A stretch of DNA of 35,410 nt from an uncultured Saprospiraceae bacterium (GTDB lineage Bacteria > Bacteroidota > Bacteroidia > Chitinophagales > Saprospiraceae). Below are positions 1 to 35,410 of this stretch, piece after piece; positions within the stretch are counted from its first letter, which is position 1, and the number at the start of each line of letters is the position of its first letter. The DNA lies in NCBI GenBank assembly GCA_938001865.1, contig CALLAW010000004.1, positions 1-35,410 on the forward strand, given 5' to 3'. Below the pieces are notes generated by a model, which did not search any database, was not told the origin of the DNA, and saw nothing but the letters and a program-made list of their open reading frames with translations. The translations under genes and the position numbers were made by a program.

Positions 1-39
1 TATTTTGATACTGAAAAGATAAGTTTTAGAGAATTCTCC

Positions 40-47
40 TATATTTG
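40..47 (+). promoter_or_regulatory. Putative -7 box (TAnnTTTG) for tRNA-Cys
   Basis: TATATTTG at 40-47 is an exact match to the Bacteroidota -7 consensus TAnnTTTG and lies 22 bases before the tRNA-Cys 5' end, a sensible distance for a tRNA transcript leader. No TTTG -33 element is visible at the usual 17-23 base spacing, so the call rests on the -7 box and its position. Confidence 0.42.
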
Positions 48-69
48 CATTCCAATTTAAGGAAAAATT

Positions 70-143
70 GGTCGCGTGGCCGAGTGGCTAGGCAGAGGTC
101 TGCAAAACCTCGTACGGCGGTTCGAGTCCGTCCGCGACCTCCA
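70..143 (+). tRNA. tRNA-Cys (anticodon GCA)
   Basis: The acceptor stem GGTCGCG (70-76) pairs perfectly with CGCGACC (133-139). The anticodon GCA is at 102-104, flanked by an AGGT/ACCT anticodon stem, and the T arm holds GGTTCGAGTCC. The discriminator base at 140 is U, the classic identity base of cysteine tRNA, and CCA is encoded at 141-143. The gene decodes UGC and UGU. A strong terminator follows at once, so it appears to be a single-gene transcript. ORFs running across this stretch on either strand are artefacts. Confidence 0.97.
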
Positions 144-179
144 AAAAGGGTTGTCTCCAAAGAGACAGCCCTTTTTTTT
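143..179 (+). terminator. Rho-independent terminator of tRNA-Cys
   Basis: An 11 bp stem (AGGGTTGTCTC with GAGACAGCCCT, one G-T wobble) with a short CAAA loop is followed by an eight-T run. It starts directly after the encoded CCA end of the tRNA. Confidence 0.88.
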
Positions 180-490
180 GTCCCATCCGGACTCGTGTGT
201 TGTTGCATTCTGTGAACGGTGGTTCACAGTTTCTTCATTTCTTCATGCCTGTTGGCATTCAGATTTTGCTGGGGCAAAACCATTCAGTCATGTCCGCGAC
301 CTGTCATGAAGATTATTGATCTAACTTAAAGGCAAAAAGTGAGAAGCACAGATGCAATAAGATCTGAATTCAACAGCTATACATGCTGCGATACTCACTC
401 TGATTCTAATCTAACATTTAATTTTTGATCAAATTGAAACATAAAATCTATCTCTGACTGTTATAATGGTGTGAGTAAACTAAATGAAAA
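180..490. other. 311-base gene-free stretch with hairpins and a partial tRNA-Cys copy
   Basis: No convincing coding region is visible. A perfect 8 bp hairpin (CTGTGAAC, loop GGTG, GTTCACAG) lies at 210-229, and a smaller one (ATGCC TGTT GGCAT) near 244-257. A partial repeat of the tRNA 3' half lies at 274-302 and has its own entry. The promoter of the following TPR gene should be in the last 100 bases. A TATAAT at 462-467 is present but poorly spaced from TTGAAA at 434-439, so no promoter is called. Confidence 0.5.
274..302 (+). repeat. Partial copy of the tRNA-Cys 3' half (possible attachment-site scar)
   Basis: GCAAAACC (274-281) and GTCCGCGACCT (292-302) repeat, in the same order and orientation, two segments of the tRNA-Cys gene: the anticodon-loop segment at 102-109 and the 3' acceptor end at 130-140. 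The spacing is 10 bases shorter in the copy. Duplicated tRNA 3' ends are the usual footprint of tRNA-targeting integrases. No integrase is in the window, so this could be a scar or chance. Confidence 0.4.
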
Positions 491-2323
491 ATGAAGAGTA
501 TCTTATCAGGTGTCAGATCGATCACAATTGCAATGGTAGCCATACTCGTCCTCGTGGGTGGTAGCCTGATTGCACAGGAGTCACAATTGGCAACACAGTA
601 CTACAGGGATGGCGAATACCAAAAGGCAGCAGCCCTCTACAAAAAACTTAGTGACAATTACAAAGGAAAGACTAATTACTACTTCAATAGCTATATCAAA
701 TCTCTGATCGCAGCCAAGGAGAGTGAAACTGCTGAAAAAGAACTCAAAGCGGCAATCAAAAAAAATAAATCTAATTCTGAACTCTACGTCTCATATGGTG
801 ATATGCTAGAGGCATTGAATGAGCCAGAGAGAGCCAAAGAGCAATATCTCGAAGGGATCAATGTCCTTGGTCCAGATGTGAGTAATATCATGCGACTCGG
901 TTCGGCATTTGTCCGGAGTGCCAAGTATGATCTTGCAGAAGAGACTTATCAGAAGGGAGTGCAACTCATGGGGGACGAGAAGATCTTTGCAATGAACTTA
1001 GCTGATCTCTACAGACGTAAGGATGATCACCCTAAGATGATCCAATATTACCTCAGTGGGATACGCTATAATCCTAAGAACTATAATACCATAAAGAATG
1101 CTCTGCACAGGTATATTACAGAGGATGGTTACACAGAGCTCAAAAAACAACTCTATGTCAACATCAAGGACTATCCAGATCAGATCGGATATGTAGAGCT
1201 CCTGCAGTGGACATTCGTCCAAGAGCAAGACTATGCAAGTGCATACAGACAGGCAAGATCTCTAGATCGTAAGCTAGAAGAAAATGGTATCCGAGTATTC
1301 AACCTCGGGAATCTAGCGAAAGATGACGAAGACTATCCTGCAGCAATCAAGGCATACTCTTATATCGTAGAAGATAAAGGTCCTAACTCTACCTACTACG
1401 TCAATGCTAATAAGTCTATCCTGCAGTGCAAACAAGCAATGATTATGGGGGACTTTGTCTATACTGATACTGACTTAGACACCTTGGACAATGAATATGC
1501 AGCCTTCGTGGATCGATTTGGGGTCAATACGAGTACAGCTACGATCATCGTAGAGTACGCCGAGTTCCTTGCTCTCCATAGAGGGAAGACCAATAAGTCC
1601 ATCCAACTCCTCGAACAACTCAAACAAATCAACGGATTACCATCAGAACAAAAAGCATATATCAAACTTGATCTTGCTGATTATTACTTGATTAGTGGAG
1701 ATATCTGGGAGGCAACTCTCCTCTATAGTCAGATAGATAAGGCCCATAAAGAAGAGTATGTCGGAGAGCTAGCAAGATATCGCAATGCAATGTTTTCCTA
1801 TTACACAGGTGACTTTGAATGGTCTCAAGAGCAATTTGACATCCTCAAGTCATCTACATCTAAGCTGATCTCTAACGATGCAATAGATCGGTCGGTCTTC
1901 ATTATGGATAATCTAGGCTTAGATACCACTACAGTACCGATGGAGCTCTATGCAGAGGCAGAGCTATTGGCATTTCAGAATCGACATACTGCATCATTTG
2001 CCAAGTTAGATAGCATCTTACTTGCCTGGCCAGAGCATGGACTGAAGGACGATATCCTATATGTCAAAGCAAAGTCATATAGACAACAAATGAAATATCA
2101 AGAGGCTGTAGATGCTTACAAGACCATCATCAGTGACTTCCCAGAAGACATTAGATGTGACAATGCTCTGTACGAGTTAGCAGAGCTGTATGAGCACCAA
2201 TTAGACAATCCAGAGAAGGCCAAAGAACTCTATGAAACAATATTCATAGATTACTCTAATAGTACCTTCGCGATAGATGCGAGGAAACATTTCCGACGGC
2301 TTAGAGGTGACACTGTCCAGTAG
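491..2323 (+). CDS. Exported tetratricopeptide (TPR) repeat protein
   Basis: A 610-residue protein with a Sec signal peptide (a positively charged start, a hydrophobic core at about residues 11-27, and cleavage likely after LIAQ), so it should act in the periplasm or at the envelope. The mature part is almost wholly helical TPR-like repeats, for example QYYRDGEYQKAAALYKKL near residue 36, AKYDLAEETYQKGV near 143 and YQEAVDAYKTI near 536. TPR solenoids hold protein partners together, and nothing here shows an enzyme activity. The C-terminal third resembles the YfgC/BamD-type repeats common in Bacteroidota envelope proteins. The ATG at 491 is the only start that gives a clean signal peptide; the ATG at 484 is in another frame. 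Its partner and exact role are unknown. The gene stands alone, with a possible weak terminator after it. Confidence 0.85.
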   Translation: MKSILSGVRSITIAMVAILVLVGGSLIAQESQLATQYYRDGEYQKAAALYKKLSDNYKGKTNYYFNSYIKSLIAAKESETAEKELKAAIKKNKSNSELYVSYGDMLEALNEPERAKEQYLEGINVLGPDVSNIMRLGSAFVRSAKYDLAEETYQKGVQLMGDEKIFAMNLADLYRRKDDHPKMIQYYLSGIRYNPKNYNTIKNALHRYITEDGYTELKKQLYVNIKDYPDQIGYVELLQWTFVQEQDYASAYRQARSLDRKLEENGIRVFNLGNLAKDDEDYPAAIKAYSYIVEDKGPNSTYYVNANKSILQCKQAMIMGDFVYTDTDLDTLDNEYAAFVDRFGVNTSTATIIVEYAEFLALHRGKTNKSIQLLEQLKQINGLPSEQKAYIKLDLADYYLISGDIWEATLLYSQIDKAHKEEYVGELARYRNAMFSYYTGDFEWSQEQFDILKSSTSKLISNDAIDRSVFIMDNLGLDTTTVPMELYAEAELLAFQNRHTASFAKLDSILLAWPEHGLKDDILYVKAKSYRQQMKYQEAVDAYKTIISDFPEDIRCDNALYELAELYEHQLDNPEKAKELYETIFIDYSNSTFAIDARKHFRRLRGDTVQ

Positions 2324-2370
2324 GTGATTGGCAATTGTGATCGTTGATGTACGTGCAGTTAACAGCTGAG

Positions 2371-2401
2371 AGTTCGACTGGCGTCTGACTTCATTTTTTT
2401 T
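2371..2401 (+). terminator. Possible terminator of the TPR gene
   Basis: An imperfect hairpin (AGTTCGAC, loop TGGC, GTCTGACT, with a two-base internal mismatch) is followed by a run of T at 2394-2401. It lies 48 bases after the TPR stop codon. The stem is weak and the call is tentative. Confidence 0.35.
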
Positions 2402-2464
2402 CTTATGAGGCGATTACATTTACCTACGAGTACACTTGCGTAAATGGGTGTGTCAGCATGACGA

Positions 2465-3475
2465 TCATAAGAGTAACTTATCTATCTCTCCGATACTATA
2501 GTCAAGTCTACTCCTCAGCTCTCTGAAGAAGCGGAGCCTCTCTGACTTCCCCTCTCTCGAGATCTTGAAAGAATGGATGAGTACTTGATCGAGCCACTTC
2601 TTGACTAACTTGGCCACAGTAGGGGAGATGCAATTCATATAATTGGGACTATCCATCATCGAGTAGACTGATGAGAAGTGAACAGACTGACCATAGATCA
2701 GATTGGCACTGTCAATGACCTGATTATTATAGATGCTTATTTCATTTTTCACTGTTTCCTTTTGTTTCTTAGCACTATACTTGAGACCTTCTTCAGCACT
2801 TCGTTCAAGATAATTGAAGAGTTGTCTGAGCTGTTCTTTGAGGATATTTATCTCAGATAAGTCAGTAAGGAGATTGTTGACTAGCACGTACTTTATCTGC
2901 TCGATTAAGGAGTCCAAAAATCTAATATTCCAGATTTCTATTCCTTTGATTTGGAGATAGCTATCAAGGATGCCCTCCCTAGCTTCTTCAAACTCTTTCA
3001 GTCGTTCATTGTACATCCTGATGCTGAATGCTCGATCATCACTATATTCTGACTTCCAATTAGTGATGTCCCAGATATAGAGTTTGAGAGTAATGAGAGC
3101 TGGGAATTGTAAGAGATGAAACATCGCAATCTCATTAGAGATAAAGATAAATTCAATGTCATCATATTGGACATATTTACCAAAGTGGAGTGAGATATTT
3201 TGAAGGTACTCTACTGGGTGCCGAGGTATCTTCTCTATCGCATCAAGGTGGAAGACATTGTCGCTTGGTCTACCTAAGTATGTACTGAGTGGGATGTTGT
3301 ACTTGAGAGCTAATAGCTCGAGATCATCCATGCTGAGCCCAACTTGGCCAGAGAGTTTTTTGTAGGCGGTGCTCTTACTTATATCTAGGTCTTCCATCAA
3401 CGCAGTGATCAATTTTTGACGCTTAGGGTAGAGTCCTGAGACGTAACCGATGATTTTTTCTTGAAGTGTTTCCAT
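2465..3475 (-). CDS. HTH-domain transcriptional regulator, unknown target
   Basis: A 336-residue protein whose first 75 residues look like a helix-turn-helix DNA-binding domain of the Cro/XRE or BetR kind: a helix, then DISKSTAYKKLSG as turn plus recognition helix at about 30-42, then a further helix LSMDDLELLALKY. The remaining 260 residues are mostly helical, carry no signal peptide or membrane segment, and match no family I can name. This architecture, a small N-terminal HTH with a long helical C-terminus, recurs in Bacteroidota and probably senses something through the C-terminal part. The gene is convergent with the TPR gene. Two inverted repeats lie just upstream of its start and may be its operators, which would suggest self-regulation and perhaps control of the divergent acyl-CoA dehydrogenase operon. 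Confidence 0.75.
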   Translation of the reverse strand: METLQEKIIGYVSGLYPKRQKLITALMEDLDISKSTAYKKLSGQVGLSMDDLELLALKYNIPLSTYLGRPSDNVFHLDAIEKIPRHPVEYLQNISLHFGKYVQYDDIEFIFISNEIAMFHLLQFPALITLKLYIWDITNWKSEYSDDRAFSIRMYNERLKEFEEAREGILDSYLQIKGIEIWNIRFLDSLIEQIKYVLVNNLLTDLSEINILKEQLRQLFNYLERSAEEGLKYSAKKQKETVKNEISIYNNQVIDSANLIYGQSVHFSSVYSMMDSPNYMNCISPTVAKLVKKWLDQVLIHSFKISREGKSERLRFFRELRSRLDYSIGEIDKLLL

Positions 3476-3493
3476 ATGATATTTAGTGAGTTT

Positions 3494-3510
3494 GGATCAA
3501 GCGTTGATCC
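3494..3510. promoter_or_regulatory. Perfect palindrome, candidate operator of the HTH regulator
   Basis: GGATCAA GCG TTGATCC is a perfect 7+3+7 inverted repeat, 18 bases upstream of the HTH gene start. Its two-fold symmetry and place between regulator and promoter region are what a dimeric repressor site would look like. Self-regulation is inferred. Confidence 0.45.
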
Positions 3511-3582
3511 TTGCCTCTTACGATGGTGAAGTCCTCTATTTGGAGTTAAGATAAGGACTTTAATCTCATTTGCAGAAATATA

Positions 3583-3599
3583 TTCTCAAAATATGAGAA
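3583..3599. promoter_or_regulatory. Second inverted repeat in the HTH/acyl-CoA dehydrogenase divergent region
   Basis: TTCTCA AAATA TGAGAA is a perfect 6+5+6 inverted repeat. It has the same 17-base length as the palindrome at 3494-3510 but a different sequence. It may be an operator for another factor, or chance in an AT-rich stretch. Confidence 0.3.
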
Positions 3600-3710
3600 A
3601 AAGCAACATTTATGGTGGTTGGGGAGTTATGTTTTCTATGAGATAGAGTATAAAAGTGACGCAATGTCATAATTGTACGGCAGGAGTGAGTACTTATTCA
3701 GGTTTCCCTT

Positions 3711-3718
3711 TATTTTTG
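3711..3718 (+). promoter_or_regulatory. Putative -7 box for the acyl-CoA dehydrogenase operon
   Basis: TATTTTTG is an exact TAnnTTTG match 56 bases upstream of the start codon at 3775. The nearest TTG (3673-3675) is too far upstream to be a normal -33 element. Confidence 0.38.
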
Positions 3719-3774
3719 TGTGAGTATCGACTCCTATCCAACCATATTAGCTTAAAAATAAATAAATATAGAAT

Positions 3775-4932
3775 ATGATCCAATTTACTGAAGAGCACTT
3801 AGCTGTAAGAGATGCTGCACGAGATTTTGCTCAGAACGAACTCTTGCCTGGTGTAATCGAGAGAGACACTCATATGACCTATCCTACAGATCAAGTCAAA
3901 ATGATGGGTGATCTTGGATTCTTAGGCATGATGGTATCGGAGAAGTATGGTGGTGGCGGCATGGACACTCTATCATATGTCATCGCCATGGAGGAACTCT
4001 CCAAAGTCGATAACTCTTGCTCAGTAATCATGTCAGTTAACAACTCTCTCGTCTGTTGGGGTCTTGAGACCTTCGGTACTGAAGCACAGAAAGAGAAGTA
4101 CTTACCTCGGATTGCTTCTGGAGAGACTATCGGGGCTTTCTGTCTTAGTGAGCCAGAGGCAGGAAGTGATGCGACAAGCCAGAGGACTACCGCCATAGAT
4201 AAGGGAGATCATTACCTACTCAATGGGACTAAGAACTGGATTACCAATGGTGGTTCGTCGAAGATCCATCTTGTCATAGCTCAGACTGATAAGGACAAGG
4301 GACACCGTGGCATCAATGCATTCATTGTCGAGGCTGGCTGGGATGGAGTCAAGGTCGGAGCCAAAGAAGATAAGTTGGGGATCAGATCGTCGGATACTCA
4401 CACACTGATGTATACCGATGTCAAAGTCCCAAAAGAAAATAGAATAGGCGAGGATGGCTTTGGATTCAAGTTTGCAATGAAGGTACTCTCTGGTGGCCGG
4501 ATAGGTATCGCAGCACAAGCTCTTGGAATCGCAGCCGGTGGGTATGAGTTAGCTGTGAAGTATGCTCATGAGAGAGAGGCATTTGGTAAACCCATCATCA
4601 AGCACCAAGCGATCTCATTCAAGCTAGCGGAGATGGCTACAGATATCGATGCGGCACGACATCTCGTACATCGAGCAGCTACACTCAAGGATAATCACCT
4701 AGACTATGATATGGCAGCATGCCAGGCTAAGCTCTTTGCATCGAGTGCAGCGATGAAGCATACAGTAGAGGCCGTACAGGTGCATGGTGGTTATGGTTTC
4801 GTCAAGGAGTATCATGTAGAGAGGCTGATGAGAGATGCTAAGATTACACAGATCTACGAAGGGACATCAGAGATACAGAAGTTAGTCATTGCAAGGAATA
4901 TCATGAAGGGACAGCTCTACTCATACGCTTAG
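3775..4932 (+). CDS. Acyl-CoA dehydrogenase (short/medium-chain type)
   Basis: A 385-residue flavoenzyme of normal family length. It catalyses alpha,beta-dehydrogenation of an acyl-CoA, the first step of beta-oxidation, passing electrons to electron-transfer flavoprotein in the cytoplasm. The N-terminal helical domain (1-115) is followed by the FAD-contacting beta domain with FCLSEPEAGSD near 125 and WITNGG near 155, then the C-terminal helical domain with REAFGKPI near 265, the VHGGYGF motif near 338 and IYEGTSEIQ near 360. E362 in YEGT is the expected catalytic base, at the position used by butyryl-CoA and other short-chain dehydrogenases. The exact chain length cannot be read from the sequence. 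An M50 protease gene starts 7 bases downstream, so the two are likely cotranscribed, although a functional link is not obvious. Confidence 0.95.
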   Translation: MIQFTEEHLAVRDAARDFAQNELLPGVIERDTHMTYPTDQVKMMGDLGFLGMMVSEKYGGGGMDTLSYVIAMEELSKVDNSCSVIMSVNNSLVCWGLETFGTEAQKEKYLPRIASGETIGAFCLSEPEAGSDATSQRTTAIDKGDHYLLNGTKNWITNGGSSKIHLVIAQTDKDKGHRGINAFIVEAGWDGVKVGAKEDKLGIRSSDTHTLMYTDVKVPKENRIGEDGFGFKFAMKVLSGGRIGIAAQALGIAAGGYELAVKYAHEREAFGKPIIKHQAISFKLAEMATDIDAARHLVHRAATLKDNHLDYDMAACQAKLFASSAAMKHTVEAVQVHGGYGFVKEYHVERLMRDAKITQIYEGTSEIQKLVIARNIMKGQLYSYA

Positions 4933-4939
4933 GATCAGA

Positions 4940-6058
4940 GTGCTAGGTAAGTCATATACGATTGCGAGATTTGCTGATATCCCAGTCAAGTTGCATTGGT
5001 CATTTGGCTTATTGGTGTTGACATTGATATTCATCGAATATCAGGATCATGGGTCTCTGATAGGCATACTCTATTTGTCAGCGTATATCAGTATCCTATT
5101 TGCATGTGTCGTACTGCATGAGTATGGTCATGCCATGATGGCAAGATATTATGGGATCAAGACAAGAGATATCATCTTGAGTCCTATCGGAGGTATTGCA
5201 CGATTGGAAGAGATTCCAGAAGTCCCTATCAAAGAGCTGCTGATAGCTATCGCAGGGCCGGCTGTCAATCTAGTCATCTCAAGTGTCATCGGAGTGATTT
5301 TCTTAATTTCTCGGCAATCATTACTTCCTGATGTCAATGCTATCACTGAGTTGTACAATTTACAGGGTTTGGTATTACTTACGTTCTGGATGAATATTGT
5401 ACTGTTTGTATTCAATCTTATCCCTGCACTTCCTATGGATGGTGGTCGGATACTGAGGGCATTGCTAAGTATGCGACTGGATAGATTGCTAGCTACACGG
5501 ATAGCCATGTATATCGGGAAGGCCATAGCGATTGGGTTAGTGGTCTATGGAGTTTACAACCTTGAGTTTATCCTTGCTTTTATTGGTGTATTTGTGTTTT
5601 ATTCTGCCCAAGCTGAGTACCAAAATCTCAAGTTGAAACGATTGTTGCAGACGACAACCGCGGAGAGCATTATGAATGTCCAATACTCCAAAGTCTCTAC
5701 CCAGATGGATTATAGTGACCTGATCTCTTTGTATCAACAGACTGGAGAGAATAACTTCTTAATCTTCGATGAGCAGAATACACCGATTGGGAATATCCCC
5801 TATCAATTCTTAGCAGACTATGCTAAAGAGAGAACATTGACTCAGGTAAGAGATCTTTACGTAGCCAATGTAACCAAGACGAGGATTGATACGACTCTCT
5901 ATGACCTCTTCGAGCTAATGCAAAAGCATGGAATAGCCATTGTGGCAGTTGTAGATACTCAAGGTGAAGTCCAAGGAGTCATCGATAGACACCTCCTCCA
6001 AGACTGGATGACGTCATCCTCAAGACGTGGATCTATAATCTCCAGATTATTTAGCTGA
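4940..6058 (+). CDS. Site-2-protease-family (M50) intramembrane metalloprotease with CBS domains
   Basis: A 372-residue inner-membrane protein of the SpoIVFB-like M50 group. The zinc-binding HEYGH motif is at 60-64 (H60, E61, H64) inside a transmembrane helix, and the third zinc ligand is D167 in the motif NLIPALPMDGGR. About six membrane segments span residues 18-205. The cytoplasmic tail (about 225-372) has the length and pattern of a CBS pair, which in this family binds nucleotides and controls activity. Members cleave membrane-tethered factors, including anti-sigma factors, within the bilayer. The start is GTG at 4940, 7 bases after the acyl-CoA dehydrogenase stop. The 3' end overlaps the convergent gene at 6051-6806 by 8 bases. 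The substrate is unknown; the anti-sigma-like protein at 23872-25524 is one conceivable candidate, but that is speculation. Confidence 0.92.
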   Translation: MLGKSYTIARFADIPVKLHWSFGLLVLTLIFIEYQDHGSLIGILYLSAYISILFACVVLHEYGHAMMARYYGIKTRDIILSPIGGIARLEEIPEVPIKELLIAIAGPAVNLVISSVIGVIFLISRQSLLPDVNAITELYNLQGLVLLTFWMNIVLFVFNLIPALPMDGGRILRALLSMRLDRLLATRIAMYIGKAIAIGLVVYGVYNLEFILAFIGVFVFYSAQAEYQNLKLKRLLQTTTAESIMNVQYSKVSTQMDYSDLISLYQQTGENNFLIFDEQNTPIGNIPYQFLADYAKERTLTQVRDLYVANVTKTRIDTTLYDLFELMQKHGIAIVAVVDTQGEVQGVIDRHLLQDWMTSSSRRGSIISRLFS

Positions 6059-6806
6059 GAGGAATCACTCCACTAGCCACTGCTCTAGCCAAGTCATATC
6101 CGTGAGTCTGCCCGATACCATATCTCTGATAACCAAGACTCCGAGACGCCTCGTCACCATAATAAAAGTTGAAAATAAGATCATACTCAGTTGAGGTCTT
6201 ATGGGCATGATAGTATTGCCATATCTGTCTGAGTCTCTCCTTGTCAAGATTGTGGGCTTGATTATTGATAGTCTGGGCAACATAGATTTCTTGATGGAGA
6301 TGATCTGCTAAGGAGTAGAGGTGAGGATGTTGGAGTCTATACTGAGTCCTACTGAGATACTCTCGTGTACGAGTTGCAATTATCACTCTTGTAAATGACT
6401 CACTTGACCAAAAGTAGGGAGCACAAAATCGTCGAGTAACCAAGGCATTGATCTTGAACTTACTCTCATAGTCAGTTGTATAGCGATTAGTCCATGCACC
6501 ATGGAGATCATCAGCAATGTTGAGGACTACGATGATATCGCCTTGATCCGTGTGAGATAGGTTGAGATTAGAGTTGAAGTCAGCTATCGTCTCAGCCATG
6601 ATCTCTTCTGCATTGAGCTTTTCAAGGGTGTCTATTACTTGGATTATGTGCTCCTTAGCCATGGGATTGTATCCACTGATAGGTAGAGCTAGATCTCCAG
6701 GATTACCACCTTGGAGTAGTGAGAGATATGCTTGGAATCGAGAGGATAAAGGCAACGCATAGATTGCCTTGATATCTGATAAGATGGGTCTCAGTTGATA
6801 TTTCAT
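6051..6806 (-). CDS. Conserved-looking hypothetical protein, 251 aa
   Basis: I do not recognise this family. The protein is soluble, with no signal peptide or membrane helix. It is rich in aromatic residues and in His and Arg, with dense stretches such as RRFCAPYFWSSESFTRVI near residue 130 and NFYYGDEASRSLGYQRYG near 215. It contains acidic patches (GDIIVVLNIADDLHG near 90) but no classical catalytic signature that I can name. Its stop codon overlaps the convergent protease gene by 8 bases. It lies downstream of porV on the same strand but beyond a strong terminator, so it probably has its own promoter or depends on read-through. Length, codon use and the tight junction with its neighbour support a real gene. 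Confidence 0.7.
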   Translation of the reverse strand: MKYQLRPILSDIKAIYALPLSSRFQAYLSLLQGGNPGDLALPISGYNPMAKEHIIQVIDTLEKLNAEEIMAETIADFNSNLNLSHTDQGDIIVVLNIADDLHGAWTNRYTTDYESKFKINALVTRRFCAPYFWSSESFTRVIIATRTREYLSRTQYRLQHPHLYSLADHLHQEIYVAQTINNQAHNLDKERLRQIWQYYHAHKTSTEYDLIFNFYYGDEASRSLGYQRYGIGQTHGYDLARAVASGVIPLS

Positions 6807-6849
6807 GTGGTCTGAAATGGGGCAGGTGAGTTCAATGTGATGTAAAATA

Positions 6850-6891
6850 AAAAAAGCCTTCGGAGTAAATTATTACTGCGAAGGCTTTTGG
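6850..6891 (-). terminator. Rho-independent terminator of the porU-porV operon
   Basis: An 11 bp perfect stem (AAAAGCCTTCG at 6852-6862 with CGAAGGCTTTT at 6879-6889) has an AGTAA/TTACT inner extension. Read on the minus strand it ends in a long T-rich tract, 35 bases after the porV stop codon. Confidence 0.85.
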
Positions 6892-6924
6892 CACCTTTAG
6901 TTGTTTATCACGTTACTTGATCTT

Positions 6925-8154
6925 CTATTCGATATCGAGATTCAATGTAAATCTCAATGTATTGTCAAGTGGTCCTCTTTGATTGTTCGTCGGTACGAGG
7001 TATGAGAGGTTGAATCCATATACATTATACTTCAATCCAAATCCTACAGTGAGGAATTGTCTGTCACCCTTCAATGGATGCTCAAAGAAGTATCCTGCTC
7101 TAATTGCAAACTGTCTTGCATACCAATACTCGATTGCAGCTGAGATATTTACCTCTGACATCTCTTCTCCAAATCCTCCTTGAGAATCTGCGAATGAGCC
7201 AAATACACCTCCAAAGAGACTCTTCTCTCTATAGTCAGCGATATCATTCATATCTTCATCGTATTCAGGATTTTCTATCATGATACCATCTTCATCAAGG
7301 ATGTTCTGGGCTACGGGAGTTGGGAGTAAGAGTTTATTGAAGTCTAGGGCAACTGTAAGCATATTATAATCATCAAACTCTAGATCTAATGCTGCTCCGA
7401 TACCCAAGTTGCCTGGCAAGAAATCTTTGACTTGATCTCTAGTATATGACACTTTAGATCCGAGATTACTGATCACAGCACCGACTCTTAGATTGCTATC
7501 ATAGCTAGTAATGTCCAATTCTCTATCCCAAGTAATGCTGATGTCAGTTGCAAATGCATTGGCTGCACTAATCGTATTACCTAATTCAGTTTGTTGTCCA
7601 CCTGCGAGGTTACTATAGATATATTTTGCTGTAATACCTGCGGAGAATCCTGGAGCTAACTTACGAGAGTAGGCTACTGCTGCTTCGAGCTCTCTCGGTC
7701 TACCAGTACCTGTAGTGATTCCCTCCTTGTCAGTAAAGTTGATCTCTCCCAATGAGAAGAACCTAAAACTAGCACCTACTGTAGACAAGTCATCTATAGA
7801 CTTGTACCCAGAGAGATAAGCTAGATAGACATCATTGAGACCCAGATTAGTCAACCATGGAGTAAATGTCATCGAGAGTCCAAAGTCGTTTTCGCTAAAT
7901 ACAAGGTTACTTGCATTGAAGTGCATCGCATCACTTGTAGGTGAGATTGCAATACCTGCATCACCCATCGCTCCCGATCTTGCATCAGGAACAATCCTGA
8001 GGAATGGCATCGCTGAGAGTACTGTATTAGGGATACAGTCTCCATTACCATCTATATTACATCCTTTGACTGGATCATATGCAAATTGGGCAAAAGCCTT
8101 CGGAGATAGAGCACTACAAAGGAGTACGAGAAGAGAAATTTTAAAGATTTTCAT
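6925..8154 (-). CDS. porV: T9SS outer-membrane protein PorV (LptO)
   Basis: A 409-residue outer-membrane beta-barrel with a signal peptide cleaved after KAFA. The family hallmark is near residues 50-72: PFLRIVPDARSGAMGDAGIA, a close match to the PorV consensus. PorV carries T9SS cargo from the SprA translocon to the PorU sortase and belongs to the FadL-like barrel family. Alternating hydrophobic strands continue to the end, where the chain closes with LRFTLNLDIE. It lies 32 bases downstream of porU on the same strand, and the pair is followed by a strong terminator. PorU and PorV form the attachment complex with PorQ and PorZ in Porphyromonas gingivalis; those two are not in this window. Confidence 0.93.
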   Translation of the reverse strand: MKIFKISLLVLLCSALSPKAFAQFAYDPVKGCNIDGNGDCIPNTVLSAMPFLRIVPDARSGAMGDAGIAISPTSDAMHFNASNLVFSENDFGLSMTFTPWLTNLGLNDVYLAYLSGYKSIDDLSTVGASFRFFSLGEINFTDKEGITTGTGRPRELEAAVAYSRKLAPGFSAGITAKYIYSNLAGGQQTELGNTISAANAFATDISITWDRELDITSYDSNLRVGAVISNLGSKVSYTRDQVKDFLPGNLGIGAALDLEFDDYNMLTVALDFNKLLLPTPVAQNILDEDGIMIENPEYDEDMNDIADYREKSLFGGVFGSFADSQGGFGEEMSEVNISAAIEYWYARQFAIRAGYFFEHPLKGDRQFLTVGFGLKYNVYGFNLSYLVPTNNQRGPLDNTLRFTLNLDIE

Positions 8155-8186
8155 GGAATTGGAAATAAATTAAAACTAGAGTTTTC

Positions 8187-11100
8187 TTAGTTTGAAATAA
8201 GTAATTTTTGTAAGTCGCTGGTTTGAGTTGTATTCGTTTCTAGGTCTAAGAGTTCTATCTTGTAGAAGTAGACTCCTGGTAAGATATCACGCTTACCATG
8301 TGACCATTCTATATCAACCTCTCTAAAACCACTACTTGGCCTTATATATTGTAAGTTTTCTATATTTTTTCCTGACGAATCGAAGATATTTATCGTGACC
8401 TTTTGTTCTCCTAAAGTACCGATGTGTTCAAATGAAAAATATGTCCTTTCACTCGAGGGATTTGGGTAGTTGATGACATTGACCAAGGTCTCTAGGCTCC
8501 CATCACTCACTACAAAACTCAACTCTGCAGTACTGCTATTATTCAAGATGTCCCAGGCGATAAATTCCACAGTATGGAGTCCTAGATCTAGATTATTCAA
8601 TTGGTATCTCACTTCACCACTCTTATAGTCTCCGATATTACTGATGTAAAAGTCGTTGACGATATAGGATTGGTTATCGTCTTGATCAAGAGTTGCTTTG
8701 AGATCATGACCGATACTTGTATTGCTCAGGTTGATCCCATTCTCATCGGACAGCACAGCAAGTAATACTGGCTCACTATTGGTAATGCCACCATCTTTGA
8801 AGTGAGTATCATTCATGTAGAGATCGATGATTGGTCCTTCATTATCTGAGAGGTCGTCCTCCAGAGAACCACCAATGTTGTGAGCATACTGTCCGGCAGC
8901 GTCTTGCTCTTGAGAGTAATCTACTGCATAGAAGTAGAAGAGTCCCTTGCCTACCTCAAATTTGATATTCTTCGGTAATACAAAGTCAATGGTAAACTCT
9001 CCATTGACCACCTCTGCTTTGCCTCTGAATAGTAGTGTCGATCTAGAGTCAAATGTGTATTCGTTAGAGTCATTGTCATTGACTAGAGTCTTAATAGATG
9101 ATACCTTATCATAGAGTGTCACAAAGATCTCACCATTGAAGTCTGTCAAGATATCTTGATCCTTCACTACTTTACCACTGAGAGTACCAGTCTCTAAGGC
9201 TGATAAGAGAGTATCTAGATTGCTCTCTTCTAGTCCTATGCCATTGAGCTTTGTCGGGATGACTTGATACTTTGGTCTAGCAAGTCGCAGTGCTGGATCG
9301 CCAAGGATGATATACTTCCTTGAGTTTTCGAGGGTATTGTCAGAGGTGATAGAGTTCTTAGAGATATTGAGTGCTTCGCCAATCGTCCTGTCAGAGACCA
9401 CATTATCTAAGAGATTTTGCCATGACAGACTAGTCAACACTCTATTGCTACTCGTGAAGACTGATCTGACCGTAGTCAGTAAGGCTACTACTCCTCCATT
9501 GGGGTTAAGGATGGCATGCTCACCTGCTGAGACTATTCCTGGGTCATCATATCCAGCAAACGAACAAGTCGCAGTGATCATTACTGTCATCTTATCCATA
9601 TTGTCCCAACTCTGGATGTCATCCACTTGAAGGACTCTCTCTTGAGCCCAACCTTTGGGACCACCGTGCCCGAGGTAACATGTCACGAGTTGACCTCTCT
9701 GCACTCCATTAGTAATGGCTTCAGATGCCTCGGGATAGCGTTCGCCACCTGGAGTCGAGATTTGCTTATAAGCGTCAAAGAAGACCTTATTTTGATGGAG
9801 GTAGGGGGCATTTTCTTCGACTTCATCGGCGATGCCATTACTATCAGCGATGTGGAGTGTCCCGTTACCATCATCTGCAGCGAAGAGTACTTCAGTCCTC
9901 CAAGGCCCAAATCGATCTGGCGAAGTCTCATATGCTATTGTCTTGGTAACCATAGCCTCAGCATCTGACACTGTATTGACGGGAAATCTCCCTAAAGCGA
10001 TATCGAGATCTCCCTCTAAGAGCTCTTGTTCCTCTTCGCCTTCGTCATCATCTAGTAGTCCATAGTAGTCATCAGTAGGATAGGAGAGTATTGGATTGAG
10101 TGACTCTACTGTCTCATATACAGGGATGTAATTGTTAGGTTCTGCGAGGTCCCTGATATTTTGATAATCAAAACTGCCATCACCCATCAATATTGCATAC
10201 CTGAAGGCAGGATCTCTCTCATAGACCATCTTGAAGAAGTTGCGAATCGCCGAAGGATCAACCTTCCCTGCTGAGTATTCATTCCAGATGTCGCTAATCT
10301 CTACGATAGCTACCTCATATTCGTTGTGTAATCTTCGATGCTCAGCGAGTCTTTCTGCTTGGGATCTAAACTTGTCAGCGTAGACTATAATCAGATCAGC
10401 TCGATCTATTTGATGGAGATTTTGATTGTCTACTTGACCGACGATCACAGGCTTGAGTCCAATGCTATTCGGGTCAAATGCGACATAAGATCGACTCTCA
10501 CCAGCATTGTCATCTCTGAACGACAGCACGCCGTTAGAGACTGTGCTGGGTACTTCCATGATAGTGTGGTGGTCCGAGATGTTCCAGATAGTAAGGCTCG
10601 TCTCTGTATTGATCTCAAACCCTATAGTTGGATATGCATCCATCTCCTCATGCGTAAGGATAAGCGGCGTCGATTGATAGTTGATAGCGTGGGTACTACT
10701 CATCTCCAAGTAATTGAGCCAAAATGTTGATTCTGAATCACCATTAAATGGATAACTGATTTCAAGTGTATTATTAGTCTGAGCCAATGCTTGAAGAGAG
10801 ATTCTAGTATCGAGGGCATAGTTAGCATTATTATTGCTCAGAGACAGGCTGCCGATAGTTCTGCTTTGAGGTATTCCATTTGCCAAGAGTGTTACTACAG
10901 ATGGATTTTCTGACCGTGTAGCACCATCAAGCTTGATATTGAGAGGAGTATCAGTGATGATATCCTTCCAATCAAATTGACTGCTATAGGTCCTTGATCT
11001 TGTATTGTTAAAGGTGTCTCCGTACCATTCTCTACCACTTCCTTGATGACTACTGTGATCATCTAACAAGTTGATTTTGTTCTCTTCGAATCGCTGATAT

Positions 11101-11612
11101 TTAGTGTACTGATTGTAGATCTGCCCTCCTTGTGATATTGGAGTCATTGGAATTTCTAACCGCTGATTTGTGGATTTAAGGTAGTAATAGCTTTTATCAG
11201 AGTAAGGATTAAGGTCATAGTAGACACCATTATTCGGATCTGTCTTCCAGGTAGAGGCACCTTCGGCGTAGTAGAGGATATAGTCGTTTTGGTCCCAACT
11301 CCCATCATCTAGTCCACTTGTGTAAATGTGAAGTTGCCTCAGATCATCAACCGTCTCTGGATCAGAGTTGCCCTGAGGGAGTGTGCCTCCTTGGTGACCA
11401 TATACTCCTAGATTCGCTGCCTCAGATGCTGAGAGACCGAGCTCGTCGATCATACTCCTGTCTATCTTATGTATCCCCGACTGGCTCACACTCAGCTTAT
11501 AGATATCTCCCGATGAGAGTATAGATTGATTTGTATACTGGGCAGAGCCAGTGATACTCAAGGTAAATGCAAAGATCGAAGTCAAGAAGAGATTGATACG
11601 TGGCATAATCAA
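8187..11612 (-). CDS. porU: T9SS sortase PorU (C25 gingipain-family cysteine peptidase)
   Basis: At 1141 residues this has the length expected of PorU. It has a signal peptide (cleavage near GSAQ, about residue 25), a beta-rich N-terminal part, then the C25 peptidase domain at about 400-760. The expected catalytic dyad is visible: His649 in YLGHGGPKG and Cys683 in ITATCSFAG. MGDGSFDY near 476 and LGRFPV near 540 are further family motifs. The C-terminus (about 1045-1141) is a T9SS sorting-type domain with NYPNPSSERTYFSF and a GVYFYKIELL end. In this family PorU removes the sorting domain from cargo at the cell surface and joins the new end to lipopolysaccharide, while keeping its own domain. 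It is the first gene of a porU-porV operon. I see no TAnnTTTG box in the 148 bases upstream, which it shares with the divergent porP gene. Confidence 0.95.
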   Translation of the reverse strand: MIMPRINLFLTSIFAFTLSITGSAQYTNQSILSSGDIYKLSVSQSGIHKIDRSMIDELGLSASEAANLGVYGHQGGTLPQGNSDPETVDDLRQLHIYTSGLDDGSWDQNDYILYYAEGASTWKTDPNNGVYYDLNPYSDKSYYYLKSTNQRLEIPMTPISQGGQIYNQYTKYQRFEENKINLLDDHSSHQGSGREWYGDTFNNTRSRTYSSQFDWKDIITDTPLNIKLDGATRSENPSVVTLLANGIPQSRTIGSLSLSNNNANYALDTRISLQALAQTNNTLEISYPFNGDSESTFWLNYLEMSSTHAINYQSTPLILTHEEMDAYPTIGFEINTETSLTIWNISDHHTIMEVPSTVSNGVLSFRDDNAGESRSYVAFDPNSIGLKPVIVGQVDNQNLHQIDRADLIIVYADKFRSQAERLAEHRRLHNEYEVAIVEISDIWNEYSAGKVDPSAIRNFFKMVYERDPAFRYAILMGDGSFDYQNIRDLAEPNNYIPVYETVESLNPILSYPTDDYYGLLDDDEGEEEQELLEGDLDIALGRFPVNTVSDAEAMVTKTIAYETSPDRFGPWRTEVLFAADDGNGTLHIADSNGIADEVEENAPYLHQNKVFFDAYKQISTPGGERYPEASEAITNGVQRGQLVTCYLGHGGPKGWAQERVLQVDDIQSWDNMDKMTVMITATCSFAGYDDPGIVSAGEHAILNPNGGVVALLTTVRSVFTSSNRVLTSLSWQNLLDNVVSDRTIGEALNISKNSITSDNTLENSRKYIILGDPALRLARPKYQVIPTKLNGIGLEESNLDTLLSALETGTLSGKVVKDQDILTDFNGEIFVTLYDKVSSIKTLVNDNDSNEYTFDSRSTLLFRGKAEVVNGEFTIDFVLPKNIKFEVGKGLFYFYAVDYSQEQDAAGQYAHNIGGSLEDDLSDNEGPIIDLYMNDTHFKDGGITNSEPVLLAVLSDENGINLSNTSIGHDLKATLDQDDNQSYIVNDFYISNIGDYKSGEVRYQLNNLDLGLHTVEFIAWDILNNSSTAELSFVVSDGSLETLVNVINYPNPSSERTYFSFEHIGTLGEQKVTINIFDSSGKNIENLQYIRPSSGFREVDIEWSHGKRDILPGVYFYKIELLDLETNTTQTSDLQKLLISN

Positions 11613-11726
11613 GCGGGTAGGTGATAGAGTAGATTTACTTAGAGATCATCTAAAGAAAATAGCAGTAAATAGCACCACTAAAATTTTATTGTTATAGAAA
11701 CGTTATGATAGTGTCGTAAGTATAAA

Positions 11727-11734
11727 TAAGTTTG
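11727..11734 (+). promoter_or_regulatory. Putative -7 box for the porP/sprF-like gene
   Basis: TAAGTTTG matches TAnnTTTG exactly and lies 35 bases before the preferred ATG at 11770. No -33 TTTG is visible at normal spacing. Confidence 0.38.
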
Positions 11735-11769
11735 TCATTTATTTGTTTAAAACGTGAGAATTGTCGTAC

Positions 11770-12765
11770 ATGTGTCAACCTTATAGAATTTCACTTTTCC
11801 TTTTAATTTTGTTTTCGTCTATTGGACTGAAAGCTCAAGATTTAGTATTTAGCCAATTCTATAATGCACCTCTGTTACTCAATCCGGCATTTACGGGAGT
11901 GACTCAGTACCCAACATTTACACTTAACTATCGCAATCAATGGCCATCACTCAATGATGCGTACATCAGTTACGCTGGGTCTTACAATCAGTACTTTGCT
12001 AAGACGAGGAGTGGATTGGGATTGCAGATCACTTCTGACAGAGAAGCTGATGGTATCTTGACCAATAATTCTGTAGGAGTCTACTATTCCTATACTTTAG
12101 AGTTTGCCGATGATAATTATCTCAAGATCGGGCTCTCAGGTACGATGGGACAGTCCCGAGTGGATTGGAGCAGATTGATCTTCGGTGATCAACTCGATCA
12201 GACTGCTGGTTACGATCCAACTGTCAACTCAGCGGAGATCCAACCAGGAAACCTCGCAAGTCAATACTTCGATATTAGCTCTGGATTCTTGTTTTATAAT
12301 AAGAGATTTTACGTAGGCGTAGGATTGTTTCACCTCAATAATCCAAGTGTAGGATTTAGACTCAATGGGCCCAATGATATCGGTATACCGCTTAGAATAT
12401 CAGCTCATGCTGGATATCAAGTAGATTTATGGGATACTAAAAGTAAATATCCATCGTTTATTCAACCAACAGTTTTGGTTACAAGACAAGCACAGTTTAC
12501 ACAGGTAAACTTTGGTCTGGGAGCACAATTTGGAAGAGCATTAGGAGGGGTCTTCTATAGACACACTATTAATAATCCAGATGCCGCAATCTTCTACTTG
12601 GGATACAAACTTGATATTGTGGAACTTACATATAGTTATGATATTACTGTGTCACAATTAGCACCAGGGAGTGGTGGTAGCCACGAAATTGGTGTAGTTT
12701 TTGACCTAGAAGTAGTATTGCCACCCAAATCAAAACTCAATGACTGTCTGAAACTGTTTAGATAG
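11770..12765 (+). CDS. PorP/SprF-family T9SS outer-membrane protein
   Basis: The family hallmark directly follows the signal peptide: LVFSQFYNAPLLLNPAFTG, as in PorP and SprF. These are outer-membrane barrels that help the T9SS export particular cargo and, in P. gingivalis, link the PorKLMN machine to peptidoglycan through PorE. From the preferred start the protein has 331 residues. The frame also opens at TTG 11761, but ATG 11770 gives a compact signal peptide ending at LKAQ and is preferred. Bacteroidota genomes carry many paralogues of this family, so the symbols porP or sprF are not assigned outright. The gene sits between porU (divergent) and gldJ (same strand, 82 bases downstream). Confidence 0.9.
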   Translation: MCQPYRISLFLLILFSSIGLKAQDLVFSQFYNAPLLLNPAFTGVTQYPTFTLNYRNQWPSLNDAYISYAGSYNQYFAKTRSGLGLQITSDREADGILTNNSVGVYYSYTLEFADDNYLKIGLSGTMGQSRVDWSRLIFGDQLDQTAGYDPTVNSAEIQPGNLASQYFDISSGFLFYNKRFYVGVGLFHLNNPSVGFRLNGPNDIGIPLRISAHAGYQVDLWDTKSKYPSFIQPTVLVTRQAQFTQVNFGLGAQFGRALGGVFYRHTINNPDAAIFYLGYKLDIVELTYSYDITVSQLAPGSGGSHEIGVVFDLEVVLPPKSKLNDCLKLFR

Positions 12766-12818
12766 GAAAGAAAGACGAAGGAAAATTATTTTTGATTTTA
12801 TAATTAGCTAAAAAAAGA

Positions 12819-12826
12819 TATCTTTG
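12819..12826 (+). promoter_or_regulatory. Putative promoter (-7 box) of gldJ
   Basis: TATCTTTG is an exact TAnnTTTG match 21 bases before ATG 12848. A TTTG at 12791-12794 could serve as the -33 element, though the 24-base spacer is slightly long. The site overlaps the alternative TTG start at 12824, which argues for starting gldJ at 12848. Confidence 0.4.
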
Positions 12827-12847
12827 TTAGCTATCAAATTAAGGAAA

Positions 12848-14350
12848 ATGTTTAGTAGAATTAATCAATTACTGTTATTAGTATGCGTTGTGCTAGTAGC
12901 AATCTCTTGTAAAAGTAACTCAGGAGAGAAATCATCTGCCACAGGATGGGCTTACAATGATCCCGAGAACGGTGGCTTCGAAAAATTAGATTACGAAGGT
13001 CAAATCAATGGACCCAACCTTGTGCTTATAGAAGGTGGAACCTTTGATATGGGGCTTACCATGGAAGATGTCTCATTTGAGTGGAACAATGTCCCACGTA
13101 GAGTAACTGTCTCCTCATTCTACATGGATGAGTCAGAGGTGGCTAACATCGATTGGAAAGAATACCTCTTCTGGACTAAAAGGGTATATAAGACTTATCC
13201 GCAAGTCTATCTAGATGCCCTTCCTGATACATTGGTATGGAGAGAAGAGTTGTCTTATAATGAGCCACTCATCCAGACATACTTCAGACACCCATCATAT
13301 GACAACTATCCAGTAGTTGGAGTCTCATGGGATCAGGTACAAGAGTTCTGTAAGTGGAGATCAGATAGAGCCAACGAAGGTCTCCTAATCGAAAGAGGAA
13401 TACTGAATAATAACTCACTAGAGCAAGTAGATTCAGAAAACTTCAACTCCGAGGCATACTTAGCAGGACAGTACGAAGGGAGTGTGAGAAAAAATCTAGA
13501 GGATGTCTCTACAGGCGGTGAAAGAAGAGTAAGATTTGAAGATGGGATCATGCTGCCTGACTACAGATTACCAACAGAAGCTGAGTGGGAGTATGCAGCA
13601 TATGCACTCCAAGGAAATCTCTCATCTACTGGTGATGAGAATATCACAGACAGAAGATACTTCCCTTGGGATGGTAACACAGCAAGGTATCAAATCAACA
13701 ATAAAGATCAAGGAAGAATCCTCGCTAACTTCAAGAGAGGTGCAGGTGACTACATGGGTATGGCAGGTAATCTCAATGATAAAGCCTCTACTACCGCACC
13801 AGTTAGAACATTCTTGCCTAATGATTTTGGCCTTTACAATATGGCAGGTAATGTCAACGAGTGGTGCCAAGATGTGTACAGACCTATGACAAGTACAACA
13901 CTGAGAGATTCAGAGAATCATGATCTTAACCCTTTCAGAGGGAATCAATTCGAAGAGTTGATCCTTGATGAAGAGGGCAAGCCTATCGAAAAAGATAGTC
14001 TAGGAAGATTACAGACTAGACCTGTAGAAGATGATACTCTTGGTGTCAGAGAAAATTACAGAAAAGGTGACGTAAGAAACTTCGCAGATGGTGATGATGA
14101 AGAAAGTGTCCAATATGGGTATGGTGAGTACTCTCTGATTAGCGATAAAGCAAGAGTAATCAAAGGTGGATCATGGGCTGATAGACTCTATTGGTTATCT
14201 CCAGGTACTCGGAGGTTTAAAGATCAAGACAAGTCAGATCGAACTATTGGATTCAGATGTGCAATGATAAGAGTTGGAGGATCTTCTGGTAATGAAGATA
14301 CAGGTGGTAACACATTTAGAGAAGGGTCTAAGAGTAAGAGGAGATACTAA
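12848..14350 (+). CDS. gldJ: T9SS/gliding lipoprotein GldJ
   Basis: From ATG 12848 the protein has 500 residues and starts with a lipoprotein signal: a hydrophobic stretch followed by VAISC, with Cys21 lipidated. The frame extends to TTG 12824, but that would put charged residues ahead of the signal. The body is a formylglycine-generating-enzyme-like (SUMF/FGE) domain: LVLIEGGTFDMG near 50, VVGVSWDQVQEFCKWR near 157, LPTEAEWEYA near 240, GLYNMAGNVNEWCQDVY near 328 and KGGSWAD near 442. GldJ and its relative GldK use this fold as structural ring or anchor parts of the T9SS. GldJ is preferred over GldK because the gene is next to porU/porV and followed by murF, an order I recall from Flavobacterium, whereas gldK normally heads gldKLMN. 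A strong terminator follows. Confidence 0.85.
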   Translation: MFSRINQLLLLVCVVLVAISCKSNSGEKSSATGWAYNDPENGGFEKLDYEGQINGPNLVLIEGGTFDMGLTMEDVSFEWNNVPRRVTVSSFYMDESEVANIDWKEYLFWTKRVYKTYPQVYLDALPDTLVWREELSYNEPLIQTYFRHPSYDNYPVVGVSWDQVQEFCKWRSDRANEGLLIERGILNNNSLEQVDSENFNSEAYLAGQYEGSVRKNLEDVSTGGERRVRFEDGIMLPDYRLPTEAEWEYAAYALQGNLSSTGDENITDRRYFPWDGNTARYQINNKDQGRILANFKRGAGDYMGMAGNLNDKASTTAPVRTFLPNDFGLYNMAGNVNEWCQDVYRPMTSTTLRDSENHDLNPFRGNQFEELILDEEGKPIEKDSLGRLQTRPVEDDTLGVRENYRKGDVRNFADGDDEESVQYGYGEYSLISDKARVIKGGSWADRLYWLSPGTRRFKDQDKSDRTIGFRCAMIRVGGSSGNEDTGGNTFREGSKSKRRY

Positions 14351-14397
14351 AAAATTTCCCACTTAGTCTCAAATCAAAGACTAAATAAAGAGTTAGT

Positions 14398-14433
14398 AAT
14401 AGCCTTCAAATGAAAATTTTGAAGGCTATTTTT
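14398..14433 (+). terminator. Rho-independent terminator after gldJ
   Basis: A perfect 13 bp stem (AATAGCCTTCAAA with TTTGAAGGCTATT) and a 7-base loop are followed by TTTG, 48 bases after the gldJ stop. The tail also contains TATTTTTG (14427-14434), a TAnnTTTG match that could double as the murF -7 box. Confidence 0.82.
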
Positions 14434-14474
14434 GTTAGATCTTTTTTAGTTACTTTCAACACACAAGACTCTCA

Positions 14475-15764
14475 ATGAAGATTAGTAAGCTCCATCAATT
14501 GTTTTTAGACTCAGAAGGTGTCTCTACGGATACACGATCATTACAGACGGGTCAAATCTATGTGGCCCTCAAGGGGCAAAATTTTGATGGAAATCTGTAT
14601 GCTGAGCAAGCGATAGACAAAGGAGCAAAGTATGTCATCGTAGATGATAGTACTGTCGTAATTCCTAATGATCAGCGTTACATATTAGTCAGAGACTCCT
14701 TGGTATGTCTCCAAGAGCTCGCCACAGCACACCGCAAGTACTGCGACGCTATAGTGATAGGTATTACCGGAAGCAATGGAAAGACCACAACGAAAGAACT
14801 CATGTCAGCTGTGCTTAGCACTACATATCAGGTCCATGCGACCAAGGGTAACCTCAATAATCATATCGGAGTGCCTCTGACTCTCTTATCTGTCACACCT
14901 GACATAGAGTACTCTATCGTGGAGATGGGTGCTAATCATCCAGATGATATCCAAGAACTTTGCGAGATAGCATTACCCGATTATGGATATATCACCAATA
15001 TCGGGTCAGCACATCTCGAAGGATTTGGAGATATCAAGGGTGTATATAGAGGGAAGACAGCACTCTTCAGATACATAGGTGCCAGTGGGACGATGTGTAT
15101 AATCAATCAATATGACCCTTATCTCGTAGATTACCCTCTCTCGTCGGATAAGACACATTACTTACAAGATAGCTTGGAGATAATAAACCGAGACTCCATG
15201 CAACTTAGTTTTAATTATCTGGGTAGAGTGATAGATACTCAGTTGACTGGTGCATATAATCTCCACAATATCAATGCAGCTCTTACCGTCGGAAGGATAT
15301 TCGACGTGGAGATGGATCAGATTGCATTTGCCCTCGAGCAGTATTTCCCAACAAATCAACGATCACAAATCATCAAAGAAGATGATTATATCATTATCCT
15401 CGATGCATATAATGCCAATCCATCGAGCATGAAAGAAGCAATCAAAAATGCAATAAGCGTCACACCAAGTAACCATCAAACTGTAGCAATCATAGGTGAT
15501 ATGTATGAACTTGGCAGTCAATCCATCGAGATGCATCGAGAGATACTTGAGTACGCAATCAACATTGGATATCAAGAGCTCATACTCATCGGCTCACTGA
15601 TGTATGCAGCCTCTAAGACTCTCAAAGACTCATCTGCCTCGGTTACGACATACGCATCTGTGGACGAGTACTTGCCGGTATGGGTCAAGGAGAATAAGTC
15701 AGATAAAGTCTACCTCATCAAAGCATCACGAGGAGTCAAGCTCGAGAGATTAATCTTGCAATAA
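14475..15764 (+). CDS. murF: UDP-N-acetylmuramoyl-tripeptide--D-alanyl-D-alanine ligase (MurF)
   Basis: A cytoplasmic ATP-dependent Mur ligase that adds D-Ala-D-Ala to UDP-MurNAc-tripeptide, the last soluble step of peptidoglycan precursor synthesis. It has 429 residues, normal for MurF. The N-terminal UDP-binding domain includes STDTRSLQTGQIYVALKG near 17-34. The ATP-binding P-loop GITGSNGKTTTKE is at 96-108, followed by NLNNHIGVPLT and the MGANHPDDI motif near 157 that marks MurF. Further on are NIGSAHLEGFG near 176 and the C-terminal domain with LDAYNANPSSMKEAI near 313. It follows the gldJ terminator by about 40 bases and may use a TAnnTTTG box overlapping the terminator tail. Confidence 0.95.
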   Translation: MKISKLHQLFLDSEGVSTDTRSLQTGQIYVALKGQNFDGNLYAEQAIDKGAKYVIVDDSTVVIPNDQRYILVRDSLVCLQELATAHRKYCDAIVIGITGSNGKTTTKELMSAVLSTTYQVHATKGNLNNHIGVPLTLLSVTPDIEYSIVEMGANHPDDIQELCEIALPDYGYITNIGSAHLEGFGDIKGVYRGKTALFRYIGASGTMCIINQYDPYLVDYPLSSDKTHYLQDSLEIINRDSMQLSFNYLGRVIDTQLTGAYNLHNINAALTVGRIFDVEMDQIAFALEQYFPTNQRSQIIKEDDYIIILDAYNANPSSMKEAIKNAISVTPSNHQTVAIIGDMYELGSQSIEMHREILEYAINIGYQELILIGSLMYAASKTLKDSSASVTTYASVDEYLPVWVKENKSDKVYLIKASRGVKLERLILQ

Positions 15765-15776
15765 AGGTTGTCGATC

Positions 15777-16730
15777 TTACCCTATGAGATCTATAAGTCT
15801 ACTTGGTACATCATTATTAATCACTGAGGTGTACTCCGCAAAGCTTACAGGAATGTAATTGCTCTGTTGAGTAGGATGCTGTAACCACCATCTTCCTGTC
15901 AACTGACTCTTGGCAAACTGCAAATCTGTGTCGAGTAGTGATGAGTGTACAAGGTAGATCTGATTAGATGGATTGGTTGGATAGTCATCTTGCCTATGCT
16001 GCCTTCCTTCGAGGAAGTACCAAGTCAAGAGAGCAGCTTGCTCTACAGGATAACTCTTAGATAACATCTCACTATGGTAGAGATAGAGAGTATCTAATGT
16101 ATTAGAATAGCCAAGATATCTCACGATACTACATAATTCGAAAATATTGAATCCTACTGACTCACTTGAGATGATAGCTAAGTCTATTGCTGCCACCCTG
16201 CAGTCTCTCACGAGGGGTTCGACTAATGTAATATCTTGCTTAGCTGTTCCGAGTGGCATCGAAAGATTCGAATTCAAAGCGTTCAAAATGTCTAGTGGAG
16301 TATTGTGTCGAGTATAACCGATATTGAAGAGAGTATGACTGTCATGTAATAGGGCTGTACTACTCACATTGACAGCACGGTGACTGCTCGTCTTGCCACT
16401 TACTGTCTGATCTAGTAACGGATCGATATGTGCCTGACTACTCCCAACAACTACAGCAGTCTCTATGGAGCTCATACTATTACGTAATGTCTGATATTGG
16501 TTGATTTCTTCATCAGGGAGGTGACCAGCTAGTGCATAGAACTCACCAAAATGCTGCTCAAGAGGCATAGCTGCAATGAAATATTTAGAGTAGAGAGATT
16601 CGCTTAGAGTGATTATCCCTACACTCTTATCGAGGTGATTATTGTGCTTGATACAGTTGATAAAGTATGCGGCGAGAGAAGATTTAGATAAATGTTCGTC
16701 CGAGAAGGAGATCATTTTACTCTTTAACAT
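15777..16730 (-). CDS. Arginase/formimidoylglutamase-fold protein, probably lacking catalytic metal ligands
   Basis: A 317-residue soluble protein. The second half matches, from memory of the family, the Bacteroidota ureohydrolase-like proteins annotated as formimidoylglutamase: NIGYTRH near 136, EPLVRDCRVAAIDLAII near 171-187, FELCSIVRYLGYS near 197, WYFLEGRQHRQDDYP near 237 and GRWWLQ near 279 leading to IPVSFAEY. Active arginase-fold enzymes bind two Mn ions through DAHxD and DxD motifs. Here the corresponding places read QAHID (99-103) and DLA (183-185), so at least two Asp ligands look replaced, and no GGDH is seen. It is therefore probably a non-catalytic relative. It is convergent with murF, 12 bases apart. 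Which residues align with the ligands is my judgement. Confidence 0.68.
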   Translation of the reverse strand: MLKSKMISFSDEHLSKSSLAAYFINCIKHNNHLDKSVGIITLSESLYSKYFIAAMPLEQHFGEFYALAGHLPDEEINQYQTLRNSMSSIETAVVVGSSQAHIDPLLDQTVSGKTSSHRAVNVSSTALLHDSHTLFNIGYTRHNTPLDILNALNSNLSMPLGTAKQDITLVEPLVRDCRVAAIDLAIISSESVGFNIFELCSIVRYLGYSNTLDTLYLYHSEMLSKSYPVEQAALLTWYFLEGRQHRQDDYPTNPSNQIYLVHSSLLDTDLQFAKSQLTGRWWLQHPTQQSNYIPVSFAEYTSVINNDVPSRLIDLIG

Positions 16731-16817
16731 ATTGAAGAATTTATTAAATAATGATTTATTATAATGTAAAGATAGCTGTTTAGAAGTTAATTACGAATAA
16801 TATTTTTTCCTTATTTG

Positions 16818-16847
16818 TTTGTATTTCAAATAATTTCATTAGATTTG
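16818..16847 (+). promoter_or_regulatory. Near-consensus Bacteroidota promoter for ompA
   Basis: TTTG (16818-16821), an 18-base spacer and TAGATTTG (16840-16847) match both the -33 and -7 elements of the Bacteroidota housekeeping promoter. Transcription would start near 16854, about 245 bases before the ompA start. It is one of the two best two-part promoter matches in the window, as would suit an abundant outer-membrane protein. Confidence 0.6.
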
Positions 16848-17005
16848 TAATTGAATTAACCTACCTAGATAATAATTTGGATTTTCGATAGGGGTATCCT
16901 CATCGATTAGGGTCATATTGTAGTAGTGATAAGCTCTGCTTTCACCATTAGATCCTATCTAAAGCTTACTTGATATTAGCACCTTTTAATTTATGAGTTA
17001 ATAGT

Positions 17006-17030
17006 GACCATCCTATTATAGGTAATGGTC
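17006..17030 (+). promoter_or_regulatory. Stable hairpin in the ompA leader
   Basis: GACCATCCTAT (17006-17016) pairs with ATAGG (17018-17022) and ATGGTC (17025-17030), giving 11 base pairs with a two-base bulge and a tiny loop. No T run follows, so it is not a terminator. A role in mRNA stability or translation control is possible but unproven. Confidence 0.4.
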
Positions 17031-17097
17031 TTAATGTATATAGAAACAAATTAGTAAAGTTCGTTGAAGCTTTAAGGTTATAAACTGTTATTTAATT

Positions 17098-19074
17098 ATG
17101 AAAACTATTTCTTTGAGAAGTCTTTTAGGTCAAGGCTTGAGGTGTATGTTAGTATTTTCACTTTTTGGTTTGGGTATAGGTCAGACTGTAGCCCAGATAG
17201 AAGATGAAGATATTTTCTTTGAATCAGATACCATCGGTCTAGATGGTGCTATTGATAAGGTTAACGATACATGGCAAGCAGCGAGAGTTACTGATGACAT
17301 GACTATCGACTCTGAGCAAAACAAAAAATGGAGAATGGGAGAATACAAGTATTCTGCTAAACCAAAGAATGCTTGGGAGTTAGGTCTGCATGGTGGTCAC
17401 TTTTTTATTGATGGCGATGTAGATAGGACAGTACCTGGAGGATGGGGAGCTGGACTACACCTACGTAAAGCTGTCAATTATGTATTTTCAGTAAGAGGTG
17501 ATTTGTTTTACGGACGAGCTACTGGTATCGAAGTACAGACTTGGAAGCACAGACTCTCTACTGGAGGCGGTGGAGTAGTTAACCCTAATATAGATAACGG
17601 TGGTGGTCTTGTCGAAGAGGTGTTTGATCCATATGCTCCGAGACCTGATGGTACTTATGAGGAGTGGTTCCCAAGACATAGAACAACGTATATCTATGGA
17701 GCACTACAGGGAGTTGTCAACATAGGTAACCTACTCTTCCATAAAGAAAGAAATAAGTGGAACTTAAATATTGCAGCTGGTCCTGGTCTCGATCATCACA
17801 CTACGATGTTAGATCTCTTGGATGCAGATGGTGGTATCTATACTAACTTGAAGAGCAGAATAGGCTGGACAAGAGAAAAATTTGATACAAAAGCAGGTAG
17901 AGTCCAAATCAGAAAGGATATCAAAGCTACTTATGATGGTGTATACGAGACTGAAGGATTCAAGAAGAAAGGTATCTTCAGAATCGGTGATGATGTCAAT
18001 ATCCACGTAGTATTCGTATCATCAATGGGTGTATCTCGAAAAATCGGAAAGAGATTAAATATCGGATTTGAACACCAAGTGATGGTATCTGATAATGATT
18101 ACCTAGATGGAATCAAATTCCGTACTTCTGAAGATCAAACTAACAACGTAGATATCAGTCACTATACTAACTTAAGAGTAGGGATCAATCTAGGTAACTT
18201 TGATAAAGTGACAGAGCCACTCTATTGGTTGAATCCTATAGATGGTGTGATGAATGATATCTCTAACCTCAAGCAAAGACCAGAACTAGACCTCTCTGAT
18301 GAAGATGGTGATGGAGTAATCGATATGCTCGATCAACAACTTGACTCTGAGCCAGGCTGTGATGTAGATACGAGAGGAATCACTCTCGATAGCGATGGTG
18401 ACGGAATCGTAGATTGTAAAGATTGTGAGCCATTCTCTCCTCCAGGATATGAGGTTAGCGAATGCGGTAAAGCAGATGTACCTGTAGAGTGTTGTATGGA
18501 TGAGTCAACTGTAAGAAGTATCGTCAAGGACGAAGCAAGATCATTCAAGACAGTTACGACAACTGCACCTGCTCCAAGAGCTACAACTAATACTATAATC
18601 AAGTCAGGATGTGGTGACTGGTACTTACCGATGATTCACTACGATCTCGCTAAGTCAGATATCAAATCTGAGTACACAAGCCACATGCACCATGTAGCTA
18701 CTGTAATGAAGAAGTGTCCAGAACTCTGTGTAGTAGCACATGGACACACTGATAACAGAAATAACAATGATTACAATACTAAACTCTCATATGATAGAGC
18801 AAATAATGCTGCTAACTACTTAGTGACTGAGTATGGTATCGACAGAAGTAGAATCAAAGTGATGTATGGAGGAGAAGAAAGACCTCTCATCCCTTCACCT
18901 ACTAACGAAGCTGATCACTATATGAACAGAAGAGTAGAATTCAGAACATGTGAGGCTGCTGACTTTAATATGTCTGCACCTGTAGGTTCTTCATCTTCAC
19001 CGACTAATACTAATGTCCAGTCAGGAGAAGTAATTAGAGATTACTACAATGGAAATAAAAACTCAGGTTACTAA
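17098..19074 (+). CDS. OmpA-family protein with beta-barrel, type-3 thrombospondin repeats and peptidoglycan-binding domain
   Basis: A 658-residue outer-membrane protein. The signal peptide ends at about residue 33 (TVAQ). Residues 90-370 alternate like a membrane beta-barrel. Residues 399-445 hold calcium-binding thrombospondin type-3 repeats (LSDEDGDGVIDMLD and LDSDGDGIVDCKDCEP). Residues 508-620 form the OmpA C-terminal domain, with HGHTDNRNNNDYN, LSYDRANN and the RRVEF end. D552 and R567 are the expected contacts to the diaminopimelate of peptidoglycan. The protein anchors the outer membrane to the wall and may be a major surface protein. Extra cysteines (residues 421, 440, 443, 456, 465, 466, 505, 540 and 544) suggest disulphides in the linker. 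It is transcribed alone, with a strong promoter upstream and a strong terminator downstream. Confidence 0.93.
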   Translation: MKTISLRSLLGQGLRCMLVFSLFGLGIGQTVAQIEDEDIFFESDTIGLDGAIDKVNDTWQAARVTDDMTIDSEQNKKWRMGEYKYSAKPKNAWELGLHGGHFFIDGDVDRTVPGGWGAGLHLRKAVNYVFSVRGDLFYGRATGIEVQTWKHRLSTGGGGVVNPNIDNGGGLVEEVFDPYAPRPDGTYEEWFPRHRTTYIYGALQGVVNIGNLLFHKERNKWNLNIAAGPGLDHHTTMLDLLDADGGIYTNLKSRIGWTREKFDTKAGRVQIRKDIKATYDGVYETEGFKKKGIFRIGDDVNIHVVFVSSMGVSRKIGKRLNIGFEHQVMVSDNDYLDGIKFRTSEDQTNNVDISHYTNLRVGINLGNFDKVTEPLYWLNPIDGVMNDISNLKQRPELDLSDEDGDGVIDMLDQQLDSEPGCDVDTRGITLDSDGDGIVDCKDCEPFSPPGYEVSECGKADVPVECCMDESTVRSIVKDEARSFKTVTTTAPAPRATTNTIIKSGCGDWYLPMIHYDLAKSDIKSEYTSHMHHVATVMKKCPELCVVAHGHTDNRNNNDYNTKLSYDRANNAANYLVTEYGIDRSRIKVMYGGEERPLIPSPTNEADHYMNRRVEFRTCEAADFNMSAPVGSSSSPTNTNVQSGEVIRDYYNGNKNSGY

Positions 19075-19110
19075 GCCTAGAGTTATAGAATAAATACAGA
19101 CACCTATTAT

Positions 19111-19145
19111 AAAGGGAAGTTGATTCGTTCAACTTCCCTTTTTTT
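19111..19145 (+). terminator. Rho-independent terminator of ompA
   Basis: A perfect 13 bp stem (AAAGGGAAGTTGA with TCAACTTCCCTTT), a 5-base loop and a T run. It lies 36 bases after the ompA stop codon. Confidence 0.92.
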
Positions 19146-19210
19146 CATTTAGCCTAAATCCAAAGCAGGAGATACTCCTTAATGATCCTAGTCATAAGTG
19201 AAAATACAAT

Positions 19211-19218
19211 TACCTTTG
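19211..19218 (+). promoter_or_regulatory. Putative -7 box for ileS
   Basis: TACCTTTG is an exact TAnnTTTG match 57 bases before the ileS start codon and beyond the ompA terminator. A matching -33 element is not evident. Confidence 0.38.
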
Positions 19219-19275
19219 TCAGCTCAATGGATAAGGACTCTCATTGAGTGAAATATAATAAACATTACAACGTCT

Positions 19276-22200
19276 ATGTCAGATAAGCAATATCCAGTAT
19301 TCAAAGGTCTTAACCTCCCTGCAATCGATAACGAAATTAGAGATTATTGGGAAGCAAATGATATCTTCAAGAAGAGTATCGATACCAAACCTGAGCAGAA
19401 TAGCTTTGTATTCTACGAAGGTCCACCTTCTGCAAATGGAAAACCTGGCATACACCATGTAATGGGTCGGACAGTCAAGGATCTCTTCTGTAGATACCAC
19501 ACGATGAAAGGCAAGAGAGTCTTACGTAAAGGTGGATGGGATACTCACGGTCTACCAGTCGAGCTAAATGTAGAAAAGACTCTAGGTATCACAAAAGAAG
19601 ATATCGGGTCTAAAATCTCTGTAGACGATTACAATAAAGCATGTCGAGAGACTGTCATGCAGTTCAAAGATATGTGGGATGATGTCACACGAAAGATGGG
19701 ATATTGGGTAGATCTCGACAACCCATATATCACCTTCGAAAACTCATATATCGAGTCAGTATGGCATCTGATCCAGACACTATACAAGAAGGGGTATCTC
19801 TATAAGGGATATACAATACAACCGTACTCTCCTGCAGCAGGTACTGGACTGAGTAGTCATGAGCTCAACCTACCTGGGTGCTACAAGGAAGTAAAGGATA
19901 CAACTGTAGTCGCAATGTTTGTCGTCGACAAAAATGAGAAATCAGCAGCACTCTTTGATGATGAAAGTGAAGATGTCAGGATCATGGCGTGGACGACTAC
20001 TCCATGGACTCTTCCATCTAACACTGCTCTGACTGTAGGGAAGAAGATAGAATATGTCAAAGTCAAAACCCTCAATAAATACAATGATAAACCAATCAGC
20101 GTAATCTTAGCTAAAGAACTCGTCTCTAAGTGGTTTGGTGGTAATAAGCAGCCAGAGATCATCGAAGAAGTCTCAGTCGGTAAAGGTGCAGACTTAGCAG
20201 GGATGACTTATGAGCCATTATTTGACTTTGGCAACCCGATAGAGGAACTCCTAGGAGGTACTGATGCATTCAAGGTAATCATAGGTGACTTCGTAACGAC
20301 CGAAGATGGTACTGGTATCGTACATACAGCACCATCATTCGGTGCAGATGATCAGAAAGTCGCCAAGATGAATGGAATCGGTGCATTGACACTAGTGGAT
20401 GATACTGGAAAGTTTATGGATAATGTCGGGGAATTCTCTGGACGATATGTCAAAAACTATAAGGAGGAGGAAGATTATGTCGATGTAAATATCGACATCT
20501 CAGTAAGGTTAAAATTAGAGAATAAGGCATTCAATGTAGAGAAGTATAACCACAATTATCCACACTGTTGGCGTACAGATAAGCCAATCCTCTACTATCC
20601 ACTCGATAGTTGGTTCGTCAAAGCATCTGCTGCCAAAGAGAGAATGAGTGATCTCAATAAAACGATCAAATGGAAACCAGAAAGTACTGGTACTGGAAGA
20701 TTTGGGGCTTGGCTTGATAATCTTCAAGACTGGAACTTGTCGAGATCTAGATTTTGGGGAATCCCATTACCTATCTGGAGGACAGAAGATGGTCAGACAG
20801 AAAAGTGCATAGGATCAATAGAGGAATTAGCTACAGAAATCAAGAAGGCGAATGCCGCATTTGGCCTCGACCAATCGGTACCAGCTGATCTCCATAGGCC
20901 ATACATCGATGATGTGATACTCGTAGATGGCAATGGCAACGAAATGAAAAGAGAATTGGACCTCATAGATGTGTGGTTTGATAGCGGATCGATGCCTTAT
21001 GCTCAGTGGCACTATCCATTCGAAAATCAAGAGGTATTTCAAAATAACTTTCCAGCGGACTTTATCGCAGAAGGAGTAGATCAGACTCGTGGATGGTTCT
21101 ACACTCTCCATGCAATCGCTACGCTATGCTTCGATCAAGTCGCTTATAAGACTGTGGTGAGTAATGGACTCGTCCTAGATAAGAATGGGATGAAAATGTC
21201 TAAGTCCAAGGGTAATGTAGTCGATCCATTCACTACACTGGATAAGTACGGAGCAGATGCTACTCGATGGTACATGATGACCAATAGTAATCCATGGGAT
21301 AATCTAAAATTTGACCTAGAAGGGATAGAAGAGGTCAAACGTAAGTTCTTTGGCACACTCTACAATACATATTCCTTCTTTGCACTCTATGCTAATATTG
21401 ATCGATTTACATTTGGCGAAGACCAAGTCCCACTCGCAGAGAGACCTCGGATAGATCGATGGATACTCTCTCTGCTCAATACGCTAGTCGCAGAGGTAGA
21501 TAGCGAGTATGCAGACTACGAACCTACCAAGGCGGGACGACTAATACAATCCTTCGTAGAGAAAAACTTGAGCAATTGGTATGTCAGACTGTGTAGGAGA
21601 AGATTCTGGAAAGGCGAATACTCTCAAGATAAGATAGCAGCATATCAGACTCTCTACACGTGTCTGATAACGATCAATAAGTTGATGGCTCCAATCTCTC
21701 CATTCTTCGCAGATTGGATGTATCGCAATCTCAATGGTGTCTCAGGTCTGCAGAGTCATGAGTCTGTCCACTTGACTGACTTTCCAGTTGCTGATACATC
21801 TGTAATCAATACAGATCTAGAGACTCAGATGGACTATGCTCAGAGAATTTCGTCATTGGTCTTATCACTACGAAAGAAAGAAAAAATCAGAGTAAGACAA
21901 CCACTCTCCAAGGTCATGTTGCCAATACTTGATGATAAATTCCAATCTCAAGTCAAAGCAGTAGAAGACCTCATACTCTCAGAGGTGAATATCAAATCTA
22001 TTGACTACATCACTGATACAGAAGGTGTAATCAACAAAAAGATTAAACCAAACTTCAAGACTCTCGGTAAGAAACTTGGCAAGCACATGAAGGAGTCAGT
22101 GGGTATCATCAATACACTTGGCCAAGAGGAGATCAGTATGATTGAAAAATCAGGCAACTACAGCCTCAAGATGAGTGATGACACAAGTTATGAATTGACT

Positions 22201-22557
22201 TTGGAGGACTTTGAGATCGTAGCAGAGGAGATACCAGGTTGGCAAGTGGCTAACGATAGAGATATCACCGTGGCTCTAGATATTACGATTACAGAAGAAC
22301 TGTCTCAGGAGGGCATGGCTCGTGAACTTGTCAACAGAATACAGAACTTAAGAAAAGGCAAAGACTTCGAAGTGACTGATAAGATTAATGTCACCTTGTC
22401 TAGTCATGATCAAGTGGATAGTGCTGTAGAGCAGTTCAGAGATTATATCAGTGATGAGGTCCTTGCAAGTAGTGTCACTCTCCAGCAGATAGTCAATGGA
22501 GAAGAAGTAGATCTCGGTAACGATATCCTAGTCAATATCCATTTAGCAAAAGCATAG
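19276..22557 (+). CDS. ileS: Isoleucyl-tRNA synthetase
   Basis: This class I synthetase charges tRNA-Ile with isoleucine and edits mischarged valine. It has 1093 residues, the longer form typical of Bacteroidota. The HIGH-type motif reads PSANGKPGIHHVMGRT at 51-66, and the KMSKS motif is intact at 640-644 followed by GNVVDP. The editing domain lies between, with WTTTPWTLPSNTA near 240 and the GTGIVHTAPSFGADD segment near 346. The anticodon-binding domain contains NLSNWYVRLCRRRFW near 765, and a C-terminal extension follows (about 900-1093). The HHVMG variant is seen in the eukaryote-like branch of IleS to which, as I recall, mupirocin-resistant enzymes belong; resistance here is inference only. 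A HAD hydrolase follows after 16 bases, so the two likely share a transcript. Confidence 0.97.
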   Translation: MSDKQYPVFKGLNLPAIDNEIRDYWEANDIFKKSIDTKPEQNSFVFYEGPPSANGKPGIHHVMGRTVKDLFCRYHTMKGKRVLRKGGWDTHGLPVELNVEKTLGITKEDIGSKISVDDYNKACRETVMQFKDMWDDVTRKMGYWVDLDNPYITFENSYIESVWHLIQTLYKKGYLYKGYTIQPYSPAAGTGLSSHELNLPGCYKEVKDTTVVAMFVVDKNEKSAALFDDESEDVRIMAWTTTPWTLPSNTALTVGKKIEYVKVKTLNKYNDKPISVILAKELVSKWFGGNKQPEIIEEVSVGKGADLAGMTYEPLFDFGNPIEELLGGTDAFKVIIGDFVTTEDGTGIVHTAPSFGADDQKVAKMNGIGALTLVDDTGKFMDNVGEFSGRYVKNYKEEEDYVDVNIDISVRLKLENKAFNVEKYNHNYPHCWRTDKPILYYPLDSWFVKASAAKERMSDLNKTIKWKPESTGTGRFGAWLDNLQDWNLSRSRFWGIPLPIWRTEDGQTEKCIGSIEELATEIKKANAAFGLDQSVPADLHRPYIDDVILVDGNGNEMKRELDLIDVWFDSGSMPYAQWHYPFENQEVFQNNFPADFIAEGVDQTRGWFYTLHAIATLCFDQVAYKTVVSNGLVLDKNGMKMSKSKGNVVDPFTTLDKYGADATRWYMMTNSNPWDNLKFDLEGIEEVKRKFFGTLYNTYSFFALYANIDRFTFGEDQVPLAERPRIDRWILSLLNTLVAEVDSEYADYEPTKAGRLIQSFVEKNLSNWYVRLCRRRFWKGEYSQDKIAAYQTLYTCLITINKLMAPISPFFADWMYRNLNGVSGLQSHESVHLTDFPVADTSVINTDLETQMDYAQRISSLVLSLRKKEKIRVRQPLSKVMLPILDDKFQSQVKAVEDLILSEVNIKSIDYITDTEGVINKKIKPNFKTLGKKLGKHMKESVGIINTLGQEEISMIEKSGNYSLKMSDDTSYELTLEDFEIVAEEIPGWQVANDRDITVALDITITEELSQEGMARELVNRIQNLRKGKDFEVTDKINVTLSSHDQVDSAVEQFRDYISDEVLASSVTLQQIVNGEEVDLGNDILVNIHLAKA

Positions 22558-22573
22558 TCACTCTCATCACATC

Positions 22574-23200
22574 ATGAAGCAAGAGTTAACTACGATCATC
22601 TTTGACCTTGGAGGAGTTTTGATAGATTGGGATCCAAGACAGCTGTATCGACAGATCTTCTCTACTGAGGTAGAGGTAGACAACTTTCTCAAGGAGATAG
22701 CGACGATGGATTGGAACGAACAGCAAGATGCAGGTCGATCCCTAGATGTCGCTACCCAGATCCTCGTAGATCAGTATCCACAATGGCAACAAGAGATCCA
22801 AGCATACTACTCAAGATGGGAAGAGATGTTAGTAGGTCCGATACATCGTACAGTAGCTCTCCTCGAGCAGCTCAAAAGCCAAGATAAGTATCGACTCCTT
22901 GCACTGACTAATTGGTCAGCTGAGACATTCCCTATCGCCCTAAGACGCTATGATTTTCTCAACTGGTTTGAAGGAATCTTAGTCTCAGGAGAAGAGGGCC
23001 TGAAGAAGCCAGATCCTGCTATCTACGAGCTCATACTCAAGAGATACGGCGTCAATCGCAAGGAATCAATATTTATTGATGACAACTTACGCAACGTCCT
23101 AGCAGCAAGAGATCTTGGCATCGAGTCCATTCACTATACCAGCACAGATGACTTAATAGACCAGCTTGAGCAAGCTGGAGTGTCACTGATAGCAACATAG
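22574..23200 (+). CDS. HAD-superfamily hydrolase (HAD-IA, YihX-like)
   Basis: A 208-residue cytoplasmic phosphatase-like protein. HAD motif I is FDLGGVLIDWD with the nucleophile D11; the usual second Asp two residues on is Gly, as in the YihX sugar-phosphatase group. Motif II is LTNWSAETFP near 114, motif III is the Lys in GLKKPDP near 141, and motif IV is FIDDNLRNVLAA near 165. The helical cap (about 20-90) fits class IA. The substrate is probably a small sugar phosphate but cannot be deduced. The gene starts 16 bases after ileS, so cotranscription is likely, with no evident functional connection. Confidence 0.9.
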   Translation: MKQELTTIIFDLGGVLIDWDPRQLYRQIFSTEVEVDNFLKEIATMDWNEQQDAGRSLDVATQILVDQYPQWQQEIQAYYSRWEEMLVGPIHRTVALLEQLKSQDKYRLLALTNWSAETFPIALRRYDFLNWFEGILVSGEEGLKKPDPAIYELILKRYGVNRKESIFIDDNLRNVLAARDLGIESIHYTSTDDLIDQLEQAGVSLIAT

Positions 23201-23315
23201 AAAAGCGATGTGAATGTGTTAATTCTTTTTAGAGCAGGCAGCAATAGAGTTAATGTCACGTTATAATTGAAGCAGAACCTTATTACCTTAATCTAAAGGT
23301 CTGTAATTTAGGTCT

Positions 23316-23882
23316 ATGGAATTTACATTACAATATAATGTCACTGAAGAGCAGTTCATAGAAGCGTGTGCTAACTATGAGTCATGGGCTCAGAAGATAT
23401 TGTATGAGGAGCATTATGGTATGATGTTTCCTGTCTGTTGCAGATACGCAATAGATGAGGAACAAGCACTCGATATCCTCCACGATGGATTCATCAAAGT
23501 ATTCAAAAATATCAAACGATACAAGGTAGGGACGTCGATCGCTGCTTGGATCAGGACGATTATGGTGAATACTGCTATAGACCAATATCGGAAGAATACT
23601 AAGAGAAGGGTAGAGGAGATAGATACTGCCATAGGTGTCTGTGATCTATCACCCGACGTAGTCAGCGACTTATCTGCACAAGATGTCTTGATCTGTCTGC
23701 AACAACTCTCTCCTGGTTACTGTGCTGTCTTTAACCTCTATGTGATCGAAGGATACAACCATAGAGAGATCGGGGACAAGCTCGGGATTACTGAAAGTAC
23801 ATCTCGATCTAACCTCGTAAAGGCTAGGACAAAGTTGAAGTCAATCATAGCAAAGATGAATATCCAGAGATATGAAGGATAA
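23316..23882 (+). CDS. ECF-type RNA polymerase sigma factor
   Basis: A 188-residue sigma factor with only the sigma-2 and sigma-4 domains, as expected for the extracytoplasmic-function class. Sigma-2 (about 24-95) contains YAIDEEQALDILHDGFIKVF and WIRTIMVNTAIDQYRK, the core-binding and -10 recognition helices. Sigma-4 (about 122-180) contains LQQLSPGYCAVFNLYVIEGY and the HTH IGDKLGITESTSRSNLVKAR for -35 recognition. The stop codon overlaps the next gene by 11 bases, so the two are translationally coupled. That partner is predicted to be its membrane-bound anti-sigma factor, so this sigma factor probably answers an outer-membrane or envelope signal. No TAnnTTTG box precedes it; it may be autoregulated from a different promoter class. 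The targets are unknown. Confidence 0.93.
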   Translation: MEFTLQYNVTEEQFIEACANYESWAQKILYEEHYGMMFPVCCRYAIDEEQALDILHDGFIKVFKNIKRYKVGTSIAAWIRTIMVNTAIDQYRKNTKRRVEEIDTAIGVCDLSPDVVSDLSAQDVLICLQQLSPGYCAVFNLYVIEGYNHREIGDKLGITESTSRSNLVKARTKLKSIIAKMNIQRYEG

Positions 23883-25524
23883 GCAGTTTGATCATATCAT
23901 CCACGCCAAGCTAAGCTCGCTGAGAGCTAGTGACATCCAATCTGATTGGGAAGTACTCCAGTCTAAGATAGATTCGGATCTTCAGTCAGAAGCAGAGTTT
24001 GACTCATCCATCTCCGATAAATTGACCCAATTGTCCACAGCTGGGATATCATCTATTCCAGATTGGGAGACTTTTGCTCAGAAGTTGCATCAGACAGAAG
24101 AGTTTGATCTAAGAGTCAAGCAAAAACTTAATAACATCCCAGCTACGAAAGTATCTGAGCATTGGCTACTCCTCCAAGAGAGACTCCAAAAGATAAGAGA
24201 TCTCAAGGAATCCATCCTGAAACTCAAGTTTGGAGAGTCATTACTCATGATGAGTTTGCTTCTGTGTTTTGTCGGATTGTCGCAATACTGGTTGTCTCCA
24301 GATCTGCCTACAGACTATAAGCATGTGGCTCTATTATCTCAGTCTGAGAGAGGTGAGAGTATGCTGGTCAAGCCAAATAATGCCTCAAAAGATACGAAGC
24401 AAAGTCCGATAGTAGAGCAAGACATCTCGAGTCTTAACTCAAATGATCAGGTGACATCAACGCAAGTGGCAGTGAGACATCTCCCTCTCCATACCCAATC
24501 TCCTCAAGTAACCCAGAGTCGATCAGGAGTTACTGATACCTCACTCTCTACCACTGGTCGTAGCCAAATGGTGTCATTAGTCAGTAACTCTGACTCTAGG
24601 CAGATATCCGATAATGCAGCATTCAATGCTAAGGAGAGTAATACCAGCAATACTTATATCCACACTAAGAGTGATGATGGTCTAGATAATACTATTCAGT
24701 CAAGCACAATACCTTTACTTGCAAGTCAAGGACAGAGTAGCTCTAGCTCAATCGATAGGATAGATCGAAATCTACAAAGTATAAGTAGTACAGCTGTTGA
24801 TATGAGTAGTACTTATGCAAATCGCATGAGTATCATCAAAGATCAGAGTGAGACAAAATCGACTCCAGGAAGGTTTGCCATCCATACAATAGCAGGTGTA
24901 GGTATAGATCAGATAAATACTCCAGGCGATGAAGTTTTTGAATTTTCGGGATATCAGCATTATGCGAGTAACTCTGATGTAGGACTGAGACTCTCCTATG
25001 ATATTAAAGACTGGAGTATAGAGACAGGAATCTCATTATTACACAAGGGGTATAAGCCTAAGTATATCCAAGATACGATAAGAGTTCAGAATCAGGCCGT
25101 AGTCCAAAGCTTAGAATCTATTGACTTAGAGTTCGTATCAGTGCCTCTCACTATCAAGAGATCAATACCAATCAGAGAGAATCTGTCGATCTATGGGATG
25201 ATGGGTATCGAGTACCTCTATGTCTCAAGTGAGCAATACAATGTAGAAGAGAAAAGCACAGCGATAGGCGAAGTCGGCCAGGACTTAGAAGTCGTCGGTA
25301 TTATAGAGTACAAAGAAAATGCAAGGGTAGTAAATGATCACTCTATGAACTATACAGCTGGACTGGGACTAATCAAGTCGATAAATCCTCTCGTTGATAT
25401 CTATGGGCAGGCACTGTATCGTGGACAGTTCAACTCTACGACAGGGATCGGCCTCAATGAGGATAGATTCAACAGTCTAACTTTACAAGCTGGCTTCAAG
25501 TTGAGATTGTCCTCTAAGAATTAG
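23872..25524 (+). CDS. Predicted dual membrane-spanning anti-sigma factor (Dma-like): cytoplasmic repeats, TM, linker, beta-barrel
   Basis: A 550-residue protein with no N-terminal signal peptide. Residues 5-108 hold three copies of a helical unit with the pattern KL..L....I..DWE.L..KL (about 5-34, 42-72 and 78-106). Residues 121-141 form one transmembrane helix. Residues 145-330 are a Ser/Thr/Gln/Asn/Asp-rich linker, long enough to cross the periplasm. Residues 333-550 alternate like a small outer-membrane beta-barrel (IHTIAGVGIDQI, VPLTIKRSIPI, YGMMGIEYLYV, YTAGLGLIKSI). The chain ends in SSKN rather than the usual aromatic residue. The layout matches the Dma anti-sigma factors described in Bacteroides thetaiotaomicron, which link the outer membrane directly to an ECF sigma factor. 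The 11-base overlap with the sigma gene supports the pairing. Anti-sigma activity is inferred and not shown. Confidence 0.78.
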   Translation: MKDKQFDHIIHAKLSSLRASDIQSDWEVLQSKIDSDLQSEAEFDSSISDKLTQLSTAGISSIPDWETFAQKLHQTEEFDLRVKQKLNNIPATKVSEHWLLLQERLQKIRDLKESILKLKFGESLLMMSLLLCFVGLSQYWLSPDLPTDYKHVALLSQSERGESMLVKPNNASKDTKQSPIVEQDISSLNSNDQVTSTQVAVRHLPLHTQSPQVTQSRSGVTDTSLSTTGRSQMVSLVSNSDSRQISDNAAFNAKESNTSNTYIHTKSDDGLDNTIQSSTIPLLASQGQSSSSSIDRIDRNLQSISSTAVDMSSTYANRMSIIKDQSETKSTPGRFAIHTIAGVGIDQINTPGDEVFEFSGYQHYASNSDVGLRLSYDIKDWSIETGISLLHKGYKPKYIQDTIRVQNQAVVQSLESIDLEFVSVPLTIKRSIPIRENLSIYGMMGIEYLYVSSEQYNVEEKSTAIGEVGQDLEVVGIIEYKENARVVNDHSMNYTAGLGLIKSINPLVDIYGQALYRGQFNSTTGIGLNEDRFNSLTLQAGFKLRLSSKN

Positions 25525-25556
25525 TATTCTTATAGATGATCAATAAGGAATAGGGA

Positions 25557-26012
25557 TTATAACTTGATCTTATTGAGCCTATCCATTTCTCGTTTGTTTT
25601 CTCGGTCTTTTATAGAGTTTCTCTTATCGTAATTCTTCTTACCTGATGCAAGAGCTATAGCTAGCTTGAAGAACCCCCTCTCAGTACTGTAGAGCTTATA
25701 TGGTACTATGGTAACACCTTTTTGCTCCACTTTTTTGATGATTTTTTTTAGCTCAGTTTTTTTGAGTAAGATCTTTCTATCTCTACGAGTCTCGTGGTTG
25801 TTTTGATTGCCATACTCATACTCTGCGATGTAGAGACTCTTCACATAGAGTTCATTGTCTTTGATGAAGCAGTAGGCATCAGTGAGATTTGCATTACCTG
25901 CTCTCAGAGATTTTACCTCAGTACCTAGGAGCATTAGTCCTGCCTCAAACTCTTGTAAGAATGAGTACTCGTACTTTGCTTTTTTATTAGTGATTTCGAC
26001 TGCTTTGAACAT
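25557..26012 (-). CDS. smpB: SsrA (tmRNA)-binding protein SmpB
   Basis: A 151-residue RNA-binding protein that delivers tmRNA to stalled ribosomes for trans-translation. The family pattern is complete: NKKAKYEYSFLQEFEAGLML near residue 9, LGTEVKSLRAGNANLTDAYC near 29, YEYGNQNNHETRRDRKILL near 65 and the C-terminal GKKNYDKR near 123 leading to a basic tail, which enters the mRNA channel. Length is normal. The gene is convergent with the sigma/anti-sigma operon, 32 bases apart, with a weak hairpin between them. The tmRNA gene itself is not in the window. Confidence 0.96.
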   Translation of the reverse strand: MFKAVEITNKKAKYEYSFLQEFEAGLMLLGTEVKSLRAGNANLTDAYCFIKDNELYVKSLYIAEYEYGNQNNHETRRDRKILLKKTELKKIIKKVEQKGVTIVPYKLYSTERGFFKLAIALASGKKNYDKRNSIKDRENKREMDRLNKIKL

Positions 26013-26061
26013 AAGTGAGTTAACATTGAGAGAGATGAGAGAGTTCCCGTAATAAAGTGGG

Positions 26062-26069
26062 CAAAAATA
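26062..26069 (-). promoter_or_regulatory. Putative -7 box for smpB
   Basis: On the minus strand this reads TATTTTTG, an exact TAnnTTTG match 49 bases before the smpB start. A clear -33 element is not visible. Confidence 0.4.
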
Positions 26070-26250
26070 GTTCCGAATTGAAAATGATTTGAGTAACTGT
26101 TTACTAGGTGTTTATATATGTCATATATTTACCATATGAAAATTATTTAAATTGTCGAGTCTATTTTTAAGCCATTCACTAATTTTTAGCGTTATTGCAT
26201 TAGTATTATGTGCTTTTAGACCACTTTTTTAACCGAAAATTTTTAATCCC

Positions 26251-26319
26251 ATGATTATTTTCAGTTTAGCAGTATTCTTCTTGCTCAGTTTTGGTGAGAA
26301 GATACTCAAGAAAGCTTAA
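26251..26319 (+). CDS. 22-aa predicted membrane miniprotein
   Basis: ATG at 26251 opens a 22-codon frame ending in TAA at 26317-26319. The product is one hydrophobic segment (MIIFSLAVFFLLSFG) followed by a basic tail (EKILKKA), the usual profile of a single-pass bacterial small protein with a cytoplasmic C-terminus. A strong terminator on the same strand starts 16 bases after the stop, so something is transcribed here, and this is the only sensible frame. The upstream 230 bases contain no clear TAnnTTTG box. It may instead be a noncoding RNA. The neighbours (smpB and a lipoprotein, both on the other strand) give no functional clue. Confidence 0.45.
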   Translation: MIIFSLAVFFLLSFGEKILKKA

Positions 26320-26335
26320 TCTAAAATAAAGCGAG

Positions 26336-26363
26336 ATGCCGGTGTCAACAGCCGGCATTTTTT
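26336..26363 (+). terminator. Rho-independent terminator of a short plus-strand transcript
   Basis: ATGCCGG (26336-26342) pairs with CCGGCAT (26352-26358) around a 9-base loop and is followed by a T run. No long plus-strand gene lies upstream within 800 bases, so it must serve a short transcript such as the 22-codon frame. Confidence 0.82.
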
Positions 26364-26389
26364 ATGAGATCATGTGGCTTGCCTAATAA

Positions 26390-26872
26390 TCATTTTACAC
26401 TCTCTAGCATTGTTTTGACCTGCTCTAGAGTGTATGTCCCGACGAGACCTGTCTGAAAGAGATATTCGTTATCTCCTACTACCTTGATATATCGGAAGTC
26501 GTAGTCTTCTGTACCATCAATATTCTTTTTGTAGATAAATCCACCATCATACTCCTCAGTGATTGAGTCGAAATAGTCTTCGATTTGTACTAAGAATTTT
26601 TGCTTCATTACCAGATTGGAGACATCGCGATCTATGGCTTGGCCACTAAGTATCTGTATAGAATAATCATTGCCAGACTTGACTGTGATATCCTTCATAA
26701 ATCCAAGATCATCAGAGGTATACACAGCATCAGCGGGAGCTTTGATTTTGATGGGCATGCCATACTGCATGAGGTCAGTATAGGAAGATTGGGTATCAGA
26801 CTTACAATTGCTCAGAAGTAAGACGAGAGACGCTAAGAGTAAGATCAGGGCACGAGCTAGTGTATTTATCAT
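26390..26872 (-). CDS. Hypothetical lipoprotein, 160 aa
   Basis: A small exported protein with a lipoprotein signal: a hydrophobic stretch rich in leucine, then LLSNC with Cys23 as the lipidation site. The mature part (about 137 residues) has no repeats or known motif that I recognise. It alternates short beta-like stretches (DITVKSGNDYSIQILSG, DYDFRYIKVVGDNEYLFQTG) and ends in a helix (TLEQVKTMLESVK). It resembles small Bacteroidota envelope lipoproteins of unknown role. It is divergent from the DUF4293 gene across 179 bases, in which no strong promoter is obvious. Confidence 0.78.
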   Translation of the reverse strand: MINTLARALILLLASLVLLLSNCKSDTQSSYTDLMQYGMPIKIKAPADAVYTSDDLGFMKDITVKSGNDYSIQILSGQAIDRDVSNLVMKQKFLVQIEDYFDSITEEYDGGFIYKKNIDGTEDYDFRYIKVVGDNEYLFQTGLVGTYTLEQVKTMLESVK

Positions 26873-27051
26873 ATATTATTTCGACTAAGTGTATTTATCG
26901 TTACTCTAAGGTAATATTATCTATTCACTCTCTTGGTGTGAATATTTCATGACTTTGATAATTAATTTTTGTGGTTTGATTTTATTTCTTTCTTACCTTG
27001 GCATCTTATTCATAATGTGATTAATCAGACCTCAATTTTAACTTTTTTACT

Positions 27052-27489
27052 ATGATACAACGTATACAGACGATATTTTTAGCACTTGCAAGTGGGAGTT
27101 TCTTCAGTCAGTTTGGATTAGCATTTGCGAGGAGCACAGAGAGTGAGTCTGGCTTCTTTGCTGACTTAGCGTATACGATCCATGATCATATCGGTCTCCT
27201 CGTGTTGACTATTCTGGGAGGCTTAGTATCCTTAGTTGCGATCTTTCTCTATAATAATCGACCACTCCAGTTAAGGATTGCATATATCGGCATCGTACTC
27301 GCAGTTATCGTTCCAGCATTGGCCCTCTTTCTGTTCTTCAGTACAGGCTATAAGTTGGATGATGCCAATAGGATCAATGATAGTGCTGGGATCTATGTCC
27401 CACTTGTAAGTATTCTATTGCTCGCATTAGCTGCAAGATTCATTAACAAGGACGAGAAGTTGGTCAGGAGTTCAGATCGACTGAGGTAA
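27052..27489 (+). CDS. DUF4293-family membrane protein
   Basis: A 145-residue inner-membrane protein with four hydrophobic segments (about 5-25, 45-66, 74-96 and 112-130). The start MIQRIQTIFLALA is the usual opening of DUF4293 proteins, found across Bacteroidota with no known function. The tail is charged (NKDEKLVRSSDRLR) and probably cytoplasmic. It is a single gene on the plus strand. The sequence TACCTTGG at 26994-27001 is one mismatch from TAnnTTTG and may be part of its promoter. Confidence 0.85.
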   Translation: MIQRIQTIFLALASGSFFSQFGLAFARSTESESGFFADLAYTIHDHIGLLVLTILGGLVSLVAIFLYNNRPLQLRIAYIGIVLAVIVPALALFLFFSTGYKLDDANRINDSAGIYVPLVSILLLALAARFINKDEKLVRSSDRLR

Positions 27490-27599
27490 GCGTATACTCT
27501 AGAGACTAATGTGAGAGATGTGGACAATGAGATGGTTCAATCATCAATTAGCAGTTAGGAGTAAGATCGGACATTGACAGAGTTGTCGCAATTATTGAT

Positions 27600-27633
27600 C
27601 AAAAAAAAAAGAGAGACATTTCTGTCTCTCTTT
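27600..27633 (-). terminator. Rho-independent terminator of the exbB-exbD operon
   Basis: GAGAGACA (27611-27618) pairs with TGTCTCTC (27623-27630), extended by A-T pairs, around a TTTC loop. Read on the minus strand the stem is followed by a ten-base T run, 32 bases after the exbD stop. It may also act weakly on plus-strand transcripts from the DUF4293 gene. Confidence 0.88.
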
Positions 27634-27664
27634 GGTATTATAAATATTGTATTGATTTTTACTA

Positions 27665-28132
27665 TTACTCTACTCTTGGTTTTGCTGAATAGTTAATCTT
27701 CAACTGATTAGCCTTACGGAGTTCAGTCTTGATATCACTGACAAATCCCATTGTCACTTCACCATCTACTCTTAGAGATGAACTGATCCCTGTTCTTTGC
27801 TTCTCAGGTACGCCACTTCTATGCTGTTCTAAGAAGAGTGGGATATCACCTATCGCTGAGATCTTATCTCCGAGCTGGAGTCTTGGACTCGTACCATATG
27901 TTTCTGCATATTGATCTGTAGGCTTTCCGATATAGAGGTAGTTGACTAGAGATTTCTTTTCGAGTTTTGTCAACTCGGTAGCCTGGGGCACATTGACTTC
28001 TACCTTGAGTGTAGAGTCTCTCATGACCGTAACAACCATAAAGAAGAACAAAAGCATAAAGATAATATCAGGTAATGAAGCCGTGGATATTGCCGGTTTT
28101 GACTTCCCTCTTTTTTTCTGAAACTTTGACAT
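27665..28132 (-). CDS. ExbD/TolR-family biopolymer transport protein (second copy)
   Basis: A 155-residue inner-membrane protein with one N-terminal transmembrane helix. The essential Asp is D22 in ASTASLPDIIFMLLFFFMV, in the place used for proton-driven coupling by ExbD and TolR. The periplasmic part (about 45-155) has the ExbD-like STLKVEVNVPQA start. With ExbB it uses the proton gradient to energise outer-membrane processes through TonB-like partners. It is the last gene of a four-gene operon, 30 bases after the other ExbD gene. The two copies differ clearly in the periplasmic domain, so they may form mixed dimers or have different partners. Confidence 0.9.
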   Translation of the reverse strand: MSKFQKKRGKSKPAISTASLPDIIFMLLFFFMVVTVMRDSTLKVEVNVPQATELTKLEKKSLVNYLYIGKPTDQYAETYGTSPRLQLGDKISAIGDIPLFLEQHRSGVPEKQRTGISSSLRVDGEVTMGFVSDIKTELRKANQLKINYSAKPRVE

Positions 28133-28162
28133 ATTACTTTCTGATTTTAGGATTCAATAAGA

Positions 28163-28702
28163 TTACTCTTCACCGAAGTTAGTCGGTTCAGCTTCTGAGA
28201 GTACAAGAGGTATGATTGCATTGATTTCTTTCTTTCGATCTCTTGGTAAGAATTCGTAGCTTTTGTTATACTTCTTCTGTGACTCATCTTCTCTCAGCTC
28301 TCTGTACGCCGCTTTGAGCTCATTATAGACTTCTAAGTATGTCGAGTATTTGGTACCTCTATCATTCCTTAGAGAGATAATTGCTTTATCTGGTCTTTCT
28401 GCAAGGTCACTTTTGTTCTGTGGATTGCGGATAAAGTCCTTAGCTCGTTCTCTGAGATCACCTACATCTGTTGGTTCACCTCTTACGAGGAGTGCATTAT
28501 CTGCATTGACGAGTACTGAGAACACGTTTCTCTTATTGAGAGTCAATGTTTCTGGTTCGTCTTCAGACCAAGGCGGCAACTTGACGAGTACACCCTTATC
28601 TACATCTATCGTAGTAGTCACCAAGAAGAAGATCAATAGGAGGAAGGCTATATCAGCCATCGACCCAGCATTGATTTCATTATTTAACTTATCTCGTGCC
28701 AT
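28163..28702 (-). CDS. ExbD/TolR-family biopolymer transport protein (first copy)
   Basis: A 179-residue protein with an N-terminal transmembrane helix. The proton-coupling Asp is D17 in INAGSMADIAFLLLIFFLV. The periplasmic domain has the family pattern KLPPWSEDEPETLTLNKRNVFSVLVNADNALLVRGEP, quoted here as running from about residue 41 to 77. It then carries an additional charged segment (RELREDESQKKYNKSYEFL) that the other copy lacks. It is probably part of an ExbB5-ExbD2-type motor with its neighbours. It starts 7 bases after the upstream membrane-protein gene, consistent with one transcript. Confidence 0.9.
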   Translation of the reverse strand: MARDKLNNEINAGSMADIAFLLLIFFLVTTTIDVDKGVLVKLPPWSEDEPETLTLNKRNVFSVLVNADNALLVRGEPTDVGDLRERAKDFIRNPQNKSDLAERPDKAIISLRNDRGTKYSTYLEVYNELKAAYRELREDESQKKYNKSYEFLPRDRKKEINAIIPLVLSEAEPTNFGEE

Positions 28703-28709
28703 ACTTAGA

Positions 28710-29216
28710 TTATTTAAAGAGGTTTACGATTTCCATGACTACCATAGAGACTAGAGCGATGAGTGCTAGTATTGCTGTACACTTGATCCCTCCACTGATA
28801 AACTTGCTTACGCCATTACTTACGTTGAATTTCTCTGCGAGCAGACCGAGCTTACCAGAAGTCTCTGCAGCAGATGATGAATAGAGTAAGAAAAACAATC
28901 CGATAAGTACTACAGCGCCTATCAAGACGATCAACGAACCTTTAGGATTAGTCACTAATCTTCCCAGCCCGAAAAACAACCAAAGTCCACCAGCCAAAAA
29001 AGTCAATAATATAGGTAAGTAGATGGCAAGATTGAAGAAATTGAATCCGTCTCCACCACCATTTTTAAGCACACTATTCAGGTCAGACCCTGCCTCAAAT
29101 CCTGCTGCATTCATACCACTCACTGCAGTACCGAATACGATGGCAACAGTAATGATACCAAGCAGAAAGGCGAAAAGTTGACCTCGTTTTAAAAAGAAAT
29201 TATATATAGATGTCAT
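28710..29216 (-). CDS. Four-helix membrane protein between exbB and exbD, unknown function
   Basis: A 168-residue protein with about four transmembrane helices (roughly 13-33, 64-84, 90-112 and 142-165) and a short N-terminal basic segment (NFFLKRGQ). It is not a recognisable ExbB or ExbD: it lacks the Asp of ExbD and the ExbB pore-lining pattern. Its fixed place between exbB and two exbD genes suggests an accessory subunit or assembly factor of the proton-driven motor. Similar small membrane proteins at this place are, as I recall, common in Bacteroidota but unnamed. The spacing is 47 bases to exbB and 7 bases to exbD. Confidence 0.72.
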   Translation of the reverse strand: MTSIYNFFLKRGQLFAFLLGIITVAIVFGTAVSGMNAAGFEAGSDLNSVLKNGGGDGFNFFNLAIYLPILLTFLAGGLWLFFGLGRLVTNPKGSLIVLIGAVVLIGLFFLLYSSSAAETSGKLGLLAEKFNVSNGVSKFISGGIKCTAILALIALVSMVVMEIVNLFK

Positions 29217-29263
29217 AATATTAGGTATTTAGGTTTTGTAAATGAAATAAAAACATGTTGGAA

Positions 29264-29992
29264 TTACTTCCAGACACCGTTTCTAGACATTACTTCTACT
29301 AAGCCAATAGATGCATCTTCCATTTTGTTAACAATACCATCGATCTTAGAGATGATGTAATTGTAAAATATTTGTAAGATAATCGCTACTACAAGACCGA
29401 ATACCGTAGTCAATAAGGCTACCTTGATACCACCGGCAACGATTGATGGAGAGATATCTCCTACCGCCTCGATCTTATCGAATGCTCCAATCATACCGAT
29501 AACGGTACCCATAAACCCGAGCATCGGCGCAATAGCAATGAAGAGAGAGATCCATACAAGACCTTTCTCTAAGAGACCCATCTGCACAGAACCATATGAT
29601 ACGATTGCTTTCTCTACCGCTTCTGGGCCATTAGGTGCATTACGTAGACCTTCATATAAGATACTTGCTGTAGGGCCAGGAGTAGACCTTGCTACTTCTT
29701 TTGCACCTTCCAAGTCTCCTTCTGAGAGTCTTTCGTCTATTTTGCTGACTAATTTATCAGTGTTAGTCGTCGCGATATTAAGTGTGATGATTCTTTCGAT
29801 ACAGAATGCCAATCCGAGGATAAGACATACAAGTACAACACTCATGAACTCCCATCCACCTTCGATAAATTTCTCTTTCAATACCTGAAAGATTGATCCA
29901 GCTTCAGCAGTTTCAGCTTGAGCAAATAAGTCTAATGCTCCTACAGTTGATAGGACGCCTAATAACACAAATAAAACAAGTAATTTTCGCAT
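29264..29992 (-). CDS. ExbB/MotA/TolQ-family proton channel protein
   Basis: A 242-residue inner-membrane protein. A signal-like first helix (1-25) is followed by a periplasmic stretch and a transmembrane helix near 48-66, then a cytoplasmic loop and two helices near 140-165 and 185-212. The MotA/TolQ/ExbB signature is clear: PTASILYEGLRN near 106, IAIAPMLGFMGTVIGMIGAF near 152 and GGIKVALLTTVFGLVVAI near 185. ExbB forms the pentameric proton channel that surrounds ExbD helices and powers TonB-type transport. It is the first gene of a four-gene operon with a good promoter candidate at 30106-30137. Confidence 0.93.
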   Translation of the reverse strand: MRKLLVLFVLLGVLSTVGALDLFAQAETAEAGSIFQVLKEKFIEGGWEFMSVVLVCLILGLAFCIERIITLNIATTNTDKLVSKIDERLSEGDLEGAKEVARSTPGPTASILYEGLRNAPNGPEAVEKAIVSYGSVQMGLLEKGLVWISLFIAIAPMLGFMGTVIGMIGAFDKIEAVGDISPSIVAGGIKVALLTTVFGLVVAIILQIFYNYIISKIDGIVNKMEDASIGLVEVMSRNGVWK

Positions 29993-30075
29993 GATTATTT
30001 TGGTTTTCTAAATTTGATTAACAGTTTATGTTAGGTTTTTAATTGAATGACTAATGTAGAAAGAAATATTTGAGT

Positions 30076-30327
30076 TTAACTTCTTTTTACACCAAAGAAT
30101 TTGGTCAAAGTTAACTTTCCTACCTTACAAGACCAAACTATAGCTCTATCAAAATTTGATTCTGTCTTATTTTCTTTATTCCAAACTTTTGTATCACATT
30201 CATATTTATTTAGATGCATCTTCGATATAAAGAGTTGTATCGGTTCTCTTCTCACTTTGCAGTCCGATCGGTATTTTTCTGCTATTTTTGTGCCACTCCC
30301 TAATTCTGACTGACATACACATTTCAT
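30076..30327 (-). CDS. Possible small Cys-containing protein, 83 aa
   Basis: The frame starts with ATG after an A-rich leader (a context used by Bacteroidota) and encodes MKCVCQSE at the start and FFGVKRS at the end. It has five Cys (residues 3, 5, 24, 45 and 68) and many Lys, Arg and Glu residues, so it looks like a soluble protein, but I recognise no family. There is no signal peptide. It sits 83 bases before exbB, and 40 bases separate it from the divergent uvrD. Against it, two promoter-like sequences lie inside the frame. It may be a chance open frame. Confidence 0.32.
   Translation of the reverse strand: MKCVCQSELGSGTKIAEKYRSDCKVRREPIQLFISKMHLNKYECDTKVWNKENKTESNFDRAIVWSCKVGKLTLTKFFGVKRS
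30106..30137 (-). promoter_or_regulatory. Two-part promoter candidate for the exbB operon
   Basis: On the minus strand TTTG (30137-30134), a 20-base spacer and TAACTTTG (30113-30106) match the Bacteroidota -33 and -7 elements. The expected start near 30099 gives a leader of about 107 bases to exbB. Confidence 0.5.
30283..30290 (+). promoter_or_regulatory. Putative -7 box for uvrD
   Basis: TATTTTTG is an exact TAnnTTTG match 77 bases upstream of the uvrD start. A TTTG at 30256-30259 gives a 23-base spacer, at the long end of the accepted range. Confidence 0.42.
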
Positions 30328-30367
30328 TCTTTTCTATATCCACCATTTTTAACCACCAATAGATACT

Positions 30368-32632
30368 ATGCAAAACGTCGGACACTCATATCTCTCTGAG
30401 CTCAATGATATCCAAAGAGGAGCAGTCGAAGCGACTGAAGGACCAGTCATGGTGATTGCCGGACCTGGATCTGGTAAGACTAGAGTGCTGACATATCGGA
30501 TTGCACACCTAATCAATATTGGTGTAGCCCCTTGGAATATCTTAGCTCTGACCTTTACCAATAAGGCAGCTCGGGAGATGAAAGATAGGATCGAGAAAGT
30601 GATCGGATCAGGAGCTCATAAGGTGTGGGCAGGGACGTTTCACTCTCTGTTTAGTCGGATACTCAGAGTAGAAGCACATCGGATCGGTTACCCAAATGAC
30701 TTCTCTATCTATGATACCGATGACTCTAAAAGTCTCATCAGGGAGATTATCAAATCTCTCAACTTAGATAGTAAGGTGTATAATGTCGGTGCAGTGAGAT
30801 CTCGCATCTCTACTGCCAAGTCCAATCTGATGTCTCCGCAAGCCTATGCTCAGAATGATGATTTATTGTCCTTGGATAAGATGAATAGACGTCCAATGAT
30901 CTTTAAGATCTACGAACTCTATGTAAAGAAGTGTAAGCGTGCAGGCGCTATGGACTTTGATGATTTGCTCTTGCAAATGTTCAACCTGCTCTACAAGAAT
31001 CCAGACAATGTCAGGGCAAAGTACCAAAGCCAATTCTCCTATGTGATGGTGGATGAGTTCCAGGATACTAACTCACTCCAATACGAAATACTGAAATTGC
31101 TCACCGTATTTGACGGAAGTCCACATAATGTCTGTATAGTCGGTGATGATGCTCAGAGCATCTATTCATTTAGAGGAGCAACGATAGAAAATATTCTGCA
31201 GTTTGAAGCTGATTTTCCAGCAGTCCAAGTCTACAAGCTTGAGCAAAACTATCGATCTACAAACTTTATCGTAGATGCTGCCAATGAAGTGATTGGATTC
31301 AACAAGAAGCAAATCCAAAAGAAAATCTGGACTGACAATGGAGATGGTAGAAAGATCAAAGTCATCAAAACAATGACCGATAGTGAAGAAGGGAGGAGAG
31401 TAGCCGACTCAATCATCGAACAGAAGAATCGATGGCACTATGCCAATAAAGACATCGCCATCCTCTATAGAACCAATGCTCAGTCAAGGGTATTTGAAGA
31501 ACATTTGCGTAGACACAATATTGCCTACCGAATCTATGGAGGACTTTCCTTCTATCAACGAAAGGAAATCAAAGATATGATTGCCTATATCAGACTGTGT
31601 GTCAATCACAAGGATGATGAAGCTCTCAAGCGGATCATCAACTATCCTAAGCGTGGAATCGGGAAGACTACCATGGAGAAACTGACTAAGGTAGCTGATG
31701 ATAATGAAATCAGTATCTGGCAAGTCATTACTCAGATAGAACTCAAAGGAAGTCATAAGCGTACCATCGGAGGATTTATCAATGATATCAAAGAGATGCA
31801 AAAGAGAGTCATGGTAGAAGATGCATACAAAGCATCACTCTATATCTCTCAGAAGTCTGGAATCATAGAACTCCTCAAAGCTGATAATACTCCTGAAGGT
31901 AAGAGTAGGATTGAAAATATCACTGCCCTTCTGGATGCGATCAAAGAATTCGTAGAAGATGATGAGATCTCTCCTGGAGAAGAAGCACCAGAGGATAAGT
32001 CACTTGCACGATTCCTACAGAGTATCTCACTGATGACAGATGCTGATCAAGATACTGAGCAGGTAGATGTTGTCACTCTGATGTCTGTGCATAGTGCCAA
32101 GGGTCTTGAGTATAAGTCTGTATTCGTAGTTGGACTCGAAGAAAATCTCTTCCCATCATATATGTCACTCTCACTCCCTGAACAGATAGAAGAAGAACGT
32201 CGCCTATTCTATGTGGCGATTACGCGTGCCGAAGAAATGCTGACTCTCACTTATGCGAATAGTAGATATCAGTTTGGTAATATGCGATTCAACGATGTGA
32301 GTCGATTCTTAGAAGAGATCCCAGAGTCAGCTACAGACTCTACAATCTTAACTGTAAAGAAAGATTTCCCTCAACCTAAGATACTTGGTAACTTCAAGAA
32401 GGTAGGAGCAGGGAGAGGAGCTCTGCCTCAGGTTGATGCTGGTAAGTTTGTAGCAAGTCCGATTACTGCTATCAAGGAAGGTGTCTCCGTGATGCATCTC
32501 AAGTTTGGTAGAGGGACTGTAGTTAGTATCGACCAGCGCAAGGTGGCAACTATCAGATTTGACCAGATCTCAGATAATCCAGAGAAGCGGATCATGCTGC
32601 AGTATGCTAAGTTGCAAGTGCTGGAAGACTGA
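30368..32632 (+). CDS. UvrD/PcrA-type superfamily I DNA helicase
   Basis: A 754-residue 3'-5' DNA helicase, normal for UvrD/PcrA. Motifs in order: Q motif LNDIQRGAV near 12, Walker A AGPGSGKTR at 31-39, motif Ia ALTFTNKAAREMKDR near 59, Walker B DEFQDTN at 229-235, motif III GDDAQSIYSFRGA near 259, motif IV EQNYRST near 295, motif V VTLMSVHSAKGLEYKSVFV near 565 and motif VI EERRLFYVAITRAEEML near 606. The C-terminus (about 690-754) forms a small Tudor-like domain with the VMHLKFGRGTVVSID pattern, which in PcrA binds RNA polymerase. It acts in nucleotide excision and mismatch repair and clears stalled polymerases. UvrD and PcrA cannot be separated by sequence here. It is followed by a cluster of hairpins. 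Confidence 0.95.
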   Translation: MQNVGHSYLSELNDIQRGAVEATEGPVMVIAGPGSGKTRVLTYRIAHLINIGVAPWNILALTFTNKAAREMKDRIEKVIGSGAHKVWAGTFHSLFSRILRVEAHRIGYPNDFSIYDTDDSKSLIREIIKSLNLDSKVYNVGAVRSRISTAKSNLMSPQAYAQNDDLLSLDKMNRRPMIFKIYELYVKKCKRAGAMDFDDLLLQMFNLLYKNPDNVRAKYQSQFSYVMVDEFQDTNSLQYEILKLLTVFDGSPHNVCIVGDDAQSIYSFRGATIENILQFEADFPAVQVYKLEQNYRSTNFIVDAANEVIGFNKKQIQKKIWTDNGDGRKIKVIKTMTDSEEGRRVADSIIEQKNRWHYANKDIAILYRTNAQSRVFEEHLRRHNIAYRIYGGLSFYQRKEIKDMIAYIRLCVNHKDDEALKRIINYPKRGIGKTTMEKLTKVADDNEISIWQVITQIELKGSHKRTIGGFINDIKEMQKRVMVEDAYKASLYISQKSGIIELLKADNTPEGKSRIENITALLDAIKEFVEDDEISPGEEAPEDKSLARFLQSISLMTDADQDTEQVDVVTLMSVHSAKGLEYKSVFVVGLEENLFPSYMSLSLPEQIEEERRLFYVAITRAEEMLTLTYANSRYQFGNMRFNDVSRFLEEIPESATDSTILTVKKDFPQPKILGNFKKVGAGRGALPQVDAGKFVASPITAIKEGVSVMHLKFGRGTVVSIDQRKVATIRFDQISDNPEKRIMLQYAKLQVLED

Positions 32633-32633
32633 T

Positions 32634-32740
32634 AGGTTCCACGTAGTAGAAATTCTTTTACGAAAGTAAAAGAATAAGGAAGGAACTGATGCGGAAGCAT
32701 CAGCAAGTACTCAGCTTACATGGAGTAGAAATTCTACACC
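32634..32740 (+). ncRNA. Cluster of three hairpins downstream of uvrD (candidate structured RNA)
   Basis: A perfect 10 bp hairpin with a GAAA tetraloop (32652-32675), a perfect 7 bp hairpin with a GGAA loop (32686-32703) and a short palindrome (32725-32737) follow one another within 86 bases. GTTCC (32635-32639) can pair with GGAAC (32682-32686), closing a stem around the first hairpin. The 12-mer AGTAGAAATTCT occurs twice (32645-32656 and 32724-32735). No T run follows, so this is not an ordinary terminator. It may be a structured 3' UTR, a small RNA, or a palindromic repeat element. Confidence 0.35.
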
Positions 32741-32872
32741 TTTATTGAAACTTGAATTTGAAGACCATTTATTAAATTGGTGAAATTTTTTTAGGAAAAC
32801 GATCGTACCATATATGGAAACATTGTATTTTGGCTTATATATAAAAAAATCCTATAAAGGTGAGATTAAGGA

Positions 32873-33154
32873 TTGAGTTGTAACTCTCATTTATTACAAG
32901 GCTCTATAAGTAGTTGCCTCTTTCCAGTAAATGAGATTCAGGTCTATAAGGAAATACTTATTAATCCAAATCCTGTTTCGAGTTTATTAGATGTTAATTT
33001 GATTTCTGAGGGCTCTTATTTTGAAGTTGAAGTGTATGACATCTGGAGTAAGAAGATTATGAACTTAGATGTTACGTCTTTGGATAAAGGCACTTACTTT
33101 TTGGTTGTCAATAATGGAACGAAAACTGTAAGCTCAAAATTTGTTAAGAAATGA
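32873..33154 (+). pseudogene. Orphan T9SS C-terminal sorting domain (remnant of a secreted protein)
   Basis: The open frame encodes 93 residues, but only a TTG could start it, a stop codon lies 6 bases before that, and there is no signal peptide. Residues 28-93 are a typical T9SS type A sorting domain: INPNPVSSLLDVNL, then YDIWSKKIMNLDVTSLDKGT, then YFLVVNNGTKTVSSKFVKK. Such a domain is normally the last 80 residues of a large exported protein. The 5' part of the gene therefore seems to have been deleted. Its stop codon overlaps the start of the next gene in ATGA, a coupling that was probably inherited from the intact gene. Confidence 0.68.
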
Positions 33155-33642
33155 ACAGTTTTATCTTTAAGTTAATTACAATATGTATACTTTTTTTTTC
33201 TTTTCTTTCAAGTTGTGTAACTTCAAAGATTAAGAGGATAGAAAAGAGTAAACTTCAAGAAGATAATGTTTGTTCCTATAAAATTAACAAAAAAGGTATA
33301 TCGCCTTTGAAAAAAGAATGGCCAATATTGTATCAATATCTTGCGAAAGGACATTTGGTAAGATGTAAGGTAGACTCAAGCACATCTAGGTTAATGATCT
33401 CTAATGGTCTCTATCTTCATCTTCAAAGAAACGAAAGGAGGATCTACAATTCTCCTTATTTACAAGATTATAACAATTTTGTTGCTGTTTTTGGAGAACC
33501 ATATTCAAAAGTGGAAAAAGGAGAGCTTTTTTACATTGTATATATTCCTAAAATTTTTGCAATCAGTAATCTAAGTGTAAATTCTGGGTTAACCTATTAC
33601 TTTGACTCTGAAACTATGCAGCTTTCCACTGGGCAAGACTAA
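33151..33642 (+). CDS. Hypothetical lipoprotein, 163 aa
   Basis: A small protein with a lipoprotein signal: hydrophobic residues 5-20, then FLSSC with Cys22 lipidated. The mature part is basic and aromatic (KEWPILYQYLAKGHLVRCK near 60, YLQDYNNFVAVFGEP near 103, ELFYIVYIPKIFAI near 124) and matches no family I recognise. Its DNA is visibly more AT-rich than the core genes around it, as expected of a recently acquired accessory gene. It overlaps the remnant sorting-domain frame by four bases. It may be a leftover partner of the deleted T9SS cargo protein. Confidence 0.65.
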   Translation: MNSFIFKLITICILFFSFLSSCVTSKIKRIEKSKLQEDNVCSYKINKKGISPLKKEWPILYQYLAKGHLVRCKVDSSTSRLMISNGLYLHLQRNERRIYNSPYLQDYNNFVAVFGEPYSKVEKGELFYIVYIPKIFAISNLSVNSGLTYYFDSETMQLSTGQD

Positions 33643-34027
33643 TATTTGCAAAGTCTACTTTCAGTAGATTAATAAACCTTGGTTGAAGTAATAAATGATT
33701 GTATGCATTTAAAGTGTGTACCCATTTACTTTACTAAAGCAAGCATCAGATTACTTCTATGACCAAAATGAGAAAGTACAAAAGAAACTGCTTTTTGCTT
33801 TTGAAAAGACTGAAGCGGGTCGCAAAGATCACAAATATCAAAACTTGAGGATAATACGTCCAACGTAACAATTGGAACAATCCTTAAAGTCTTTAATGCA
33901 TTTAAGTCAACTGTCAACTTTAAAGGCAGGAATCAATCACGATATAAAAAAGGTTATCAGGAACAGTTGATATTAATCAGATTTGCTCCCACTGAGTCTG
34001 TTCACATCCCTGATTGACTTGGTAGTT
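33643..34027. other. 385-base interval without an intact gene
   Basis: The interval contains a small hairpin (TCTAC TTTCA GTAGA near 33654-33668) and the toxin-antitoxin remains listed separately. A minus-strand frame at 33726-33917 is the antisense shadow of these remains. No promoter or terminator was recognised. Confidence 0.5.
33713..34017 (+). pseudogene. Remains of a HigB/RelE-like toxin and HigA-like antitoxin pair, fused by deletion
   Basis: Read in one plus-strand frame, 33713-33813 gives a HigB/Gp49-like stretch: ASDYFYDQNEKVQKKLLFAF, resembling the start of RelE-fold toxins. Read in a second frame, 33817-33930 gives the C-terminal half of an XRE-type HigA antitoxin: SQRSQISKLEDN, which looks like the recognition helix, then VTIGTILKVFNAFKSTVNFK. 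The two segments meet near 33814, with the toxin's second half and the antitoxin's first half missing. The second frame stays open to a stop at 34015-34017. Neither piece has a plausible start codon. The order toxin then antitoxin fits higBA loci. The family match is from memory of the motifs, without a search. Confidence 0.52.
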
Positions 34028-35292
34028 TTAATGAGTCTGAAGTACGACCATACTCTTGTGCCATTGACCATCTCTCTGAGCTTTGATCACATAGATGCCG
34101 CTGCTGAGTGTTGAGAGATCGAGATACCCTTGTCCATACCAATCATCAAGAGAATAGACAAGGTGCCCAACCGCATCAAAGATGCGAATCTGATCAAACT
34201 GCGAATTGCCATTGAGACCAAGCATCACATCACCGGATGAGGGATTTGGAAAGGCTTGGAGAGATTGTGAGACTTCAATAGCTTCCTCGACTGATGACGG
34301 AATAGCACCAAACCACTCAATACTTGAGTCGCAGACCTCTCCTCAGACGAGCCCATCCGGAACTTTGTAATCATCGGGAAGTTCCAAGCCATATTATTAG
34401 GGAGTGGGATATTTGCTTGCACTGTGCAGGCTTTTCCTTTGCGATCAGGATAGTGGATGACATGGAAGGCTTGAGATGTAGAGCCAGATGAGAAGTAGAT
34501 CCGGCAGTCTGGGCCAAGGTAGCCACTGCCAAGCGAGACAAACCAATTACTTGAATCCAGCATACCCTGTGTATTCACCAAATGTATGGAGTCAAGGTCT
34601 TCGGCACTAGACTCTAAGTCATATTGGATGATTTTCCAACCTTCTGCAACATAGAGGAATCGATTACTGGGCGACCAACAAAAGCCATCTGACCAAGAAT
34701 TACCACTGTCATCAGTTGGTGGCAGATTGGTCTCATAGACTAGCTCTCCAGTACTCCGATCAAATCTATAGAGTAAGGTTCCAAATTCTTCTGATGAAAG
34801 TGCAATCGTCCTTCCATCATTGGAGATGTTGAGGGCATTATCTCCATTGATATCCCATCGATTGACTGGTCCTGTCTCTGAGATGACTGGGTCTGAGAAA
34901 GAGCCGTCACCGTTAATCCGTTGAAAGTAGAAAGCATTAGTTTCATGCTGTTGGGTGAAGACCCACCAGCCTAGTTCGTCTTCTGTAGGGATACCAATGA
35001 CACGACCATTTACTGAAGAAAGTTCTAGGAGTTTTTCATTTTTCTTTAAGACTGAATAAGAGCCGTCAGCTTGCTGTAGAATGGTTGAACGATAATAGCG
35101 GATTTATCTAGAATAAATCCACCGTTATCAATAATTGAGAATTCACCATTATTCCAGTCAAATAGATTCACACCAAATCCATCTAAACTACCAGTCGTCC
35201 CGCCGTATCCAAATGCCCACTGGTAGTCATACTTCTGAGCATGAGTTGTGTGACTCAGAGCTAAGATGCAAAACGAGCACAAGAGAGGACAT
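34028..35292 (-). pseudogene. T9SS-exported cargo protein gene disrupted by about three frameshifts
   Basis: Joining three minus-strand frames gives one coherent protein of about 420 residues. The start is probably ATG at 35292-35290, with the signal peptide continuing after a shift near 35282 (CILALSHTTHAQKYDYQWAF). A second shift near 35085-35105 leads into a long open frame (RSTILQQADGSYSVLKK onwards, with WWVFTQQHETNAFYFQRING and CWSPSNRFLYVAEGW, like WD/beta-propeller cargo). A third shift at 34337-34340, an apparent extra AG in a GAGGAGAG run, leads to the sorting domain: LQAFPNPSSGDVML, then GIYVIKAQRDGQWHKSMVV. The protein would be a surface or secreted protein of unknown role. It is either a decayed gene or the victim of assembly errors. 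Two ORF calls on this stretch in other frames are artefacts. Confidence 0.68.
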
Positions 35293-35297
35293 CAGTC

Positions 35298-35405
35298 TTA
35301 TTCCTTTATAATCTTGGTAGTCCATAATGGTTGACTTGTATATGTATTAGAAAATTGAAGGAAGTAAAGACCAATTCCAGAGGCATACATTATTGCTTTA
35401 ATTCT
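35298..35405 (-). pseudogene. C-terminal end of another T9SS cargo gene, cut by the window edge
   Basis: The minus-strand frame ending in TAA at 35298-35300 encodes ASGIGLYFLQFSNTYTSQ followed by PLWTTKIIKE. This is the usual end of a T9SS sorting domain, where a Gly-Tyr-Phe strand is followed by the KIIKE terminus. An in-frame stop at 35406-35408 interrupts it only 37 codons upstream, so the gene is either frameshifted just beyond or a remnant. It stops 5 bases before the start of the broken cargo gene, so the two were probably an operon. Confidence 0.42.
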
Positions 35406-35410
35406 TTACA

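What the first reader, a model, noticed from the sequence alone, without database searches (positions are those of the whole stretch)
23316..25524. ECF sigma factor coupled to a protein that seems to span both membranes
Seen: an ECF sigma gene overlaps by 11 bases a gene whose 550-residue product has no signal peptide, one transmembrane helix at 121-141, a polar linker of about 185 residues and a beta-barrel-like C-terminus. Known: dual membrane-spanning anti-sigma factors (Dma) in Bacteroides thetaiotaomicron have this layout and are reported to control outer-membrane vesiculation. Inference: this is a distant Dma system in a different Bacteroidota class, giving one-step signalling from the outer membrane to RNA polymerase with no TonB-dependent receptor.
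Basis: partly seen in the sequence, partly recalled or inferred. Interest (0 to 1): 0.82.

Follow-up and report, generated by a model that had tools for sequence, protein, structure and literature searches.

The report
Envelope-spanning sigma-factor control pair
This bacterium carries a gene switch next to a protein predicted to reach from the outer membrane through the inner one, probably to hold that switch until the cell envelope changes; the design is known from gut bacteria, but here the inner holding piece is repeated, and in some relatives the switch probably controls a wall-modifying enzyme.

Summary
An ECF sigma gene (23316-23882) overlaps by 11 bases a 550-residue protein with one transmembrane helix, a disordered tether and, by AlphaFold2, an OmpA-like barrel at 334-545 (PDB matches at Z 18). 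The sigma factor is in 93 of 100 family genomes sampled, and in 80 of 80 named loci a protein with the same kind of start follows it. The layout matches the Dma anti-sigma factors of Bacteroides in each layout feature I could test. Sigma binding, ECF21 membership and a vesiculation role were not shown; AlphaFold2 gave no confident docking (pTM 0.38).

New here: (1) the cytoplasmic part is a tandem array of a ~28-residue tryptophan-centred module, three copies in the window, 1 to 8 in 94 proteins, always before the helix. (2) The sigma gene has a conserved ECF-type promoter, GCAGC-N16/17-CGTT, in 67 of 80 upstream regions (shuffles at most 2). (3) The same site, spacing 17, precedes a peptidoglycan-type deacetylase gene in 15 of 36 family genomes read and 0 of 13 from other families, but in none of the four genomes of the window's genus. 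Likely an envelope-remodelling response; new variant of a known kind.

The parts
23238..23262 (+). Predicted autoregulatory ECF-type promoter, GCAGC-N16-CGTT, 53 nt before the sigma start codon
   Evidence: Site present in the window and its three congeners; GCAGC-N16/17-CGTT in 67 of 80 upstream regions, at most 2 of 80 in 100 dinucleotide shuffles
23316..23882 (+). ECF sigma factor, 188 aa
   Evidence: Pfam Sigma70_r2 and r4_2 over cut-off; 46-84% identical relatives
23872..25524 (+). [quoted passage not shown]
23887..23970 (+). Cytoplasmic module 1 (residues 6-33)
   Evidence: 18.9 bits against a profile built without the window and its congeners; best of 1000 shuffles 8.8
23998..24087 (+). 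Cytoplasmic module 2 (residues 43-72)
   Evidence: 10.6 bits, same test
24103..24186 (+). Cytoplasmic module 3 (residues 78-105)
   Evidence: 18.9 bits, same test
24223..24294 (+). Transmembrane helix (about residues 118-141)
   Evidence: hydropathy; AF2 helix 96-141, ten-residue pLDDT means 78-93 over 101-140
24295..24867 (+). Disordered polar tether (residues 142-332)
   Evidence: mostly pLDDT below 50; 45% S/T/N/Q
24868..25509 (+). OmpA-like beta-barrel (residues 333-546)
   Evidence: 1qjp Z 18.4, rmsd 2.4, 132 aligned; 4rlc Z 18.8, rmsd 2.2, 131 aligned; Pfam OMP_b-brl E 2.6e-4, below cut-off

Best explanation
The two genes form an autoregulated ECF sigma / trans-envelope anti-sigma pair that works like Dma. 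At rest the cytoplasmic module array holds the sigma factor at the inner membrane; the helix crosses that membrane, the disordered tether crosses the periplasm, and the C-terminal OmpA-like barrel sits in the outer membrane. A change at the barrel or in the envelope (signal unknown) releases the sigma factor, which transcribes its own operon from the GCAGC-N16/17-CGTT promoter and, in part of the family, a peptidoglycan-type CE4 deacetylase. Shown by computation: gene pairing, module array, helix, tether, barrel fold, conserved promoter, shared site at the deacetylase. Inferred: sequestration of sigma, a place in both membranes, sigma's use of this promoter, and the envelope role.
For: Sigma orthologue, one copy each, in 93 of 100 family genomes at E 1e-60 (82 of 88 of good quality). 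Module-bearing partner behind it in 80 of 80 named loci and 21 of 22 relatives' loci, the other cut. Barrel model and PDB matches; of 70 aligned partners 39 match OMP_b-brl_2 and 19 OMP_b-brl at E 0.001, overlap not shown. Modules occur only on the N side of the helix in 94 distinct proteins, and their number predicts the helix position (r 0.94, 44 residues per module). Promoter in 67 of 80 regions. Same site at the deacetylase in 15 of 36 family genomes read, all at spacing 17, and 0 of 13 from other families; none on the reverse strand and none in gene bodies of 29 loci, spacer identity 0.32. The deacetylase matches solved peptidoglycan GlcNAc deacetylases, best E 1.6e-25. In Phocaeicola, a pair of this build is induced by a toxin and its authors suggest envelope stress (PMC9308784, passages).
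Against: AlphaFold2 on sigma plus modules of the closest relative gave pTM 0.38 and module pLDDT 56-83: no confident complex. No evidence that one intact chain spans both membranes. 5 of 77 named partners have no hydrophobic stretch over the threshold used. The deacetylase site is absent in all four genomes of the window's genus and in 21 of 36 family genomes read, and 4 of the 15 positive genomes are those that led me to the gene, so 11 of 32 are independent. In the window's genome the pattern has 9 hits against 18 for the backward control, and only the sigma site convincingly precedes a gene. The deacetylase has no signal peptide that I can see by eye.
Confidence: 0.72

Rival explanations
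1. The protein is made as one chain but cut in the periplasm, so that the anti-sigma piece and the outer-membrane barrel are separate in the mature cell; signalling then runs by proteolysis, not by a continuous bridge.
For: The tether is long and disordered and the protein evolves fast; membrane anti-sigma factors are often activated by proteolysis (general knowledge; start of the abstract of PMC4183432 in the listing).
Against: The 76 full-length named partners are single ORFs of 447-814 aa; nothing here shows a cleavage site.
Confidence: 0.2
2. The 550-aa protein is not an anti-sigma factor but an activator or scaffold that delivers or stabilises the sigma factor at the membrane.
For: No predicted complex; the modules match no anti-sigma family in Pfam.
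Against: Gene order, overlap and one inner-membrane helix are typical of sigma/anti-sigma pairs; the similar Phocaeicola and Bacteroides proteins repress by genetics (PMC9308784, PMC13088901).
Confidence: 0.1
3. The shared promoter site at the deacetylase belongs to another sigma factor with the same specificity, and this sigma factor controls only itself.
For: The family has many sigma factors (23 Sigma70_r2 places in the window's genome, two of them proteins of about 290 aa). 21 of 36 family genomes read, the window's genus included, lack the site at their deacetylase although most have the sigma factor.
Against: Same two elements and same 17-base spacing as the sigma gene's own site in 59 of 80 regions and in all 15 deacetylase sites; none of 13 genomes of other families has it. 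In three separate samples of pattern hits only the sigma and deacetylase genes recurred.
Confidence: 0.18

Closest known systems
[quoted passage not shown] sections 3, 5, 11, first part of the references, and passages read)
   Same: ECF sigma gene adjacent; N-terminal cytoplasmic part, one membrane helix, long disordered tether, C-terminal barrel; Bacteroidota
   Different: Here the cytoplasmic part is a repeat array of 3 modules (1-8 in relatives); the recurring target is a deacetylase in part of the family; ECF21 membership, sigma binding and vesiculation untested; homology to the Bt sequences untested, so whether theirs hold the module is unknown
M0N98_03760/03761 pair of Phocaeicola vulgatus (PMC9308784; passages read)
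   Same: Anti-sigma factor predicted to span the periplasm with an outer-membrane barrel, sigma gene upstream, anti-sigma sequence poorly conserved
   Different: There mutants have longer O-antigen, and NigD-like genes rise under toxin treatment; here the only recurring target found is a CE4 deacetylase
Bacillus sigma-V/RsiV (PMC4183432; search listing only; link to wall modification recalled)
   Same: ECF system tied to peptidoglycan modification
   Different: No outer membrane and no barrel; lysozyme binding by the anti-sigma factor and proteolysis

Membership tests
Dma | One inner-membrane helix after a cytoplasmic N-terminal part | tested here: met
Dma | Long intrinsically disordered tether | tested here: met
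   mostly pLDDT below 50 over 148-320; composition
Dma | C-terminal beta-barrel domain | tested here: met
   AF2 and PDB matches
Dma | Cognate ECF sigma gene adjacent | tested here: met
Dma | The adjacent sigma belongs to group ECF21 | not testable with these tools
   no ECF group models held; of the 25 NCBIfam matches shown only the general sigma70-ECF model passes its cut-off
Dma | N-terminal domain binds and inhibits the sigma factor | tested here: inconclusive
   AF2 of the fused reading from L095: pTM 0.38, modules pLDDT 56-83, no control run
Dma | Sequence homology to Dma1-3 of B. thetaiotaomicron | not tested
Dma | Loss of the gene raises vesicle production | not testable with these tools
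   needs an experiment
FecR-type anti-sigma with TonB-dependent receptor | FecR domain in the anti-sigma factor | tested here: not met
   only two Pfam families at E up to 10, both barrels
Zinc-binding (ZAS) anti-sigma factors | Cys/His zinc motif in the cytoplasmic domain | tested here: not met
   no Cys in residues 1-117; no zinc-finger match in Pfam

The most novel reading that the evidence does not exclude
The tryptophan-centred module is the sigma-holding unit of a wide class of trans-envelope anti-sigma factors in Bacteroidota whose outer end is exchangeable: an outer-membrane barrel here, a PKD plus type IX secretion sorting domain in other families. In Saprospiraceae and another family of the class the unit is multiplied into an array that holds several sigma molecules, so that copy number sets the threshold and sharpness of an envelope-remodelling response.
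Probability: 0.3. Interest if true: 0.85.

Novelty: new variant of a known kind. Interest (0 to 1): 0.62.

Why it matters
It carries the one-protein outer-membrane-to-RNA-polymerase design from gut Bacteroides to an environmental family where it is near-universal in the genomes sampled. It supplies a concrete promoter and a first candidate target, so regulon and signal can be tested directly. Module numbers that change from 1 to 8 among relatives form a natural series for asking how an anti-sigma factor sets its threshold.

Tried and rejected
Vesiculation role: nothing bears on it. A wider regulon: in 60 genomes GCAGCA-N16-CGTTA gave 72 hits in the window's family, against 50 for the backward control (my sums from the table). 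I read 65 and left out 7: four copies of one repeat, two at sigma genes, one already seen. 47 of the 65 lie inside ORFs; of the 18 intergenic ones two precede sigma genes and four the deacetylase, and no other gene recurred. Two further samples, 30 hits of the longer list and 60 hits, gave 9 and 11 intergenic sites, again with only these two genes recurring. A promoter-like site before a 389-aa secreted protein in the window's genome (L183) is absent in three congeners: rejected. Natural sigma-partner fusions: two sigma hits with open frames over 600 aa (G338, G321) proved to be open only upstream of the sigma gene, with a separate partner behind. Naming the sigma group with NCBIfam failed. 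The first related-loci scan, with the 550-aa protein, found no relative. The first joint alignment A3 misplaced the partner rows and was dropped. Foldseek and VIA matches cover the barrel; the module region was not searched for a fold alone.

Limits of the counts. One search kept the best 80 of 572 relatives, so they are the nearest ones, and a few are close pairs (six pairs over 80% identical in the partner). The promoter pattern was chosen after looking at the regions; the spacing scan (8 to 25) is. Its 80 regions are the window and 79 of 80 loci; L109 had too little DNA. The module profile was seeded by a pattern that demands the W, from the sequences it then counts; one search repeats the test with the window and its congeners left out. 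The 94 proteins exclude five found twice and the three partners cut or masked. Alignment A2 used 69 of the 77 partners; seven with five or more modules and one cut by a contig end were left out. At the deacetylase, read 29 of the 30 best-matching loci; after the filing check I read 20 more, which showed that the less similar family members lack the site. G016 could not be read. For this I lowered the best explanation from 0.74 to 0.72 and raised the third rival from 0.15 to 0.18.

Full report
Window 23316-23882 encodes a 188-aa ECF sigma factor and 23872-25524 a 550-aa protein, overlapping by 11 bases. AlphaFold2 with 69 homologues gives helices between residues 5 and 141, mostly disorder (pLDDT under 50) over 148-320 and a barrel over 334-545. 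VIA-align puts the barrel on OprF (4rlc, Z 18.8, rmsd 2.2, 131 residues), OmpA (1qjp, Z 18.4, rmsd 2.4, 132 residues) and NspA (1p4t, Z 18.3).

The pair is widespread in its family. At E 1e-60 a profile of the sigma factor finds one match in each of 93 of 100 sampled genomes of the family, 82 of 88 among those of good quality; one of the seven misses, G012, has the gene's start at a contig end. The same profile brought 80 named loci, the best of 572, whose titles all name Bacteroidota, most of them Saprospiraceae. Behind the sigma gene, 77 have an ORF of at least 200 aa with two or more modules; in L139 it is masked in part, and in L113 and L138 it is cut by the contig end. The partner evolves fast: 23 of 60 genomes, the window's own included, match it at E 0.001, that is 23 of 37 in the family and none of 23 in other families of the order, while the sigma factor is 46-84% identical. 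SmpB lies downstream in 23 of 80 loci, as in the window. The nearest named loci are Saprospiraceae, in NCBI's class Saprospiria.

The cytoplasmic part is a repeat. A module of about 28 residues, consensus FDDIIKDKLENLEVPYNPSHWDLLEERL, with D in 93% of copies and W in effectively all (the seed pattern demanded the W), occurs at residues 6-33, 43-72 and 78-105. In 94 distinct proteins the counts are 1 (1 protein), 2 (46), 3 (31), 4 (9), 5 (3), 6 (1), 7 (1) and 8 (2), none behind the helix; module number and helix position correlate at 0.94, 44 residues per module. In proteins with three or more, inner modules of one protein are more alike (0.44) than inner modules of different proteins (0.28), and the last module is distinct, which points to tandem duplication within lineages. 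Three members of another family of the class (f22) also carry arrays. What the repetition does is open: several sigma molecules per protein, one sigma held by several modules, or reach.

The docking test was inconclusive. For L095, where the two genes are in frame, the sigma stop codon was read as glycine and the two parts were folded as one chain: pTM 0.38, modules at pLDDT 56-83, most of the two sigma domains above 90. The alignment had 8 paired rows of 57 and no control was run.

The promoter is clear. GCAGC-N17-CGTT stands before the sigma gene in 59 of 80 regions of up to 220 nt and N16 in 8 more; dinucleotide shuffles give a mean of 0.1 and at most 2 of 80. The window and its three congeners have N16, 52-53 nt before the start codon. 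In the window's genome the pattern has 9 hits (backward control 18), of which only this one convincingly precedes a gene.

The same site marks a second gene in part of the family. A polysaccharide deacetylase is in 59 of 60 genomes. In the 29 best-matching loci that could be read, the 350 nt upstream hold exact GCAGC-N17-CGTT in 15, none on the reverse strand, none in 650 nt of gene body, none at spacings 16 or 18, and 0 in 60 dinucleotide shuffles of the set. Spacers agree at only 0.32, so the two elements are kept while the rest drifts. Twenty further genomes, eight of the family and twelve of other families, have none. In all, 15 of 36 family genomes read have the exact site and 20 have it with at most one mismatch; 0 of 13 of other families and 0 of 4 of the window's genus have it exactly. 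Four of the 15 (G010, G019, G031, G032) led me to the gene, leaving 11 of 32 independent. The protein resembles peptidoglycan GlcNAc deacetylases, which suggests wall or envelope remodelling; substrate and compartment are untested.

Comparison with the known. The Dma definition used is that of PMC13088901: N-terminal anti-sigma domain, helix, disordered tether, barrel, adjacent ECF21 sigma. Layout features are met; binding is inconclusive, ECF21 and homology untested. I therefore say it works like Dma and do not claim family membership beyond the layout. In the library no paper holds all three of Saprospiraceae, ECF sigma and anti-sigma, and a search for repeats in anti-sigma factors showed nothing of this kind among 8 listed of 17; the 2024 Dma1 paper was not readable.

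Seven other ECF-type genes of the same genome, of 22 sigma loci examined, are followed by a 448-510 aa protein that looks alike, with one short N-terminal part before a helix (clear by hydropathy in six); four of these match a Pfam barrel family below its cut-off. Dma-like control may thus be common in this organism.

Noticed in passing
L245:1508-2779, L249:1731-3080, L251:1583-2926, L252:1561-2859, L254:1537-2775, L257:1792-3027, L260:2018-3133: Behind relatives of the sigma gene in other families of the class, 11 of 20 partners read look like this: short N-terminal part, one helix, PKD domains and a CHU_C type IX secretion signal domain. All 7 that I tested pass Pfam's CHU_C cut-off, and 6 of the 7 have one module match. 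This may be an anti-sigma factor with a T9SS sorting domain. No paper in the library holds three of the four terms searched; PorA of Porphyromonas, a T9SS-tail protein acting on an ECF pathway, is a loose precedent (PMC7712824, abstract and outline).
   Followed up: partly
L253:1602-2324, L258:1625-2356, L259:1547-2317, L262:1542-2300, L263:1610-2425: Other sigma relatives are followed by a 241-272 aa protein with one module and, in 3 of 5, a helix over the hydropathy threshold, but no evident outer domain.
   Followed up: no
L080, L081, L083, L086, L087, L092, L094 (window's genome): Seven further ECF-type genes each followed by a 448-510 aa protein, six with one clear helix near the N-terminus; four match a Pfam barrel family below its cut-off.
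   Followed up: partly
window 8187-11612 (-): 1141-aa protein with a Peptidase_C25 (gingipain-type) domain and a weak type IX secretion tail, below cut-off.
   Followed up: no
window 28163-29992 (-): ExbD (28163-28702) and MotA_ExbB (29264-29992) matches in one gene cluster near the pair.
   Followed up: no
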